Shown: positions 1-62,481 of the stretch, in pieces
How positions within the stretch are numbered: position 1 is the stretch's first letter
How the letters are laid out: each line of letters starts with the position of its first letter
Source: Synergistaceae bacterium
GTDB lineage: Bacteria; Synergistota; Synergistia; Synergistales; Aminobacteriaceae
Assembly (NCBI GenBank): GCA_031277095.1
Contig: JAISLU010000079.1
Location: forward strand, 1-62,481
Length of the DNA stretch: 62,481 nt
Reading direction: 5' to 3'
Notes under the pieces: model-generated
What the model saw: the letters and a program-made list of their open reading frames with translations, nothing else
Told to the model about the DNA's origin: nothing
Database searches by the model: none
Position numbers and translations under genes: made by a program

Positions 1-103
1 ATAATTTTACTATTAATATAAGAAGGAACATCAAATATTAATTTGTAAATGATCTTTAATTGCAAGCATTTAGAGAGGTGCGATGAATTTTTAGTAAAAA
101 AGT
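1..103. other. AT-rich sequence ahead of a truncated gene
   Basis: About a hundred bases of strongly AT-rich sequence, unlike the G+C-rich genes that follow. No reading frame here continues the glycosyltransferase that starts at 104; a TAG at 92-94 closes its frame. The missing part of that gene is therefore not encoded here, and this stretch looks like foreign or rearranged DNA. Confidence 0.5.
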
Positions 104-949
104 ATGAAAAACTCACATACCTTGGATGTTTTATTGTCCTTCGCGAGAAAAGATCTTCGTGTCAAAGTTATCGATTTATCCCGTAACTTTGGCAAAGAGG
201 CGGCGCTGACGGCCGCTATCGACTATGCTTCAGGCGACGCCATGATACCCATTGACGTCGATTTGCAGGATTCACCAGAGCTTATCATGGTCGAGAAATG
301 GCACGAGGGCTACGAGGTGGTTTTGGCCAAACGCATTGACCGTTCCACTGATTCTTTTATGAAGCGTTTTACCGCGCAACTTTTTTATTACTGTCACAAT
401 AAAATTTCCAGTCCTCCGATGCCGGAAAATGTCGGAGACTTTCGCCTCATGGACCGGCGCGTCACGGATGCCCTGAAGACATTACGAGAGCGGCATCGTT
501 TCATGAAAGGGCTTTTTGCGTGGGTTGGATTTAAAACCTGTGTCGTTGAGTACACGCGGCAAATGCGCACCGCAGGGAAAAGTAATTTCAATGGTTGGCG
601 TCTTTGGAAATTTGCCTTGGAGGGCATTACTTCTTTCAGCACTTTTCCTCTTACAATGTGGCTTTATTTGGGCAGTTTTATTTCTTTAGGCGCTTTCTGC
701 TATGATATGTTCATTTTCTTGAAAACGTTGATTCTGGGCGTCGCTCTTCCGGGATACACTTCGTCTGTTTGCATGATTCTCTTTTTTGGGGGGCTGCAGT
801 TGTTGGGAATCGGGATATTGGGAGAATACATTGGACGAACCTACATGGAAAGCAAACAACGTCCGATTTATATCGTTCGGTCTTGTTTTCAGAATGGTTT
901 TCAGAGCCAAAAAGAAATTCTCCCGGAAAGTAGCGTGGAAGAAGAGTGA
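104..949 (+). CDS. Polyprenyl-phosphate glycosyltransferase (GtrB/DPM1-like, GT2), N-terminally truncated
   Basis: A family 2 glycosyltransferase that would move a sugar from a nucleotide donor to a polyprenyl phosphate at the inner membrane. Visible are VIDLSRNFGKEAALTA, the metal-binding DVDLQD (residues 51-56), RFTAQLFYY, ENVGDFRLMDRR and FMKGLFAWVGF. Two C-terminal membrane segments (about 185-245) follow, ending in the family's GIGILGEYIGRTYMESKQRPIY. Full-length relatives have some 45-60 more N-terminal residues with the nucleotide-binding strand (VVPVYNE). Here similarity begins abruptly at TLDVLL and the upstream frame is closed by a TAG at 92-94. The gene is therefore 5'-deleted and probably inactive as an enzyme. 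It overlaps the next gene through GTGA, as expected for a lipid-linked sugar pair. Confidence 0.8.
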   Translation: MKNSHTLDVLLSFARKDLRVKVIDLSRNFGKEAALTAAIDYASGDAMIPIDVDLQDSPELIMVEKWHEGYEVVLAKRIDRSTDSFMKRFTAQLFYYCHNKISSPPMPENVGDFRLMDRRVTDALKTLRERHRFMKGLFAWVGFKTCVVEYTRQMRTAGKSNFNGWRLWKFALEGITSFSTFPLTMWLYLGSFISLGAFCYDMFIFLKTLILGVALPGYTSSVCMILFFGGLQLLGIGILGEYIGRTYMESKQRPIYIVRSCFQNGFQSQKEILPESSVEEE

Positions 950-2625
950 AAACATTATCTTTTTCAAAATCCCGGTGCTGGATTTCAACTTTGTATGTTT
1001 TGTCGTTCTGCAGCCTGGGGTTTTATTTGTATCCCTCGGCGGACGATTATGTTTTCCGTTCTCTTTTACGAGATCAGGGATTTTGGCAAAGTCAAATTAC
1101 GCTCTACACGTCATGGACGGGGCGATGGTTCAATACTTTTCTTGTGTTGACAGCGTCTCAAATAAACCCCATGCTGTTGCTGTGGATCACTGTGGCGTTC
1201 AACGTCGTTGCCCTGTATGTCTTGTTTTCCGAAACAAATCCAAAATTGCCTCGAGGGGCGAAAGCCGGAATAGCGTTATTGTCGCAGGCAGTATGGTTTT
1301 CTTTTGTTCCGGCGCTCAACGAAACTTTCTATTGGCTTTCCGGTATGCCCTACATTTGGACGGCAGCTTTCTCGTTATTGTGTTGCGCCACCTTGATCCA
1401 TGTATTGCGTTCAAAAACACGCGGTGTATTGTTTTATTTTTTGTTGCTGCTGGTCTTTCTCAACGGCCTGATTCTGGAAACGATGGGCCTGATGCAGATC
1501 GTGTTTTTGTTTTGGCTGACGCTTCGCTTTATGTCACACAAGGATTATTTTTCCCTGCATACCAGCGGCTTTGTTTTATTGACGGCAGCAGCAAGTTTTC
1601 TCGTCCTCTACCTTTCGCCGGGAACGGGCGCCCGGATGGGGGAAGGAGGTCAAAATGTCCTGCAGACTCTGGGTGTGGCGGGAGTGTTCGGCGGGATCAC
1701 GAGCCTGAAGTTTTTCATGAAACCGATGGTCTATCTCGTGGTTCTTTACATGCCCGTCATCGCGGTTCATGCGAAGCCGTTCGATGAGGCAATATCGAAG
1801 CGTTTGAGGGCAGGACATATTTTTGCGTTGATGATATTTATCGCGCTCTTTCAGCAGGCTATTGCGGGTTGGGCAATGAGCATGGGGCTGCCTGCCCGGG
1901 CGGAGGGGCTAGTGATTTGGATTATGGGGGCGACCTGGTTGTTTTTGTGGAGCTTCGGCTATAGAAACGAAAAAGTCCTCGAGAAAATCCGTTCGCTTCG
2001 TATATACCCTTGGCGTAACGTGCTTTTGGTGCTATGCCTGCTTTTAAACGGGAATTTTATATCGCTGCTGCAGGACTTGCGCGTCGCGCCCCTCTACGCA
2101 GCGGAACAGCAGGACCGCGAGGCCTCCATCATACGGCAAAAAAACGAAGGCAAAAAGGATATCGTCGTCTCCGCCCTTACGGTCAAGCCGAGGCTGCTTT
2201 TTTTCTCGGATCTTCGCCCATTTTCCAGCGACTGGAAAAATCAAAGTTACGCGGAATATTGGGGCGTTCGGTCCATCATCGCGCTGCCGGCTCCTCTGCT
2301 GAAGGAGGGCGCCTTTCCGGAAGGAAAGGGAGTAGAAACGCTCGGAATAGAAACCCTTGGAATAGAAATGATTAAAATGGAAGCTCTTGCCGCCGCGGGC
2401 GATACTGAAGCGCAGTTTATGCTGGGCGAGATCTACGACACCACCTTTGCTTCCTCGAAGGAGGTCCCCAAGGACAACGGGACAGCCGCAAAATGGTATC
2501 GGATGGCGGCGGAGCAGGGATACTCCCCGGCTCAGCGTCGCCTAACCCGCTTTTACGCGCTGGGAATGGGCGTCCCGCAAAATTATCTTTACGCCATAGG
2601 GTGGCTTTTGCGGTCTCAGTTCTAG
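946..2625 (+). CDS. Polytopic membrane protein (DUF6056-like) with C-terminal Sel1 repeats
   Basis: A 559-residue protein starting at a GTG that overlaps the previous stop (GTGA). The N-terminal 400 residues hold about ten hydrophobic segments. An early ADDYVF...WTGRWFNTF motif resembles DUF6056 and GT-C-type membrane glycosyltransferases, which use lipid-linked sugars on the outer face of the membrane. After a short soluble stretch, the last 85 residues (from about 470) form two Sel1-like repeats (GDTEAQFMLGEIYD, DNGTAAKWYRMAAEQGYSPAQ, NYLYAIGWLL). The linker contains a threefold coding repeat (GVETLGIETLGIEM). Pairing with the upstream GtrB-like gene suggests a surface-glycan modification pair; the acceptor is unknown. 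Its stop TAG lies in a CTAG that also supplies the stop of the convergent gene. Confidence 0.65.
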   Translation: MKTLSFSKSRCWISTLYVLSFCSLGFYLYPSADDYVFRSLLRDQGFWQSQITLYTSWTGRWFNTFLVLTASQINPMLLLWITVAFNVVALYVLFSETNPKLPRGAKAGIALLSQAVWFSFVPALNETFYWLSGMPYIWTAAFSLLCCATLIHVLRSKTRGVLFYFLLLLVFLNGLILETMGLMQIVFLFWLTLRFMSHKDYFSLHTSGFVLLTAAASFLVLYLSPGTGARMGEGGQNVLQTLGVAGVFGGITSLKFFMKPMVYLVVLYMPVIAVHAKPFDEAISKRLRAGHIFALMIFIALFQQAIAGWAMSMGLPARAEGLVIWIMGATWLFLWSFGYRNEKVLEKIRSLRIYPWRNVLLVLCLLLNGNFISLLQDLRVAPLYAAEQQDREASIIRQKNEGKKDIVVSALTVKPRLLFFSDLRPFSSDWKNQSYAEYWGVRSIIALPAPLLKEGAFPEGKGVETLGIETLGIEMIKMEALAAAGDTEAQFMLGEIYDTTFASSKEVPKDNGTAAKWYRMAAEQGYSPAQRRLTRFYALGMGVPQNYLYAIGWLLRSQF

Positions 2626-3422
2626 AATACCGCGTAGTCGCTGTCCAGCGGGTCGGCAATGAACATGCACCCAGGGGAGTGGGTGATGGCGAACTCCGGT
2701 TTTGTGGCCATGATCGCGGCTTGCGGGGTGACGCCGCAGGCCCAAAATACGGGGACCTCTCCCGGCTCGATGGGTACGGAATCACCGAAATCGGGCTGAG
2801 AGATGTCTTTGATTCCGATGGCCGCCGGTTCTCCGATATGAACCGGAGCGCCGTGAACCGCGGGAAACCGTCCCGTGCAGAGTACGGCCTTGGGAATCAG
2901 TGAGGCGGGCACCGGGCGCATCGAGACCACCATGGGGCCCTCCAGCCTTCCCGCCGGGCGGCAGGGAATGTTCGTGACGTACATGGGCACGTTGCAGTCG
3001 CAGTCGATGTGACGCACCGCGATGTGAGATTGGACCAGTGCCCCCTCGAAGGAAAAAGAGCATCCCACCAAGAACCCCACCAAGTCGCCGCGCCAATATT
3101 CCGTCACGTCCGTCGGTTCTGCGACGCACTCGCCGTTTTCCCAAACGCGGTAGCGGGGAATGTCGGTGGCTAGGCTGGCCCCTGGGGCCACGATCTTAGG
3201 CTCAGGGTCGCCGGGTTCGGTCACGTCCAGGATCGGACAAGGTTTCGGGTTGCGCTGGGCGAACACCAGAAAATCGTAAGCCAAATCTTTGGGAAGAACT
3301 ACCAGGTTTCCCTGTACGTGCCCGGCGCACATCCCCGACGTCGGCCGATCCCACTTTCCTTCGCGGATCATTTGCCTCGCGTCTCGCGGGCTCCACGACG
3401 CATAATCGCTCATTTTAGCCAT
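2622..3422 (-). CDS. Putative hydro-lyase, DUF1445 (UPF0317) family
   Basis: A 266-residue protein of the DUF1445 hydro-lyase family; D-glutamate cyclases carry a related domain. Recognisable are the start region (SPRDARQMIREGKW), GHVQGNLVVLPKDLAYDF, RNPKPCPILDVTEPGDPEP, FLVGCSFSFEGAL, NVPMYVTNIPC and, near the end, VFWACGVTPQAA and ITHSPGCMFI. The length fits the family. ATG at 3422 is chosen because a G-rich Shine-Dalgarno sits just upstream; the open frame continues further 5' but only as a shadow of the next gene. It is tail-to-tail with the membrane protein and 62 bases downstream of the Fe-S protein on the same strand. The substrate is not known. Confidence 0.85.
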   Translation of the reverse strand: MAKMSDYASWSPRDARQMIREGKWDRPTSGMCAGHVQGNLVVLPKDLAYDFLVFAQRNPKPCPILDVTEPGDPEPKIVAPGASLATDIPRYRVWENGECVAEPTDVTEYWRGDLVGFLVGCSFSFEGALVQSHIAVRHIDCDCNVPMYVTNIPCRPAGRLEGPMVVSMRPVPASLIPKAVLCTGRFPAVHGAPVHIGEPAAIGIKDISQPDFGDSVPIEPGEVPVFWACGVTPQAAIMATKPEFAITHSPGCMFIADPLDSDYAVF

Positions 3423-3484
3423 AAATCGAACCCCCCCCTTTTCCACTCTCATGCGGTCATTCTTCAAGACTTCACCCAAAGACT

Positions 3485-4336
3485 TCACCCAAGCGGGATG
3501 CCCGAGGAGCAGGGAACTCCTGTTTGGCAGAGTCCGCAACCGTAGCCCTTGAAACCGTAATGTTCCTCCACATAAGGGGCGGTCTTTCCGTTCAGAAAGG
3601 CGCGGCATTTCATTTTGTCGTGCCCCTGGGCGGAAAGGGCTCCGGCAGGGCATCGGCCGATACAAGCCCCGCAGGTCTTTTTCGTCTTGAATGGACAATA
3701 TTCGTCGTATCGCGTGTAAGGCCTCGGCGTCGGTTCGAGCCGGGCCCGCAGCACCACCGACCCGATACGAACCGCCTTGCCCACGGGGGTGATCAGCCCG
3801 TCGCAGAGCCCGAAGGTCCCAAGGCCGCAAACATGAGCGACGTGCCGCTCCGACCAGTTGGAGGCGAAGACGTACCGTTCCGATTTCAGCTCGGTCCAGC
3901 CTTCGAGGCGCATGGGGGCTACGGCCTCGCAGCCCGCGGCTCGAAGAAACTCCGTCATGTGGTCCCGGAGCGCCGCATTGGCGGCCTCGCCGAAGATGCG
4001 GGAACGCGCCCAACGCTCGGATGTCATCTCCCTGCAGGAAGCGTTGTCCTTTTTCGTGACGGGGTTGTGGGGCAATATCCAAGAGACGACGGAAAGTTCG
4101 GCCGGGTCCGCCTTGTATCCCTCTGGGGAAGCGGAAAAGGCCTCGGCCGGCAGCCAGTGTTTTTCGTCCACCTTGTTCTTGAGAGCTTCAAAAAGGGGGT
4201 CGTCCCCCCTCGCCACGCCAAACAACGGGTTTACCCAGATACGCTCGTCCCCCCAAGCCACTCCCATACGGTTACTGGGGTCTTCGTCCAAAAAGCGCGC
4301 CCCTTCGTCGCGCAGAGACTCGAAAAAGGACGTCAT
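3485..4336 (-). CDS. QueG-like 4Fe-4S protein (epoxyqueuosine reductase-related)
   Basis: A 283-residue cytosolic iron-sulfur protein. The C-terminal third has two cysteine sets typical of epoxyqueuosine reductase-type ferredoxin domains: CPFKTKKTCGACIGRCPAGAL and GYGCGLCQTGVPC. Upstream, HVCGLGTFGLCDGLITPVGKAVR resembles the cobalamin-side motif of QueG relatives. It is shorter than true QueG (about 310-380 residues) and lacks the C-terminal HEAT repeats, so the substrate may differ. ATG at 4336 lies 30 bases after the plsY stop. The Shine-Dalgarno is weak, which suggests translation coupled to plsY. A queuosine enzyme, tgt, lies elsewhere in the window, but nothing links the two directly. 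Confidence 0.7.
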   Translation of the reverse strand: MTSFFESLRDEGARFLDEDPSNRMGVAWGDERIWVNPLFGVARGDDPLFEALKNKVDEKHWLPAEAFSASPEGYKADPAELSVVSWILPHNPVTKKDNASCREMTSERWARSRIFGEAANAALRDHMTEFLRAAGCEAVAPMRLEGWTELKSERYVFASNWSERHVAHVCGLGTFGLCDGLITPVGKAVRIGSVVLRARLEPTPRPYTRYDEYCPFKTKKTCGACIGRCPAGALSAQGHDKMKCRAFLNGKTAPYVEEHYGFKGYGCGLCQTGVPCSSGIPLG

Positions 4337-4365
4337 TGTCGTGACTTCGGCACGGTTGCCTGCCG

Positions 4366-4962
4366 TCAAACCCGGCTCTCTCTCCCCTGGGAGAGACGCT
4401 CGATGTTCGAGCCGTGTCGGTAAAGCGAGGAAACGGCCAGAACCAGGGAGACCAGAATGAAGGAGAAAGGCGCGTCGAGCATCCAGAAAAACACGGGCAA
4501 AGCCAACAGTGAGGACATCGAAGCGAGGGAAACATAGCGCGTGGTCGTCATGACGGCGTACCAGATCGCTCCGCTCAAGAGGGCGACGGCGAAAGACTCG
4601 TAGGGCCACAGGAAAAACACCACTCCGTAGGTGGTCGCCACGCCTTTGCCGCCTCTGAACTTCAGCCAGACAGGGTAGTTGTGCCCCATGACAACGGCGA
4701 ACCCCACCAGAGACAGCAGCCAAGGCGCCGTACTCGCCGATGTCGCCGTGACGAGAAGGGCCAGGGCACCCTTCAGCATATCGACGATGGATACGAAAAC
4801 GGCCCATCCCTGCCCCATGACGCGCCGAACGTTTGTCGCCCCGATGCTGCCGGAACCGACGGCACGGATGTCCACGCCCTTCACCAGGCGAGCCGCGAGA
4901 TATCCGGTGGGGATGGAGCCGATAAAGTAAGAAATGACCATCCAGAGTATTGCGCTTCTCAT
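4366..4962 (-). CDS. plsY: Glycerol-3-phosphate acyltransferase PlsY
   Basis: Integral membrane enzyme that transfers an acyl group from acyl-phosphate to glycerol-3-phosphate, the first step of phospholipid synthesis. It shows the three PlsY motifs: GSIPTGYLAAR, the glycine-rich GSGSIGATNVRRVMG, and GHNYPVWLKFRGGKGVATT, with about five membrane segments. ATG at 4962 is chosen over the ATG at 4968 because the strong AAGGAGGG lies 8 bases from the former and only 2 from the latter. The resulting 198 residues match the family's usual 190-210. The QueG-like gene follows after 29 bases. Confidence 0.93.
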   Translation of the reverse strand: MRSAILWMVISYFIGSIPTGYLAARLVKGVDIRAVGSGSIGATNVRRVMGQGWAVFVSIVDMLKGALALLVTATSASTAPWLLSLVGFAVVMGHNYPVWLKFRGGKGVATTYGVVFFLWPYESFAVALLSGAIWYAVMTTTRYVSLASMSSLLALPVFFWMLDAPFSFILVSLVLAVSSLYRHGSNIERLSQGRESRV

Positions 4963-5100
4963 AAACATATCCCTCCTTAGATGGTGATACTGACATTTTA
5001 CTATAACAAAACGCGAAAAAAGGAGGACAAAAGCCCTCCTCACGTTTATGACATTTTCACGATCTCACGACTCAAGCCGACTCTCGAATCAACGCTAGTT

Positions 5101-6216
5101 TCAACTTTCGATACCGCTGATACGGTCGGAGCCGCGCTTGATATCAAGCTGCACCAGGTCTTTTCCCTTCAAAACGTCCCACTTCAGGTTCAGCACCAAA
5201 AGGAACAGCGCGGAAAAAGCATCCACCCGCCACGCGCTGCTTTCTTTCTCGAAAGCCCCGTGGATCGCCCGCAGCTGTAAAAGCGCCCGGTCATCTTCGT
5301 CCAGCTCGGCCAGAAATTTTTCCACCTCGGAGATGGTGTCGATGCCCGCCGCCCGAAAAGCTTTATACAAAAATTGGAAACTTTCCTTGAGATAGTTGGG
5401 CGATGGCACAAAAATCGGGAACCCTGCCTTGATGGCCATGGAACTCCATTTGTTGAGGGTCTCGTCCACCACGTCGCCTTTGCTGAAAAAGTCGTAAAGC
5501 TCCTCTTCCGTATAAGTACGCTCCGCGGAAACCGAGACGTCGCCTCTCGTTTCGGGCTCCGGCACCGGCGGGACCAGGACTGCCACGTCTTTTACCTCTT
5601 CCCAGAGAGAGAGAAATCCTTCGTCGGCCTCCTCCAGAAGGGCAGCCAGGCGAACCAGCTTCCGCTTGAGCTTTTTTTCGGACACGGAGTCCACGTTCAT
5701 GTTGACCCGGGGAGAAATCGTCGCCCACGCCTCCTGAAGCACCGTGCGAAGCTCCAGTCGGAAAGAAAGCCCCCGGTATTTGCGCCACTCCCGGAGGGAA
5801 GAACGGCTCTCCGAAAGAGCCAAGGTATAGAGTACGGCAGGATAGCCGAAGCGGAAGGGGTCTTCCAGGCCGCTGGAGGGGATGGAATGATCGAGATCCA
5901 CGTTGAACTCCGAACAAACGATATCTTCTACTTTATAGACGTCCTCGGGAAAACGCAGCAACACCCGCACCGTCACCAAGTCCGAAATTGAATCCAACCC
6001 TGACGAATCGTTTCCCTCGTAGTGAGCGTTCAAAGATTTCACAAGCTCGGCCGGGGCCTTGGCCCAGCCGTCGATGCTGCAAATTTCGATATCTTCCCGC
6101 TCCACCAGATCTTGAACCAAGTTGCGAATGCGTGAAGAATACTCTTCGTAAAGCGAGAGTTTTTCTACATAGCTGATGCCCAATTCATCGATACGATGCC
6201 TATCCAACGCTATCAC
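5101..6216 (-). CDS. Divergent RelA/SpoT-domain protein (small alarmone synthetase-like)
   Basis: A 371-residue soluble protein. Residues about 25-215 follow the layout of a (p)ppGpp synthetase domain: a helix, IDGWAKAP in place of the TGR-K motif, then ISDLVTVRVLLRFPEDVYKV, RFGYPAVLYTLAL, LSFRLELRTVLQEAWATI and the helical tail. The acidic positions matching the catalytic Asp (D79) and Glu (E155) are kept. The substrate-contacting Arg/Lys/His positions are changed, for example GYRS-H to GYPA-Y and EIQIRT to RLELRT. Residues about 230-371 are an unassigned helical domain with an acidic middle. No hydrolase domain is present. The start is GTG at 6216; no better-placed ATG exists. The product could be inactive, regulatory, or use another substrate. 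It is not linked to an obvious partner. Confidence 0.55.
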   Translation of the reverse strand: MIALDRHRIDELGISYVEKLSLYEEYSSRIRNLVQDLVEREDIEICSIDGWAKAPAELVKSLNAHYEGNDSSGLDSISDLVTVRVLLRFPEDVYKVEDIVCSEFNVDLDHSIPSSGLEDPFRFGYPAVLYTLALSESRSSLREWRKYRGLSFRLELRTVLQEAWATISPRVNMNVDSVSEKKLKRKLVRLAALLEEADEGFLSLWEEVKDVAVLVPPVPEPETRGDVSVSAERTYTEEELYDFFSKGDVVDETLNKWSSMAIKAGFPIFVPSPNYLKESFQFLYKAFRAAGIDTISEVEKFLAELDEDDRALLQLRAIHGAFEKESSAWRVDAFSALFLLVLNLKWDVLKGKDLVQLDIKRGSDRISGIES

Positions 6217-6377
6217 CGCCTAAAGGGTCGAGTGCATGACTAAAAGTCCACATCTAATAGGCAGTATAGCGCATGAAACGCAACTTGAACAGGGGCAGGA
6301 GGTTTTCACGGATGGTTTCTGCGCCTCGAATCGCCCCTCGAATGCGCCGAACGTCGAAACGAAGCTCCCTGACCTTC

Positions 6378-6403
6378 ATTCATGATCCGGATTCATGATC
6401 CGG
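6378..6403. repeat. Tandem duplication of a 13-base unit
   Basis: Two perfect head-to-tail copies of ATTCATGATCCGG just beyond the stop codon of the GGDEF-EAL gene. This is one of many short tandem repeats at gene ends in this window. The rest of the 190-base spacer 6217-6406 shows no gene. Confidence 0.8.
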
Positions 6404-6406
6404 TCA

Positions 6407-9085
6407 TTAAAGATCGAGTTCTCCGAAAAATTGCGCGTCCGCCAACAAATTTTCGGCTTCTTCCTGGGGGAGAGGGCAGGCGAAAAAATATCCCTGGCCC
6501 TTGGTCGCGTTGTTCTCCGTCAGCCAGTTGACTTGGTCCTGATTTTCCACTCCCTCGGCCACGATTTCGAAATTGAGGTCGTGAGCCATGTTTATGATGG
6601 AACGGACCATGAGCGAAGTTTTTTCGGACAGGAAAAGTTGGTCGATAAAAGATTTATCTATTTTTATATAGTTGATGGGGAGCTGGTTTATATATTGCAG
6701 CGAAGAATACCCCGTCCCGAAGTCGTCCAGAGCGATCCTCACGCCGAACTCCCTCAGCATGTTCAATTTTTTGTTGGTGACCTCCAAGTTCTCGATGAAA
6801 ATACCCTCCGTGACCTCCAAAACGAAGTAACGGGGGTCCAAGGCCTCCTCCTGAATACAGTCGCAGATGGAGGACAGGAAGGCGGGATTCAGGAACGACG
6901 CCCCCGAGGCGTTGGCGCTGAGGAAAAAGGGTACTTTGGGATAGGCGGCGGACCATTTTTTAGCGACGGAGATCGTCTGCTGGATGATACATTTGTCGAT
7001 GTTAGTGATGAACCCCGTCTCTTCCGCCTGAGGGATGAAAACCCCAGGAGTCAGAAGGCCATGCTGAGGGTGATGCCAGCGGACCAGGGCCTCGAAGCCG
7101 GACAGGCGGGCCGGCGACAACTGATATATGGGCTGGAAGTAAGGAATGAACTCCGATGCCGAAAGCCCCTGCTGCATACTTGCCTGAAAGGAGAGCAAGT
7201 TGAACCGGCGGTGCTTGCTCTCTTCCGCCCCTTCCTCCATGGTCAGGAAGGTAATGGTGCCGATGCCTCGTTTTTTTCCGGCGATCAGGGCGTCGGTGCC
7301 CAGGGACAAAATCTGGGAGGAGGTGGTGGAAGTCTGGATATCGAGTACCACGCCGCAGCTGGCGCTGGGGAATACCGTTTTCCCGTCCACCGAGATGGGG
7401 ACGTTAAGGAGGCGCTGAATGCGTTGGAGAAGGGACCGCACGTACTCCTTGGAGTTCGTGCCGCGAATGATGACCCCGAACTCGTCTCCGCTCAGGCGGA
7501 AGGCCGAGGCAAAGCCCATGATGATACCATTGATCCTCTCCGCGACTTGGACGATCACCTGATCTGCGCCTCGCGGCCCCAATTGTTCGTTGACCAGTTT
7601 GAACTTGTCCATGTTGATGAAAGCGACGCAAAAGGAATAGTATGCTATCGTACCCATGTTCCGCAGTTCTTTTTCCAGTTCGTCCAAGAAGTAATGCCTG
7701 TTGGGCAGACCCGTTTGCGCGTCGTAGAAAGCCATTTGGACGAGGCGCGCCTCCATGATCTTGCGTTCGGTGAGGTCCCGGGCGATGGAAAGGGTGTAGG
7801 AACTGCGGCCGAAGATCAGGGTCTCCTGGTGAATCTCCACGGGAAGGAGTTTGCCGTCCTGGCGGCGCAGGGTGGCCTCGAACACGTCGGCCTCGTTTTT
7901 CAGCAAATTTTCGCCCGGCCCGCTGCTTTTCTCCTTTTCGACGACGATGGAGTCGAAGGAGAGCGCCGTCAGGTCCGTCGTTTCCGGATAGTCCAGAAGC
8001 TGGCGGGTGGAGGCGTTGGCCAGGAGTATCTTGCCGTCGGGCCCGCAGAGAATCAACGGGTCCGGCACGTTGGAAATCAGCTCTTCCAACGCCTTGAGCA
8101 TGGTGTTGAAGGACCGGGAAAGGTGGGTGATCTCGTCGTTGCCCTCCAGGGGAATCCGAAGGTGGACCTGCCACTGGGAGGAGATGTCGTCCGCGATTTT
8201 TTGCACTTTCTTCAGACGGGACAGAACCAGTTTGTCGAAAATGACGAAGACCAGCATCAAGATCAAGGTACTGAGCAAGACGAGCCAGGCATAGCGGTTT
8301 CCCAGAGTTTTGACGACCTCTCCGTAAAGGACCCTTCGGGTGGTGCTGCGGATAAAAAGTCTGTTCGGCTGTCCGAGGATGCCCGTAAACGTGTAATAGA
8401 TGACGGCCTCTTTATCGGAAAGCAGCACGTCGACGCGATCGCCGTTTTCCGTGATCTGCGCGAATTCCGGGGCCGTAAGAACGTTGGGGGTTTTTTCCAG
8501 GTCCAGCAACTGGAAATCCTCTTCCAAAATGCGAAACACGGAGGCGAGAAACTCTTCCAGGGTTTCCCCCACCACCACCGCAGCCTGAACGCCGTGAAGC
8601 TCGTCCATTACGGGAGCGATGCCCACGATGAAGTTCTCCCTGCCGATTTTGAGCAGTCCGCTTATGGGTGCAAGAGAAGATTTTTCGCTGTAAAGCTGCC
8701 GCACGGCTTGCGTGAGATTTTGGGAAAACGAGGGTGAAAGATCGATGCTACGCCCCTCTCCGTCTCTTTGGTATCCCTCCGCCGTGCCCGAGGAGAAGTC
8801 GCACAGGGCCACCGTCTGCAGCGGAAGAATGTGCAGCTGTTCGGCGGAAAAAAAGTCTCCCTCGGACACCCGTTCATGTGCCGCGAGAGGGATTGCCTGA
8901 CGCAGCAGGGTTTCCTGCTTCGTTTGCAAATGATCGTCGAGTCTTTGCATATCCCGTTCGAAAATATGCTTTTCGGCGGCTTCGAAGCTCAAAAGAATTG
9001 ACTGGCCGCTGCTGAAAGCCATTAAAATCGACAAAGCGATAAGCAGTCCCGACACGGGATATAAAAATTTCTTGAGTAAAGACAT
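6407..9085 (-). CDS. Membrane c-di-GMP protein: CHASE4-like sensor, HAMP, PAS, GGDEF, EAL
   Basis: An 892-residue inner-membrane signalling protein. A first membrane segment (about 8-28) and a second (about 268-288) enclose a periplasmic sensor resembling CHASE4. HAMP, a PAS domain (NVPDPLILCGPDGKILLANA), GGDEF and EAL follow. The GGDEF signature is RLSGDEFG, with the first Gly replaced by Ser and no RxxD inhibitory site before it. The EAL half is complete: FEALVRW, LEVTEG, DDFGTGYSSL, KIDKSF and AEGVEN. I infer that it mainly hydrolyses c-di-GMP, with the GGDEF half weak or regulatory. ATG at 9085 is chosen: GAGGAA lies 5 bases from the upstream TTG and 8 from this ATG. A GAF-like sensor gene lies 167 bases upstream on the same strand. 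Confidence 0.93.
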   Translation of the reverse strand: MSLLKKFLYPVSGLLIALSILMAFSSGQSILLSFEAAEKHIFERDMQRLDDHLQTKQETLLRQAIPLAAHERVSEGDFFSAEQLHILPLQTVALCDFSSGTAEGYQRDGEGRSIDLSPSFSQNLTQAVRQLYSEKSSLAPISGLLKIGRENFIVGIAPVMDELHGVQAAVVVGETLEEFLASVFRILEEDFQLLDLEKTPNVLTAPEFAQITENGDRVDVLLSDKEAVIYYTFTGILGQPNRLFIRSTTRRVLYGEVVKTLGNRYAWLVLLSTLILMLVFVIFDKLVLSRLKKVQKIADDISSQWQVHLRIPLEGNDEITHLSRSFNTMLKALEELISNVPDPLILCGPDGKILLANASTRQLLDYPETTDLTALSFDSIVVEKEKSSGPGENLLKNEADVFEATLRRQDGKLLPVEIHQETLIFGRSSYTLSIARDLTERKIMEARLVQMAFYDAQTGLPNRHYFLDELEKELRNMGTIAYYSFCVAFINMDKFKLVNEQLGPRGADQVIVQVAERINGIIMGFASAFRLSGDEFGVIIRGTNSKEYVRSLLQRIQRLLNVPISVDGKTVFPSASCGVVLDIQTSTTSSQILSLGTDALIAGKKRGIGTITFLTMEEGAEESKHRRFNLLSFQASMQQGLSASEFIPYFQPIYQLSPARLSGFEALVRWHHPQHGLLTPGVFIPQAEETGFITNIDKCIIQQTISVAKKWSAAYPKVPFFLSANASGASFLNPAFLSSICDCIQEEALDPRYFVLEVTEGIFIENLEVTNKKLNMLREFGVRIALDDFGTGYSSLQYINQLPINYIKIDKSFIDQLFLSEKTSLMVRSIINMAHDLNFEIVAEGVENQDQVNWLTENNATKGQGYFFACPLPQEEAENLLADAQFFGELDL

Positions 9086-9252
9086 CAAGATTCCTCACAT
9101 CTCACCAATGATCGACGACAAGCGTCGTTTAGAAACGTGCGTTATTCGTACATCTCCAAATTATTTGTAAACCGCGAGCGCCGTTATTCACGAAATTCAT
9201 TATTCGCATTTATTCTCCGTAATTATCATTTTATATTATTTCATATTCCATA

Positions 9253-10587
9253 TTATTCCATGAATTTCCCTAAATCGAAAGCGGCAAACTGCGAAACCAA
9301 TTGCAGGGCGGAAAGTTTGTTTTCGTCGCTGGCGAATGAAGGAATTTTCGAGTACAGGGCGATGAACCCCTCCAACCGGCCGTGGTTCCAAAAAGGGAAA
9401 ACGTAGCGCATACGGTCCATTTCGGGCCAGGGACACTTGAGAAACTCCGCCAGGTCCGTCTTCTGCAGGTCGAAAAAGGGCCGTTCCGCCTTGGCCACAA
9501 CGGGGGCGGAGGGCAAGAGCGTGGGCTGGAAGGGGACGGGAAGCCCGTTTTTACGGTACTCCACCGGAAGATATCCCCCCAGGTCCTTGTCCCGTATAAC
9601 CAGAAAACACTCGCTTTCATGCACGAGTTCCGAAAAAATATCCGTGACGATGGAGAGAAACGCGGCCCGGGTTGTTTGCTTTTTCAAAGCGTCCAAAGCC
9701 TCGGCAAGGGAAAGGAGGGTAAAATTATCCGATGTGGTTTTGTCTTTGCCGGCCGTGTTCTCGGTCCGCAGGTTGTTGATGGAAAGGGCGCGGGACGCCA
9801 AGTTCCCCACGAGTTCCAGGAAATTCAACGTTTCTTCCATAGGCGATTTGTCCCATTCGGAAACGCAGAACAATTTATAAGGCTCCGTTATGGGAAGCAC
9901 GACCTCGTAGGAGGCGTCCTCCTTTTGAGTGACGACGGGGGTGGGGGGCAGCATCGTCTGGGAGTAAAGGCCCTTTCTCGCCGGGGGGGTCCGCTCGTCG
10001 CCTTCGAGCAAAGAGAGCGTCTTGCCGTTGTCCTGGAAAATAGAAAGGGATTTTGGGAAAAGGCTTTCCCGCAGAACGTCCGTCAAAAAGGCCGCGTAAT
10101 AGTCCAGAGGCATCGGCTCGAAAATAGAAGCCAAGGTATTTTTTGTCGCCAGGATCATGTAAGCCAGCCGGGAAAGGCGGTCTTCCGTAGTTTTGATCTG
10201 CTGGAAAGTCTGCCACAGAGAAATCAGGCCCGCTATGGGCTGGAGTTCAGGAATCAAGGCTTCGGGGGACTGGCGAAGCAGAATGTAAAACACCCATTGA
10301 GCGCCGTGAATGCGCACCGCCCAAGGCCATTCGCCCTCCATCGCCGCGCAGTCGATGGAAAATTTTCCGGTCAAAGCGCATTCCTTGAAAACGGAGGCCA
10401 GCTTCGACGCCTGCTTGCGCAGGAACAACCCCTCCGTCCGAGTCTTCACAGCGTCCACTATCTCCAGATCCGCCCCATTGGGGCTTACGATCAACGCGGC
10501 CTCGACTCTGGGCGTCAAAAAATCTACCAACGACTTCAATGCCCCTCCAGACAGGATAAAGTCCATTTGCTCGTAAAGTTTTTCCAA
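9253..10587 (-). CDS. Soluble sensor-like protein with tandem GAF-like domains
   Basis: A 444-residue cytosolic protein that I cannot name. It has no output domain. The sequence suggests an N-terminal alpha/beta sensor half followed by two GAF-like units. The last two share a motif, MLPPTPVVTQKED and LLPSAPVVAKAER, each followed by a hydrophobic strand pattern (YEVVLPITEPYKLFCV; RYVFPFWNHGRLEGFIALYS) and a C-terminal helix rich in aliphatics. This points to internal duplication. TTG at 10587 is preferred because a perfect GGAGGT lies 9 bases before it; an earlier TTG (10614) has no such site. It lies directly upstream of the GGDEF-EAL gene, so it may feed or modulate that signalling protein. 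Confidence 0.6.
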   Translation of the reverse strand: MEKLYEQMDFILSGGALKSLVDFLTPRVEAALIVSPNGADLEIVDAVKTRTEGLFLRKQASKLASVFKECALTGKFSIDCAAMEGEWPWAVRIHGAQWVFYILLRQSPEALIPELQPIAGLISLWQTFQQIKTTEDRLSRLAYMILATKNTLASIFEPMPLDYYAAFLTDVLRESLFPKSLSIFQDNGKTLSLLEGDERTPPARKGLYSQTMLPPTPVVTQKEDASYEVVLPITEPYKLFCVSEWDKSPMEETLNFLELVGNLASRALSINNLRTENTAGKDKTTSDNFTLLSLAEALDALKKQTTRAAFLSIVTDIFSELVHESECFLVIRDKDLGGYLPVEYRKNGLPVPFQPTLLPSAPVVAKAERPFFDLQKTDLAEFLKCPWPEMDRMRYVFPFWNHGRLEGFIALYSKIPSFASDENKLSALQLVSQFAAFDLGKFME

Positions 10588-10801
10588 AAGTTTCGCACCT
10601 CCCGTCAAATTCAAACCCTATACAGATTTACAGAATAGAAAACATTATTCGTAACCGTTCTCAAGCTCAAGGGGGCGAGCGTCAGGAGAATGGTTACCAT
10701 TATTCCACATTCGTCCCTGCTGTCCATGAGTTTTCCAATGAGTTTGAACCTTTCCAAAAGCGGCGCCGCCATGTTCCGTCTGCGCGAAGCCAGAGCTACG
10801 G
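10588..10801. other. Spacer without a visible gene
   Basis: A 214-base spacer between two minus-strand genes. It has no convincing reading frame. It probably carries the promoter for the GAF-like gene, but I do not see clear promoter boxes. Confidence 0.4.
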
Positions 10802-12040
10802 TTATTGCCCCTGGGTGAAGTACTCCATGCAATGAACCAGCGCCCGTTCGCCGCCGAGGGCGCCGCTTTTGGTGATCATGGGCAATCCGTCGAAGGAGCC
10901 GCCGCTGAGCCGGGAAAGGGTAATGCCCTCCTGAATTTCCTCCAGCAGCACGACACTTTCGGCCTTTGCCTTTTGGACGATCCGCACCGTGCAGTCTCCC
11001 CCCGTGACGCAAAGCCCTCCGATCTTAACGCGTCCCATGATGTCCCTCACGGTTTCCGCCAGAAAGCCTAAAAATCCGTCGATATCGCCGTCGGGATAGG
11101 TGTCCCGGACGAAACGGCCCTCGACCGTCCCCGCCAGAAGAATGGACTGGCCGCAGCGCAGCAAGTTTTCCGCCTCTTCCGCGACCCGGGTGCGTTCGGC
11201 ATCGATAACGGCGTCGCCGCCTTCCAGTACCCCCACGTCCAACTGGACGGGATAAACCATAGCATGTTCCAAAAGCTGCCTGGCCTGGCGGATGCTTCGG
11301 GGGTGGGGCGTTCCCACAACGACGATGAAGGGCTTGGGGGTCATGGCCAGAGCTTCCGCCAGCCCCATAGCGCCGACCCAGAGGACGTTTTTGGCCGGCG
11401 TCACGTTCAATACGCCTCGGACGATGGCTTTCAAATCTTCGTCGGTTTCGGCATCGAAGCAGAAGCAGCCTTTCTTGGCAATTTTTTTCCCGGCCTTCCT
11501 CCCGACGATCTCTGGGACTTTGCCGCCCCGAATTTCCTCCAGGGTGACCTTTATCGGCTCGAACCCCCCTTCCCGCAGGGTTTCAGCGGTGGTGTCCAAG
11601 GTGGCGGACTTGCCCTCCGTCGCGATGGAGGAGGGAATATTATGCTCTTGGGTGTCCAGGTAAACAGTGCCTTCCTCGATGAATCTGCGGCCGCGGGAGA
11701 GGGCGGGGACGACAACGACGTACTCGAAGCCCAATTCCCGCGCCATGGCGCGAATCTCGGAGGCCACGTTGCCGCGCAGAGAGGGCTCCACACGTTTGAA
11801 AAACACGGTACTGTTCTTCCAGGGAAGCAGGTTGCGGGCCACGTTCGTCAATTTTTTCTCCGCTTCTTCGGGAGTGTCGAAAAAAGTTTCCGTATCGAGC
11901 GCTACAACCGTGAAATGCTGCATCGATCCCAAAGATCCTGGGTCCAGAGTCACCGAAGAACGGTATCCGCCGTTTATGAACTTCGATGCCGTCTCCGCCG
12001 CGCCTGTGTAATCGTCCGCTACAATCACATACTCGAACAT
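10802..12040 (-). CDS. Four-carbon acid sugar kinase family protein (DUF1537)
   Basis: A 412-residue cytosolic kinase of the DUF1537 family (OtnK/DtnK-like), which phosphorylates four-carbon acid sugars such as erythronate or threonate. The N-terminal signature VIADDYTGAAETASKF is clear. Also visible are VALDTETF, FFKRVEPSLRGNVASEI (family KxDStLRG), VVVPALSRGRRFIEEGTVYL, LWVGAMGLAEAL, and the C-terminal nucleotide-binding GGLCVTGGDCTVRI and SGALGGERALV. ATG at 12040 has GGGAGGG six bases upstream; the length fits. Usual partners (4-phosphate dehydrogenase PdxA2, aldolase) are not next to it, so the substrate cannot be assigned from context. Confidence 0.85.
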   Translation of the reverse strand: MFEYVIVADDYTGAAETASKFINGGYRSSVTLDPGSLGSMQHFTVVALDTETFFDTPEEAEKKLTNVARNLLPWKNSTVFFKRVEPSLRGNVASEIRAMARELGFEYVVVVPALSRGRRFIEEGTVYLDTQEHNIPSSIATEGKSATLDTTAETLREGGFEPIKVTLEEIRGGKVPEIVGRKAGKKIAKKGCFCFDAETDEDLKAIVRGVLNVTPAKNVLWVGAMGLAEALAMTPKPFIVVVGTPHPRSIRQARQLLEHAMVYPVQLDVGVLEGGDAVIDAERTRVAEEAENLLRCGQSILLAGTVEGRFVRDTYPDGDIDGFLGFLAETVRDIMGRVKIGGLCVTGGDCTVRIVQKAKAESVVLLEEIQEGITLSRLSGGSFDGLPMITKSGALGGERALVHCMEYFTQGQ

Positions 12041-12143
12041 GGTTCGCCCTCCCAAAGTCGATGCAAATTTTAGATCTCGTATACTCGCCGTGTCCCAAAT
12101 TTAAGCTATGAATTTTCTGGATTTGAGAAACTTCATAAATATT

Positions 12144-12356
12144 TCATCCAGCTTTAATTTCATTTTCTGCGCTTTCTGTTCGGTCTTGTTCCCTTTGGGC
12201 TCTAGCTTTATCTCCTTCCACGTTATAAAATTCGATGCGTTCGTCGACTGTTGCGTCCTTTAACATCTCGTAGTGCCATTCTCTGATTTTATGGATATCG
12301 TCAATAGTGAAATTCGGACTTAATTCAGGTTTCGGAACATCATGTATCATCATCAT
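12144..12356 (-). CDS. Small hypothetical protein (antitoxin-like appearance)
   Basis: A 70-residue, highly charged, soluble protein with the core FTIDDIHKIREWHYEMLKD followed by a helical tail. It has a very strong Shine-Dalgarno (AGGAGGTGA) followed by three successive ATG codons; the third (12350) has the best spacing, giving 68 residues. The pattern resembles short proteins found in many anaerobes that look like antitoxins or small adaptors, but I cannot name a family with confidence. No toxin partner is adjacent. Base composition is more AT-rich than in its neighbours, which suggests acquisition. It precedes nothing in an operon; the TerB_N gene ends 55 bases upstream. Confidence 0.5.
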   Translation of the reverse strand: MMMIHDVPKPELSPNFTIDDIHKIREWHYEMLKDATVDERIEFYNVEGDKARAQREQDRTESAENEIKAG

Positions 12357-12410
12357 TCACCTCCTGTAAAAATGGACGGATCATATATCCAAGCCTCAAA
12401 ACCAAGCCAA

Positions 12411-14579
12411 TCAGTCCTTGAATAAAGGCGTCAGAATTTTGATCACTTGGGCTCCCAGCTCCAGCCGCGCCTCCGGGGACAGGGGGGCCGAGTCGGCGGA
12501 AGGAGGTCGCTCTATAGCGAGGGAGCCGCAAATCGCCGCGATCACGTTCGAAGGGTTCTCCGCCTGGGCGTTTCCCCTGGACGTCAGAAAATCCGTCAGA
12601 AAATCCCGCACGGTGGACCGCTGTTCTCGCTGCAGCCAGAACTGCAGACACTCTCCGATATTGTCCGGGCCGCCGCCCGAAGAGGCCGGTGAGGAGGCCG
12701 TCAAAAAAACGGAGGAGAGGGCGTCGAGCCTTACATGATCGTCGGAGGTGAGAGAGAAATAGTCGTCCAGACGTGCCGCCAGGGCCTTCAGCTTGTCCGT
12801 TCCCTCCGGCCCGGAAAGGCCCGTCAGGGCGCAGACGTATTCCAAAAGGAGCGCCGCGGCGTTGTAATCCTGGGACGGGCGCAAACCCGAGGGGAATGGG
12901 GCCAGCACGATAGGGTCGTCCCAGTGGTATTCCTTCCCGGCGATACCCAGATCCGGCAAGATCAAAAAACCCTCCACCCTGGCGGTATCGGCGATTTTTT
13001 TGCGGTCCGAGGCGCCGGGCTTTTGCCTGTTTTTCTCCCCTTCCTGCCCGCCTTGGGAACTTCCGGAGTGGTCGATACGCATCAGATCCGCCACGGCCGC
13101 CAGGTTCGAGGTGAGGGGCGCGGTGACCTCCACGGTTTCCAACGAGTCCTCCGCCTCGGGCAACCCCTGCAGCCGCCGGATGAACGAATCCCAGTCCGGG
13201 CGGTCCCCCAATTTCTCCAACTCCTCCGCCGCGCTGGAGGGCTCGGGGCCGCTGGACGGAGGGGCGACGTTTTTGAGAAATTCTTTCCATACAGCGAGGA
13301 GGGGCGCGAAATCTGTAAGATCTTTGAAAAAATCGGGAAGCTCCAAAACCCCGCCCGTTATGTTTTTATCCCCCGCAAGGGTGGGGTTGGTGGGAACATA
13401 GGCCATGAAAAGGGAGCTTTTGGGCCTGGGCAGCACCAGCCCTCCCGAACATTTGGCTTTGTACTTGGACGCGAACTGCGCCACCAGGTCGTCGGTATGG
13501 GGTATGGGCTTTTTCTCCGTCTCCTCGGCGAGAGAAGAGGTGCGCATGAGGGTGAAGGCCACCGCCGAGGGAAGAGGCAGCCTCGCGTCGGCATAAGGCC
13601 GCAGCAACATGTTGAGAATTTCCGTGGGCACGGCGGAGAGGGCGCGGCTGAAGGCCATAAGCTGTTCCTCGGGCAGCCACGCCTTGGCCGCCATCCAAGT
13701 GATGAATTTGATCAGGCCCTGCCGCAGGGATTCCCACCGGATCAGGGGCAGCAGCCGAAAGGCCTCGCCGATGCAGACGGCGATATCCAGCCGGTCGGAC
13801 AGGACGCGCCGCTCCAGGCCGAACAGCCAGAGGATCGGATAGCATATGTGGGACGGAGGCTGAATGCGCCCCCCCGCCAGCCAAAGGAGATAAACGCCTC
13901 TCTGCAGCGGGGTCATTTCCCGGTAAGACGTGGCTCCCTCGCTGGGAAGCTCGGATTCTCCGCCGGGATATTCCACGGGGAGCGTGATGTCGATACAGGA
14001 GGGCTCCGGGGTGCTGCTGGGGCCGTCGGACCAGTACGTCAACGGCCCGCGGATGGTCAGGTCCCCGATTTGGATACTGCCCATCTTACCGCTCCAGCGA
14101 AGCAGCGTCGACTCGGCCTTCGGTTTTGCCTCCTCCGTATTGCCGTAGGCATAAGGAGAATCGCCCAGGCTCGGCGGCGCGACGGAGGAGTAGGTGGCGC
14201 TGGTCAGGGCGTTGGGAGAACTGATGGGCGCGGCCGCCAGCAGGGGCTTTAGAGGAACGATTTCCTCTTCCAATCCGAAAGACGGCCCGGACGGACCTAA
14301 ATCCGGTTCCGCCACGGGCGCCGGTTCTGCCGGAACCGTTGGAGATGTCGTGGTCTGCTCTTTTTCGGGAGGGCGCGACAAAGTGAGGGAATCGGAAATT
14401 TCCTCCTCCGCTTTTGGGGCGGGTTCCTGAGGGCGCGTCTCGACGGCCCCGGTTTCTTCGGGCTTGGTTTCCTCGCCTCGTTTTTCCCCATGCAACCCCG
14501 CCCAATGCCGAGAGCGTTGCGTGATGATGGCGCTCACGCCGACCACAACGAGCATGATCCCGATCACTAAGTAAAACAA
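12411..14579 (-). CDS. Membrane-anchored TerB N-terminal domain protein
   Basis: A 722-residue protein with one N-terminal membrane segment (FYLVIGIMLVVVGVSAII), a 130-residue Pro/Glu-rich linker, then a TerB_N domain from about residue 165 (IQIGDLTIRGPLTYW, LQRGVYLLWLAGGR, ILWLFGLERRVL). The C-terminal half is helical and probably contains the degenerate TerB_C region. TerB_N proteins are poorly understood and are grouped with tellurite-resistance and bacterial stress or defence modules. The start is TTG at 14579: GGAGGG lies six bases upstream and the membrane helix then starts the protein. Longer upstream frames have no ribosome site. A TATAAT lies at 14610-14615 on this strand, without a good -35. 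No TerD/TerC genes are adjacent. Confidence 0.7.
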   Translation of the reverse strand: MFYLVIGIMLVVVGVSAIITQRSRHWAGLHGEKRGEETKPEETGAVETRPQEPAPKAEEEISDSLTLSRPPEKEQTTTSPTVPAEPAPVAEPDLGPSGPSFGLEEEIVPLKPLLAAAPISSPNALTSATYSSVAPPSLGDSPYAYGNTEEAKPKAESTLLRWSGKMGSIQIGDLTIRGPLTYWSDGPSSTPEPSCIDITLPVEYPGGESELPSEGATSYREMTPLQRGVYLLWLAGGRIQPPSHICYPILWLFGLERRVLSDRLDIAVCIGEAFRLLPLIRWESLRQGLIKFITWMAAKAWLPEEQLMAFSRALSAVPTEILNMLLRPYADARLPLPSAVAFTLMRTSSLAEETEKKPIPHTDDLVAQFASKYKAKCSGGLVLPRPKSSLFMAYVPTNPTLAGDKNITGGVLELPDFFKDLTDFAPLLAVWKEFLKNVAPPSSGPEPSSAAEELEKLGDRPDWDSFIRRLQGLPEAEDSLETVEVTAPLTSNLAAVADLMRIDHSGSSQGGQEGEKNRQKPGASDRKKIADTARVEGFLILPDLGIAGKEYHWDDPIVLAPFPSGLRPSQDYNAAALLLEYVCALTGLSGPEGTDKLKALAARLDDYFSLTSDDHVRLDALSSVFLTASSPASSGGGPDNIGECLQFWLQREQRSTVRDFLTDFLTSRGNAQAENPSNVIAAICGSLAIERPPSADSAPLSPEARLELGAQVIKILTPLFKD

Positions 14580-14727
14580 GCCTCGCCCTCCAGTCGGAAA
14601 AGTACCGTCATTATAGTACGTTCTTACGCCTTCCGCACACTTTGAACCCCTCCCGGCAATAGTCAAAAACGCTATAATACCCGTCGAAGAAGGCGAGCGA
14701 AATAAGGCAAGCGAGGGGGGGAAAATC

Positions 14728-14943
14728 TTGACGTGTTTGGCGACGTTCAAGACGACCAGCATGGCGCTCTTGTTCGAGCGGGCGTGCCGGAAGGAGGGGA
14801 TAAAGGCGTCCGTGGTTCCCGTTCCCCGGAAACTTTCGTCGAGCTGCGGCCTGGCCTGCGACTTTCCCTGCGAAAGCCGCCCCGAGGTCGAGGCCGTCGT
14901 GGAACAAAACAAAATCGAAGTCGCCGGCTATCACGAAATGTAG
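14728..14943 (+). CDS. DUF3343 family protein (putative Se/S carrier-like)
   Basis: A 71-residue cytosolic protein matching DUF3343: KTTSMALLFERACRKEGI, then the signature VPRKLSSSCGLACDF with a conserved cysteine, ending IEVAGYHEM. Family members resemble the C-terminal part of YedF and are thought to carry selenium or sulfur on the SSCG cysteine. The start is TTG at 14728 with an AGGGGGG seven bases before; the length is typical (70-90). It is divergent from the TerB_N gene and stands alone, without selenophosphate synthetase or TusA-like genes beside it. Confidence 0.75.
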   Translation: MTCLATFKTTSMALLFERACRKEGIKASVVPVPRKLSSSCGLACDFPCESRPEVEAVVEQNKIEVAGYHEM

Positions 14944-15072
14944 GAAAGGCAATCTTGGGTAGTGTAACCAATTTGTTGATGGCTTATTTTAAGCCCTTCA
15001 CTGATAACGGTTTACAAGTACTCATCAACATATTGGGTACACGACCGGAAAAAGAGGCGAAGTGCAGACGCG

Positions 15073-15109
15073 CAATTTAAAGTGCAATTTAAAGTGCAAA
15101 AATTGCACT
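15073..15109. repeat. CAATTTAAAGTG tandem copies ending in a palindrome
   Basis: Two exact 12-base units CAATTTAAAGTG (15073-15084, 15085-15096) run into the perfect inverted repeat AGTGCAA-AAA-TTGCACT (15093-15109) at the stop codon of the AlbA_2 gene. The same nonamer TTGCACTTT or its complement recurs at 15127-15135, 15342-15351 and 15378-15386 inside that gene. The hairpin could act as a weak transcription end for the gene. Confidence 0.7.
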
Positions 15110-16580
15110 ATACATCCCAGGAGGATTGCACTTTACCCCTATCGAACGAGTAAGCGTCTAATTTTTCCATAACGACCCACCGTCCGCTCCTTTTAGTGCC
15201 TTCCCGTCGAAGCAATCCCTTTTCTCGTAATAGGGCCATTTCCGTTTTGATGGTTCTGAGGGATTTTCCTACGACATTGGCTATATCGGTCTGTTTCGCA
15301 GTGGTGTTGTCTTTCAGAAAATCCAGTATAGCTTTTTCCGTTAAAGTGCAATTCTCGCCCTTTATGTTCTGAGAAAGTTGCACTTTACCGCTGCCGCTAT
15401 CAAACGAGTAAGCGTCGTCTAGTGGCATGATAATCCGAAACACGTCTCCGTCGATCAATTGGGGCTCTTTTCCCGAATAGCGCCGACCATATTTATATAA
15501 ATTCCGAACGCCGGATCCAAGTTCATCGGCGAGGCCGATATTGCGAAAGAACGAGGAAATAATCGGATTTTTCGGATTTGGCTCGAAGTCGTCCGGTGTA
15601 ATCACCCCATTATTTAAAGGGCGATTGGCATTTTCGGTGAACATCCTGTCTTTTTCGATCACGAATTTCGCTATGTATGGGTGGGTAAATTCACGGTGAA
15701 TTAAGGTATTGACGAGCATTTCACGGGTTATAACATCTCTGAGACTGATTCTGGCGTCATTTTCCAGATAAAATTTGTCCCACAAGTGATTTTGCGCGAA
15801 AACCATCAACTGCTCGTAGCTGTCGAGCAGGTTGGTTTCGACAATCAGGCGATCGTCATAACGATCGGTATTCACTTTGCGTACCAAAGCGTCTGTCCGA
15901 TAAGCCGGAACCACCGAGCGAATCACTTCGTCGCGCCCAAATAGCATTATGGCCGCGAGGTTATAGCCTTTTTCCCCCGTCGCCATGTCTTCCCCGTACA
16001 ACCCGGCACTGTGGAAAAGCCTTTCGTTATCCATACTTTTCCAGGGATGGTTTTGAAAGCGGTTCACCGCCATTTGTTGTACACGAGGTAAAATATCCAA
16101 CCTCAAATGTTCATTTTTAACGTAAGGGTAAATTCTTTTTTCCGTGAAAATATTCTGCTTGCGAATGTACATACTGGCAATTTGCCCTGTCGCCGTTATT
16201 TTCACATCGGCGTCGTCGGCACGATCGTAAATGGTCTTTTTGTAGCTGTGTACCTCTGAGCTTGGAGGTACGTGGATATGAATCAGAGTTTTCTCTTCGT
16301 AATCCACTATTTCCGGCGCAAGATAAACGGTAGGCGATATAACCTCCGGGTTGTTGACCATCTTGATAAAATTTTTGATGATTTGAGGCGCGGTGTTGCG
16401 GGGAACTCCGCTGACGGAACCATCATCTTCCACGCCCAGGTAAATGTCCCCGCCGTAACGGTTAAGGAATGAACAAACCGTCTCATACGTATCTGAATGA
16501 ACCCCATCCGAACACTTTTTGAACTCGACCGCCACCGTTTCTCCCGTGGCAAGCACATTGCGCAGTTTGTCATGATCCAT
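15108..16580 (-). CDS. AlbA_2 (Schlafen-like) domain, RecG-like ATP-binding protein (COG2865) with C-terminal winged helix
   Basis: A 490-residue cytosolic protein, probably a DNA-binding transcriptional regulator. The N-terminal AlbA_2 domain shows ETVAVEFKKC, ETVCSFLNRYGGDIYLGVEDDG and GVPRNTAPQI (about 10-100). The middle carries the COG2865 HATPase-like motifs NTLIHREFTHPY, RPLNNGVITPDDFEPNPKNP and ADELGSGVRNLYKYGRRY. The end is a winged helix (ILDFLKDNTTAKQTDIANVVGKSLRTIKTEM...). A segment DAYSFD-(x)-GKVQ(L/S)S occurs both before the winged helix and at the very C-terminus. ATG at 16580 has GGAGGT eight bases upstream. The gene is visibly AT-richer than its neighbours, which suggests horizontal gain. 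Confidence 0.8.
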   Translation of the reverse strand: MDHDKLRNVLATGETVAVEFKKCSDGVHSDTYETVCSFLNRYGGDIYLGVEDDGSVSGVPRNTAPQIIKNFIKMVNNPEVISPTVYLAPEIVDYEEKTLIHIHVPPSSEVHSYKKTIYDRADDADVKITATGQIASMYIRKQNIFTEKRIYPYVKNEHLRLDILPRVQQMAVNRFQNHPWKSMDNERLFHSAGLYGEDMATGEKGYNLAAIMLFGRDEVIRSVVPAYRTDALVRKVNTDRYDDRLIVETNLLDSYEQLMVFAQNHLWDKFYLENDARISLRDVITREMLVNTLIHREFTHPYIAKFVIEKDRMFTENANRPLNNGVITPDDFEPNPKNPIISSFFRNIGLADELGSGVRNLYKYGRRYSGKEPQLIDGDVFRIIMPLDDAYSFDSGSGKVQLSQNIKGENCTLTEKAILDFLKDNTTAKQTDIANVVGKSLRTIKTEMALLREKGLLRREGTKRSGRWVVMEKLDAYSFDRGKVQSSWDV

Positions 16581-16676
16581 AAACCCAAACCTCCATCGAG
16601 AGCCGAGCCATTTGAGAGCGAGCCATTGCGCCAAGCAATCGGATCGTTTACGATTATACGGGGCCTGGGCGGCCCG

Positions 16677-17948
16677 CTATCTCTCCGTCAACTCGAATTC
16701 TTCGGCCAGGGCGGCGACGGCCTCGTCCGCCCTCTCGTTCTCCACCAGGATGGAAATGTTGATGTCCGAGGTGGATATCCCCATCACGCTGATCCTGCGG
16801 GACCTCAGGGCGGAAAAAACGCGCCCCGCAACTCCGGTGGCGGCGTTCATTCCATCCCCCACGGCAGAAACCTTCGTCACGGGTCCGCCCGTTTCGAGAG
16901 CCCATCCCGTGAGCCCATTGTCGTTCATATAATCGCTCACGGCCCGAGTGACGGTTTGAGCGTCGCCGTCCAGGGCGGTAAACGTCAGAAACGACATGCC
17001 GCCGTCGTTGGCCGTGGATATCATGTCGAGGTTCACTCCGGCCAGGGCCAGGGCGTGAAAGATTCCGGGCAAAACGTCTCCGTCCTCTGGAAGGCGCTTG
17101 ACGACAAATTTCATTTGGTTCCGGGCGGCGGTTACACCCGTCACCACAGGGCTTTCCAGCCATTCGGGAAGTTTTTTGACCACGTAAGTACCCCTTTCTT
17201 CAGAAAAAGTGGAGGCGCAGTAAAGGGTCACCCCATATTTGCGCGCCAGCTCCACGGACCTCATGTGCAGCACCTTTGCCCCCAGAGAGGCCAACTCCAG
17301 CATCTCTTCATAGGTGATGTAATCCAGCTTGCGCGCCCCCGGCACCTTGTTGGGGTCACAGGTGAAAATCCCCGGAACGTCGCTGTAGATCTCGCATACC
17401 GCATCGATGCCGGTAGAGACGGCCTTCGCCGCGACGGCCACGGCCGAGGTGTCCGAACCGCCCCGTCCCAGCGTCGTGAGATCGCCTTCGGGGGTCACGC
17501 CCTGAAAACCGGTGATGACCACCACGTTGTTGTCGCGAAAGCTGCGACGCAGCAGGGATAAATCGATATCCTGAATGCGGGCGTCGCTGTGGGTCTCCGA
17601 GGTCTCGATGCCCAATTGAAAGGCGTTGCGGGAGATGGCCGACACCCCCAAGTCCCGGAGCGCCATCGCCAGCAGCGCGGCCGAGACCTGCTCCCCCGTC
17701 GCCAGCAGCATGTCCATCTCCCGGGCCGGCGGGGCGGGCGAGACCTCCTTCGCCAACGCAATCAGGCCGTCCGTGGTTTTCCCCATGGCGGAAACCACCA
17801 CGGCCATTTTGGAATTTTCCGCCTCCAGCCGGCGCTTGATCCGGGACGCCACGTTTTTGATTTTTTCGGGCGCGGCCACGGACGAGCCGCCGTATTTTTG
17901 AACCACCAGCAAAGACAGTTCGTCTTGCCCCTCATTCGCAACAGGCAT
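16677..17948 (-). CDS. lysC: Aspartate kinase
   Basis: Catalyses ATP-dependent phosphorylation of aspartate, the entry to lysine, diaminopimelate, threonine and methionine synthesis. The N-terminal kinase motif is VQKYGGSSVA. TLGRGGSDTSAVAVA and the substrate-binding ITGFQGVTPEGDLTTL follow. Two ACT domains occupy about residues 270-420 (GVTAARNQMKFVVK; VSAVGDGMNAATGVAGRVFSAL; ISVMGISTSDINISILV), so feedback control by lysine and/or threonine is expected. The 423 residues fit the monofunctional class. ATG at 17948 shares its A with the TAA stop of dapH (TAATG), so the two genes are translationally coupled. Confidence 0.95.
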   Translation of the reverse strand: MPVANEGQDELSLLVVQKYGGSSVAAPEKIKNVASRIKRRLEAENSKMAVVVSAMGKTTDGLIALAKEVSPAPPAREMDMLLATGEQVSAALLAMALRDLGVSAISRNAFQLGIETSETHSDARIQDIDLSLLRRSFRDNNVVVITGFQGVTPEGDLTTLGRGGSDTSAVAVAAKAVSTGIDAVCEIYSDVPGIFTCDPNKVPGARKLDYITYEEMLELASLGAKVLHMRSVELARKYGVTLYCASTFSEERGTYVVKKLPEWLESPVVTGVTAARNQMKFVVKRLPEDGDVLPGIFHALALAGVNLDMISTANDGGMSFLTFTALDGDAQTVTRAVSDYMNDNGLTGWALETGGPVTKVSAVGDGMNAATGVAGRVFSALRSRRISVMGISTSDINISILVENERADEAVAALAEEFELTER

Positions 17949-18655
17949 TACAAATTCCTCAAATCTTCGACGATCTGGGTTTTGGAGACGGTCTTATCGT
18001 CGGCCATTTTGACGATTTTAGCAGGGGAACCCGCGACGACGGCTTTGGGAGGAACGTCCCGCGTGACCACGGCCCCCGCGGCGATGACCGCATCCGCTCC
18101 GACCTGTACTCCCTCAATGACCACGGCGTTGGCCCCGACCAGCACGTTGTCGCCAATGACCACAGGAACGGCGGAGGCCGGCTCCACGACGCCCGCGATC
18201 ACCGCCCCCGCGCCGATGTGGCACCTTGCGCCGATACGCGCCCTGCCGCCCAACACGCAGTTCATGTCGATCATGGTTTCCTCGCCGATCACCGCGCCGA
18301 TGTTGATCACGGCTCCCATCATGACCACGGCGTTTCTGCCGATGGATACCTTCTCCCGTATGATCGCCCCCGGCTCGATGCGCGCCGCGTACTGCCTCAA
18401 ATCGGCCATGGGCACAGCGGAGTTGCGGGCGTACACCTCGACGCTGGACGCGGTGATGCGGGGGGCGTGCTTCTCCAGCATCTCGCCGATGACCGCCCAG
18501 TCCCCCTGAAGGGTTCCAAAGTCCGCGCCGCCCACGAAGCTCAGCTCGCCCCAGTCCAGCCCTCTCAAGTCCCCGGCGATGAAGGCGCGGGCGGGGGTTT
18601 TCTTTTTCGATTCCTTGATCAGGCGAATGATCTCCTCGGTGTTCATTTCAGTCAT
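17948..18655 (-). CDS. dapH: Tetrahydrodipicolinate N-acetyltransferase
   Basis: Acetylates L-2,3,4,5-tetrahydrodipicolinate using acetyl-CoA in the acetylase branch of lysine/diaminopimelate synthesis. After an N-terminal region typical of DapH ([36 protein letters not shown]), a left-handed beta-helix of hexapeptide repeats runs from about residue 90 to 210 ([52 protein letters not shown]). The 235 residues match the family. ATG at 18655 has GGAGGAAG just upstream. It lies between dapB and lysC; dapA and the later steps are not here. Confidence 0.93.
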
Positions 18656-18703
18656 GACTGCTTCCTCCAAACGAATTATTCAATTTCGTAATACGGCACC
18701 TAT

Positions 18704-19378
18704 TCACGATGCAGCGCCCAATTTCATGCCATGCTTGAGTACGTCCTCGAAGGTGTAGAAGCCCTTTTCGGCATTGACCACGAAGAGGGCGGCGCGCAGG
18801 GCTCCCAGGGCGAAGACGCCGCGGGATAAGGCACGGTGGGTGAAGGTGAGGACTTCCCCGTCGTTGGCGAAATGGGCGCTGTGATCGCCCGGAACGCCTC
18901 CCAGGCGGAAGGAGTGCATGGGACAATCCCGGCCTATGGCGTCCCGCAGAAGGATTGCCGTGCCGGACGGCGCGTCTTTTTTCTTGTCGTGGTGCGTCTC
19001 CTCGATTTCCAGATCCCAATCGGACAGGAGCGGCGCGTATTCCCGGAGGATCATTTTAAGCACGTTGACGCCCGTGGCGAAATTGAAGCTCTGGACTACG
19101 GCGGCCTCCTTTCCCAGTTCCCTCAGCAGCGCGAAATGTTCCTCTCCGAGGGCCGTAGTCCCCACGACCAGCGCCGCTCCGTGGGCTCTGCAAAGGGCAG
19201 CCGTTCCGGCAAGGGCGGCGTGGGAGGAAAAATCCACCAGCACCTCCGGCCTCGCCCTGCACTCCGTCCCCGACAGGTTCGACGTCAAAACCAACTCGTG
19301 CCCCGACCGGCCAAAAAGGTCCGTGATGGCTTGTCCCATTCGTCCAGAGCAGCCGATAACTCCGTACTTCATTGTCAT
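18704..19378 (-). CDS. dapB: 4-hydroxy-tetrahydrodipicolinate reductase
   Basis: Reduces 4-hydroxy-tetrahydrodipicolinate with NAD(P)H to tetrahydrodipicolinate. Visible are the Rossmann GVIGCSGRMGQAI, VDFSSHAAL, VGTTALGEE, NFATGVNVLK and the catalytic EETHHDKKKDAPSGTA with its His-His-Lys, then the C-terminal HRALSRGVFALGALRAA. The length (about 224) is at the short end of the family, as in Thermotoga. The start is not certain: ATG at 19378 and ATG at 19372 are both possible, with only a weak AAGAG upstream. It is the first gene of dapB-dapH-lysC and divergent from lysS. Confidence 0.93.
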   Translation of the reverse strand: MTMKYGVIGCSGRMGQAITDLFGRSGHELVLTSNLSGTECRARPEVLVDFSSHAALAGTAALCRAHGAALVVGTTALGEEHFALLRELGKEAAVVQSFNFATGVNVLKMILREYAPLLSDWDLEIEETHHDKKKDAPSGTAILLRDAIGRDCPMHSFRLGGVPGDHSAHFANDGEVLTFTHRALSRGVFALGALRAALFVVNAEKGFYTFEDVLKHGMKLGAAS

Positions 19379-19400
19379 GTGGATCACTCTTTTCGTAAAT

Positions 19401-19463
19401 ATTCATAAACATTCTTCATTCTTAAATCTTCAATCTTCATTCTTCATTCTTCATTCTTCATTC
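19401..19463. repeat. ATTCTTC-type short tandem repeat
   Basis: The spacer between dapB and lysS carries an array of near-identical 7-base units (ATTCTTC / ATTCTTA / ATCTTCA), about eight copies. The units are directly adjacent, with no unique spacers and no repeat longer than a heptamer. No gene lies in it. Confidence 0.8.
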
Positions 19464-19536
19464 AGCGCGATGAATCCGGCGCTGCTTCCGCTTCTTTGCA
19501 TCTTTATCCGAAGGTCTTAGCTAAAAACACATCCCT

Positions 19537-19560
19537 ACATTATAATGTAAACACGTTTAC
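19537..19560 (+). promoter_or_regulatory. lysS -10 box overlapped by two palindromes
   Basis: ACATTATAATGT (19537-19548) is a perfect palindrome containing a consensus TATAAT at 19541-19546. It overlaps GTAAACACGTTTAC (19547-19560), a second perfect palindrome. They end 18 bases before the lysS start codon. The pair could be an operator over the lysS promoter; no good -35 box is visible. The binding protein is unknown. Confidence 0.45.
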
Positions 19561-19578
19561 CGAAAGGGGAAAAAGTAA

Positions 19579-21153
19579 TTGACCGACCTCATCGAAGTTA
19601 GCAAAGAAGTTAGCCCAGATAGCAAAATGAGCAAGGATACGAACCCGAAATCGCCGGATACGTCTCTGTCCGAAAACGAAATCCTCCGGCAGCGCAAGGA
19701 AAAACTGCAGCGCCTTCGGGAGGAAGAGGGCTTCGACCCTTACGTGACGGAAAAATGGGACCGCAGGGATCCTCTGAAGCAGGTGCGCGCGGACTACGAC
19801 CGCCTGCAGACGGAGGAAGTGGAGCGCGGCGTGAAAATTCGCACCGCCGGGCGCCTGATGACTTTGCGCCGCCAGGGCAAGGCCACCTTTGCGGACCTGG
19901 CCGACGAGGAGGAACGGATACAGCTTTATTTCCAGCTCAACGAAGTGGGGGAGGAAAGTTACAACTTCCTCAAAAAATGGGTGGACACGGGCGACTGGAT
20001 CGGTGTCGTCGGGCATCCCTGCAGGACCAAACGGGGCGAGCTGACGCTGCTGGTCACGGAGTTCAAGCTGCTGTGCAAGGCGCTGCGCCCGCTGCCCGAG
20101 AAGTGGCACGGTTTGACGGACACGGAAGTCCGGTACCGGCAGCGTTACACCGACCTGATCGCGAACCCGGAGGTACGCGACGTCTTTCGGAAGCGCGCCC
20201 GGGTCATCGCGTCGTTCCGCAGAACCCTGGAGGAACACGGCACCCTGGAGGTCGAAACGCCGACCCTGTCGGTTTTGGCCGGCGGGGCCGCAGCAAAGCC
20301 CTTCAAGTCCTTTCACAACGCTTTGGGGCTCGATATGTATCTGCGCATCGCGCCGGAACTCTACCTCAAGCGGCTGGTGGTGGGCATGATGGGCCGCGTC
20401 TACGAGATCGGCAAGAACTTCCGCAACGAGGGTATCGACACCATGCACAACCCGGAGTTCACGATGCTGGAGGTCTACTGGGCTTACGCCAACTACGAAG
20501 ACATGATGGACTTGGCCGAGGAGCTGATCCGCAAGGCCGCCGAGGCCGTCGGGACCCTGAAAATCCAGTGGCAGGGGATAGAAACGGACTTGAGTCAGCC
20601 CTTCCGCCGCGTGAAGATGCTGGATATGGTGCAAGAATACACGGGCGTCGATTTCAGATCCGTGGTCTCCGATGAGGAAGCCCGCAAAATAGCCGTCGAA
20701 AAGAACTTAGGGGCCGAACTGAAGGGGAACGAGAGCCGGTTTTCCGTTTTGAACAGGATGTTCGAGGCGTTTTGCGAGGACAAGATCACGGCCCCGACCT
20801 TTATCGTGGGGCACCCCACGGAGATCTCGCCCCTCTCCAAGCGGGACCCCGAAGCCCCCGACTACACCCATCGTTTCGAGCTTTTCATGTACGGCAAAGA
20901 GCTGGCCAACGCCTTCAGCGAGCTGAACGACCCCCTGGACCAGCGTTCGCGGTTCGAGGAGCAGCTCAGGAAAAAGATCGCCGGCGACGACGAGGCCTAC
21001 GACTTTGACGAGGACTTCATCAACGCCATCGAAACGGGGCTGCCCCCCACGGGAGGCATGGGCATCGGCATCGACCGTCTGGTCATGTTCTTGACGAACT
21101 CCCGCTCCATCCGCGACGTGATTCTCTTTCCCACGATGAAACCCAAAGACTGA
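19579..21153 (+). CDS. lysS: Lysyl-tRNA synthetase (class II)
   Basis: Charges tRNA-Lys with lysine. After an unusual hydrophilic leader of about 30 residues comes the OB-fold anticodon domain (GRLMTLRRQGKATFADL), then the class II core: motif 1 (FRRTLEEHGTLEVETPTL), motif 2 (MGRVYEIGKNFRNEGID, EFTMLEVY) and motif 3 (GMGIGIDRLVMFLT). The 524 residues are normal. The start TTG at 19579 follows an AAAGGGG; a later ATG (19627) has no ribosome site. A matching tRNA-Lys gene lies at 62334. The gene is transcribed alone, divergently from the lysine-synthesis genes. Confidence 0.95.
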   Translation: MTDLIEVSKEVSPDSKMSKDTNPKSPDTSLSENEILRQRKEKLQRLREEEGFDPYVTEKWDRRDPLKQVRADYDRLQTEEVERGVKIRTAGRLMTLRRQGKATFADLADEEERIQLYFQLNEVGEESYNFLKKWVDTGDWIGVVGHPCRTKRGELTLLVTEFKLLCKALRPLPEKWHGLTDTEVRYRQRYTDLIANPEVRDVFRKRARVIASFRRTLEEHGTLEVETPTLSVLAGGAAAKPFKSFHNALGLDMYLRIAPELYLKRLVVGMMGRVYEIGKNFRNEGIDTMHNPEFTMLEVYWAYANYEDMMDLAEELIRKAAEAVGTLKIQWQGIETDLSQPFRRVKMLDMVQEYTGVDFRSVVSDEEARKIAVEKNLGAELKGNESRFSVLNRMFEAFCEDKITAPTFIVGHPTEISPLSKRDPEAPDYTHRFELFMYGKELANAFSELNDPLDQRSRFEEQLRKKIAGDDEAYDFDEDFINAIETGLPPTGGMGIGIDRLVMFLTNSRSIRDVILFPTMKPKD

Positions 21154-21159
21154 AGTAGC

Positions 21160-21190
21160 CCGGGTGGGTTCATTATTGAACCTGCCCGGA
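21160..21190. terminator. Convergent hairpin between lysS and the pseudouridine synthase gene
   Basis: CGGGTGGGTTCA and TGAACCTGCCCG form a 12-base arm pair (two G-U or mismatched pairs) around a TTAT loop, just after the lysS stop and across the last codons of the opposite gene. It fits a bidirectional transcription end, though without a long T tract. Confidence 0.5.
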
Positions 21191-22102
21191 CCAACCTCGT
21201 TCATTCAAAAGCGCGGCCATATCCTGGGGCAGTTCCGCCCTGAACGTTTTGCCCCTCAGTTCCAAAAGCGTCTCCGGCAATTCCCATCCGCCGGGGAAAC
21301 CCAGTTCGTAGGCGTGGAGCAGCGGGCGTCTGGCTTCGGCGCGGTGGCGGCGGTTGATCTCGATGTTCCCGTACTTTCTGTCCCCGAGAATGGGGCATCC
21401 GATGTGAGCCATGTGTACCCGCGCCTGGTGAGTGCGCCCCGTCAGAAGCTCGAGGGAAGCCAGGGAGAACTGGCCATCCGTGGACAGGCGCCGGTAGCGT
21501 GTTTGGGCCGTTTTGCCCTCGCCGACGCGCACGGTGAGTTCCTCTTTGAGAAGGGGCGCGTCGATGAAGCCCTTTTCCGGCAGCGCCCCCACGACGACGG
21601 CCAAATATCGCTTGGTGACGAGTCTTTCTTTGAAAAGCCGCTCCAGCCCCCGCAGGGCCTCGCCGGAGAGGGCCACCACCAGCGCCCCCGTCGTGTTGCG
21701 GTCCAAACGATGCACCGCCGCCGGGGAAAATCCGGGTCCTCCGACGCCGAACATGCCCCAAATGCGGGTCACGACGCTGTCGCCGCCCTTGACGTCCGGT
21801 TGGACTAAAAGGTTCGCCGGTTTATTGATCACGACGGCGTGTTCCCCGCGCCACACTATGGCCAAGGGGCCTCCCCTTCCTCTGGGCGCAGGGGCGTCAG
21901 GTTCTTCCCAGGGGACGTAAAGCTCCTGCCCCCGGGAGACCCTCAGTCCCCCGTCTTTGGCGCGGACGGCGTCCAGACGCACCTCACCCTTTCGCAGGGC
22001 CCGCATGACGGCGGACAAAGGAAGCGCAGGCCATATGGAACGGATGGTCCGATCCAGCCTGCGCCCGTTGTGGTCCTGAGTGATGATGACCTTGCAACTC
22101 AT
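21173..22102 (-). CDS. RluA/RluD-family rRNA pseudouridine synthase
   Basis: Converts specific uridines of large-subunit rRNA to pseudouridine. The protein starts with an S4-like RNA-binding segment (RRLDRTIRSIWPALPLSAVMRALRKGEV). The catalytic domain follows: VINKPANLLVQPD, HRLDRNTTGALVVA with the catalytic Asp, KRYLAVVVGALPEKG, and LLTGRTHQARVHMAHIGCPILGD. The 309 residues are typical of RluC/RluD; the exact target uridine cannot be told. ATG at 22102 overlaps the upstream stop (ATGA), so it is coupled to the HD-domain nuclease gene. The last codons lie in the shared terminator. Confidence 0.9.
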   Translation of the reverse strand: MSCKVIITQDHNGRRLDRTIRSIWPALPLSAVMRALRKGEVRLDAVRAKDGGLRVSRGQELYVPWEEPDAPAPRGRGGPLAIVWRGEHAVVINKPANLLVQPDVKGGDSVVTRIWGMFGVGGPGFSPAAVHRLDRNTTGALVVALSGEALRGLERLFKERLVTKRYLAVVVGALPEKGFIDAPLLKEELTVRVGEGKTAQTRYRRLSTDGQFSLASLELLTGRTHQARVHMAHIGCPILGDRKYGNIEINRRHRAEARRPLLHAYELGFPGGWELPETLLELRGKTFRAELPQDMAALLNERGWSGQVQ

Positions 22103-23169
22103 GCGGGGTGAACTTTCCAGAAGCGGCGCTGAACCGAGGGCACGAACTCGGTAACCTCCTTTTCCCCATCCAACTGGGACGTCTGTTCTTTCCAAGAGAA
22201 GATTTTGAAATCGAGTTCGTCCGCGACGGAAACGATCAGAGCTTCGGGGGTGGCCGGCAAAACAGGCGACCCGTACTCCCGGGAACCATGATGGCTCACC
22301 AGAATATGCCCTATCGCCAACACGCATCTTTCGCTCAGGCCGCCCTGCTTCTTGTTATATTCCTCAGCCAGCGCCATGAACCGATGGTAGCCCAAAACGA
22401 TATGATCGACGACGTTGCCCCCCAAGGTCATTTCGGGCGCGGGGGACAGGCGGTACGACTCCAGTTTGCCCAGATCGTGCAAGAGCGAGCCCGCAATCAC
22501 GACATCGACGTCCACCTCGAGCCCCCCGGCCCGGTAATTCTGGGCTATGCCCGCCGCCGAGCGCGTGACGGCCAGAGAATGCTCCAGAAGCCCTCCTACG
22601 TAGGCGTGGTGCAGCGAGACGGCGGCCGGCCAGACGTTGTAAGTTTGCCAGATGCCGCGCTCGAAAAACAGGTACTCCAAAAAGCCCTTCACGGGCTCTC
22701 CGCACATATCCAGAAACTCATGGAAGGCGCTCTCCATCACCTCGACGGAAATGGGGGAGCGCCTGACGAAACTGTAGGGGGGATATTTTTCCTGGTCCAC
22801 GTAATAGACGGCATTGAAGTTGTACTGGTTTTGGTCCCGGAACTCCACGACCTTTCCCTGGAGGCCGACGGTTTTCCCGTCGAGCTTCTTGGCGTTTTCG
22901 TCGGAGAGGGGGTCCATTTTATACCTCACATCGCCTCCGATGTTCCACCATTCCGAACTTCCCCAGATTTTGCCTTCGATCTGCCCTTCGCCGTCCATGA
23001 TGGCAATGTCCCAAAAGGGGTTGTCGTTTTTGTCTTTGCGCTGGGCGAACCGGGAAACCACCCCCAAGACGTAAAACGTGGCGTCCTTGGACAGCTTTCG
23101 GACCTCCGGCGTGGTCATCCGCCGTTTTTCTTTTTGAATTTCTCTCAGCTCTGTTTTCAAATCCGACAA
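22099..23169 (-). CDS. YhaM-type OB-fold/HD-domain 3'-5' exoribonuclease
   Basis: A 356-residue cytosolic protein combining an N-terminal OB fold (VLGVVSRFAQRKDKNDNPFWDIAIMD, residues about 35-130) with an HD phosphohydrolase domain (LHHAYVGGLLEHSLAVTR, GSLLHDLGKLESY, and later ILVSHHGSREYGSPVLP). This is the architecture of YhaM/Cbf1 nucleases, which trim RNA and single-stranded DNA from the 3' end. The start is TTG at 23169 with GAGGTGA a few bases upstream. The next gene overlaps its stop by ATGA. Pairing with an rRNA-modifying enzyme fits an RNA-metabolism role. Confidence 0.88.
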   Translation of the reverse strand: MSDLKTELREIQKEKRRMTTPEVRKLSKDATFYVLGVVSRFAQRKDKNDNPFWDIAIMDGEGQIEGKIWGSSEWWNIGGDVRYKMDPLSDENAKKLDGKTVGLQGKVVEFRDQNQYNFNAVYYVDQEKYPPYSFVRRSPISVEVMESAFHEFLDMCGEPVKGFLEYLFFERGIWQTYNVWPAAVSLHHAYVGGLLEHSLAVTRSAAGIAQNYRAGGLEVDVDVVIAGSLLHDLGKLESYRLSPAPEMTLGGNVVDHIVLGYHRFMALAEEYNKKQGGLSERCVLAIGHILVSHHGSREYGSPVLPATPEALIVSVADELDFKIFSWKEQTSQLDGEKEVTEFVPSVQRRFWKVHPA

Positions 23170-23284
23170 AATCTCACCTCATGCAAAATCTTGATTATAA
23201 AAAATATGATTGTGAAAAAATTTAAATATGAAAAAATTTAATGCGAAAAATGCGAAAAATTTGATGATGAAAATCTCGATATCG
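23170..23284. repeat. AT-rich spacer made of GAAAAATTT-like repeats
   Basis: The 115-base spacer is built from imperfect units such as AAAAAATTTAAATATG, AAAAAATTTAATGCG and AAAAATGCG (about five partial copies). No gene is visible; it sits at the 3' end of the SH3-domain gene. Confidence 0.6.
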
Positions 23285-25183
23285 TCAAATATTGCCCACT
23301 GTAATGCTTTGAATTTTTCCGCTTTTCATCGTGACGGACATTCCCTGGTTGCCGCTTTCGATGTAACGAAGCTGCCCCGACTTGTAGTCCGAGGGATAAC
23401 CTACATTTTTGTAAAGCTGTTCCTCAGGGATACCGACAGCTACGCCGTTCAGCAGGATATGTTTTGCCGAATTGAGGTGCAGTCGGACAATCTCGTTTTC
23501 TCCTCTGAAGTTGACCGTCAGCCCCGGCCAGGTCAGGGTCGTGGCCGTCTGCCTCGTGGGCTGGCCCAGTTGGCTCGTCAGCTCCTCTTTGCTCGCGCCG
23601 AAGGTCTTCAGGAGCTTGGCCGTGTAACTTTCGGGGAAGGTGGACGAGCGCCCGTCCAGGGGCTGGAGGTACTGCCCGTAAATCCATCCCTCCCGGCCGC
23701 CTGTGCGTATCTGAAACCACGGCCCCGAGAGGTTTCCGGACACGCCCTCCCACCGATCGAGAAGGTCCACCCTCGTGTCCGCGTTCAGTTTTGTAATGGC
23801 CGCCCCGGAAATCGAGTGGTTTGGACGCACGTTGACGTTGGATCCTATGACGACGCCCCGGGCGGGGGAGGCGATACTGATGTTCGGCAGCCCCTCCTCC
23901 ACGACGGGTTCTGGATCGGGAAAAGCGCGAAAATCTTGAGACGTCGCCTTGGGATCTATGGGAAGAGGAACGGGCAATTCATCCTCCCGAACTTTGGAAG
24001 ATCCCAGCAAAAACCAAGCCGCGCCTCCGATTGCGAAAAGCAGAATCAGCGGCGCCAAGATACGGCGCACCAAGGAGTGACGTCTCCGCTTACGGCGGCG
24101 GGTGTAATTCGAAAACTCCTGGTACGAATCGTCGGGATTGATCAGCAGGTGGTGTTTGGTGACGGACTCGCGATTTTCCATCGCCGGCTTGACGAAAACC
24201 CGATGGGGAACAGACGGAGGAAATTCCTCCTCCTCGGGGTTTTCCTCGTCCCGCGCACCATCGGTGGGAAAGATCGACTGAAACTCCTTGAAGCGCGACG
24301 CGTTTTCCTGCGGCAAATCTTCTGGGCGAAGAACTTCGTCTTGACGAAGGGCTTCATCTTGACGAAGAACTTCGTCTTGACGGGACCCCTCGTCTCCCAC
24401 GGACAGAATCACGGAAGACGAATCGTAGCCCGCAGCTTTGGAATCCGTTTTTATCGAAGAAGAGGAAGTGTGCAGGGGGCTTCCGCAGGTGTAGCAGAAT
24501 TTATGATCGATGCCGACGCTGGCTCCGCAGGCCGGGCACACTTTGGAGGAGCGGGCTCTCAGCCGCTCGTTCAACTTGGAGAAGCCCTCGTCGTCTCTGT
24601 TTTCACTTCTGTTTTCACTTCTGTTTTCTTTCCTGCTTTCATTTCTAATACCGAACGGCGCGAAACGCTCTCTCTTTTTACCGTAGGAAAAGGCCTTCAA
24701 ATGTTTGTTTTTAAACCTATCCTCGGGAAAATCTTTCTCTTCGTCGTCCTCGTCGTCATTATCTTCGTCGTATTCATCTTCTTCGTCGCTTTCATCGTCG
24801 TCGTATTCCCCGTCCTCGTAATCTTCTTCGTCCTCCTCTTCGTCGTCATACCCGGAAGAGTTGTGAAGGAAAAAGGCCAATATCCCCCCCACCAAGTAGA
24901 TCCCTCCGTAGTAGCGGGTGTAGGGGTGGGCAAAAAAGCAGAGCAGCGCGGAGACGACAAGGAAAAATCCTCCGCTGCGACGCCGATTGAAAGCCAGCAC
25001 TCCTCCTACCAGGGCGAAGATGGCCGCGGCCCCCAAGAGGGCGAAGGTGACCCACGTGAAAGCGTCCCCCGAGGTTTCCACCGGAAACCCGGCGCTCCCT
25101 GAAGAAATCCATATCTCGAATACACCATGAATCAGCGACATGATAGCCGCGCCAAGTGACAAAGCCAGCACTATCCAACGCAT
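23285..25183 (-). CDS. Membrane protein with acidic linker, zinc ribbon and C-terminal SH3 domain
   Basis: A 632-residue protein of unknown role. Order of parts: three N-terminal membrane segments (about 1-107), an extremely acidic stretch (about 112-155, nearly all Asp/Glu), basic SENRSENR repeats, a zinc ribbon (CPACG...CYTCG), a coding repeat RQDEVLRQDEALRQDEVLR, a membrane segment (ILAPLILLFAIGGAAWFLLG), then a bacterial SH3 domain (VIGSNVNVRPN...GPWFQIRTGGREGWIYGQYL) and a C-terminal alpha/beta region (ESYTAKLLKTFGASKEEL...). The SH3 part probably faces the periplasm and may bind cell wall; the zinc ribbon is cytosolic. ATG at 25183 has GGAGG about eight bases upstream. It is transcribed alone. 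Confidence 0.65.
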   Translation of the reverse strand: MRWIVLALSLGAAIMSLIHGVFEIWISSGSAGFPVETSGDAFTWVTFALLGAAAIFALVGGVLAFNRRRSGGFFLVVSALLCFFAHPYTRYYGGIYLVGGILAFFLHNSSGYDDEEEDEEDYEDGEYDDDESDEEDEYDEDNDDEDDEEKDFPEDRFKNKHLKAFSYGKKRERFAPFGIRNESRKENRSENRSENRDDEGFSKLNERLRARSSKVCPACGASVGIDHKFCYTCGSPLHTSSSSIKTDSKAAGYDSSSVILSVGDEGSRQDEVLRQDEALRQDEVLRPEDLPQENASRFKEFQSIFPTDGARDEENPEEEEFPPSVPHRVFVKPAMENRESVTKHHLLINPDDSYQEFSNYTRRRKRRRHSLVRRILAPLILLFAIGGAAWFLLGSSKVREDELPVPLPIDPKATSQDFRAFPDPEPVVEEGLPNISIASPARGVVIGSNVNVRPNHSISGAAITKLNADTRVDLLDRWEGVSGNLSGPWFQIRTGGREGWIYGQYLQPLDGRSSTFPESYTAKLLKTFGASKEELTSQLGQPTRQTATTLTWPGLTVNFRGENEIVRLHLNSAKHILLNGVAVGIPEEQLYKNVGYPSDYKSGQLRYIESGNQGMSVTMKSGKIQSITVGNI

Positions 25184-25190
25184 TTTTCAT

Positions 25191-25555
25191 TCCTCCGTAC
25201 TAAAGTGTATCCCACCGTCGCCACAGAAAAGCGAACTGTTCGATAAATATCAATGTAATATCTAACAATGAAATATCTAACAATAAAAGATCATACTCAT
25301 AGATTCGAGGTTTGGCAAATACGAATATCTTCGAAATTTGTAAACGTTCAGGCTCAGGGGACGGAGTTCCTTCGCCCAAAAGCAGGCTCACTGGTCATAA
25401 AGCTAAGCGATTCGCACAGCTTCTCTGTCGCTGGCTCTCTGCTTATGGCCCCCCGAGACCCCACTGAACGAAAACCGCTGTCAGATGGGAATCGGATGTG
25501 GGGGGTTTGAAGGGTTAACGAAATCTCAATTTAAATTCAAATTCAAATTCAAATT
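25191..25555. other. 365-base spacer with repeats and a candidate structured RNA
   Basis: No protein gene is visible. It contains a 13-base direct repeat AATATCTAACAAT (25257-25290 region), a G+C-rich block at about 25345-25510 with several inverted repeats, and a TTCAAA-type tandem repeat at 25528-25560. On the minus strand it forms the leader of the SH3-domain gene. Confidence 0.5.
25345..25510 (-). ncRNA. Candidate structured RNA in the leader of the SH3-domain gene
   Basis: Minus-strand reading gives a compact stem CCCA-CTGA...TCAG-TGGG (about 25451-25482) with a GGTTTTCG-like loop, flanked by complementary C-rich and G-rich runs (ACCCCCCAC with GTGGGGT, 25445-25505). A second inverted set follows (AGCGA...TCGCT, CAG...CTG, about 25408-25435). 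I do not recognise a known riboswitch, SRP RNA, 6S RNA or tmRNA. Strand and function are unknown; it could be an untranslated leader or an independent RNA. Confidence 0.25.
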
Positions 25556-25560
25556 TCAAT
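25528..25560. repeat. ATTCAA hexamer repeat at the tsaC end
   Basis: Four to five copies of AAATTC run directly into the last codons of tsaC, so the C-terminus of that protein is set by repeat sequence. Confidence 0.8.
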
Positions 25561-26521
25561 TCGACGCCCTCCATATTCGGTCCTGCAGCGCGAGGCCTAT
25601 TCCCTGGGACCGGGGCCACTCGACGACGATATGGCGGAGGCCCTCCGCCTCGAAGTGTCTGAATCCGGCGAACATGCCTCGGGCGTAGCTGCTTTCGGAG
25701 TCGAAGAGTACCGTTCGCGCAAAATGCGCCGAGGGCGGAGTCATGCCCATGAACCCCGAGGTGGAGGGGTCGATGGACCGCGGGATTTCCTCTTCCCCGG
25801 GCCTCCATATAGAGACCGGCAGCGCCGGGGCGTAGTGCCTGTACCGCGTTCCCGGCGACCGCTTTCGGGCGTCGTCTCCCGGGCTCTCCAGGGGCTCGCC
25901 GAAAAATTTCTCGAGTTTTTCCGCCGGCGCGCCTCCGGGCCGCAGAAGCAAAACCCCCCGGCCCGTCAGGTCGATGACCGTGGATTCCAGCCCCACATCG
26001 ACGCTGCCGGCGTCCAGCAGAATGTCGATCCGGTCTCCCAGATCGGCCGCCACCGCCTCCGCGTCCGTCGGGCTGGGCCGCCCGCTTCGGTTCGCGCTGG
26101 GCGCCGCCACGGGGCACTGGGCCGCGTCGATGAGGGCCAGGGCCGCAGGATGATCCGGCATACGCAGTGCCACGGTGGAGAGCCCCGCGGTGACCTCCCT
26201 CGGCACGTGGGGCAGCGCCGGAAGCACCAGGGTCAAAGGCCCGGGCCAAAAGGCTTTTATCGTCTCGGCCGCGCGGTCGTCGATTTCCGCCAGAGACCGG
26301 GCCTGTCCGGGCTCCGAAAGGTGCAGTATCAGGGGATTGTCCACCGGGCGTCCCTTGGCCCGGAAAATTTTTTTCACGGCGTCCGGGTTCAGGCCGTTCG
26401 CTCCCAGCCCGTAAACGGTCTCCGTCGGAAACGCCGCCAATCCCCCGTCTCTCAAAATCGAAGCCGCCCGGGCAATGATATTCGGGTCCGGGTTCCAGCG
26501 ATCTATCTTAAAATAAAACAT
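25556..26521 (-). CDS. tsaC: L-threonylcarbamoyladenylate synthase (TsaC/Sua5)
   Basis: Makes threonylcarbamoyl-AMP from threonine, bicarbonate and ATP for the t6A37 modification of ANN-decoding tRNAs. The YrdC domain shows AAFPTETVYGLGANG, KIFRAKGRPVDNPLILHL, FWPGPLTLVLPAL, VALRMPDHPAALALI and PVAAPSANRSGRPSPTDAEAV. The linker RSPGTRYRHYAPALPV and a C-terminal Sua5 domain make this the long (321-residue) form. ATG at 26521 has a GGGGGCG upstream. It follows tgt in the same direction, so two tRNA-modifying enzymes lie side by side. Confidence 0.93.
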   Translation of the reverse strand: MFYFKIDRWNPDPNIIARAASILRDGGLAAFPTETVYGLGANGLNPDAVKKIFRAKGRPVDNPLILHLSEPGQARSLAEIDDRAAETIKAFWPGPLTLVLPALPHVPREVTAGLSTVALRMPDHPAALALIDAAQCPVAAPSANRSGRPSPTDAEAVAADLGDRIDILLDAGSVDVGLESTVIDLTGRGVLLLRPGGAPAEKLEKFFGEPLESPGDDARKRSPGTRYRHYAPALPVSIWRPGEEEIPRSIDPSTSGFMGMTPPSAHFARTVLFDSESSYARGMFAGFRHFEAEGLRHIVVEWPRSQGIGLALQDRIWRASN

Positions 26522-26565
26522 TTTCGACGCCCCCGTTCACATAGAACTGCGCCCTTCGTTCGGTT

Positions 26566-27742
<1,177 letters not shown>

Positions 27743-27747
27743 TCAGA

Positions 27748-28536
27748 TCACGCGCAAAGGGGGCGCCACCCGAAAAGGCGGGCGGCGTTGGCGTCGATGA
27801 TTTTCGTCAAATCGCCGACGGAGATGTTTCTCGATTTCGCGATCTCCTCGTAAACGAAGCGAACGTAGGCCGGTTCGTTGGTTTTGCCTCTGTGGGGTTT
27901 GGGCGTCAGCCAGGGGGAGTCCGTTTCGCAGAAAAGCCGGTTCTCCGGGACGCAGGAGGCAACCTCCCGCAGTTCCTGGTTTTTCGGCCACGTGACGGGC
28001 CCGCCGATGGACAAATAAGCGCCCAGGTCCTTCATGGCGTTCAAGTACTGGAGTCCTCCCGCGTAGCAATGGAAAACCAGCGACATTTCGGCAACGGGAA
28101 ATTCCCCGAGAAGTTTCAGGGCGTCCTCCATCGCGTCCCGAACGTGAATCACCAGGGGTTTGCCTGTCTCCAGAGCCCACTGGGCGTGATGGCGAAAGAC
28201 CTTTTGCTGTACGTCGCGGGGGGAATGATCGTAATAATAGTCGAGCCCCGTCTCCCCGACAGCCACGACCCGGGGGTCCCGGGCCAGTTTCGTCAGGTCC
28301 TCCGGAATACCGTCCGCCACGGTTTTCGATTCGTGGGGATGTACGCCCACCGCGGCGTAAACGCCCTCCCCTTCATAAGCATGGGCCAGCTCCACCGCCT
28401 CGGCGCTGGTCGCCAGATCGCTGCCCACCGCCAGCATGTAACCCACCCCGGCGTCCCGCGCCCGGGAAACCACGGCCGAGACCTCCAACCTCAGCGGGTC
28501 GCAGTTGATGTGGCAGTGCGTGTCGATAAAACGCAA
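27748..28536 (-). CDS. TatD-family metal-dependent hydrolase
   Basis: A 262-residue cytosolic TIM-barrel hydrolase, probably a DNase or D-aminoacyl-tRNA-type nuclease. Metal ligands are visible in FIDTHCHINCD, GVHPHESK, VAVGETGLDYYYDHSP, PLVIHVRDA, FHCYAGG and ETDSPWLTPKPHRGKTNEP. The start is TTG at 28536, with AGGAGGT nine bases upstream; no ATG fits the conserved N-terminus. It lies between ribF and tgt in the same direction. TatD is involved in DNA repair and fragmentation in other bacteria; the role here is inferred from family. Confidence 0.92.
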   Translation of the reverse strand: MRFIDTHCHINCDPLRLEVSAVVSRARDAGVGYMLAVGSDLATSAEAVELAHAYEGEGVYAAVGVHPHESKTVADGIPEDLTKLARDPRVVAVGETGLDYYYDHSPRDVQQKVFRHHAQWALETGKPLVIHVRDAMEDALKLLGEFPVAEMSLVFHCYAGGLQYLNAMKDLGAYLSIGGPVTWPKNQELREVASCVPENRLFCETDSPWLTPKPHRGKTNEPAYVRFVYEEIAKSRNISVGDLTKIIDANAARLFGWRPLCA

Positions 28537-28587
28537 AAGAAAACGACCTCCTTGGGAAATTTTGCGAAATTTTGCGCGAAAATGGAT

Positions 28588-29565
28588 TTAACTTTCCTTC
28601 GGAACGGTATAGCCCAGCAGAGTCAGGGTCTGGACGTAGCCCAGGAGAAACCGGGAGTACCACTCCGGGTGCAGCTCGACGCTGCGACTGAACACCGCCC
28701 GCACTCGTTTCGTATCCGCGTGGATCTGCATGATGAGCTGCTCCGTATTTTTGAACCGCACCTGGGGGCGGAGGCGAGACAGGAAGAACACGGGCAGGCT
28801 CTCCTCGTAAAGGTCTCCATTGTAGTCCAGGATGAAGACCTCGACCTGGACGCCGCCCACGTCGCCGAACGTTGGATTTCCACCCACCGAAAGAGCGCCC
28901 ACCTTCCATTTGCCTCTCACCAGCACGGCCACCGCGTAAACGCCGTCGGCGGGCAGGAGTTTCCAGGAAGGCACGTTCAGATTCGCCGTGGGGAACCCCA
29001 GTTCCTTTCCCCGCCCCAGGCCGTGAACCACCTCGGCCCAGATAAAATAGGGATAGCCCAGCTCTTTGGCGGCCAGTTCGCATTGACCGGATTCCACGTG
29101 TCCCCGGATAACCGAGCTGGATATCTTGCTCCCCAAATAGTTCAGAATATCCACCGATAGGAAGGAAGCGCCTATCTCCCGGCAATATTGCTCCAGAAGG
29201 GCGACGTCCCCCGTGCGGCGATAACCGAAGCGAAAGTCTTGGCCCACCACCACGCCGTTCACCCTGATGTTCTCCCGAAGAAATTCCCAAAAAAGCCGGG
29301 GGGGGAAATGGGCCAGCTCCTCGTCGAATCTCAGGGAGACAATGCGGGGAATGTCCAAGAAAAGGCGAATCAGTTCCCGCTCCCGGGAGGTGAAAAGCGT
29401 GGCGTTTATCGCCTTCATGAAAAGTCCGGGATGGGGATCGAAGGTGACGGCTCCCCATTCCAGATTCAAGGGCAGAGCCAGGGCTTTCGCCCGTTCGAAA
29501 AGAAGCGCGTGCCCCCGATGAAATCCGTCGAAGGCTCCCAGCACGGCAATCACTTCACGCCGCAC
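28588..29565 (-). CDS. ribF: Bifunctional riboflavin kinase / FAD synthetase
   Basis: Phosphorylates riboflavin to FMN and adenylates FMN to FAD. The N-terminal FAD-synthetase domain shows GAFDGFHRGHALLF, TFDPHPG, VVGQDFRFGYRRTGD and SSSVIRG. The C-terminal kinase shows GRGKELGFPTANLNV and GALSVGGNPTFG, then VEVFILDYNGDLYEE. The 325 residues are typical. GTG at 29565 overlaps the end of truB by 11 bases. Additional in-frame GTG codons a few residues on make the exact start uncertain. It is the last member of the rimP-to-ribF part of the run. Confidence 0.94.
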   Translation of the reverse strand: MRREVIAVLGAFDGFHRGHALLFERAKALALPLNLEWGAVTFDPHPGLFMKAINATLFTSRERELIRLFLDIPRIVSLRFDEELAHFPPRLFWEFLRENIRVNGVVVGQDFRFGYRRTGDVALLEQYCREIGASFLSVDILNYLGSKISSSVIRGHVESGQCELAAKELGYPYFIWAEVVHGLGRGKELGFPTANLNVPSWKLLPADGVYAVAVLVRGKWKVGALSVGGNPTFGDVGGVQVEVFILDYNGDLYEESLPVFFLSRLRPQVRFKNTEQLIMQIHADTKRVRAVFSRSVELHPEWYSRFLLGYVQTLTLLGYTVPKES

Positions 29566-30598
29566 CCCGATTCATATGGGGGTCGGGCCCGCCGGGAACG
29601 TCAAGAGGGTCCACAATATTGGTCCTCGGCTTCAGAAATACGGAATAGTTTTCGTATTTATTTCCATTTCCATTTTTATTTTCATTTTTATTTTCTATCG
29701 CGTTATTGACAGCGTTTTTATCATTTTCTTTTTCTATGACGTCTTCTATGACGTCGGCAAAACCGATCATCTTTTTGCCCAGGACGCACAGTCCATGCCG
29801 CAGATCCACCGTCCCCGGAAGGTAACGGCCCGCCTCCGCAGCGGGGACGCGAAGGCCCTTCAGCAAGCGGTCTTCGGCCTCGTCCGTCAGAACGACGCGA
29901 TGGAACCAAGTCCCGATTTCCCGCAGAGAGCGTATCCGCCCCGGATGGACGTTTTCGGGGGTACAGGCGTCCCCCTGGTGAAAGGGGCCCAGGGAAAGGC
30001 GGCACAGTTCCTCCACGTGGGCGCCGCAGCCGAGGATCTCGCCGATATCCCGGACGAGAGCGCGGATGTACGTGCCCTTGCCGCACATCACGGAAATTCT
30101 GGCTCTCTCGCCGGTCAGGGGCGAGCAGCGGATCGCGGAGGTTACCGCGACAGGCCGGGGCAGCAGCCCGGACGTCTGACCCGCGCGGGCTGTTTTATGG
30201 GATGCCGTTCCGTTGACTTTCAGGGCGGATATCTCCGGCGGGCGCTGCATCCGAGTTCCCCAAAGAGAGCAGAGGGCGCGGTCGAAAAGGGACGGGTCCA
30301 CGTAGGACGCGTCTTTGCGAAACACCACTTGCCCCGACGCGTCGCAGGTATCGGTGGAGACCCCCAGTCTGACGGCGGCCTCGTAATGTTTGGGCAATTT
30401 CATGGCGTAGTCCGACAGGCGGGTCGCCGTCCCCAGAAGTATGAGCAAAAGCCCCGACGCCGTGGAGTCCAGAGTGCCGGCATGGCCGACTCGCATACTT
30501 ATATCCAGATTTTTACCCAGAACGCGCTTGACGTGCGCGACGCATTCGGCGCTTCGGAGCCCAACCGGTTTATCGATCAGCAGCAACCCATTCGGCAT
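29555..30598 (-). CDS. truB: tRNA pseudouridine(55) synthase
   Basis: Makes pseudouridine 55 in the T-loop of tRNAs. Signature parts are NGLLLIDKPVGLRSAE, the catalytic HAGTLDSTASGLLLI, SDTCDASG-like and RPPEISALKVNG, and GKGTYIRALVRDIGEILG. After about 290 residues the protein has a low-complexity Asn/Lys/Glu tail (ENKNENKNGNGNKYEN) encoded by an AAAATG-type repeat, absent from usual TruB proteins. ATG at 30598 has GGAG seven bases upstream and lies inside the end of nrnA (29-base overlap). Its stop overlaps ribF. Core activity should be intact. Confidence 0.94.
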   Translation of the reverse strand: MPNGLLLIDKPVGLRSAECVAHVKRVLGKNLDISMRVGHAGTLDSTASGLLLILLGTATRLSDYAMKLPKHYEAAVRLGVSTDTCDASGQVVFRKDASYVDPSLFDRALCSLWGTRMQRPPEISALKVNGTASHKTARAGQTSGLLPRPVAVTSAIRCSPLTGERARISVMCGKGTYIRALVRDIGEILGCGAHVEELCRLSLGPFHQGDACTPENVHPGRIRSLREIGTWFHRVVLTDEAEDRLLKGLRVPAAEAGRYLPGTVDLRHGLCVLGKKMIGFADVIEDVIEKENDKNAVNNAIENKNENKNGNGNKYENYSVFLKPRTNIVDPLDVPGGPDPHMNRGAA

Positions 30599-31616
30599 AG
30601 GCCTTCTCCAGGATTTCACGGACGGCCAGGATAGCCTTGTCCAGGGGCATAGACAAATGGGCCCCCGCCGCGCGGGGATGTCCGCCTCCCCCCAGCATGT
30701 GGGCGACGGAAGCGGCGGTGACGATTCCCTCTTTCGAGCGGAAACTCACCTTGACCTTTTCCTCGTCGTCTTCAGTCAGAAGGACGGCAAAACGAACGCC
30801 CCGGATGAGGAGCATCTGGTTGACCAACATTTCCGTATCCGACGGCAGGGCCCGGGTCAACTTGAAATCCTCCCGGGCCAGCCAGGACATGGAAAATTGT
30901 GAGTGATCCCCCCAGCAGCATACACGCCCCAGGGCCACTCCCCACAGATGCATTCCCTCCAGGGAGCGGTTTTGGTGCATGGAAGAGCTGATTTTCGTGG
31001 GGTCGGCTCCCCGGCCCAGCAAATCCGCGGCCACGTGATGGGTCGTTCGGGTGGTGTTGCTGAAGGTGAAGCCTCCCGTATCGGCCACGATCCCGGTATA
31101 AAGGCATTCGGCGATGGGGGAGGTGACGGTCCAGCCCGCCGCCGTCATAATATGCCACAAAAGCTCCGAGGTGGAGGACACCCCCGAATCGACGCAATTG
31201 AGGGTCCCGAACCGGGAGTTGTCGCCATGATGGTCGATGTTCAACACCACCGTCGACGGCGACCGCTTTTGAAGGCCCTTCACCCCCCGGTCTTCGTTGG
31301 CCGAGTCCAGAAAAATGTAAAGGTCGTCTTCGCTGTCGAAAGAGTACTCCTTCTGGGCCACGTACTTGTCGGTATGGGGCAGAAAGAAATAGGAGGGTGG
31401 GACGGGATCGGGCCCCACCCAGCGAACCCGCTTGTTTAAGAGTACCGTGCCCGCCTCGAAAAGTGCCGTTGCGGTGCCCAGGGCGTCTCCGTCCAGCTTG
31501 AGGTGAGAAAATATGACCCACGAAGGGGCGCTCTCGAGGGTGCGCGCCACCTCCAACAAAAGTTCCGGCGAAACGGACAAGGATAAGGCACGTTCCGCTG
31601 TATTGCCCTCTGTCAT
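30570..31616 (-). CDS. nrnA: DHH-family oligoribonuclease / pAp phosphatase
   Basis: Degrades very short RNA and DNA oligonucleotides and dephosphorylates pAp. DHH motifs are visible: SHLKLDGDALGTA (motif I), FLDSAN (motif II), LNIDHHGDN (motif III) and GIVADTGGFTFSN (motif IV). The DHHA1 domain has RSKEGIVTAASVAHMLGGGGHPRAAG. ATG at 31616 is a best guess: the frame stays open through repeat sequence at the 3' end of rbfA and no strong ribosome site is seen, so an ATG near 31652 is possible. The order rbfA-nrnA-truB is classical. Its 3' end overlaps truB by 29 bases. Confidence 0.9.
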   Translation of the reverse strand: MTEGNTAERALSLSVSPELLLEVARTLESAPSWVIFSHLKLDGDALGTATALFEAGTVLLNKRVRWVGPDPVPPSYFFLPHTDKYVAQKEYSFDSEDDLYIFLDSANEDRGVKGLQKRSPSTVVLNIDHHGDNSRFGTLNCVDSGVSSTSELLWHIMTAAGWTVTSPIAECLYTGIVADTGGFTFSNTTRTTHHVAADLLGRGADPTKISSSMHQNRSLEGMHLWGVALGRVCCWGDHSQFSMSWLAREDFKLTRALPSDTEMLVNQMLLIRGVRFAVLLTEDDEEKVKVSFRSKEGIVTAASVAHMLGGGGHPRAAGAHLSMPLDKAILAVREILEKAYAEWVAADR

Positions 31617-31632
31617 AGAATCCGTTTTTGTT

Positions 31633-32100
31633 TTAGAATCCGCTTTCGTCATCGTCGTTTTCTTCATCTTTATCTTCGTCATCATCGTCATCATCGTCAT
31701 TTTCGTTATCATCGTCATCGTCGCAAATTTCACGTTCGTCGCTTCTGTCGCTTTTCACGTCATCGAGTCCGAGCTTGTGAAGCAGTCCATCGATGCGTTC
31801 TCCGTAGTCCAGGGATCGGTCGATGAGGAACTCGAGAGCCGGGATATGGCGCAATTTCAGGACTTGTCCCAACATCGAGCGCATGGCTCCCTTCACGTTC
31901 TGAAGCTCGGTCAGCACAGATTCGCGGTTCGCGGGATCCAGCGTCGTAAAATACACCCGGGCGAACTCCAGGTCACGGGCACACTCGACCCCCGTCACCA
32001 CGGCGTTTCTGGCGACTTCGTTTTTCACCCGCTGCTCCAGGAGAAGCGATATTTCGCGCTGAAGCTGTTTGTTGATCCTCGCCATACGAAATGTTCCCAA
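31633..32100 (-). CDS. rbfA: Ribosome-binding factor A
   Basis: Binds the 30S subunit and helps mature 16S rRNA, important at low temperature. The KH-like core (residues 1-115) shows RMARINKQLQREISLLLEQRVKN, VTGVECARDLEFARVYFTTL and RHIPALEFLIDRSLDYGERI. The C-terminal 30-odd residues are nearly pure Asp/Glu/Asn, encoded by a GAY-rich repeat and not part of usual RbfA. TTG at 32100 is preferred: GAGGTG lies seven bases upstream and it restores the family's R-x-x-R-I start. TTG at 32106 and ATG at 32085 are alternatives. Confidence 0.92.
   Translation of the reverse strand: MGTFRMARINKQLQREISLLLEQRVKNEVARNAVVTGVECARDLEFARVYFTTLDPANRESVLTELQNVKGAMRSMLGQVLKLRHIPALEFLIDRSLDYGERIDGLLHKLGLDDVKSDRSDEREICDDDDDNENDDDDDDDEDKDEENDDDESGF
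31640..31735. repeat. GAY-rich coding repeat at the rbfA 3' end
   Basis: A block of TCGTCAT/CATCGTC units, about a dozen copies, encodes the acidic tail of RbfA on the minus strand. In another frame it reads as runs of Met-Thr, which blurs the start of nrnA. Copy number is likely to vary between strains. Confidence 0.75.
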
Positions 32101-32159
32101 ATCCAATCACCTCTTGCCGCGAAGCCGTTCGCAGAAATTCCTGCTTTACACCCGCAGAG

Positions 32160-34184
32160 TCAAAGAGTCCTTTTTTCTTCAACGACCTCGTAGGCCTCCA
32201 GAACGTCGCCTTCTTCGAAGTCCTGAAAGCCGGCCAGGCAGATTCCGCAGTCGAACCCCGCCTTGACCTCTCGCGTTTCGTCTTTGAAATAGCGAAGGGT
32301 GGAGATGTTGCCGTCCCATATCACTATTCCCCCTCGGACAACGCGCACCCGGGAGGAACGGCGTATCAGTCCCTGTGTGACATGGCAGCCGGCGATTTTA
32401 CCTGCTTTCGGTATTTTGAAGATCTCGCGTATCTCCACCTCGCCTTGGCGCTGTTCGTGGAGGGTCGGTTTCAGCAGGCCTTCCATGGCGGCTTTGACGT
32501 CGTCGATCACGTCGTAGATAATGTCGTAAAGGCGTATTTCCACTCCGTCGGCTTCGGCGATTTTTTTCGCGTTGGCGTCAGGGCGAACGTTGAATCCCAG
32601 GATGACGGCGTTCGAGGCGGAAGCCAGCATTACGTCGGACTCGGCGATACGCCCCACTCCTTTGTGTACGATGGAGACCCCCACCTCGGGGGTCGCCAGT
32701 TTTTCCAGGGAAGCGCACAAGGCCTCGACGGAGCCCTGAACGTCGCACTTTACCAGCAGACTGAGCTGGGGAATCTGACCTTCCTGCATTTGACTGTAGA
32801 GGTCCTCCAGGGATACCTTACGCGCCACCGTGCCGGAATCGCGCTGGAAGGAGCGGGTGTCGGAGAAGGTGTTGCGCGCCTCGCGCTCGGACGGGACGAC
32901 CAAAAATGTCTCCCCGGGCTGGGGAACGTCGGTCAAACCCAAAATTTCCACGGGGGTGCTGGGGCCGGCCTCGTCCACGCTTTTGCCGGCCGTGTCGATC
33001 AGCGCGCGTATCTTCCCCCAAGCCGAGTTGAAAAGCACGATGTCGCCCCGCCTCAAGGTCCCCTGCTGAATGATGACCGTGGCCACTGGCCCCTTGCCCT
33101 TGTCGAGTTCGGCCTCGATCACGACGCCCTGGGGAGAGGCCTTCGGGTCTCCTTTCAGCTCCTGCATTTCCGCCACCAGAAGCACCATTTCCAGAAGGCG
33201 TTCGATCCCGTCGCCGGACTTGGCCGAGATATCGACCATAATCACGTCGCCGCCCCATTCTTCGGGAACCAGCCCCACGTCGGAAAGCTGTTGTCGCACC
33301 CTGTCCGGTTTGGCGTTCGGCTTGTCCACTTTGTTCACCGCGACGACTATGGGAACGCCGGCCGCCTTGATGTGGTCGATGGCTTCTCTTGTTTGGGGCA
33401 TCACCCCGTCGTCCGCCGCCACCACCAGAATGACCACGTCCGTGACGCTGGCCCCCCTGGCCCGCATGGCCGTGAAAGCCTCATGGCCGGGGGTGTCCAG
33501 GAAAACGATTTGTTTTTTCTCGTGGAGGACGATGTAGGCGCCGATGTGCTGGGTGATTCCCCCCGCCTCCCGGGCCGTGACGTTGGTGTGGCGTATGGTG
33601 TCCAAAAGCGTCGTCTTGCCGTGGTCCACGTGCCCCATGACCGTGACGATGGGAGGGCGGGGCACGAGGTCCCCGTTCCGCCCTTTGGCCGGGGCGCCTT
33701 TTTTATGGGGCTTAGGGGATTGGGCGGGATTCTCTTTTCCGAGTTTCGGCCCAGGCCCCGGTTTCACAGCGCCGGGGTCTGTAAAGCCGGAATTGTCCAG
33801 GGACAGCTCGAACTCAACATCGAAGGACTGGCCCAGCACATCCAGAATCTCATCATTCACAAGGCTCGTCGCGGGGACCATCATGCCCGAGGACATCAGA
33901 ACCTTTACCGCATCGGCGCTGGTGACGCCGATCTTTTCCGCTGCCGTTTTAATCGTCTCGCTCTCTCCTAACACTATTTTCTTTTTCTCCAACGGAACGT
34001 CGCTCTTCACGCCTTTTGGGGAGGGTTCATCCCTGAGGGCGTCCTCCACCAACTGAGCCACGTCGTTTTCGATGGAACTCATGTGGGTTTTGACTTCGAC
34101 GCCCAGGTCCTCCAAAATCTTCATCAATTCCTTGTTGCTTTTGCCCAGTATTTTAGCAAGTTCGTACACTCGCATTTTGCTCAA
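32160..34184 (-). CDS. infB: Translation initiation factor IF-2
   Basis: GTPase that brings fMet-tRNA to the 30S subunit and promotes subunit joining. The N-terminal IF2_N helix is [25 protein letters not shown] short linker (about 125-165) leads to the G domain: [14 protein letters not shown] (G1), [10 protein letters not shown] (G2), [10 protein letters not shown] (G3), [10 protein letters not shown] (G4) and [10 protein letters not shown] (G5). Domains II-IV end in [22 protein letters not shown]. The 674 residues place it in the short-linker class. TTG at 34184 lies six bases after GGGGGAG and gives the canonical N-terminus. Confidence 0.96.
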
Positions 34185-34269
34185 GGGCAACTCCCCCTTC
34201 TTGTAAAAACTCGGCGGCGTTTTCGGGCCCAGCGGCGAATGGCGTTACTCATTGCCGGTCTTCTGCCGA

Positions 34270-34335
34270 TCGGTCGCTTTTTTAATTCGAATTTAATTTA
34301 ATTCACTTCACTTCAATTCAATTCAAAATTCAAGG
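34270..34335. repeat. AATTTAATTT / TTCAA short repeats between ylxR/Q and infB
   Basis: Within the 153-base spacer inside the operon lie AATTCGAATTTAATTTAATTCACTTCACTTCAATTCAATTCAA-type pentamer and hexamer repeats. They begin right at the stop codon of the YlxR-L7Ae gene. No gene is present. Confidence 0.75.
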
Positions 34336-34337
34336 CT

Positions 34338-34943
34338 TCAGGAAAGCAGCATCTTTATCTTGTCCGCCAGACCGTGCCGGGCCGGCAGAGCCACCACCTG
34401 CACGTTCATCGCCCCTATCGCCGCCGAAAGAATCTTTCCCTCCAGGGGAGCGTAAACGTGAATATTTTTATTGTTGCCGTCGCCGTCGGTTTGTTTGCGA
34501 ACGGCGTCTTTTATCGAGTCGGAGGCGTCGGTTGCCGTCAATATCAATAAAGGCCCCTTCGCACATTGTGATTTTACACTATCGATGCCGATATAAAGCA
34601 AATCGGCCCGCCGCGACAATCCCAAAAGAGCGCGAAGCTCCCGAAGGTCCACTTCGCCGTGTGTCGCTCCGTAGGTCTCGATGTACTCCCCCAGGTGTTC
34701 GTAGAGTTCGGCGGGGATCTCCATTTTGAGAGCGCGGGAGAGGGCCTTGGTTTTCCGGGCTTTTTCCAGGCACTCCTTGTTGGCGCAGAGATACGCCCCT
34801 CTCCCCGGCAATTTGCCCCGTTCGTCCACGACCACAACCCCGGCAGGCGAGCGGACGATGCGAATCAAGGCTCGCTTGGGCGCCTCTTCTCTGCAGGCGA
34901 CACAGGTGCGGGGGCGCTGTCTGGAGTTCTCCGGGGCGGTCAC
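34338..34943 (-). CDS. Fused YlxR (RnpM)-L7Ae/YlxQ RNA-binding protein
   Basis: A 201-residue protein that joins two RNA-binding domains usually encoded separately between nusA and infB. Residues 1-85 are YlxR/DUF448 (RTCVACREEAPKRALIRIVR, GKLPGRGAYLC, CLEKARKTKALSRAL), known in Bacillus and Clostridium as the RNase P modulator RnpM. Residues about 100-200 are L7Ae/YlxQ-like (LRALLGLSRRADLLYIGIDSV, GPLLILTATDAS, AIGAMNVQVVAL). The start GTG at 34943 overlaps the nusA TGA (GTGA); a much longer frame upstream is a shadow of nusA. Position and overlap show it is part of the nusA-infB operon. Confidence 0.88.
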   Translation of the reverse strand: MTAPENSRQRPRTCVACREEAPKRALIRIVRSPAGVVVVDERGKLPGRGAYLCANKECLEKARKTKALSRALKMEIPAELYEHLGEYIETYGATHGEVDLRELRALLGLSRRADLLYIGIDSVKSQCAKGPLLILTATDASDSIKDAVRKQTDGDGNNKNIHVYAPLEGKILSAAIGAMNVQVVALPARHGLADKIKMLLS

Positions 34944-36049
34944 TCCGCTGTTTCTCCCGTCTTGGTCTCGACGAAATCGTGAAAAATGTCGGACAGAGTG
35001 GGCATACGATCGACCTCCAGGGAGTTGATGTCGATTTTCCACCCCGTCAGCCGGGCGGAGAGCCTCACGTTCTGCCCCGCTTTCCCGATGGCCAGCGACA
35101 ACTGTTCGGGGTAGACGTAGACCTGGACCGCCCTCTCTTGATCCAGGACGGGCTCCACCTTGGCCACTTTTGCCGGGGAGAGGGAGTTCCGAACGTAGAT
35201 CAGAGGGTCGCTGTTCCAGACGACGACGTCGATTTTCTCTCCGGCCAGCTCTTTGCTGATGGATTTGATGCGGGCCCCCGCGTTGCCCACACACGCGCCC
35301 ACGGGATCCACGTTGGCATCCAGGGTGATCAGGGCCACCTTGGCTCTTGCGCCGCCCTCGCGCACGATATTTTTGATCTCGATGATCCCGTCGACGATCT
35401 CCGGGACCTCCAGCTCCAGAAGTTTGCGCAAAAGCCCGGGGTGGGTCCGGGAAACGACGATGCGAGGCCCTCGGGTCGTCTGGCGGACGTCCAAAACGAA
35501 AAACTTCATTCGGTCGCCGGGGTTGTACTTTTCTCTGGAGATGCGCTCCTCCCGGGGAAGAATGGCCTCCGTCCGCTCGTTCAGGCGGATGAGGACCTGG
35601 TCGTTTTCGGATTTGAAGACGACGCCGCTCATCATCTCTCCGACTTTATCGGAGAATTCCTCGTAAATCACCTGTCTTTCCGCGTCTTTCAGGCGTTGAA
35701 TGATCACCTGACGCGCCGTCTGGGCGGCGATGCGGCCGAAGTCCTCGGGGTTTTTCTCGATGCGGATGACGTCCCCCACCGCCGCCTTGAAACCCATTTT
35801 TTTCGCCGCCGAAAGGGTGATTTCCGTGTCCTCCGACGTCACCGTCTTGACCACAGTGCGCAGTTCGCACACTGAAACGCTGCCGCTTTCGAAGTCGATC
35901 TTGACCTCGGCGTCCTGGTTTCCCCCTTGATATTTTTTGTACGCGGAGATAAGAGCGGCCTCGAGACTCGCGGCTATCAAGTCCGATGAAAGCCCTCGTT
36001 CCCGGGTTATTTGATTCAATGCACGTAAGAAGTTGCTCCCAAGCTGCAT
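34940..36049 (-). CDS. nusA: Transcription termination/antitermination factor NusA
   Basis: Binds RNA polymerase and nascent RNA, tuning pausing, termination and antitermination. Residues 1-125 are the NusA N-terminal domain (LRALNQITRERGLSSDLI, EALISAYKKY). S1 follows (about 130-200; SGVVFKSENDQVLIRLNERTEAILP), then two KH domains (GVGACVGNAG-type VDPVGACVGNAGARI; QLSLAIGKAGQNVRLSARL). The 369 residues stop after KH2, without the acidic repeats of enteric NusA, as in Firmicutes. ATG at 36049 directly follows the rimP TAA (TAAATG) and has GAGGAG upstream. Its stop overlaps the next start (GTGA). Confidence 0.96.
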   Translation of the reverse strand: MQLGSNFLRALNQITRERGLSSDLIAASLEAALISAYKKYQGGNQDAEVKIDFESGSVSVCELRTVVKTVTSEDTEITLSAAKKMGFKAAVGDVIRIEKNPEDFGRIAAQTARQVIIQRLKDAERQVIYEEFSDKVGEMMSGVVFKSENDQVLIRLNERTEAILPREERISREKYNPGDRMKFFVLDVRQTTRGPRIVVSRTHPGLLRKLLELEVPEIVDGIIEIKNIVREGGARAKVALITLDANVDPVGACVGNAGARIKSISKELAGEKIDVVVWNSDPLIYVRNSLSPAKVAKVEPVLDQERAVQVYVYPEQLSLAIGKAGQNVRLSARLTGWKIDINSLEVDRMPTLSDIFHDFVETKTGETAE

Positions 36050-36652
36050 TTAATGCTCCTCCTCATGTTTTTGGTTGTCGCAGACAGGCAGCCGGCCGGC
36101 GTCACACTTCGCCGCCTTCTGTTTCCCGCCCGGCTTCCGCCCCCCCGGTTTTTTCTTGGGCTTCTGCGGCTCCAGTCCTCTAAAGATCAGCGTAGCCCGC
36201 GCCACGTCGTCGAAAAGTATGCGTTTCGTGCCCTCCTCCGTTTTCAAGGTTACGGACGTACCGTCCGACGTTTCTATGACCCCGGCGTGGGTTTTTCGCC
36301 CGTCGGTCGGCGCGTGCGTTTTGATCCGCGCCTCTCTGCCTCTGAATCGCTCGTAGTCGCCGGGGGTAAAGAGAGGTCTTTCCAGTCCGGGGGAGGTGAC
36401 TTCGAGGTAATATCTGTCGTTCCAGCCGCTCTCGCTGTCCCGGCCGTCCAGCCAGCGGTTCACGCTCTTAGAAACCACCTCGCAGTCACCCACGTCGATG
36501 CCCCCCAGGGAATCGATCATCACCCTCAGAACGGGCCGCCCGTCTTCCGTCACCGACGCGACGTTCACGCATTCATAGCCCAGCTCGGTTACGATCCCTT
36601 CGATGGCGCGGGACAGTTCTTCTTTTCCCAAAACCGCTTTTCCCAAAGCCAC
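36050..36652 (-). CDS. rimP: Ribosome maturation factor RimP
   Basis: Needed for 30S subunit assembly. Visible are the N-terminal domain (IEGIVTELGYECVNV, RVMIDSLGGIDVGDCEVVSKSVNRWLD), YYLEVTSPGLERPLF and the C-terminal Sm-like barrel (GREARIKTHAP..., VTLKTEEGTKRILFDDVARATLIF). The last 40 residues are a basic Pro/Lys/Gly-rich tail (KPKKKPGGRKPGGKQK). GTG at 36652 follows a run of Gs; TTG at 36646 has better spacing, so the start is uncertain by two codons. It heads the operon rimP-nusA-ylxR/Q-infB-rbfA-nrnA-truB-ribF. Confidence 0.93.
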   Translation of the reverse strand: MALGKAVLGKEELSRAIEGIVTELGYECVNVASVTEDGRPVLRVMIDSLGGIDVGDCEVVSKSVNRWLDGRDSESGWNDRYYLEVTSPGLERPLFTPGDYERFRGREARIKTHAPTDGRKTHAGVIETSDGTSVTLKTEEGTKRILFDDVARATLIFRGLEPQKPKKKPGGRKPGGKQKAAKCDAGRLPVCDNQKHEEEH

Positions 36653-36760
36653 ACCCCCCCTTCCACAAAATCACGCTGAATCATGAAAAGTTATGCCCAT
36701 TCATAGAGATTCATGAAAATTCATGGAAGACCATAGAGTCGAAGACAGTTAAATAAAAGA

Positions 36761-36781
36761 GAGTGGGTCCAACACCCACTC
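36761..36781 (-). terminator. Hairpin plus U-rich tract in the rimP leader
   Basis: GAGTGGGT and ACCCACTC (8 perfect pairs, GTTGG loop read on the minus strand) are followed by CTTTTATTT. It can end transcription of the FAD dehydrogenase gene upstream. Because a good promoter (36811-36838) lies before it, it would also be transcribed as part of the rimP leader and could attenuate that operon. Confidence 0.6.
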
Positions 36782-36810
36782 CCGCATCGCGCACTCTCGC
36801 GAACTTCTTT

Positions 36811-36838
36811 ATTATACACACAACTTCCCAAAACACAA
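36811..36838 (-). promoter_or_regulatory. Sigma-70-type promoter of the rimP-nusA-infB operon
   Basis: On the minus strand TTGTGT (36838-36833) and a perfect TATAAT (36816-36811) are 16 bases apart, about 160 bases before rimP. The predicted start near 36804 yields a leader that contains the hairpin at 36761-36781. Confidence 0.6.
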
Positions 36839-36866
36839 ACGCCGCACGTTCCCCTTCAATGAAAAT

Positions 36867-36922
36867 CCCTAATTCTAATTCTAATTCTAATCTAAATGAA
36901 AATAATCTAAATGAAAATCCTT
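36867..36922. repeat. TAATTC hexamer and ATCTAAATGAAA repeats
   Basis: CTAATTCTAATTCTAATTCTAAT followed by two copies of a 13-base TCTAAATGAAAAT-type unit, in the spacer between the FAD dehydrogenase gene and the rimP promoter. It is a simple repeat with no coding content. Confidence 0.8.
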
Positions 36923-36943
36923 CGCACCCTTAAGTTACGTTTT

Positions 36944-38344
36944 TTAAGTTCTTAAAGGATTGGAACAGATGGCGCGGGCGGCGACGACTCCGCTTGCGGC
37001 GGCCTGAATGATGCCCCGGCTGACCCCGGCTCCGTCTCCGGCCATCCAGAGGCCCTCCAAGGAAGGAACCGACAGGTCTTTTTCCAGCTCCAGGCGCAGC
37101 GAGTACAGCTTGATCTCCACGCCGTAAAGCAGAGTGTCGCTGTGGTTGACCCCCGGCATGATGCAGTTCAGCGCGTCCAGAAATTCCACCACGTCCATGA
37201 CGTAGCGGTGGGGCAAAACGAGGCTGAGATCCCCCGGCTGGGCCGTCACGGTGGGTTCCACCATGCCGCGGTCGATGCGGGACGAGGTGGACCGCCGACC
37301 GTCTTTCAAGTCGCCCAGACGCTGCACGAGAATGCTCCCTCCCGCCAGCATGTTGGCCAGCTTCGCGACGTGAGTGGCGTAGCCGATGGGGTCGCTGAAA
37401 GGCTGAGTGAAGTTTTTCGTGACCAGGATCGCGAAATTCGTGTTCTCGGATTTCTTGTGCTTTAAACTGTGGCCGTTGACCGTCACCAGCCGATGGGCCT
37501 GGTTGAACTCGTGGACGACGAAGCCCGAGGGATTCATGCAAAAGGTGCGGCACCGATCGTCGAAGGTGGGGGTGTTGTAAAGACACTTGACCTCGTAGAA
37601 CTCCCGGGTCAGAAACTCGCACACGCTGTCGGGCACCTCCACCCGCACGCCGATGTCCACGGGCATGGACGCGATGGGGAGATGGAGCCTGCCGATGATT
37701 TTTTCGAGCCAGGGCGCTCCTTCCCGCCCCGGCGTCACCAAGACGCTCCTGCCTCGCACCTCCGTGCCGTCTGCCAGGCGAATGCCCACGGCCCGGCTGC
37801 CCTCGATCAGAATATCCTCCACGGGGACCTCCATGCGGATATCGCACTTGGTGACCAGGTCTTCGTACATGTTGTTCAACACCTGGCGGGATGCGTCCGT
37901 TCCGATGTGCCGGATGCGTGCGGGCAGCACCCGGAGGCCCACCTGGGCTCCCCTGCGGATGGTGTCGTGGGCCATTTCTCCTGCGGCCTCGTAGTAGTGG
38001 GGGTCCGCACCGAACCGGACAAACACGCTGTCCACAAAATCGATCAGGGAAACGAGTTCTCCCCTGCCGATATACTCCTCCAAGTTTCCGCCGAAGCCCG
38101 TGGTGAGGGTCAACTTGCCGTCCGACGCCGAACCCGCCCCGCCCCATCCGGATACGATGGCGCAGGACGCGCAATTGACGCAGCTCTTGACCTGTCCGCT
38201 CACGATGGGGCATTTGCGGTCGCTGATCAACTTCCCCTTGTCCGCGATGAAGACCTTCTTGCCCCGCTCGACCAGCTCCGCGGCGGCAAAAACGCCCGCC
38301 GGCCCCGCGCCGACGATCACGGCATCGTAAGCCACCGCGTTCAC
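36944..38344 (-). CDS. FAD-dependent dehydrogenase (COG2509-type)
   Basis: A 466-residue cytosolic flavoprotein. The N-terminal dinucleotide fold is VIVGAGPAGVFAAAELVERG. A conserved cysteine block follows, KCPIVSG...CVNCASCAIVSGWGGAGSASDGKL, characteristic of the COG2509 group of NAD(FAD)-utilising dehydrogenases. The C-terminal FAD site is GLWMAGDGAGVSRGIIQAAASG. The substrate is not known. GTG at 38344 overlaps the stop of the deoxynucleoside kinase gene (GTGA), so the two are translated together. A hairpin terminator follows at 36761-36781 after a repeat-rich spacer. Confidence 0.85.
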   Translation of the reverse strand: MNAVAYDAVIVGAGPAGVFAAAELVERGKKVFIADKGKLISDRKCPIVSGQVKSCVNCASCAIVSGWGGAGSASDGKLTLTTGFGGNLEEYIGRGELVSLIDFVDSVFVRFGADPHYYEAAGEMAHDTIRRGAQVGLRVLPARIRHIGTDASRQVLNNMYEDLVTKCDIRMEVPVEDILIEGSRAVGIRLADGTEVRGRSVLVTPGREGAPWLEKIIGRLHLPIASMPVDIGVRVEVPDSVCEFLTREFYEVKCLYNTPTFDDRCRTFCMNPSGFVVHEFNQAHRLVTVNGHSLKHKKSENTNFAILVTKNFTQPFSDPIGYATHVAKLANMLAGGSILVQRLGDLKDGRRSTSSRIDRGMVEPTVTAQPGDLSLVLPHRYVMDVVEFLDALNCIMPGVNHSDTLLYGVEIKLYSLRLELEKDLSVPSLEGLWMAGDGAGVSRGIIQAAASGVVAARAICSNPLRT

Positions 38345-39000
38345 TCGCAGCCTGCCGAAAGCCTGTCCGGCGGAAATTTATCCGGGAAAAAGGCCTTCAC
38401 TTCGCTCAAAAAATGCTCCACCCGGGATGGTGTGTGGATGAACTCAGGATCGGACAGGTCCAGCACCAGAAAATTGGGGATATCCATCTCCGACTTGACG
38501 AAGTTGATGAAAGGGGCGTAGGCGTCGTAAAGAGAGCGCCAATAGTCCCCGCCCGCGGCTATCTCGTCCTCGCGGCCGCGGGCGTGGATGCGCCGCATGA
38601 TTTCCTCGAAGGGGCAATAGACCAAAATCAGAAGACGCGGAGCCCGGGTGTATTTGAGCAGGGTATCGTAGAGGGTCAGGTAACATCCGTACTGACTGTC
38701 TTTGAAATGACCTTGCTTATAATAAAGCGTGGCGTAAACTTTATCGCCGAAGATGCTGCGGTCCAAAATATAGCGGTCTTCCTCGGATGCGCACAGATAC
38801 TGCGCAAAACGCATGACCAAAAAGTTGAGCTGCATGGGAAACGCCCATCGCCGCTCATGATGAAAACGGCTCAGAAGGTCGTATTGATCGCGAAACTCTT
38901 CCGGCATGATATCGAACCCCAAGCGCTCGCCCAGAAGGTTGACGATCGTCGATTTCCCGCTGGCGGTCATTCCCTCCACGATGATTTGAATTTGACCCAT
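38341..39000 (-). CDS. Deoxynucleoside kinase
   Basis: Phosphorylates deoxyribonucleosides (deoxyadenosine/deoxyguanosine type) in salvage. The 219-residue protein shows the P-loop IIVEGMTASGKSTIVNLL, a DRS motif (YILDRSIFGDKVYATLYY), an Arg-rich lid region (EEIMRRIHARGREDE) and the C-terminal LDLSDPEFI. This matches the dNK/dGK/TK2-like family; the exact nucleoside cannot be deduced. ATG at 39000 follows GGAGGAT at 11 bases. It is coupled with the downstream FAD dehydrogenase, though no functional link is obvious. Confidence 0.85.
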   Translation of the reverse strand: MGQIQIIVEGMTASGKSTIVNLLGERLGFDIMPEEFRDQYDLLSRFHHERRWAFPMQLNFLVMRFAQYLCASEEDRYILDRSIFGDKVYATLYYKQGHFKDSQYGCYLTLYDTLLKYTRAPRLLILVYCPFEEIMRRIHARGREDEIAAGGDYWRSLYDAYAPFINFVKSEMDIPNFLVLDLSDPEFIHTPSRVEHFLSEVKAFFPDKFPPDRLSAGCE

Positions 39001-39085
39001 TTATTTCACGTATCCTCCAGATTTTTAAGAGATGCCCTTAGAGATGCTCTTTGCCCGGCGCACGGTCACCCAAGGCTTTTTATCT

Positions 39086-41017
39086 TCATTTATTATCTTC
39101 TTGCCAGACCGCCGCTCGGGGCCATTCCTCCCCCCGAGTCCGAGACTGGGCTTGAGACTGAGACTGGGTTTGGGTTTGGGTTTGAGATTGAGTCTGAGTC
39201 TGAGTCTGGTTTCGAGACTGAACGGCACGATTGCCGCCGCTCCTTTTAGCTTCCGTCATGGCGTCGTAGGCCGCGGCCACCAGGGCCGACATGTTCATGG
39301 ACTCCCGGTATTCCGCGATTCCGGCGCTCAGAGTCAAAAAACGATTTTCCCCGAAGGGATTGTGCTGCACCATGTCCCGGAGCTTCTCCGCCAGCAGGGA
39401 GGCCGCCTCCAGGGGCAAGGGGGTCAGAAGCATAAATTCGTCGCCGCTCCAGCGCCCCAGGTAATCCACGCTGCGGATACGGGCTTTGATGGCGGCCGCC
39501 ACCTCTCTCAGTATCCGGTCGCTGGAAGCGTACCCGATCTGCTCGTTCAGGGTCCGAAAACCATCGATATCCAGCATGATCAGCGACAAAGAGCCGCGGT
39601 ACCGGGAGACGCGCTCGATCTCCGTATTCAAGACGCGCTCTATCCCCTGGCGGTTCAGGACGCCTGTGGAGACGTCCGTCGTAGACACTCGCTTGAGCTG
39701 TTCCTCGGTCCGGCGCAGCTTCGTGTTGTCCACGCAGCTGATGAGCATCATGGCGTCGACACCCCATCGCAGGCGAGTGCCTTTCAGGCCCAGAGAAAGA
39801 ACTTCCCCGTCTTTGGTGCAGACTTTGCACTCCAGGTCGTCGAAGGACTTTCCCTGAAATGCGTGGAGCAGTCTTTCCGAGAGGCTCGCGTCTCCCTCCA
39901 GGGTCAGACTCGAAAAGGCGCGTCCTACAATGTCCTCTCGCCTCAGTTTCAACATTTTCAAAAAACAGTCGTTGGCCTCGACGCAAAGCCCCTTGTCGTC
40001 CACGACGCAAAACATTCGGGGGATGGCGTTCAGAAGTTCCACCTGAGAGGCGTCGAACTGGTCGGCGACGTTGCGCAAAATTTCTTTCGCGTCGAGTTTT
40101 TCGTGATTCGCGAGAAGCAGAGGCGTCTCCCGGTCCACATGCTGCGTCATCAGCGCCAAGTGTATGATGGCCCCCACGATCTCCCCGGAAGAGGTAGTCA
40201 AAGGAGCGGCCGTGACGTTCCAGCGGTTGATCCTCCCCGCCCATTTCTCCACGAGAGGTGCGGCGGTCGTGTTTCCCAGAAACGCATCCTGGATCAGCTC
40301 CTGGAGGTCCATGTCGAAAGAAGTTTCCAGGCTGACGGGATAAGGAAAGCCCGCGACGCACTCGTGGCCTAAAAACCGTTTGGCGATCTCCCGATATCCC
40401 CGGGTGGAGTAAAGGAGAGTTCCTTTTTTATCCACGGCAAAACACAAAAGTCCCGGACAGCTGTTCAAGATTTGCAAAGCGTAGGGAGGGCTTTCCCCGG
40501 ACTCCGGAGGAGAGACGGAAACCTTGTCCGCGTTTTCCTTCATCAAAGCCGTGATATCGAAGGCGATGACCAGAATGGAGGGTTCTCCCCGATAGGTCGA
40601 GGAAAAAAATTCCATGTTCAGCCACCCCCACGTGCCGTCGGGGCGGACAAAGGGCAAGATTGCGCGGGTGTTTGCCGTCAGGGCGTCTTTGAGGGCAGAC
40701 TCCACCTCTCCCCCATCGCCGGAGGCGGAAAGGGACTGCAGCGTCACGTCCATGCCGACTTTCAGTTGGAAACCGAAAAATTCCTCCGCCCGGCGGTTCA
40801 TGACGTGAAAGATGCCGGCGGGGGTCAGAACGACAAACAGGAAGACGGCGCTCTCCATCAAGGTCAGGTAACGTTGTTCCATTTCGTGCAGCACCTTTTC
40901 GGTGCGCTTCATCTTCATCAGTTCTCTCTCTAATTCAATAGAATACCGCAGGAGCCTTATTCTTTCCTGATCGGCATCCATCAAATACCTCTCAGAGAAG
41001 AGAGTGTTTTCGGACAT
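39086..41017 (-). CDS. PAS-domain diguanylate cyclase
   Basis: A 643-residue soluble protein that should make c-di-GMP. Three PAS-type sensor units (about 40-165, 180-300, 335-455; for example VFLFVVLTPAGIFHVMNRRAEEFFGF and MFCVVDDKGLCVEANDCFLKML) precede a GGDEF domain (STTDVSTGVLNRQGIERVL, IMLDIDGFRTLNEQIGY). The active-site signature is RWSGDEFM, with Ser for the first Gly. An RxxD product-inhibition site (RSVD) lies five residues before it. The C-terminus has a Gln/Thr/Ser repeat of about 25 residues encoded by a CAGACT-type hexamer array. ATG at 41017 has AAGGAAGG six bases upstream. Confidence 0.92.
   Translation of the reverse strand: MSENTLFSERYLMDADQERIRLLRYSIELERELMKMKRTEKVLHEMEQRYLTLMESAVFLFVVLTPAGIFHVMNRRAEEFFGFQLKVGMDVTLQSLSASGDGGEVESALKDALTANTRAILPFVRPDGTWGWLNMEFFSSTYRGEPSILVIAFDITALMKENADKVSVSPPESGESPPYALQILNSCPGLLCFAVDKKGTLLYSTRGYREIAKRFLGHECVAGFPYPVSLETSFDMDLQELIQDAFLGNTTAAPLVEKWAGRINRWNVTAAPLTTSSGEIVGAIIHLALMTQHVDRETPLLLANHEKLDAKEILRNVADQFDASQVELLNAIPRMFCVVDDKGLCVEANDCFLKMLKLRREDIVGRAFSSLTLEGDASLSERLLHAFQGKSFDDLECKVCTKDGEVLSLGLKGTRLRWGVDAMMLISCVDNTKLRRTEEQLKRVSTTDVSTGVLNRQGIERVLNTEIERVSRYRGSLSLIMLDIDGFRTLNEQIGYASSDRILREVAAAIKARIRSVDYLGRWSGDEFMLLTPLPLEAASLLAEKLRDMVQHNPFGENRFLTLSAGIAEYRESMNMSALVAAAYDAMTEAKRSGGNRAVQSRNQTQTQTQSQTQTQTQSQSQAQSRTRGEEWPRAAVWQEDNK
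39134..39218. repeat. Hexanucleotide coding repeat at the 3' end of the diguanylate cyclase gene
   Basis: On the plus strand GAGACTGGGTTTGGG and GAGTCTGAGTCT-type units, about a dozen hexamers, encode the Gln-Thr/Gln-Ser tail. Loss or gain of units keeps the reading frame. Confidence 0.8.
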
Positions 41018-41066
41018 GGAAAACCTTCCTTTCGGTCCCGCCAAAAGAAGCTCTCAGAGCCAGCTT

Positions 41067-41594
41067 CTAGAGCCTTTTGGGAAACCATCCTCCCGTGCAG
41101 CGTTTGACGTCGGATATCGTGACAAATCCGTGATCTTTAAACAATTCCTGTATGGTCATAACGTCATGCCGGTGAGAGAAAATCTTCACCACCAGCTTGG
41201 GGCCGTCACGCCCCATTCCGTTGATGACCGTGGCCCCCAGCCCCATGCTGCGGACCTGGGCGATCACCGACCGAGAGGTGTCGTCGTCGTCCAGAACGAC
41301 CTCCACCAGAATGAAGGAGTTCAGAAGGCGTTCTTCCATCCACGCTCCAATGTAGTTGCCGGTGGCAAATCCTCCGCAGTAAAACAACAATTCCGGCAAA
41401 GTGAGGGCTTTGCCGCCTCCCAAAACATATCCCAGAACCACCATGTAGACCATAACCTCGAAAAAACCGATACAACAGGCCAACACGCGCTGTCCCTTGA
41501 CGAGGAATAAAATGCGCACAATGCTGCAACTCACATCGATGATGCGCGCGAAGAAAATCATGAAAAGCCCCGCCAAATTCATCGCTATATCCAT
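41067..41594 (-). CDS. UPF0316 membrane protein (DUF2179/DUF5698)
   Basis: A 175-residue protein with three N-terminal membrane helices (about 5-75: AGLFMIFFARIIDVSCSIVRILFL, FFEVMVYMVVLGYVLGG, LPELLFYCGGFATGNYIGAWMEERL). A soluble C-terminal DUF2179 domain (SFILVEVVLDDDD..., GLGATVINGMGRDGPKLVVKIFSHR) follows. This is the usual layout of the UPF0316 family, whose function is not known. ATG at 41594 has GAGGAGAA upstream. It is followed on the same strand by the diguanylate cyclase after 49 bases. Confidence 0.88.
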   Translation of the reverse strand: MDIAMNLAGLFMIFFARIIDVSCSIVRILFLVKGQRVLACCIGFFEVMVYMVVLGYVLGGGKALTLPELLFYCGGFATGNYIGAWMEERLLNSFILVEVVLDDDDTSRSVIAQVRSMGLGATVINGMGRDGPKLVVKIFSHRHDVMTIQELFKDHGFVTISDVKRCTGGWFPKRL

Positions 41595-41757
41595 CCGTGT
41601 GTTCTCCTCGTTGTTCCCGCGCAGTCACCGGCTATTATGTTAGCACAAAAAATAGCGTTGAAATCACATTTAGGCGCTCTTTTGGACGTCGGCTCTTGTT
41701 TTTAGCCCCTTGTTTTTCGGACTCGGCGCTATCCTGGGGCGATACGGAAGCTGACCG

Positions 41758-42564
41758 TTATTCCGGCGCTCCTTCCTGGCGCTTTTTCGGGTCGAAAACT
41801 CGGTCGAGAAAAGGTTTCACGAGATCGATAGGGATGGGGAAAAAGGTGGTGGAGTTCCGCTCGCCCGCGATCTCCCGAATGGTCTGGAGGTAGCGCAATT
41901 GCAGCGTGACGGGGGAAACCTCCATCTGCCGCGCCGCTTCCGACAGCTTGGTCGCGGCCTGCAGCTCTCCCTCGGCGGCGATAATTTTGGCCCGGCGTTC
42001 GCGCTCCGCCTCGGCCTGGCGGGCCATAGCGCGCTTCATGCCCTCGGGAAGCTCCAGTTCCTTCACCTCCACGGCGCTGACCTTGATGCCCCAAGGGTCG
42101 GTACGTTCGTCGATGATTTTCTGAAGTTCATGGTTGATTTTTTCGCGTGAAGACAATACTTCGTCGAGTTCAACGGAGCCCACGACGGAACGTAAAGTGG
42201 TCTGAGCCAATTGACTGGTTGCCATGACGTAATTTTCAACCTCGACAACGGAATGAGAGGGGTCCATGACGCGGAAATACACCACAGCGTTCACCTTGAT
42301 AGGAACGTTGTCCCGGGTGATGACCTCCTGGACGGGGACGTCCATCGTCAAAATACGCAGATCCACGGTGACGATCCGGTCTATCACAGGGATGATGAAA
42401 ACGATTCCCGGCCCGCGGCTTCCCGCCAGACGACCCAGGCGGAAAACCACAAGGCGTCTGTACTCCGGCACGATCTTTACAGCGGACGAAAGAATCAGCA
42501 GCAGAATAAAGATCACCCCGAACCAACTACCGATATTGGACAGTATTCCAAACAAATCGACCAT
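41758..42564 (-). CDS. Slipin (SPFH/stomatin/prohibitin family membrane protein)
   Basis: A 268-residue membrane-anchored scaffold protein. One N-terminal membrane segment (about 10-30) is followed by the SPFH domain ([64 protein letters not shown]) and a coiled-coil tail ([21 protein letters not shown]). Slipins organise membrane microdomains and usually pair with an NfeD protease, which is not adjacent here. ATG at 42564 has AGGAGAG upstream. It appears to be transcribed alone. Confidence 0.92.
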
Positions 42565-42829
42565 CTTGATCTCTCCTTTTGATACTTTTTTAATTGCTCA
42601 ATAAAATGGGGAAATTTTTGCACCCATCTCGACCTTCTGCACCTAACCCCCGTATTTTTATGCACAGTTAGCATAACATACTACAAAGTAAAAATAAAAA
42701 GCCTCCTGTCAGAAAATCAATCGGGGTATGGGGCAGAGCGCCAGAAATTTCTGCGCAATCGGGACACTGCAGGATTATAATTTGTTTTCGTTCAATATAT
42801 ACTGGTGATGATTCAGAGGGGCTGATGAG
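42565..42829. other. Divergent spacer upstream of slipin and TfoX-domain genes
   Basis: 265 bases without a gene. It holds a 13-base block CGGGGTATGGGGC (42722-42734) identical to part of the two-hairpin element at 55264-55311, followed by an imperfect palindrome GCGC-CAGAAATTTCTG-CGC (42738-42756) that could be an operator. Promoter boxes for the two divergent genes are not clear. Confidence 0.4.
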
Positions 42830-43087
42830 ATGGCTGAAATAACGTCGCTCAATCTAGGCAAGACAATGGAGAAGAAACTGAAGTCTGTGGGGATATACTC
42901 TGCAGAGGCATTGAGGGAAGTGGGAAGCAAAGAAGCTGTGTTTAGACTGAAGGCTCGATATCCTTCTACTTGCGTGGTCATTCTGTACCATTTGGAAGCG
43001 GCCCTACAGGGTGTCGAGATGAAACAATTAGGCACGAAGCACAAGGCGGAACTAAAGGTTTTCTTTAACCAAATTAAAGATTGCTGA
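42830..43087 (+). CDS. TfoX C-terminal domain protein
   Basis: An 85-residue cytosolic protein consisting only of the TfoX_C helix-hairpin-helix-like domain: TSLNLGKTMEKKLKSVGIYSAEALREVGSKEA, then VILYHLEAALQGVEMKQLGTKHKAELKVFF. In Haemophilus and Vibrio, TfoX/Sxy triggers competence, but stand-alone C-domain proteins are widespread and have no fixed role. ATG at 42830 has an AGAGGGG upstream. It is AT-richer than the following cobalamin genes, from which it is separated by 67 bases. Confidence 0.8.
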   Translation: MAEITSLNLGKTMEKKLKSVGIYSAEALREVGSKEAVFRLKARYPSTCVVILYHLEAALQGVEMKQLGTKHKAELKVFFNQIKDC

Positions 43088-43154
43088 AGGGTAAAAGGTT
43101 GGGTAATCGGATGATACACGTGGAACTCTCAAGAGCGAAAGGTACCGTTACTTC

Positions 43155-44096
43155 ATGGAAATTCTGGCGGCTCTTTTTCTAGACATTCTGTTGGGGGATC
43201 CCCAGTCCGTTCCTCATCCCGTGGCCGGAATAGGGACGATCATCCGGTATTGGGAAAAACGTCTTTATCCCGGATTCGATAAAAAGCGGCAGGGAGAGTT
43301 TTTCTGCGTTCTCGTCCTGGCCTCGGCCGCCGGGGGCATTGGCGCGTTTTTATTTTTAGCCTCCCTCGTCCCCTGGGGTTACGAAATCGCCGTGCTGTAC
43401 CTTCTGTACTCGGCCTTGGCCTGGCGTTCCCTGAAGGACCAGTCTCTGCCCGTGGCTCTGGCTTTGCTCGAAGGCGATATGGAGTCGGCCAGGGAAAATC
43501 TTTCTCACATCGTGGGCCGCGACACGGAACAGCTCGACAGACCCGCGATTCTTCGCGCAGCCATCGAGACCATCGGGGAAAATTTCATCGACGGCGTTTT
43601 CTCCGTCCTGTTTTTCATGACGCTGGGGTATGCCTGCGGCGGGCCGGCGGGCGCTGTGTTTGCCGCGTGGCTTTTCAAAGGGGCGAACACCCTCGATTCC
43701 ATGGTAGGGTACGATGACGAGCGGTACCGCGATTTCGGAGGGGCCAGCGCGCGGCTGGACGACCTGTTGAACTTCATACCCTCCCGCTTGGGTGGTCTCG
43801 TGGTTTTGGCCGCCGGGGCCTGTTTGGGATATTCTTTTTCTCAGGGGCTGAAAGTCTTCCTGCGCGACCGCAAAAAACACAAAAGCCCCAACAGCGCCCA
43901 CGGCGAAAGCGCCTTCGCCGGGCTGCTGGGCGTGCGTCTGGGAGGCGGCGCCGCTTACGGCGGCGAGTTCGAGGAAAGACCCATCATAGGAGACCCCGAC
44001 GCCCGGGATCCAGAGCCCCTGGACGTCTTGCGCGCCCACTCCATTCTCGACGCGTCCGTCGCTTTTTCCGCTCTTGTTTTGTGTTTCGCGGTGTGA
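43155..44096 (+). CDS. cbiB: Adenosylcobinamide-phosphate synthase (CbiB/CobD-type)
   Basis: Integral membrane enzyme attaching aminopropanol phosphate to adenosylcobyric acid. Visible are the N-terminal LFLDILLGDPQSVPHPVAGIGTII, IVGRDTEQLDRPAILRAAIETIGENFIDGV, KGANTLDSMVGYDDERYRDFGGASARLDDLLNFIPSRL and GLLGVRLGGGAAYGGEFEERPIIGD, with several membrane helices. The 313 residues are typical. ATG at 43155 follows AAAGG at a long distance. It overlaps functionally and physically with the threonine-phosphate decarboxylase gene downstream, which makes the aminopropanol phosphate. Confidence 0.93.
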   Translation: MEILAALFLDILLGDPQSVPHPVAGIGTIIRYWEKRLYPGFDKKRQGEFFCVLVLASAAGGIGAFLFLASLVPWGYEIAVLYLLYSALAWRSLKDQSLPVALALLEGDMESARENLSHIVGRDTEQLDRPAILRAAIETIGENFIDGVFSVLFFMTLGYACGGPAGAVFAAWLFKGANTLDSMVGYDDERYRDFGGASARLDDLLNFIPSRLGGLVVLAAGACLGYSFSQGLKVFLRDRKKHKSPNSAHGESAFAGLLGVRLGGGAAYGGEFEERPIIGDPDARDPEPLDVLRAHSILDASVAFSALVLCFAV

Positions 44097-44097
44097 C

Positions 44098-45141
44098 GTG
44101 CCTTTTACCCAGCGCCTGCACGGGGCAAACCCCGAAAAATTGTACACGGTCATGGGGCTTCCCCTGCCGGAAAAGATTCTCGACTTCAGCACGAACACCA
44201 ACGTTCTTCCCTGGCAGGGCTGGAACGAGAATCTGACGCTGGAGCTTCGCCGGTGCCTGGCTTTTTATCCCGACGACGACGCAACGACGCTCCGGCAGAA
44301 GATCGCCGAAAATGAAGGCCGTTCCGTCAAAAATTGTTCCGAGAAAAACGTGCTTGTGGTCAACGGCTCCAACGAAGCCGTCTATTTGATAGCTTCGTTT
44401 CTCGGCGGCAAAAAAGCGGCGATTTGGCAGCCCGCCTACGGGGAGTACCACCGCGCACTCTCCGCCTACGGAGCGGAGGTCCGAAACCTGTTCGACCTGG
44501 AGGCGCTGACCGACGAGATGGAGGCGTTTTTTCTGTGCAATCCCTGCAACCCCACCGGAGGATATCTCGCAAAAGACCCTCTCGAAAAGCTCTTCCTCCG
44601 CTGCCGCCGCACGACGTTTGTCGTCGATGAGGCTTATGTGGATTTTTTGGCCGGCGAACACAGAAAACTCGACTTTCTCCGCTGCCGGAACGTCATCGTC
44701 CTCCGCTCCCTGACGAAAAGTTTCCACTTGTGCGGGGCGCGGATCGGTTACGTTCTGGCCTGTGAAGAACGCATCGCCCAGCTGAAAACGCGGCAGCCCA
44801 CCTGGAGCGTCAACGCCGTGGCTCAGACCGCGGCCCTGGCTTTCATGAATGACGGCGAGTTTTTGCGAAAGACGCGGGATTTTTACTCAGAAGAAACGCC
44901 TCGGTTCATAGCGGAGATCGAGAACGCGGGGTTCGTGGTCCTGCCCACCCGAACAAACTTTTTCCTCGTGGAGGTCGCCGACGACCGAAGAACGATCCAT
45001 AATCTGCTGAAGCGGGGCATTGTCGTGCGTCATACCCGAAATTTCCCCGGGCTCGACGGCCGATACATCCGCGTCGCCACGCGGATGCCGGAGGAAAACG
45101 ACCTCCTGGTCCGCGCTTTGGCCGACTGCCGGCATACCTAA
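44098..45141 (+). CDS. cobD: Threonine-phosphate decarboxylase (PLP-dependent)
   Basis: Decarboxylates L-threonine O-3-phosphate to (R)-1-amino-2-propanol O-2-phosphate, the linker of the cobalamin nucleotide loop. The aminotransferase class I/II fold is recognised by RLHGANPEKLY, LDFSTNTNVL, NGSNEAVYLIA, FLCNPCNPTGGYL, VVDEAYVDF and the PLP-lysine motif SLTKSFHLCGARIGYV. GTG at 44098 gives 347 residues, close to the family; it lies one base after the cbiB stop. A TTG at 44074 inside cbiB is an alternative. Together the two genes form the last steps before nucleotide-loop assembly. Confidence 0.9.
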   Translation: MPFTQRLHGANPEKLYTVMGLPLPEKILDFSTNTNVLPWQGWNENLTLELRRCLAFYPDDDATTLRQKIAENEGRSVKNCSEKNVLVVNGSNEAVYLIASFLGGKKAAIWQPAYGEYHRALSAYGAEVRNLFDLEALTDEMEAFFLCNPCNPTGGYLAKDPLEKLFLRCRRTTFVVDEAYVDFLAGEHRKLDFLRCRNVIVLRSLTKSFHLCGARIGYVLACEERIAQLKTRQPTWSVNAVAQTAALAFMNDGEFLRKTRDFYSEETPRFIAEIENAGFVVLPTRTNFFLVEVADDRRTIHNLLKRGIVVRHTRNFPGLDGRYIRVATRMPEENDLLVRALADCRHT

Positions 45142-45157
45142 AACAAATTGGATATTA

Positions 45158-45346
45158 TTATTTTTTGTCGATCGTCAGGGTTCCGCCTATGGAAAAGTTG
45201 GCAGGGGACATGTCGATGAATTGTATCCGCACCTGTTCGGGTTTGACGTCGAAATCCTCGCAGATGACCTTCGTCATATCGGCGGCCGCTTTGCGTTTTT
45301 GCTCGGTACTGCGCCCCTCCAACAGGTTGACCTGAATAATTGGCAT
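45158..45346 (-). CDS. 4-oxalocrotonate tautomerase-family protein
   Basis: A 62-residue protein with the family's catalytic N-terminal proline (MPIIQVNLLEGRSTEQKR) and the conserved FIDMSPANFSIGG near the end. Members catalyse keto-enol tautomerisation as hexamers; the true substrate is seldom known. ATG at 45346 has GGGAGGAG six bases upstream. It lies downstream of flgD on the same strand, beyond a 13-base direct duplication (TCTCATCAAAGTT, 45362-45390), where flgE would be expected in a flagellar operon. It converges with cobD. Confidence 0.88.
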   Translation of the reverse strand: MPIIQVNLLEGRSTEQKRKAAADMTKVICEDFDVKPEQVRIQFIDMSPANFSIGGTLTIDKK

Positions 45347-45420
45347 GAAAAACTCCTCCCTTTCTCATCAAAGTTTTCTCATCAAAGTTTGATTCAGAAT
45401 TGCTGAAAGTTTAACCTCTC

Positions 45421-45849
45421 TTACGCCACGGCCTCGATTTTTTTCAAGGGGATATCGCCCAGGTCCGTTTCGAGGATGGCGCCCTCCGTGGGGTCGAACC
45501 AGACCGCCAGAACTGTGGCATACACGGACGTTGGCGTTCCTTCGGAGTCCTCCTGAGCGAAGGAGACCGTCTTGCCGACGTAGTTCACAGCGGAGTACTG
45601 CTCCATGCTGGATATGCCCTCCAAGGCCTTGGTCATGTTGGTCATCTGCTCCAACGTGCTGAACTGCGCCATCTGCGCGATGAACTCCCGGTCGTCCATG
45701 GGGTTCAAAGGGTCTTGGTTGGAGAGTTCCGCGATGAGGAGCTTCAAAAACGCGTCTTTGTCCAGTTCATTGCTCACCGCTCTCGACGCGGCCGCAAGCT
45801 GATCCGACGACAATACCCCGTTCGCCGCGGACGTGCTGTTTACAGGCAT
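45421..45849 (-). CDS. flgD: Flagellar hook-capping protein FlgD
   Basis: Cap protein needed to polymerise the hook. The N-terminal signature is complete: DKDAFLKLLIAELSNQDPLNPMDDREFIAQMAQFSTLEQM (about residues 30-70, split here by no gap), then AVNYVGKTVSF and a Tudor-like end. At 142 residues it is the short form common outside the Proteobacteria, lacking most of the FlgD Ig domain. ATG at 45849 has GGGGAGGG upstream, 19 bases after the fliK stop. No flgE follows. Confidence 0.93.
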   Translation of the reverse strand: MPVNSTSAANGVLSSDQLAAASRAVSNELDKDAFLKLLIAELSNQDPLNPMDDREFIAQMAQFSTLEQMTNMTKALEGISSMEQYSAVNYVGKTVSFAQEDSEGTPTSVYATVLAVWFDPTEGAILETDLGDIPLKKIEAVA

Positions 45850-45868
45850 GTAACATCCCTCCCCTAAT

Positions 45869-47542
45869 TCATGCTACCCAATAAAGAAGACCTTTGTCCA
45901 GGTCCACTCTGAAAACCGTCTGCCCTTCCTCCTCTTCTCCGGGTTCGACGAACTGCCGTCTTTGCCCCGTGTTCTGCTGCTGTTGACGCTGCCCGCTGTC
46001 CTGCTGGACATCCACTGAGAACTGCGTCAACTGGACTCCCTGCTGCGCTAAAGTCAACCTGAGCTGCACCAGTTGGTCCTGTACCAATTGTCGGATCTGT
46101 TCGCTGCCGACTTTAATGGAAGCCTCCAAGCCCGTGGCACTGCTGGTCAGTTCCACGCTGACGCGGCCCAGGGCGGGGGGATCCACGATCAAGGACGCCT
46201 TTTGCTCCCCGCTGGTGCGGATGAAGCGAACCACGTTGTCCAGGCCCTCCCGCAAAGCCTCGTTTCGAGAAAGCGGTGTTTCTCTGGCGAGATCCAAGCC
46301 CTCGCCCAAACTATCCATACCTGAACTATCCATACCCAAGCTGTCTGGGTCGAATCGGACGGAACCGCGGCGGGAGAGGATTCCCTCGAAAAATTGATCG
46401 AACTTCGCTGTATCCGACGAGCCGGTCTTGACTTCGGCGTCCGTTCCCTTGTCCTGGGGGCTCTTTGCTTTCCCGTCAAAACCGTCGAAAACGAAACGGT
46501 TCGGCGCAGGCCCTTTATCTTGAATTTTGGTCTCGGACAGAACCTGGGCAGCCGAGGATTCGTTCCCCGAATCTTTCCCCGAAAACGCTTCGTAAGAAGG
46601 GGACACAGTACCCGAAACATTGTCCGAAGGGGTTTTCTCCTCTCCCTCCGCCGGCGCGGAATTCGTCTTCCGGGTCATTTTGGAGGAGGGCCGCGTCGCG
46701 TCGGGCTTGAGATACCCGTATAGGCGGGGCAGAAGCAAAGGCGTGTCCGCCGATTTTTCGTCCGGGTTTCCCTCCGCCTCACCCGGCGGAAAGAAGGGCA
46801 AAAGAAGGTTTGCATTCGCTCCCCTCAGAGCCTCCGCGTTCTCAGATGCTTTCGTTATCGTTTCCGCGACATCCTCCCCATCTTCACCTTGGCCTTCATC
46901 TTGACCTTCAACCTGGTCTCTATCCTGCGGGGATTCGCTTTGCGTGGCGCCCGGCTTGTTCTGAAAGCGTTTAAGGGACGCCCCCAGTTTGAGGTTTTCG
47001 GACAGGGCGACCTCAATATCGAAACGACGGGAGCCGTCACCGGTCACAACCGTCCGGTCCCTCAGCCTCGACAACAGAGATTCGAGGCGTTCCGCGTCCA
47101 ACTCGGATTCGCCCAAAAACTCGTCCACCTGCCGGGAAATCAGATCGGAAATCAGATCGATATCGACGCCTTTTTCCGTCACTTCTCCCAGATCTTCCTT
47201 GAGAGACGCCAAGAGATCCAGGACGGGCTTCGAAAAAAACAGGCTCATGCCCTCCAAGGGCAGGCTCGTGGTGTACTCCTCCCGTTTTTCCCCCTGCTCG
47301 GCGGAAAACGTCAGGTCCAGAAAGCCAGAGGAAGCGGTATTTCCCTCCGCATCCGCCTGTTCCACGGCCTGAGTCAGTGAGGTCAGAAAAGACGCGAAAA
47401 GCTGACTTCCCTCTTTTTCGCCAGACTCCGAGACGTTCGCCTCTCCCGGGCTCGGGGCCGCGGGAAATGCAAACATATTTTGCATTTTTTGTGGGTTTTG
47501 CGCGTTCTGCATGGCCTGCATCGTATCCACCTTCTTCTCCAT
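45869..47542 (-). CDS. fliK: Flagellar hook-length control protein FliK
   Basis: Secreted ruler protein that sets hook length and switches export specificity. The long hydrophilic N-terminal part is poorly conserved. The C-terminal domain (about 430-530) shows the FliK pattern ASLIVDPPALGRVSVELT...EASIKVGSEQIRQLVQDQLVQLRLTLAQQGVQL, followed by a Gln-rich stretch. A coding repeat (SLGMDSSGMDSLGEG) lies near residue 405. ATG at 47542 lies 12 bases after the stop of the MotE-like gene. Position between fliJ and flgD supports the call. Confidence 0.85.
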   Translation of the reverse strand: MEKKVDTMQAMQNAQNPQKMQNMFAFPAAPSPGEANVSESGEKEGSQLFASFLTSLTQAVEQADAEGNTASSGFLDLTFSAEQGEKREEYTTSLPLEGMSLFFSKPVLDLLASLKEDLGEVTEKGVDIDLISDLISRQVDEFLGESELDAERLESLLSRLRDRTVVTGDGSRRFDIEVALSENLKLGASLKRFQNKPGATQSESPQDRDQVEGQDEGQGEDGEDVAETITKASENAEALRGANANLLLPFFPPGEAEGNPDEKSADTPLLLPRLYGYLKPDATRPSSKMTRKTNSAPAEGEEKTPSDNVSGTVSPSYEAFSGKDSGNESSAAQVLSETKIQDKGPAPNRFVFDGFDGKAKSPQDKGTDAEVKTGSSDTAKFDQFFEGILSRRGSVRFDPDSLGMDSSGMDSLGEGLDLARETPLSRNEALREGLDNVVRFIRTSGEQKASLIVDPPALGRVSVELTSSATGLEASIKVGSEQIRQLVQDQLVQLRLTLAQQGVQLTQFSVDVQQDSGQRQQQQNTGQRRQFVEPGEEEEGQTVFRVDLDKGLLYWVA

Positions 47543-47554
47543 ACGCCGTTTCCG

Positions 47555-48226
47555 TCACTGCCCCGCCATCAGTTCCGTCAGCCTGGCCGCCTTCGGAGGA
47601 CTCATTTTCCCCAAAATAGACGCCCGGGCGTCGGGGGGAAGTTTTTGCAAAAGCTCCACCGCCAAGGGCTCTCTCACCTGTTCGACAATCTGAGCGGCGT
47701 TGCGGGGAGACATATCCTGATAGGTCTTGACGACTTGATCGATCAATTTCTTCTCCGCGTCGGAGGCGGTTTCGCTGGGTTTTTGTTCGGCGCGTTGTGT
47801 GGCCTCTTGCTGCGCAAGGCGCTCCGAACGCGCCCCTATGTCGCCGGACGCCGTTTCCACCGCGGCCTCCCGGGTATTCAAATTGCGTTCGCGCTCTTCC
47901 AGGCGTTTTTGCCAGTCTTCAAGCTCGTAGGCGCGCCGCTGAGCCACCGTCAGGGTATATTGCTCCGGGATCTTGAAAAATTTGGCAATGGGCTGCCCGA
48001 TGTAAGGAATTTGGGGTACGATACTCCACATCAAAGGACGGGCGTCCCACAAACCGCTGAAATGCAATCCCGCGCCCACCCCGGCCAGCAACAGTATCAG
48101 AGGAAACAACAGACGTCCTTTGCCGCGCTTCTTTTTTTTCTTAGGGGCCAGCGCCGCGCTTGGCGGGCCTTCTTCAGCGCCCTCCCCTGGTCTCCGCGGC
48201 CTGTCGTCTCTCCGTTCTTCCCCCAT
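47555..48226 (-). CDS. MotE-like flagellar protein with MgtE N-terminal-type domain
   Basis: A 223-residue protein with a Lys-rich start, one membrane segment (about 38-60; LLFPLILLLAGVGAGLHFSGLW), a coiled coil (about 95-140) and a C-terminal helical domain (YQDMSPRNAAQIVEQVREPLAVELLQKLPPDARASILGKMSPPKAARLTELM). This is the MotE/COG3334 pattern found in flagellar operons; in proteobacteria MotE acts as a chaperone of the motility protein MotC. The role here is inferred from operon position between the transglycosylase gene and fliK. ATG at 48226. Confidence 0.75.
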   Translation of the reverse strand: MGEERRDDRPRRPGEGAEEGPPSAALAPKKKKKRGKGRLLFPLILLLAGVGAGLHFSGLWDARPLMWSIVPQIPYIGQPIAKFFKIPEQYTLTVAQRRAYELEDWQKRLEERERNLNTREAAVETASGDIGARSERLAQQEATQRAEQKPSETASDAEKKLIDQVVKTYQDMSPRNAAQIVEQVREPLAVELLQKLPPDARASILGKMSPPKAARLTELMAGQ

Positions 48227-48244
48227 CTATTTTTCCCCCATTTA

Positions 48245-48832
48245 TTATTCTTCCCGATACCGGTGGTAGAGAGCCATGACGTTCTTGACGTAACGGGACG
48301 TTCCGGGGTACGGGGATCCTCCCGCGGCGTCCACTCGGGAAGGACCGGCGTTGTACGCCGCCAAAGCCATCTCCACGTCTCCTTGGTATTTATCGGTCAG
48401 TTGGGCGAGATATTTTACTCCGCCCTCCATATTCTGCACCGGGTCGAAGGCGTCCTCCACCCCCAGCATGGCTGCCGTGCGCGGCATGAGCTGCATCAGT
48501 CCCTTGGCGCCCTTGCTGGAAACGGCATCGGCCTTCCAGCCCGATTCGACCTGGATGACGGCACGGATCAGTTCCTCGTCGATGTTGTACTCCCCGGCCA
48601 AGCGGGAGATGTGCTTTCGCAGGTCGTCCACAGCGCCCTGGCCTGCGGTCTTCTCCAGGGGAAGGGGCGTTTTCGGAGCCGCCGTTTTTTCCTGGGCGGC
48701 GTTCAAGAGCTCGACGAAACGATTTTTCGGCGGGTCGACGGGTCGACGGGGCTCGAACTGCAGGCTGCACTTGCGGGAAATTTCCTCTATGCGGTCCAAA
48801 ACTTTATCGATAGAGGTCATGTCGGGTCTCAT
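48245..48832 (-). CDS. Lytic transglycosylase (SLT domain)
   Basis: A 195-residue peptidoglycan-cleaving enzyme. The SLT domain occupies about residues 75-190: the catalytic Glu in IRAVIQVESGWKADAVSSKGAKGLMQLMP, DAFDPVQNMEGGVKYL, and MALAAYNAGPSRVD. There is no obvious signal peptide, so export may be through the flagellar apparatus; the gene lies within the flagellar operon and probably opens the wall for the rod. ATG at 48832 overlaps the fliJ stop (ATGA). Confidence 0.9.
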   Translation of the reverse strand: MRPDMTSIDKVLDRIEEISRKCSLQFEPRRPVDPPKNRFVELLNAAQEKTAAPKTPLPLEKTAGQGAVDDLRKHISRLAGEYNIDEELIRAVIQVESGWKADAVSSKGAKGLMQLMPRTAAMLGVEDAFDPVQNMEGGVKYLAQLTDKYQGDVEMALAAYNAGPSRVDAAGGSPYPGTSRYVKNVMALYHRYREE

Positions 48833-49347
48833 CGCATGTTTCCCTTTTTCAGGGCCCCGGCCGAGTCGGTTTCGACCAAGTCGGTTCCGGCCGAGTCGGA
48901 GTGGGACATAGAACGGACGTGGCGGATCACGGCGATATCGTCCAGCTCCAATTGCTCCACGTCGAAGAAAGCCTTGCAGGCGTCGGTTTTGAGGCGGTCC
49001 ACATAACCTTCCATGACTCGCACGTCCCGGTGTCGTTCGAGCAATCGGTTTTCCGTGCCGGCGATTCTGCGCTGCACGTCGTTCAAGTTTTCCTTGCCCT
49101 GGTCGATGTGTTTTTCGATGACCTCGATACATTGCCTTTGAAACCAGATCTCCTGGCGAGAGACCATTCTCTCCCCGCCGCCGACGAAATCCTCTATCGC
49201 CTGGTTTTTCTCGCTTTTAAGGGAATCGAGGCGGTGCAAAACGGTGTCTTCCTCCCGTCGTTCCTCCGCCAACACCACCTGTTCCGCCTGACGGTCGTTT
49301 TCGCGTAGCTTCAATATGCGACTGAACCTTTGAATGCGCTGCTCCAT
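48829..49347 (-). CDS. fliJ: Flagellar export protein FliJ
   Basis: A 172-residue, almost entirely coiled-coil protein, the central stalk of the FliI export ATPase. The sequence begins MEQRIQRFSRILKLRENDRQ and keeps the heptad pattern with many Glu/Arg/Gln residues, typical of FliJ. Sequence conservation is low in this family; the position directly after fliI decides the call. ATG at 49347 gives the family-like start. The C-terminal residues (SDSAGTDLVETDSAG) are encoded by a short repeat. Confidence 0.85.
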   Translation of the reverse strand: MEQRIQRFSRILKLRENDRQAEQVVLAEERREEDTVLHRLDSLKSEKNQAIEDFVGGGERMVSRQEIWFQRQCIEVIEKHIDQGKENLNDVQRRIAGTENRLLERHRDVRVMEGYVDRLKTDACKAFFDVEQLELDDIAVIRHVRSMSHSDSAGTDLVETDSAGALKKGNMR

Positions 49348-49449
49348 ACACCCATACCGCCCTTCAAATACAAACCTGCAATGCACACACCTTCAAATAA
49401 AATCTTTAAGATGAAATCTCCTCCAGTAAAATTCTCCAGACAAAATCCT

Positions 49450-50772
49450 TCATTTTTCCGGGGCCAGGGAGACGATCTGGGCCACGGTGTCCTCGAAAGA
49501 AGACGATTCTTCCACTTTTTGCAGCAAAAACGCCCGTACGGCGTCGAGATGTTTCAAGGCCCAATCCACGCGGGGGTTGGCTCCTGTTTTGTAGGCTCCG
49601 ATGTTGATCAGGTCCTCCGACTCCGCGTAGGTGGCCAGCAGATCCCTCACTCGTCCGGCGGCCGCCAGGTGCTGGGGAGAAACGATGGCCGGCATGACTC
49701 GGCTGACGCTTTCCAGAACGCTGACGGAGGGGTAGAAGTTGCGGGCGGCGATTTTCCGGGACAAAACGATATGCCCGTCCAAAACACCCCGCACAGTGTC
49801 CGCCACGGGCTCGTTCATGTCGTCGCCCTCCACCAGAACCGTATAGACGCCGGTGATGCTGCCGTGTTCTCCCGCGCCGGCCCTCTCCAGAAGCTGAGGC
49901 AAAAATTCGAAAACCGAGGGCGTGTAGCCCCGTGTGGCCGGGGGCTCGCCTATGGCCAAGCCGATCTCGCGCTGGGCGCGGGCCACCCGCGTCACGGAGT
50001 CCATCATGAGAAGGACGTTTTGGCCCTCGTCCCGGAAAAACTCCGCCACCGCCGTCGCCGTCAGGGCCGCTTTCAGACGGATCAGGGGCGGTTGATCCGA
50101 GGTCGCGATGATGATGACGGACCGCTTGAGCCCTTCCTCACCCAAATCCCGCTCGATGAACTCCCGCACCTCCCGTCCCCGCTCTCCCACCAGGGAGATC
50201 ACGTTGACGTCGGCGGTGGTGTAGCGCGCCATCATGCCCAGCAGAGTGCTTTTGCCCACGCCAGAGCCCGCGAATATCCCTATGCGCTGCCCCGTCCCCA
50301 GGGACAAAAGCCCGTCGATCACCTTGACACCGACGGAAAGCGGGCGCTCCACCAACTGGCGCCGCAGGGGATGAGGAGGTTCCGCGTGCAGGGGGTAAAA
50401 ATCCGTGGCCACGAGGGGTCCCTTGTCGTCCAGAGGTTCGCCGAGACCGTCGAGAATGCGCCCCAGCAAGCCCTTCCCCACGGCGACACCCAGAGGGCGG
50501 TCCGTGGAACTCACGTCGCACCCGGGCCCGACCTCCCGCAGATCGCCCAAAGGCATCAACAGCACCCGGTCGTTTTTGAACCCCACCACTTCCGCGTCCA
50601 AGCCGTGAGAGCCATCCCTGAAGGAAATCCTGCAAAGATCCCCCACCCGCACGTCCGGGCCCTGAGATTCGGCGACCAACCCCACCACTTGCACAACCCG
50701 GCCGTTGATCTTGATCAATTGCAACTGCGCCAGGTCCGAACTCAGAACCGAAAAAAGGTCCGTCTCATACAT
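49450..50772 (-). CDS. fliI: Flagellar protein export ATPase FliI
   Basis: Hexameric ATPase that drives loading of flagellar proteins into the export gate. Visible are the Walker A GIFAGSGVGKSTLLGMMARY, VISLVGERGREVREFIERDL, Walker B VLLMMDSVTRVARAQREIGLAIGEPPATRGYTPSV, and EHGSITGVYTVLVEGDDMNEPVAD. The 440 residues are typical. ATG at 50772 lies inside the last codons of fliH (8-base overlap). The spacing and order fliG-fliH-fliI-fliJ are classical. Confidence 0.96.
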   Translation of the reverse strand: MYETDLFSVLSSDLAQLQLIKINGRVVQVVGLVAESQGPDVRVGDLCRISFRDGSHGLDAEVVGFKNDRVLLMPLGDLREVGPGCDVSSTDRPLGVAVGKGLLGRILDGLGEPLDDKGPLVATDFYPLHAEPPHPLRRQLVERPLSVGVKVIDGLLSLGTGQRIGIFAGSGVGKSTLLGMMARYTTADVNVISLVGERGREVREFIERDLGEEGLKRSVIIIATSDQPPLIRLKAALTATAVAEFFRDEGQNVLLMMDSVTRVARAQREIGLAIGEPPATRGYTPSVFEFLPQLLERAGAGEHGSITGVYTVLVEGDDMNEPVADTVRGVLDGHIVLSRKIAARNFYPSVSVLESVSRVMPAIVSPQHLAAAGRVRDLLATYAESEDLINIGAYKTGANPRVDWALKHLDAVRAFLLQKVEESSSFEDTVAQIVSLAPEK

Positions 50773-51913
50773 TTTGCCCCTCCGGCTCCCCACTGTCCGA
50801 ATGAGGTGCCCGAACATCCTGAGACATTTTCCCCAACTGCTGGAAAAGTTTTTCGACGACCGAGTCGATCTGTTCGAGTTGGGTGCGCCAACGGGCGTCG
50901 TAAACCCCCAGGTTCGTCTCCACGAGACAACTGCCCTTGTCGACGCTGGCGTCCGTTTTCAGCTCCAGGTGCTTGACGCTCCTCAAAACGTCCCCGAACT
51001 CCCCTTGCATTCGCTCTTTCAAAAGCGACATGTCCTGGGGGGAGACGTAGATCACAATATGGTTCTTATCGCTCACCCGGGACATAGCATCGGATAAAAC
51101 CTTCAATACCGCGTCGGGGGCGAGGCTCATTTCCCGCTGCAGCATTTTTTTCAGCATTTCCTGCCACAGCCGAAGCATCCGCGGCTGGTTCAGGGCGGTC
51201 AGTTCGGAAAAATGCGCCTCCAATTTCGCCGCTATCCCTTCCAGCAGGGCCGCAAGCTCCGAAAACTTCTCCCGGTACTGTTGCTGAACCTCGGTTCGGG
51301 CTTGTGCCAGCCCCGCCTCGTGACCGTTTTGCAGCCCCTCGGCGTGCCCCTGCTTTTTGCCATCGGCCCTGGCCTGCTCCCTGGCGGCCTCGACGCTGGC
51401 GTTCAGCTCCTGCTCTTTTTGAGCGAAGGTATTTTTGACCTCCGCGATGTTCGCCTCCAAAGAAGAGACTTTTCCCAAAAGGGCTTGCTTCTCGCCCTTC
51501 GCTTCGTTCAATTGAGCCTTCAACTGAGCCTCCAGGGCCGCTATGCGCTCCTTCGATTTTTTCAGCTCGTCGCTACCGGCGGAAGGTTCTGTTTTCGCCT
51601 CCGCGGTTTTCTTAGGTTCATCCGCCCCAGGAACATTCGTTCGATGAGCATTCGCCCGATGAACATCCTCCCCAAGGGCACCCGATCGAAGCGTACCTGG
51701 GGGCGCTTTTCCGTTCGAGACCTGCACAACCCGTTCTTGACCTGAAGCGGGGTCTTTATCCGAAATTTGTTCTGGATCTTCAGGCTGCTCTTGATTTGAA
51801 AGCTGCTCTTCCTCCTGTGGGGAAGAAAGAGCAGTCTTCGGTTCGGCTCCGATTTTCACAACGTCCGGCAATAACCGGACGGCGCGTAAAACCCCTTGCC
51901 GCAGGCTAGACAA
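50765..51913 (-). CDS. fliH: Flagellar assembly protein FliH
   Basis: Regulator of the FliI ATPase. The 382-residue protein is longer than usual because of a low-complexity N-terminal half (about 25-120). A coiled coil (about 120-210) and the FliH/V-ATPase E-like C-terminal domain (LAPDAVLKVLSDAMSRVSDKNHIVIYVSPQDMSLL..., LVETNLGVYDARWRTQLEQIDSVVEKL) follow. TTG at 51913 overlaps the fliG stop by 8 bases. A short repeat encodes HRANAHRTN near residue 85. Confidence 0.9.
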   Translation of the reverse strand: MSSLRQGVLRAVRLLPDVVKIGAEPKTALSSPQEEEQLSNQEQPEDPEQISDKDPASGQERVVQVSNGKAPPGTLRSGALGEDVHRANAHRTNVPGADEPKKTAEAKTEPSAGSDELKKSKERIAALEAQLKAQLNEAKGEKQALLGKVSSLEANIAEVKNTFAQKEQELNASVEAAREQARADGKKQGHAEGLQNGHEAGLAQARTEVQQQYREKFSELAALLEGIAAKLEAHFSELTALNQPRMLRLWQEMLKKMLQREMSLAPDAVLKVLSDAMSRVSDKNHIVIYVSPQDMSLLKERMQGEFGDVLRSVKHLELKTDASVDKGSCLVETNLGVYDARWRTQLEQIDSVVEKLFQQLGKMSQDVRAPHSDSGEPEGQNV

Positions 51914-52925
51914 CCAGCTCGTCCTCTCCGCCTGCCGCTACCACGATTTCTCCGGCTTCCTCCAAGGCGCGGACCACGTTGACAACCTTCTGCTGCGACT
52001 CTTCCACATCTTTCACCCGCACCGGCCCCATGTAGTCCATGTCTTCCTGGAGCATTTCGGCCGCGCGCTTCGACATGTTCTTGAAAAATTTTACCCGCAG
52101 CTCTTCGGTGGCACCCTTGAGGGCCAAGCCTAGCTCTTTCATGTCCACCTCGCGCAGCACGCGCTGCAGCGAGCGATCGTCCAGACGAATGATATCCTCG
52201 AACACGAAGAGGCGCTTTTTTATTTCCTCCGCCAATTCGGGGTCGTTTTCTTCCAGGTATTCCATGATGTTGCGCTCCGTGGTGCGGTCGGCGCTGTTGA
52301 TGAGGGCCACCACCGCGTCGATCCCGCCCGCCAGGGTGAAGTCCTGGCCCATGATCGTACTCAGTTTTCGTTCCAACACCCGCTCAACCTCCCGCAAAAT
52401 CTCGGGCGTGATGCGGTCCATCTTGGCGATGCGCTTGGCGACCTCGGCCTGCATCGCGGCGGGCAGCCCGCTGATGATCAGCGCGGCCTGGCTCGCGTCC
52501 AGGTAAGACAAAATGAGAGCTATCGTCTGAGGATGCTCGCCTTGAATGAAACTCAACGCCTGCTGGGGGTCGGTGTGGCGCATGAAGTCGAAGGGCCGGA
52601 CCTGCAGACTGGCCGTAATACGCGTGAGCAGGTTTTGAGCCCGCTCCGGCCCCAACGCACGCTCCAGCACGTCCCGGGCGTACTCCACGCCACCGCGAGC
52701 CATGAATTCCCGGGCCATCAAAATCTCCTGGGCTTCTTTCATGACCTCCAGCTTCAGTTCCGACGTGATTTTCTTCAAGTTGGCAATTTCAAGGGTAATC
52801 AGCTCGATGGCGGTGTCGTCGAGCAATTTATATACTTCTGCGGCGATGTCGTTCCCCAACGCTACCATGAGAACCGCGATCTTTTCCCTATTGGAGATAT
52901 TGCTCGCTCTCGGAGCTTTGGCCAT
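51906..52925 (-). CDS. fliG: Flagellar motor switch protein FliG
   Basis: Rotor protein that couples stator torque to rotation and switching. The N-terminal (REKIAVLMVALGNDIAAEVYK), middle (EHPQTIALILSYLDASQAALI, LPAAMQAEVAKRIAKMDRI) and C-terminal domains (ELAEEIKKRLFVFEDIIRLDDRSLQRVLREVDM, KFFKNMSKRAAEMLQEDMDYMGPVRVKDVEESQQKVV) are all present with the torque-helix charges. The 339 residues are standard. ATG at 52925 has AAGGAG upstream; 38 bases separate it from fliF. Confidence 0.97.
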   Translation of the reverse strand: MAKAPRASNISNREKIAVLMVALGNDIAAEVYKLLDDTAIELITLEIANLKKITSELKLEVMKEAQEILMAREFMARGGVEYARDVLERALGPERAQNLLTRITASLQVRPFDFMRHTDPQQALSFIQGEHPQTIALILSYLDASQAALIISGLPAAMQAEVAKRIAKMDRITPEILREVERVLERKLSTIMGQDFTLAGGIDAVVALINSADRTTERNIMEYLEENDPELAEEIKKRLFVFEDIIRLDDRSLQRVLREVDMKELGLALKGATEELRVKFFKNMSKRAAEMLQEDMDYMGPVRVKDVEESQQKVVNVVRALEEAGEIVVAAGGEDELVV

Positions 52926-52963
52926 AAGAAAACTCCTTTACTTACAAACTAAAACATCTGCTG

Positions 52964-54532
52964 CTAAGCATCTGTCGAAATCCACTCGTTGACGAGATTG
53001 GCGACTTCGGAAGGATTGTTTCTGGCGTAAGCCTTCAACTGTTCTTCCAGAACCGCCATTTCTCCTTGAAACGCAAGCAGATCCGGGGACGTCAACATTT
53101 CTTGAATCGTAGGTATGTGTTTGCTCTCTTTTTGCATGGCCTCGAGAGCGCTGCGCGCCCTGCGCCTCCTCATCCACCAATACCCCGTCGCCCCACAGCA
53201 CAAAAGCACCAGCAAAGCCGTGACGGACCCCACGGTGACACGCCACACTCTCTCTTTACGCATCTCTTCCGCCAGGAGTTCGGGCAGTCTCGTGTCGAAT
53301 TTCATGGATTTGACGACCAAACTGTCTCCCCGCACCTCACTGTAGCCGATAGCGGAAGAGGTGATCTCCTTCAGCTCGAGAAGCTGCGCGTCGGTCAGTT
53401 CCCCATCCACCAGAACCGAGGCCGTCAATCGCCTCACTCCGCCGGGCGTGACCACCTCGCTGCTCTCTCTAGTGGTGATTTCGTAGTTGGTGGTGGCCTC
53501 CGTCTTGTTGTACTCGCTGTTGACGTTCTGGGTGTTGACGGCGTAGCCGGGAATGTTGGTGGTTGTCCCGGGAGCGCCTCCCGGGGGCTGCTGCTGCCCG
53601 GTATAGTTCTCCTCCGTTTGCTGGGTGCTTCGGGGAACTCCCCGTCCCGTATCGGCGTTGGGGTAGTATTCTCTCGAAGAATTGGTCTTTCTGTCGAAAT
53701 CTAGGTCGATTTTAACTCTGACGACGACGCTCCCCGGGCCAAACACCCGCTCCAGCATAATACGCGCCTTGGTCTCCAACTCTTTTTCCCGCTGACGCTC
53801 CAGTTCTCTCTGCACCGACGTGATACCGCTCCGCCCATCGGGGGGATAGATGATCATGTCGTCCGCCACCATGTCGGACAAAATACGCCCCATCGTGTCC
53901 ACGACCGTAACGTTATCGGGCTGCAAGCCGTCGACGCTTCTGGAGACCAGATGAATGATGGCCTTGATCTGGTTCGGCCCCATCTGAGCCCCCGGCCTCA
54001 GGCGCACCAAAACCGACGCTGTAGAGGGCTCTTTTTGTTCGAGGAAAAGCTGCTGCTTGGGTATGACAACGCTGACCCTGGCCGAATCCACAACGTCCAT
54101 CTGTGCAATGGTGCGCTGCAGCTCTCCTTCCAAAGCTCGGACGTAACTTATTCTCTGCTGGAACTCGCTCATGCCCATCTTCGATTCGTCGAAGATCTCG
54201 AACCCCGTGCTGCCTCCTTTGGGGAGCCCCTCCTGGGCCAAGGACAACCGCACCTCGTAGACCTGGTCCCGGGGAAGGAGGATGGCGTTGGCGGCTGGAT
54301 CAAGCCGGTAGGGTATTTTATTTTCTCTGAGGTACGTCACAATGGCGGATTGGTCGTCGATCTCCAAGCCCGTAAAAAGAGGTTCGTAAGAAGTCCCTCC
54401 CGCCCAAAAAACCACCAGTGTCAGCAAACCCAGCACACCAAAAGCCGCCACGAAAAGAGACGTTTTTTGCCATGATTTCAAACTCGACCAAAAGAGCAAA
54501 AATTTAGAAAATAACTGTTTTAAGCTCCCCAT
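52964..54532 (-). CDS. fliF: Flagellar MS-ring protein FliF
   Basis: Forms the MS ring in the inner membrane around the export gate. A first membrane segment (about 25-47) is followed by the ring-building motifs (YEPLFTGLEIDDQSAIVTYLRENKIPYRL, VRLSLAQEGLPKGGSTGFEIFDESKMGMSEFQQRISYVRALEGELQRTI, SVVIPKQQLFL). A second membrane segment (about 430-452) and the cytosolic tail that binds FliG follow. The 522 residues fit. ATG at 54532 has AAAGGA close upstream; fliE ends 17 bases before. Confidence 0.96.
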   Translation of the reverse strand: MGSLKQLFSKFLLFWSSLKSWQKTSLFVAAFGVLGLLTLVVFWAGGTSYEPLFTGLEIDDQSAIVTYLRENKIPYRLDPAANAILLPRDQVYEVRLSLAQEGLPKGGSTGFEIFDESKMGMSEFQQRISYVRALEGELQRTIAQMDVVDSARVSVVIPKQQLFLEQKEPSTASVLVRLRPGAQMGPNQIKAIIHLVSRSVDGLQPDNVTVVDTMGRILSDMVADDMIIYPPDGRSGITSVQRELERQREKELETKARIMLERVFGPGSVVVRVKIDLDFDRKTNSSREYYPNADTGRGVPRSTQQTEENYTGQQQPPGGAPGTTTNIPGYAVNTQNVNSEYNKTEATTNYEITTRESSEVVTPGGVRRLTASVLVDGELTDAQLLELKEITSSAIGYSEVRGDSLVVKSMKFDTRLPELLAEEMRKERVWRVTVGSVTALLVLLCCGATGYWWMRRRRARSALEAMQKESKHIPTIQEMLTSPDLLAFQGEMAVLEEQLKAYARNNPSEVANLVNEWISTDA

Positions 54533-54549
54533 AATCCTTTATTGGCAGA

Positions 54550-54864
54550 TTATGCCGACATTCTGGACAATTGCTGATAAGCGTCTACAAATTTGTTGCG
54601 TAACTCCATGAACATTTTAAGAGCGATCTCCGCACGGGAAGACGCCAAAACCACCTCGGATATGTCCTCCACATCGCCAGTCGCCAACCTCTGGACCATC
54701 GTGTCCGATTCCAACTGGAGATCGTTGACCTGTTTAATCGAGGAACGCAACAGCTCTTCAAAAGAAACTGTTTCAGAAGGCAGCGAGGCTTGAAACTGTG
54801 CAGTTTTCCCTTCTTCTTTTTTAAGTTCTGAATGGTGCAACATGTTTACCATAAGAGAATCCAT
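54550..54864 (-). CDS. fliE: Flagellar hook-basal body protein FliE
   Basis: Small basal-body protein linking the MS ring with the rod and export gate. The conserved C-terminal pattern is present: FEELLRSSIKQVNDLQLESDTMVQRLATGDVEDISEVVLASSRAEIALKMFMELRNKFVDAYQQLSRM. The 104 residues are standard. ATG at 54864 has GGGAGG upstream. It is the first gene of the flagellar operon here; flgB and flgC, its usual upstream partners, are absent. Confidence 0.95.
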   Translation of the reverse strand: MDSLMVNMLHHSELKKEEGKTAQFQASLPSETVSFEELLRSSIKQVNDLQLESDTMVQRLATGDVEDISEVVLASSRAEIALKMFMELRNKFVDAYQQLSRMSA

Positions 54865-54900
54865 GGCAAAACCTCCCAGCTAAAGAAAAACTTCCTTTTT

Positions 54901-54929
54901 ATCATACGCCGACATATACAAATAGGCAA
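54901..54929 (-). promoter_or_regulatory. Sigma-70-like promoter of the fliE operon
   Basis: On the minus strand TTGCCT (54929-54924) and TATGAT (54906-54901) are 17 bases apart, about 37 bases before the fliE start. This is a housekeeping-type promoter; I see no sigma-28 box (TAAA...GCCGATAA) here. Confidence 0.55.
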
Positions 54930-55213
54930 GTAAAGAATTTCTTATTCAGAAAAAAACCGTGTTATTTAACTTCTCCAATTTTCTTTTCCGAAAAAGAACT
55001 TGGTTGAGGACAATAGCATCGCCATTCTATCGATTTTCCTTATCATTGCCTGAGATTTATTTTTCCACTGATCCAATCAAGCCTTGCTCTCTGGATTTAT
55101 CCTGAATTCAAGTTCAGAGCGGCGCGTCTCCCTGTGGAATTTCCCACTAAATAATAGCGGAAATTTCCAGAAAAGACAGATGGATTTCCCCTGGGTTTTG
55201 GCCGAGAATTTCG

Positions 55214-55311
55214 TTGACAACAAAACCCATGGGAATAATATGAAAGGATACATATAAAGGGGTCAGGGGACTCGTCCCCTGCGGGGTATGGGGCGGAGCC
55301 CCATGCTTTTT
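55214..55311 (+). ncRNA. Candidate small RNA: promoter, two hairpins and terminator
   Basis: TTGACA (55214-55219) and TAATAT (55236-55241), 16 bases apart, form a good sigma-70 promoter. From the predicted start near 55248, a transcript of about 60 bases would contain stem 1 (CAGGGGA-CTCG-TCCCCTG, 55264-55281) and stem 2 (ATGGGGC-GGA-GCCCCAT, 55288-55304), with T5 at 55307-55311, like a rho-independent terminator. It would end before the 3' end of thiE on the other strand. A 13-base part of the element recurs at 42722-42734, so it could instead be an intergenic repeat. Confidence 0.4.
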
Positions 55312-55328
55312 AAGTTACGTCTGTTATT

Positions 55329-56018
55329 TTAATGCAACTTTTCAATACAATTTCTCAGGGCGGTCACGCGTTCTTTCACGTCCCCTCGGACCGCGGCGGA
55401 GATGACGGAGACTCCAGTCACTCCGGTTTCCATCACCTCGGGCAGATTTTCGAGGGAGATCCCTCCGATGGCGACCACCGGCAGGCGCACGGCGGCCGTC
55501 AGTCTGCGAAGGCCTTCGGGCCCTAGGACTTTCGCGTTGTCTTTCGATCTCGTTTCGAACACCGCCCCTACTCCCAGGTAGTCGGCGCCGTCTTTTTCGG
55601 CTTTTTCGGCCTCGCCGACGGTGTGGGCCGACGCTCCGACAATGAAAGGACGGGGAGCCAGCCTCCGGGCTTCTTCCACGGGAAGATCGCTCTGCCCCAG
55701 GTGTACTCCGTCCGCCCCCGAGAGCAGCGCCACGTCCAGCCGGTCGTTGACGATAAAGAGCGCGCCGCGCCGCTTGCAGAGGTCCCTCTGTCTACAGAGG
55801 TTCGCCAGCCGCTTGGCGGTCTCCAGAAGTTCTTTTCCCTCCGCCGATTTGTCTCTAAGCTGAATGGCCGTCGCTCCCCCCTGGAGGGCGAGCCGTACCT
55901 GCTCTTCCAGAGACAGGGGCGCTCCGATGAGGCGATCGGGGATGACGTAGAGCCTGAGGGCTTCTTTTAGATTCCCCGAATAATTCTCCCAAGCCCCGCT
56001 GTTCCAACGGCTTTCCAT
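55329..56018 (-). CDS. thiE: Thiamine-phosphate synthase
   Basis: Joins HMP-pyrophosphate and thiazole phosphate to thiamine phosphate. TIM-barrel motifs are clear: YVIPDRLIG, GGATAIQLRDKSAEGKEL, FIVNDRLDVALLSGADGVHLGQSDLPVEEAR, IVGASAHTVGEAEKAEKDGADYLGVGAVFETRSK, VVAIGGISLENL and TGVSVISAAV. ATG at 56018 lies 2 bases after the thiM stop; longer frames upstream belong to thiM's shadow. The 229 residues are standard. It is the last gene of the thiDME run. Confidence 0.95.
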   Translation of the reverse strand: MESRWNSGAWENYSGNLKEALRLYVIPDRLIGAPLSLEEQVRLALQGGATAIQLRDKSAEGKELLETAKRLANLCRQRDLCKRRGALFIVNDRLDVALLSGADGVHLGQSDLPVEEARRLAPRPFIVGASAHTVGEAEKAEKDGADYLGVGAVFETRSKDNAKVLGPEGLRRLTAAVRLPVVAIGGISLENLPEVMETGVTGVSVISAAVRGDVKERVTALRNCIEKLH

Positions 56019-56020
56019 GG

Positions 56021-56836
56021 TCAGATCACCTGCCAGCGTCGGGCTTCGAGGCGGAAATCCTCGGGGTTCAGGCGATGGAGTTCGTCGATCAGGACAGAAG
56101 CAAAGGTCCCGCTGCCGGAGCTTTTTGCCTCCGCGCGTTCCGAGGCGATGCCCATCGCCAAGAGCCCGCACAGCGTCCCCAACTCGGCACTTTTGCAGGC
56201 GGCGGCGGCGGACAAAACCACGGTACCCGCGACACACCCGCTGCCCGAGAGATACGGCAGCATGGAGCTTCCGCCCGAGACGCAGACGACGCTTTCGCCG
56301 TCGCTCAGGTAATCGACCTCGCCCGTGGCGCAGGCCACACAGCCGTATTTACGCGCCAGTTCCTGGACACCCCTTTTCAGGTCTCCGGCCGACAGGGCGT
56401 CGACACCCTTGGTCGCGCCTCCGACTCCGGCCAGGAGGGATATTTCTCCCGCGTTTCCCTTGATAATCGAGAAAGAGTACTCATGCAAAAGCGCGTTGGT
56501 GTTTTCGACCCTGAAGCGAGAGGCCCCGTAGCCCACGGGGTCCAGCAGGACAAGGCACCCTTTCGCCCCGGCGGCCCTCATGCCCCGTTTTACCGTTTCC
56601 AGAGCGGCCTCCGTCGGGGTACCCAAGTTGACCAGAAAACCCTGGGAGAGCCCGACCAACTCCTCCGTCTCCTCCGGGTACTGCGACATCAGGGGTGCGG
56701 CCCCCACCGCGAGACAAACGTTGGCCTGCAACGCCGCCGCGACGGCGTTGGTGACGTGCAGAATCAGAGGCCGGACCTCTTTCAATCTCCCCCAGGCCTC
56801 CGCTGCCTTTTCCGGAGTGCAGTCCGCCAGTCTCAT
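56021..56836 (-). CDS. thiM: Hydroxyethylthiazole kinase
   Basis: Phosphorylates the salvaged thiazole alcohol (THZ). Visible are PLILHVTNAVAAALQANVCLAVGAAPLMSQYPEET, LLDPVGYGASRFRV, IIKGNAGEISLLAG, KYGCVACATGEVDYLSDG, MLPYLSGSGCVAGTVV (with the usual GTGC replaced by GSGC) and a ribokinase-like fold. The 271 residues are standard. ATG at 56836 has AAAGGAGA upstream. It sits between thiD and thiE. Confidence 0.94.
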   Translation of the reverse strand: MRLADCTPEKAAEAWGRLKEVRPLILHVTNAVAAALQANVCLAVGAAPLMSQYPEETEELVGLSQGFLVNLGTPTEAALETVKRGMRAAGAKGCLVLLDPVGYGASRFRVENTNALLHEYSFSIIKGNAGEISLLAGVGGATKGVDALSAGDLKRGVQELARKYGCVACATGEVDYLSDGESVVCVSGGSSMLPYLSGSGCVAGTVVLSAAAACKSAELGTLCGLLAMGIASERAEAKSSGSGTFASVLIDELHRLNPEDFRLEARRWQVI

Positions 56837-56899
56837 GTCCTAATCTCCTTTCGTAACATCGAGGGTCGTTGCCCGGGGTTTCCCCCGACACAGAAATTT

Positions 56900-57745
56900 T
56901 TAGAATTTCTTCAACCCGTTTTTGTAAAGGTCGTAAAAGTGGTGGGTAGGGCCATGCCCTTTGCCTATGGAAAGGGCATGGCGGATGGCGGTGGTCACGT
57001 ACTCTTTCGACTTCGCGATCGCCTGCTCCATCTCCAGCCCCAGGGCCAGGTTCGAGGCGATGGCGGAGGAGTAGGTACATCCCGTGCCGTGGGTGTTCTC
57101 CGTGTCGATGCGGGGGGCCTCGAAGCGGCGAATTCTCGTTCCATCGAACAACACATCCACGGCCTTCGAAGGGGTCGTTCCGTGTCCCCCCTTCACGAGA
57201 ACGCTGCCGCACCCCATGCCGCGAATTTGCTTTGCGGCTTCTTCCATGGCTTCGATGTTTCCGATCGTCATCCCCGCGATTTTTTCGGCCTCCGGAATGT
57301 TGGGGGTGAGGACGTCCGCCAAAGGAATGATCGTCGTGATCAGCGCGTCTATCGCCTGGGGGTCCATCAAAGGGCATCCGTTTTTAGCGTACATGACGGG
57401 ATCGATGACGATGTTTTTCGGCCTGTACCGGCGCAGTCTTCCGGCTACGGCCTCCATACAGACCACGCTGGAGAGCATTCCCACCTTCACTGCGTCCACC
57501 TCGATGTCCTCGAAGACGGCATCGATCTGCTTTTCGATCATGTCCGCCGTGACGTCCTGAATGCCGATGACGCGGCAGGTGTTTTCCGCCACCACCGCCA
57601 CCACGACGCTCATGCCGAAGACCCCGTGGGCCGAGAAGGTCTTCAAATCCGCTTGGATACCGGCGCCTCCGCTGCAATCGGAACCCGCGATACTCAAAAC
57701 TTTCTTCATATCGCTTGTCTCACGGATCTCGCTGGTTTTACGCAT
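56900..57745 (-). CDS. thiD: Hydroxymethylpyrimidine/phosphomethylpyrimidine kinase
   Basis: Phosphorylates HMP and HMP-phosphate, giving the pyrimidine half of thiamine. Motifs: VLSIAGSDCSGGAGIQADLKTFSAHGVFGMSVV, VGMLSSVVCMEAV, IVIDPVMYAKNGCPLMD, DVLTPNIPEAEKIAGM, VLVKGGHGTTPSKAVDVLF and the active-site DTENTHGTGCTYSSAIASNLALG. ATG at 57745 is preferred, as GGAG lies nine bases upstream; the conserved part starts 12 residues later. It is the first gene behind the TPP riboswitch. Confidence 0.95.
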   Translation of the reverse strand: MRKTSEIRETSDMKKVLSIAGSDCSGGAGIQADLKTFSAHGVFGMSVVVAVVAENTCRVIGIQDVTADMIEKQIDAVFEDIEVDAVKVGMLSSVVCMEAVAGRLRRYRPKNIVIDPVMYAKNGCPLMDPQAIDALITTIIPLADVLTPNIPEAEKIAGMTIGNIEAMEEAAKQIRGMGCGSVLVKGGHGTTPSKAVDVLFDGTRIRRFEAPRIDTENTHGTGCTYSSAIASNLALGLEMEQAIAKSKEYVTTAIRHALSIGKGHGPTHHFYDLYKNGLKKF

Positions 57746-57821
57746 CGCAAACATCTCCATTTCAAAATAGGCTTTATCGTAACAGGCTTTGTCGCAATCT
57801 TTATCGGACAGCGAAAGGCAA

Positions 57822-57858
57822 CAAAAAACGCGACCCCTTCTTTGGGAATCGCGCTTTT
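57822..57858 (-). terminator. Intrinsic terminator of the TPP riboswitch
   Basis: Minus-strand GCGCGATTCCC-AAAGAA-GGGGTCGCG followed by TTTTTTG is a canonical rho-independent terminator between the aptamer and thiD. It implies control by transcription attenuation. Confidence 0.85.
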
Positions 57859-57867
57859 TTCACTTGC

Positions 57868-57966
57868 ACCGTCTTCCTCCGCCGGCATTATCCGGATCAG
57901 GTCTCAGGGTCGAAGGATTTTCTTCTCGAAAGTCCTTCCTCTCAGCGCCAAGCTCCCCTTCAGGTT
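57868..57966 (-). promoter_or_regulatory. TPP riboswitch (THI element)
   Basis: Read on the minus strand, the conserved aptamer is GGGGAGCTTGGCGCTGAGAGG ... GACCCTGAGACCTGATCCGGATAATGCCGGCGGAGGAAG in broken form. The GCTGAGA, ACCTGATC and GATAATGCCGGCG signatures are intact (ATACC replaced by ATGCC). A variable P3 arm lies between (57915-57940). Bound thiamine pyrophosphate should favour the terminator at 57822-57858 and switch off thiD-thiM-thiE. Confidence 0.93.
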
Positions 57967-58012
57967 ATAAACACAAAAAAGTAACGGTCTAACGTTATTT
58001 CACCGAGGTTTT

Positions 58013-58762
58013 TTACCGAACGTGTTCCTCCGCCGGGCTGTCGGCCCGAAGCAGCCACCCTTCCCCATCGAAATTCAAGAAGCCGCTGACGATGTAGAGG
58101 GAAAACAGAACCAGGGGCGCGGCTCCCCTCAGCAGAAAGAAACACAGGGACATAAGGCCCAGCGCCAGAAGGCATTTTTTCTTGTCCGCGCTTTCGCGGT
58201 TGAGTTTTTTAAGATTGGCGTAGGGAACGCTGGAGACCATCAGGAACCCTGTGAAGACCAAAACGACCGCCATCAACTGGGGGAAGAGGGGTACCTTCGC
58301 CAAGACGAAGGACGCGACGAAAAGCCCTCCCGCCGGGCTGGGAAGCCCCTGAAAGGGACCGGGCACGTGTACGACGTTGAAACGCGCCAGTCGCAACGCC
58401 ACGCAAAGAGCAAAAAAACAAGCCGCCAAAGCGCCTAAAACCCCTCCCAATTCCTTGAGGGAGGCCACATAGATCATCATCGCGGGGGCTACGCCAAAAC
58501 TCACCAAATCCGCCAAGCTGTCGAACTCCAAACCGAACTGGGAACCGCCCCCCAAGCTGCGCGCCATCTTCCCGTCCAGCCCATCGAAGATCACAGCAAA
58601 GAAGATCAACCACGCCGCAGGACCGAAGCGCCCGTCAACGGTCAGCATCAGAGAAAACATCCCGCACAGCAAATTCCCGCTCGTTATCATATTGGGAGCG
58701 ATATGCTTGAAAGGAAGAAGTTTTTTCTTCTTTCGTCCCTGCTTTACTCTCAAAAACTTCAT
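58013..58762 (-). CDS. pssA: CDP-diacylglycerol-serine O-phosphatidyltransferase
   Basis: Membrane enzyme making phosphatidylserine from CDP-diacylglycerol and serine. The CDP-alcohol transferase signature is IFDGLDGKMARSLGGGSQFGLEFDSLADLVSFGVAP, i.e. DG-x2-AR-x8-G-x3-D-x3-D. Six to eight membrane helices follow and the protein ends SPAEEHVR. ATG at 58762 has a run of GGAGG/AGGAG upstream and gives 249 residues. It is 113 bases downstream of psd, whose product decarboxylates its lipid. The short spacer carries TTGAAG-type repeats. Confidence 0.94.
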   Translation of the reverse strand: MKFLRVKQGRKKKKLLPFKHIAPNMITSGNLLCGMFSLMLTVDGRFGPAAWLIFFAVIFDGLDGKMARSLGGGSQFGLEFDSLADLVSFGVAPAMMIYVASLKELGGVLGALAACFFALCVALRLARFNVVHVPGPFQGLPSPAGGLFVASFVLAKVPLFPQLMAVVLVFTGFLMVSSVPYANLKKLNRESADKKKCLLALGLMSLCFFLLRGAAPLVLFSLYIVSGFLNFDGEGWLLRADSPAEEHVR

Positions 58763-58875
58763 TCTCCTACCTCCTCCAACGAGGCCGCCTCCGACAAAAC
58801 TGCCTTCGATGAGGTCACTCCCATTTGAAGCCCTTTCAATTGAAGCACTTTCAATTTGAAGTTCTTCCAACCAAA
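58763..58875. repeat. TTTCAATTGAAG-like tandem repeat
   Basis: The psd-pssA spacer and the last psd codons are made of about six imperfect units such as CCTTTCAATTGAAGCAC, CTTTCAATTTGAAGTTC and CTTCTAATTGAAGCAC. Many of these units contain the palindrome CAATTG. No gene is present. Confidence 0.75.
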
Positions 58876-59553
58876 TTAAAGTTCTTTCACTTGAAACCCT
58901 TCTAATTGAAGCACTCCCAACGAAGATTTCCCTGCATAGACTTTCTCGCCGATTTTAACTGTTAATTTTACGCTCTCGGGAAGGTAAATGTCAACTTTCG
59001 AGCCCAGTTTGATCATGCCGTAACGCTCTCCCGGGGAAAGGAGGTCCCCGCGCCTGACACGGCAAACGATGCGCCTCGCCAGAAGCCCGGCGATTTGCAC
59101 CAACAGGACGGGTCCCCAGTCCGTCCGCAGCCCCACGTAATGACGCTCGTTGACCTCGGAAGCCTTTGGAGCGAAGGCGGCGATCTTTCGGCCCGGAACG
59201 TACTCCAGGTATTCCACGACTCCTTTGCAAGGAGACCGGTTGACGTGGACGCTGAAGATATTCATAAAAACACCTACTTTTACCGCCTTCCCCGTAAAAG
59301 GATGTTCCGCCGGGCCAATCTCCACCACCCTGCCGTCCGCCGGGGAGACAAAAATCCCCTCCCCATCTTTTCCAATTTTCCCATTCGCCCCGTCCGGCAA
59401 GGTGCGATCAGGGTCCCGATAAAACCACAAGGCAAAGCCGCACAAAACGACCAAAATCACCTCGGGCCAGCGCCAGGGCAGAAAAAAGGCGAAAAACGCG
59501 GCTGACAAGGCCAGAACGGCGATCGTCGGCAAACCTTCTTTTGCCAGTTTCAA
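58876..59553 (-). CDS. psd: Phosphatidylserine decarboxylase proenzyme (short form)
   Basis: Pyruvoyl enzyme converting phosphatidylserine to phosphatidylethanolamine. The short (about 200-230 residue) class is recognised by FYRDPDRTLP, VSPADGRVV, VGVFMNIFSVHVNRSPCKGVVEYLEYVPG, NERHYVGLRTDWGPVLLVQIAGLLARRIVC and the self-cleavage motif MIKLGSKVDIYLP, where the Gly-Ser bond is cut. There are two N-terminal membrane segments (about 10-48). The start is TTG at 59553 with GGAG upstream. The C-terminal residues lie in repeat sequence. Confidence 0.94.
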   Translation of the reverse strand: MKLAKEGLPTIAVLALSAAFFAFFLPWRWPEVILVVLCGFALWFYRDPDRTLPDGANGKIGKDGEGIFVSPADGRVVEIGPAEHPFTGKAVKVGVFMNIFSVHVNRSPCKGVVEYLEYVPGRKIAAFAPKASEVNERHYVGLRTDWGPVLLVQIAGLLARRIVCRVRRGDLLSPGERYGMIKLGSKVDIYLPESVKLTVKIGEKVYAGKSSLGVLQLEGFQVKEL

Positions 59554-59619
59554 TGTTCTCCTCCTCGACGTTCCCTCTTTAAGTACTCTCGTTCAATATC
59601 TTTTTTTAATACCTTTTTT

Positions 59620-62160
59620 TCAATGTTCTTGCTCCCCGCCGTGGTCTTTCTGCTCGCTTTCCGGCATGGGTAGGGGGTTCTCGGCAGCGACGGGTTCTTT
59701 ACTTGTGTCTCCCATTGTTTCTTCATTGGTATGCACGATGCTGCAGTCTGCCACCCAGTCGCCCTCGTCCAGGCGAACCGTTATATTGCCCATGGCGGTC
59801 CGGCTCAGGAGGGGCGTCTCGTTCACGGCCACTCGGATCATCCTGCCCCGGGTCGTGATGACGATGACCTCGTCCTGGTCCCGTACCGCCCAGCAACCGA
59901 CCAGTTTGCCCGTTCTCGGCCCGAGGTTCATCGCCCGCACCCCTGACGTTCCCCTGTGATGAGGGGTGAACTCTTCGAAGCGGGAGCGTTTGCCCACACC
60001 CCGCTCGCTCAGGATCAAGATGTGGCTTTCCTCGCTGACCACGTCGCAGCTGATGATGACGTCGTCCGGGGCCAGGTGCATCCCCCGCACTCCCCGGGCG
60101 CCGCGTCCCATAGCGCGGAACTCGTCCTCGGGAACACGAAGGGCCTGGGCACCCGCGGTCATCAGCAGAAGGTCGTCCTTTCCCGTGGTCAGGCGCACCT
60201 GGGCGATCTCGTCCCCATCGTCGAGGGTGATGACCCGTCTGGGTCTGTTGGAGTCCGCCAGCTCGGAAAGCTCGATGCGTTTGGCCACCCCTTTTTTGGT
60301 GATGAAGAAGACGTAATCGACCCCGTCCATCTCTCCACCGAAAAGGGTCACCACATGCTCGTTCGGTTCAAGGGGCAGAAGTTTGGCGATTTGCTTGCCT
60401 TTGCCCGTTTTCGTTTCGGGGATCATGTGGCCCCGCAGCGTCAAAACGCGACCCTTGGTGGTGAAAAAATAAAGCTCGCGATGGGTGTGAGTGACGCTCA
60501 CCGACGCAATCGCGTCCTCTTCTAGGACGAAAGCTCCTTTGCGCCCTTTGCCGCCGCGCCCTTGAAGGGTGTAGCTCTCCAGGTCCTGTCGTTTCAGAAA
60601 CCCATCCTTCGACAAAACGACGACAATGTCGTTCTCGGGGATGAGGTCCTCCTCCGTGGACTCCTCGTAGTTCTCCACGATTTCCGTCCGCCGGTCGTCT
60701 CCGAAACGGGTGCCAATGTCGGTCAATTCGGCGCGAACCACCCCGTCCAAGACTTTGGCGTCGCCCAAAATTTTCTTGTAGCCCTCGATGTCGGACAGGA
60801 GCTGAGCCAATTCTTCGCGCAGTTTCTCGCGCTCGAGGCCGGTCAAACGCTGCAGGCGCATTTCCAAGATGGCTTGAGCTTGCGACTCCGAAAAACCCAG
60901 GCGTTCAACCAACCCTTCTCTTGCCTCGGCGGCGGATTTTGCCCCTCGAATCAGGGCGATGACCTCGTCGATGATGTCCAGTGCTTTAACCAGGCCCTCG
61001 ACAATATGTTCCCTCGCCTGAGCCTTGTTCAGCCGGAATTGAGTACGGCGGCGCACCACGTCCCTCCGATGGGACAAAAAGAGCGTGAGCATATCGATGA
61101 TCGGCATTTCCCTGGGATAACCATTGTCGAGGGCCAAGTTGATCACACCGAAGGTGGATTGGAGCTGCGTGCGCTTGTAGAGCTGACGCATAACGAGGTC
61201 GGGGTCGCCGTCCCGGGTAAGTTCGAGGACAATCCTCATTCCGTCCCGATCGGACTCGTCCCGGATGTCCGAAACGCCGTCCACGTGTTTGTCCTGCACG
61301 GCCGCGGCCATGGTCTCGATCAGGGTGGTTTTGTTGAGCATGAAGGGAATTTCCGTCACCACCACGGATACGCGCCCTCGCTTGCCCTCTTCCACGTGCA
61401 TGCGGCCCCGGACCACGACGCGCCCCCGTCCCGTGCGGTAGGCGTCCCGGATACCCTCCCGGCCCAGGATGATGCCGCCCGTGGGGAAGTCGGGGCCCGG
61501 CAGGCGCTTCAAAATTTCCGAAAAATCGACCTCCCCTTCCGGAGTATCGAGGACGTAACACAGCGCGTCCACGACCTCCCGAAGGTTATGGGGAGGAATA
61601 TTGGTGGCCATGCCCACAGCGATGCCGGTGCAGCCGTTCACCAGCAGGTTGGGAAGGGCGGAGGGCAGCGTCAGAGGCTCCTGCAGCGATTCGTCGAAAT
61701 TGGGAGCCCAGTTCACCGTATCTTCTTCGATATCGGCGAGCATCAACTCCCCGACCTCGAAGAAACGCGCCTCCGTGTAGCGCATGGCCGCCGCGCTGTC
61801 GCCGTCTATGGACCCGAAGTTCCCCTGCCCGTCCACCAAGCAATAACGCAAACTCCAAGGCTGAGCCATGCGAACCATCGTCTCGTAAATGGCACTATCT
61901 CCGTGAGGATGGTATTTACCCATCGTGTCGCCCACCACGCGGGCCGACTTTTTATAGGCGGTGTTGTGGCGCAGTCCCAATTCCATCATCGTATACAGAA
62001 TGCGCCGTTGAACGGGTTTCAACCCGTCGCGGGCATCAGGCAGCGCACGCCCCACAATCACGCTCATGGCGTAATTCAAATAGCTTTGTTTGATCTCCTC
62101 CACCAGGGGCAGAGGCACCACCTTGCCGAACAGGTTTTCGCCCTTCACTTCTTCCGTCAT
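59620..62160 (-). CDS. gyrA: DNA gyrase subunit A
   Basis: Cleavage subunit of the enzyme that introduces negative supercoils. Visible are [30 protein letters not shown], the quinolone-resistance region [17 protein letters not shown] (Ser and Glu at the two key positions), the catalytic Tyr in [10 protein letters not shown], and the C-terminal pinwheel with GyrA-box GRGGKGRKG at about residue 535. The 846 residues end in an acidic tail. ATG at 62160 has GGAGGG upstream. The GyrA-box marks it as gyrase rather than topoisomerase IV. gyrB is not in the window. Confidence 0.97.
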
Positions 62161-62217
62161 TCAATACCCTCCGAGCCCCGCGGAACTCATATTTACTTAT
62201 ACTCTGCGGACATGAAC

Positions 62218-62245
62218 ACGTCCTTATCAGAGTCGATAAGGACGT
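62218..62245. promoter_or_regulatory. 11-base perfect inverted repeat upstream of gyrA
   Basis: ACGTCCTTATC and GATAAGGACGT separated by AGAGTC. It lies 58-85 bases before the gyrA start codon, in the divergent spacer with tRNA-Lys. It may be an operator or a leader hairpin; there is no T tract that would make it a terminator. Confidence 0.5.
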
Positions 62246-62291
62246 CGAACGTATTTATTTTAACACGAGAGCGCAAAGGATTTTAAGACCC

Positions 62292-62318
62292 TTGTTTTTT
62301 AGGATTTTATGGTATAAT
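62292..62318 (+). promoter_or_regulatory. Promoter of the tRNA-Lys gene
   Basis: TTGTTT (62292-62297) and a perfect TATAAT (62313-62318), 15 bases apart, end 16 bases before the tRNA. The spacing is short, but the position and the -10 box are convincing. Confidence 0.55.
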
Positions 62319-62333
62319 CTTCCGGCATTAAAA

Positions 62334-62409
62334 GAGCCGTTAGCTCAGCCGGTAGAGCACCGGACTTTTAATCCGGGTGTCGAGGGTTCAAGTCCCTCAC
62401 GGCTCACCA
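62334..62409 (+). tRNA. tRNA-Lys (UUU)
   Basis: A 76-base cloverleaf. The acceptor stem is GAGCCGT/ACGGCTC, the D-arm starts GCTCAGCCGGTAGAGC, the anticodon loop CTTTTAA carries TTT, the T-arm is GAGGGTTCAAGTCCCTC, and the 3' ACCA is encoded. It decodes AAA/AAG and is the substrate of the lysS product. Confidence 0.97.
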
Positions 62410-62425
62410 TTGGTAGTTCAGATGC

Positions 62426-62481
62426 GGTCCCATCGTCCAGGGGCCTAGGACACAGCCCTTTCAAGGCTGCGACGCGGGTTC
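62426..62481 (+). tRNA. tRNA-Glu (UUC), cut by the window end
   Basis: GGTCCCATCGTCCAGGGGCC starts the tRNA, and the anticodon loop CTTTCAA carries TTC in the stem GCAGCCC/GGCTGC. The T-arm is cut after GCGGGTTC. It lies 16 bases after tRNA-Lys, so the two are probably co-transcribed. Confidence 0.92.

Follow-up and report, generated by a model that had tools for sequence, protein, structure and literature searches.

A conserved RelA/SpoT-like pseudo-synthetase of Synergistota, probably kept as a non-catalytic binding protein

The window, i.e., the whole 62,481-nucleotide stretch of Synergistaceae DNA that was analysed, carries a single minus-strand open frame at 5101–6216, of 371 codons when counted from the GTG at 6216. 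The frame, described in an earlier sequence-only reading, is real, but its GTG is a less likely start than the TTG at 6207, because AGGCGGTGAT fits a Shine-Dalgarno sequence for the latter and the corresponding codon in relatives is ATG or TTG; the protein would then be 368 aa long. G-rich runs like AGGCGGTGAT precede the start in several relatives and are absent from the g15 rows shown. Residues are numbered throughout from the GTG at 6216 (371-aa form). The features of the locus are as follows:

4366..4962, minus strand, plsY, with ATG at 4962 (PF02660, E 3.3e-51)
5016..5039, minus strand, intrinsic-terminator-like hairpin with a U6 tail, between the pseudo-synthetase gene and plsY
5101..6207, minus strand, coding sequence of the putative pseudo-synthetase, 368 aa from TTG, 371 aa if GTG 6216 is used
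5104..5544, minus strand, C-terminal all-helical domain (modelled), residues 225–371, with the conserved stretch WRVDAFSALFLLVLNLKWDVL..SDRI
5572..6099, minus strand, SYNTH-like (RelA_SpoT) domain, residues about 40–215, from profile matches
6103..6171, minus strand, N-terminal helix, residues 16–38, from a low-confidence AF2 model
6212..6221, minus strand, AGGCGGTGAT, Shine-Dalgarno-like for the TTG start, overlapping the GTG of the earlier reading

The fold of 4995–5060 (−20.5 kcal/mol, z −4.6) is terminator-like; the hairpin is missing from the output of a simple terminator scan. Given this hairpin and its U6 tail, the pseudo-synthetase gene and plsY may be separate transcripts in this genome. 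Directly upstream (6407–9088, minus strand) lies a gene for a HAMP-PAS-GGDEF-EAL protein, a neighbour not found beside same-genus orthologues within the flanking stretches examined. Elsewhere in the window an 833-codon frame (12411–14912, minus strand) matches TerB_N at E 1.6e-13 and no further Pfam family, and two tRNA matches lie on the plus strand at 62334–62406 and 62426–62481, the second cut by the window end.

Residues 1–215 are homologous to the RelA/SpoT small alarmone synthetases. PF04607 matches all 28 family members scanned from a representative alignment (best E 5.9e-16); the window protein alone gives E 5.8e-4 and 20.6 bits, below the cut-off of 27. The family profile matches the RelQ and RelP structures in the PDB at E 5.6e-10 to 6e-9 and that of CapRel at E 0.0019, and profile–profile comparison with canonical paralogues gives a probability of 99 (E 9e-18). 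By these profile matches the protein belongs to the RelA/SpoT homologue (SYNTH) superfamily, and the small-alarmone-synthetase-like layout read earlier is borne out. Conserved residues of the N-terminal helix are Y16, Y23, R29, L33, and L37. Structure comparison, which the earlier reading had called for, agrees in part: the best eight Foldseek matches of the full-length AF2 model (five sequences) are all RelQ or RelP, but none is at E 0.001 or better, and the model has a mean pLDDT of 46 and was not used for structure claims. In the source genome PF04607 matches two genes, a 782-codon Rel and the present one.

The extra helical domain at the C-terminus, also part of that reading, is confirmed by modelling, as residues 225–371 folded alone give an all-helical model (pLDDT 77, pTM 0.76). 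A Foldseek search of this domain against the PDB returned 26 rows with nothing convincing (best E 3.4), and of 110 PDB chains compared in VIA two had Z of at least 2 (best Z 2.5, 104 residues, rmsd 4.5). Such poor matches of a model do not amount to a new fold. The window protein has no TPR match in Pfam at E up to 1.

With the window protein as query, 61 of 99 relative genomes yielded an orthologue or relative. The profile search gave some match in 86 of the 185 genomes of the phylum Synergistota, a count that takes in G120, where the match is to a canonical synthetase only, G128, which has just one fragment of short length, and three matches that are weak and highly divergent. A single-sequence scan for relatives beyond the phylum returned four loci, all from Synergistaceae, the named records being Synergistaceae MAGs. 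In a plasmid scan, 13 records matched, with the match confined to the SYNTH region and none over 80% of the query, and viral contigs searched with family profiles A2 and A4 contained no confirmed family member. Another RelA/SpoT-domain protein (L134:5175–6224, PF04607 E 2.2e-16) adjoins a type I restriction R subunit.

Our alignment comprises 64 rows, 54 of which were taken as core; the canonical paralogues, the clade L040–L042 with L057, two L045 pieces and L043 were left out of the core. In the tree, family f6 stands beside the canonical proteins with a support of only 82/60 and f7, f8, and f10 have very long branches, so no order of losses is claimed. The degenerate homologues L040 (G018) and L041 (G062) are near-identical and come from genomes of different families, which would fit transfer or a mis-binned contig.

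Twelve active-site positions were scored on every row: the ten ligand residues given in the accessible text of the SaRelP structure paper, including Tyr151 (PMC5794853), the Gln of the ExQ motif as an added site (PMC12691689), and the His of GYxxxH, included on alignment conservation only. The RelQ sequence is consistent with the spacing of the published SaRelP residue numbers. From SaRelP to the window protein the positions read R78 to W51, K80 to K53, S84 to E57, K88 to S61, R91 to A64, D107 to D79, R112 to R84, Y151 to Y125, His to L129, E174 to R153, Gln to E155 and H190 to P169. Six of them are located as follows:

6064..6066, minus strand, W51, where SaRelP has the adenine-stacking Arg (R78), from the 12-site alignment
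5980..5982, minus strand, D79, the kept metal-binding Asp (SaRelP D107), in 53 of 54 orthologues
5842..5844, minus strand, Y125, the kept G-loop Tyr (SaRelP Y151), in 54 of 54 orthologues
5758..5760, minus strand, R153, where SaRelP has the Mg-binding Glu (E174), Glu in 2 of 54
5752..5754, minus strand, E155, in the place of the Gln of ExQ, from the 12-site alignment
5710..5712, minus strand, P169, where SaRelP has the ribose-binding His (H190), His in none of 54 orthologues

The window protein thus keeps four of the twelve sites (K53, D79, R84, and Y125) and three of the nine ATP-Mg residues (Arg, Lys, Ser, Lys, Arg, Asp, Arg, Glu, His), namely K53, D79, and R84. The phosphate-binding Ser, Lys, and Arg are replaced by Glu57, Ser61, and Ala64. 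As far as the alignment tells, the G-loop Tyr expected of an active small alarmone synthetase is in place and the set of ATP-Mg residues is not. That substrate-binding residues are changed had been noticed before, and with six of the ten published RelP ligand residues lost this holds. The catalytic pair thought to be kept, Asp79 and Glu155, survives by half: D79 is conserved, but alignment with the SaRelP residues puts Glu155 at the Gln of ExQ and Arg153 at the Mg-binding Glu, so that Glu155 is not the catalytic Glu. Among the 54 orthologues, position 155 is E in 43, Q in eight, D in two and L in one, and Glu occurs at 153 in just two of the eight rows with Q (L044 and L046).

The 54 core orthologues keep between three and eight of the twelve sites. 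The highest rows, L044 (eight) and L046 (seven), belong to f6 and are the sole two with the Mg-binding Glu. At the other end, the clade L040–L042 with L057 has zero or one site, yet retains the gene and the C-terminal domain. The source genome's own Rel has 11 of the 12 sites, the twelfth being an alignment gap, and three canonical paralogues (L037–L039) have all 12. These paralogues, from the same bacterial family, are two-domain small alarmone synthetases of about 350 aa, with a SYNTH domain (~30% identity to that of the window family) and a further region; unlike the window family they are sporadic, with high-scoring matches in 5 of 185 genomes. Their C-terminal parts are unaligned with those of the window family in the profile comparison; homology of the two C-terminal domains was considered and is unproven, as the profile alignment ends at residue 219. 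Upstream of the three synthetases, which occur sporadically in genus g15, is a conserved frame that looks by sequence reading like a MATE-type transporter:

L037:2376–4124, MATE-type-like frame
L038:1855–3726, MATE-type-like frame
L039:2479–4275, MATE-type-like frame

Because several pairs approach saturation at synonymous sites, only the order of size of the following dN/dS values is safe: 0.037–0.052 for the window gene against L004–L008, 0.12 against L009 and 0.08 against L010. In the four nearest pairs (L004–L007) the SYNTH half has lower values (0.023–0.037) than the C-terminal half (0.054–0.089). On these ratios the gene, whose orthologues are intact, is under strong purifying selection on both domains and not a decaying pseudogene. 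Loss of catalytic residues, fixed across orthologues, is combined with purifying selection, the pattern of a pseudo-SYNTH protein. From the lost sites and the low dN/dS we conclude that this is a conserved Synergistota pseudo-synthetase and no plausible ppGpp, ppApp, or tRNA-modifying enzyme.

Gene neighbours were surveyed at 59 loci from 59 genomes, including one L045 piece and four rows of the degenerate clade; flank lengths are unequal, so absences of neighbours are not firm. Downstream on the same strand, plsY is present in 47 of the 59 loci, in 35 of them with no more than 300 bases between the open frames; it was not found in the flanking stretches examined from f3 and f5. Directly upstream, also on the same strand, 22 of the 59 loci (families f1, f3, f5, and f6) have a gene for a TPR protein, and no upstream TPR gene was seen in the stretches examined from the other 37, the window's own among them. 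The TPR set is a cluster of open frames from the surveyed loci; for one member, L066, a Pfam match confirmed the TPR assignment. Of 23 TPR frames put through a hydropathy scan, 18 showed a candidate membrane segment.

The TPR proteins of f1 and f3 start with a short motif (RKDLEDWLRG, DRNLENWLRG, MDWESWLR, KNLETWIR). A regular expression for this LExWLR-type motif found it in a TPR frame in 17 of 30 distinct loci, and five more carry variants recognized by eye; the 30 loci were brought in by a TPR search and some hold general TPR proteins only. The motif was not seen in the f5 and f6 TPR proteins, despite the presence of the gene pair.

In the window's genus the TPR gene is unlinked: the copy of the source genome (G000:C34:5042–7195) shares 65% identity with the G002 copy, which is situated some 4 kb downstream. 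TPR proteins of this genus that are not directly beside the pseudo-synthetase have a predicted membrane segment and a conserved N-terminal LExWLR-type motif (L137:2726–4771, minus strand; L194:5039–7198, plus strand). At least one genome that is nearly complete, G023, carries the TPR gene, and no pseudo-synthetase was detected there by profile search. A joint loss of both genes in g7 was considered and set aside, since the alignable part of the g7 TPR genes begins only around residue 226, which is no proof of decay.

Four extremely degenerate homologues, from f7, f8, and f10, lie directly before CheB:

L131:5937–6917, degenerate homologue (f7)
L132:5768–6658, degenerate homologue (f10)
L133:5057–5998, degenerate homologue (f8)
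L135:1513–2460, degenerate homologue (f10)

A gene for a methyl-accepting chemotaxis protein is directly upstream of the homologue in L132, L133, and L135; L132 and L133 further have CheC and CheD after CheB. The window protein alone sufficed to find L043, the L135 gene (E 5.4e-11); the homologues of L131, L132, and L133 rest on profile matches (E 1e-6 to 8e-14) and on similarity to L043. Searches with the remnant and A6 profiles found no homologue at 20 further cheB loci from 18 genomes, so within the loci covered the chemotaxis context is limited to f7, f8, and f10.

Since the catalytic residues are lost and the gene is still carefully conserved, the product is probably a binding or scaffold protein. 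The reading we favour, with some confidence, is that of a stand-alone pseudo-synthetase kept as a non-catalytic binding module, an adaptor for which gene order suggests the TPR protein as the likeliest partner. The protein would descend from a two-domain small alarmone synthetase whose SYNTH domain no longer binds ATP-Mg or transfers pyrophosphate; it would do no synthesis and act as an adaptor or regulatory subunit. The conserved N-terminal LExWLR-type motif of the TPR protein could be a docking peptide, and the pseudo-synthetase may help to assemble or switch a TPR membrane complex. Against a TPR partner stand the 37 loci without an upstream TPR gene in the stretches examined, the genome G023, the motif not seen in f5 and f6, and the homologues of f7, f8, and f10, which have chemotaxis neighbours instead. 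The earlier proposal of either a new substrate, perhaps that of a toxin, or a regulatory role fares unevenly: Arg153, Pro169, Glu57, Ser61, and Ala64 speak against the former, and the latter is favoured.

There is precedent for such a loss. In Acinetobacter baumannii SpoT (SpoTAb, Moraxellaceae) an inactive pseudo-SYNTH is described as a regulatory domain that does not bind GDP (PMC9974481), so a SYNTH domain can lose catalysis yet stay as a regulatory part. Both proteins have a SYNTH fold with replaced catalytic and nucleotide residues that is retained without catalysis. In SpoTAb, however, the domain sits within a long RSH hydrolase and has lost Asp and Tyr too, whereas the window protein is separate and small, has its own helical C-terminal domain and keeps both residues. 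Tde-SAS of Treponema denticola (SAS-TPR, DsRel family) couples a SYNTH domain to TPR repeats that act as a brake (PMC10434055), so TPR repeats can govern a SYNTH domain. There the repeats are fused into one active enzyme, while here they belong to a separate protein and the SYNTH domain appears dead. RelP and RelQ, the best-matched solved structures, share the SYNTH domain but are active, keep all ATP and Mg residues and are without such a C-terminal domain.

With K53, D79, R84, and Y125 still in place, the protein might bind nucleotides to some extent. Retention of the G-loop Tyr and D79 makes a guanine-nucleotide or alarmone receptor the strongest rival: the ATP half-site would be lost, and Y125, D79, and R84 would still accept GDP, GTP, or (p)ppGpp supplied by the cell's own Rel, with binding switching the protein. 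The near-invariance of Y125 and D79 although the ATP residues are lost fits this idea, as does the full Rel of the source genome as an alarmone source. It nevertheless seems unlikely to us, as the clade L040–L042 and the homologues of f7, f8, and f10 lack the Tyr and keep the gene, and the closest precedent, the SpoTAb pseudo-SYNTH, does not bind GDP, though its Tyr is also lost (PMC9974481).

More doubtful still is an active transferase with a rearranged site and an altered acceptor or donor, in which E155 together with D79 would take over metal binding from the lost Glu. The position of the lost Glu is just two residues away from E155 and presumably shares its strand; E prevails at position 155, and D79 is nearly invariant. 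Six of the ten RelP ligand residues are gone, however, including the phosphate Ser, Lys, and Arg and the ribose His, and of the eight orthologues with Q at 155 only L044 and L046 have Glu at 153. Moreover, ppApp-making enzymes keep ExQ, as do the altered-acceptor enzymes Apk1 and SaEAS according to the accessible text of PMC12691689, so a changed acceptor does not normally cost the ExQ residues.

A similarly low probability attaches to a role as partner of PlsY, tuning phospholipid synthesis through the acyltransferase encoded downstream. The frequent and often close same-strand linkage of plsY is in its favour, and ppGpp restrains glycerol-3-phosphate acylation in E. coli. On the other hand, the terminator-like hairpin separates the two genes in the window, plsY is missing from the f3 and f5 stretches, and in L066 frames read by eye as ctsR and clpC come after plsY, which may make this a conserved block of unrelated genes.

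The last reading, an antitoxin-free or decayed toxSAS or defence gene, has the fold common to toxSAS (FaRel2, CapRel) and a weak PADLOC match (candidate PDC-S33, E 0.0015) to its credit and was rejected as highly improbable, given the broad spread of orthologues, the conserved neighbours, the strong purifying selection and the dead site. The gene has been passed down within a bacterial family, most of its loci have plsY downstream, and a Pfam scan of six neighbouring reading frames in the window found no antitoxin family. Known toxSAS are toxic active enzymes with an antitoxin part, which seems not to apply here, and the window protein reads RxE where ExQ is expected of toxSAS/CapRel, an expectation taken from Apk1 and SaEAS (PMC12691689) and not from FaRel2 or CapRel.

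Limited searches of open PMC papers gave no report of a stand-alone pseudo-SYNTH family, and the accessible text of an RSH survey names Synergistetes once, under Rel (PMC3153485). Beyond the adaptor reading, we put forward only tentatively that an ancient Synergistota family of stand-alone proteins with the alarmone-synthetase fold gave up enzyme activity and became a docking or receptor subunit of membrane signalling complexes, with the TPR protein or, elsewhere, with a chemotaxis receptor and CheB. If true, a stringent-response fold would be linked to membrane signalling without a nucleotide being made. The label GTP pyrophosphokinase is readily given to such records and would lead models of ppGpp metabolism astray. 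The graded loss of sites, from 8/12 to 0/12 with the gene kept, offers a natural series for the role of the SYNTH fold without catalysis, and if the TPR or chemotaxis link holds, it would provide a small, testable partner pair.
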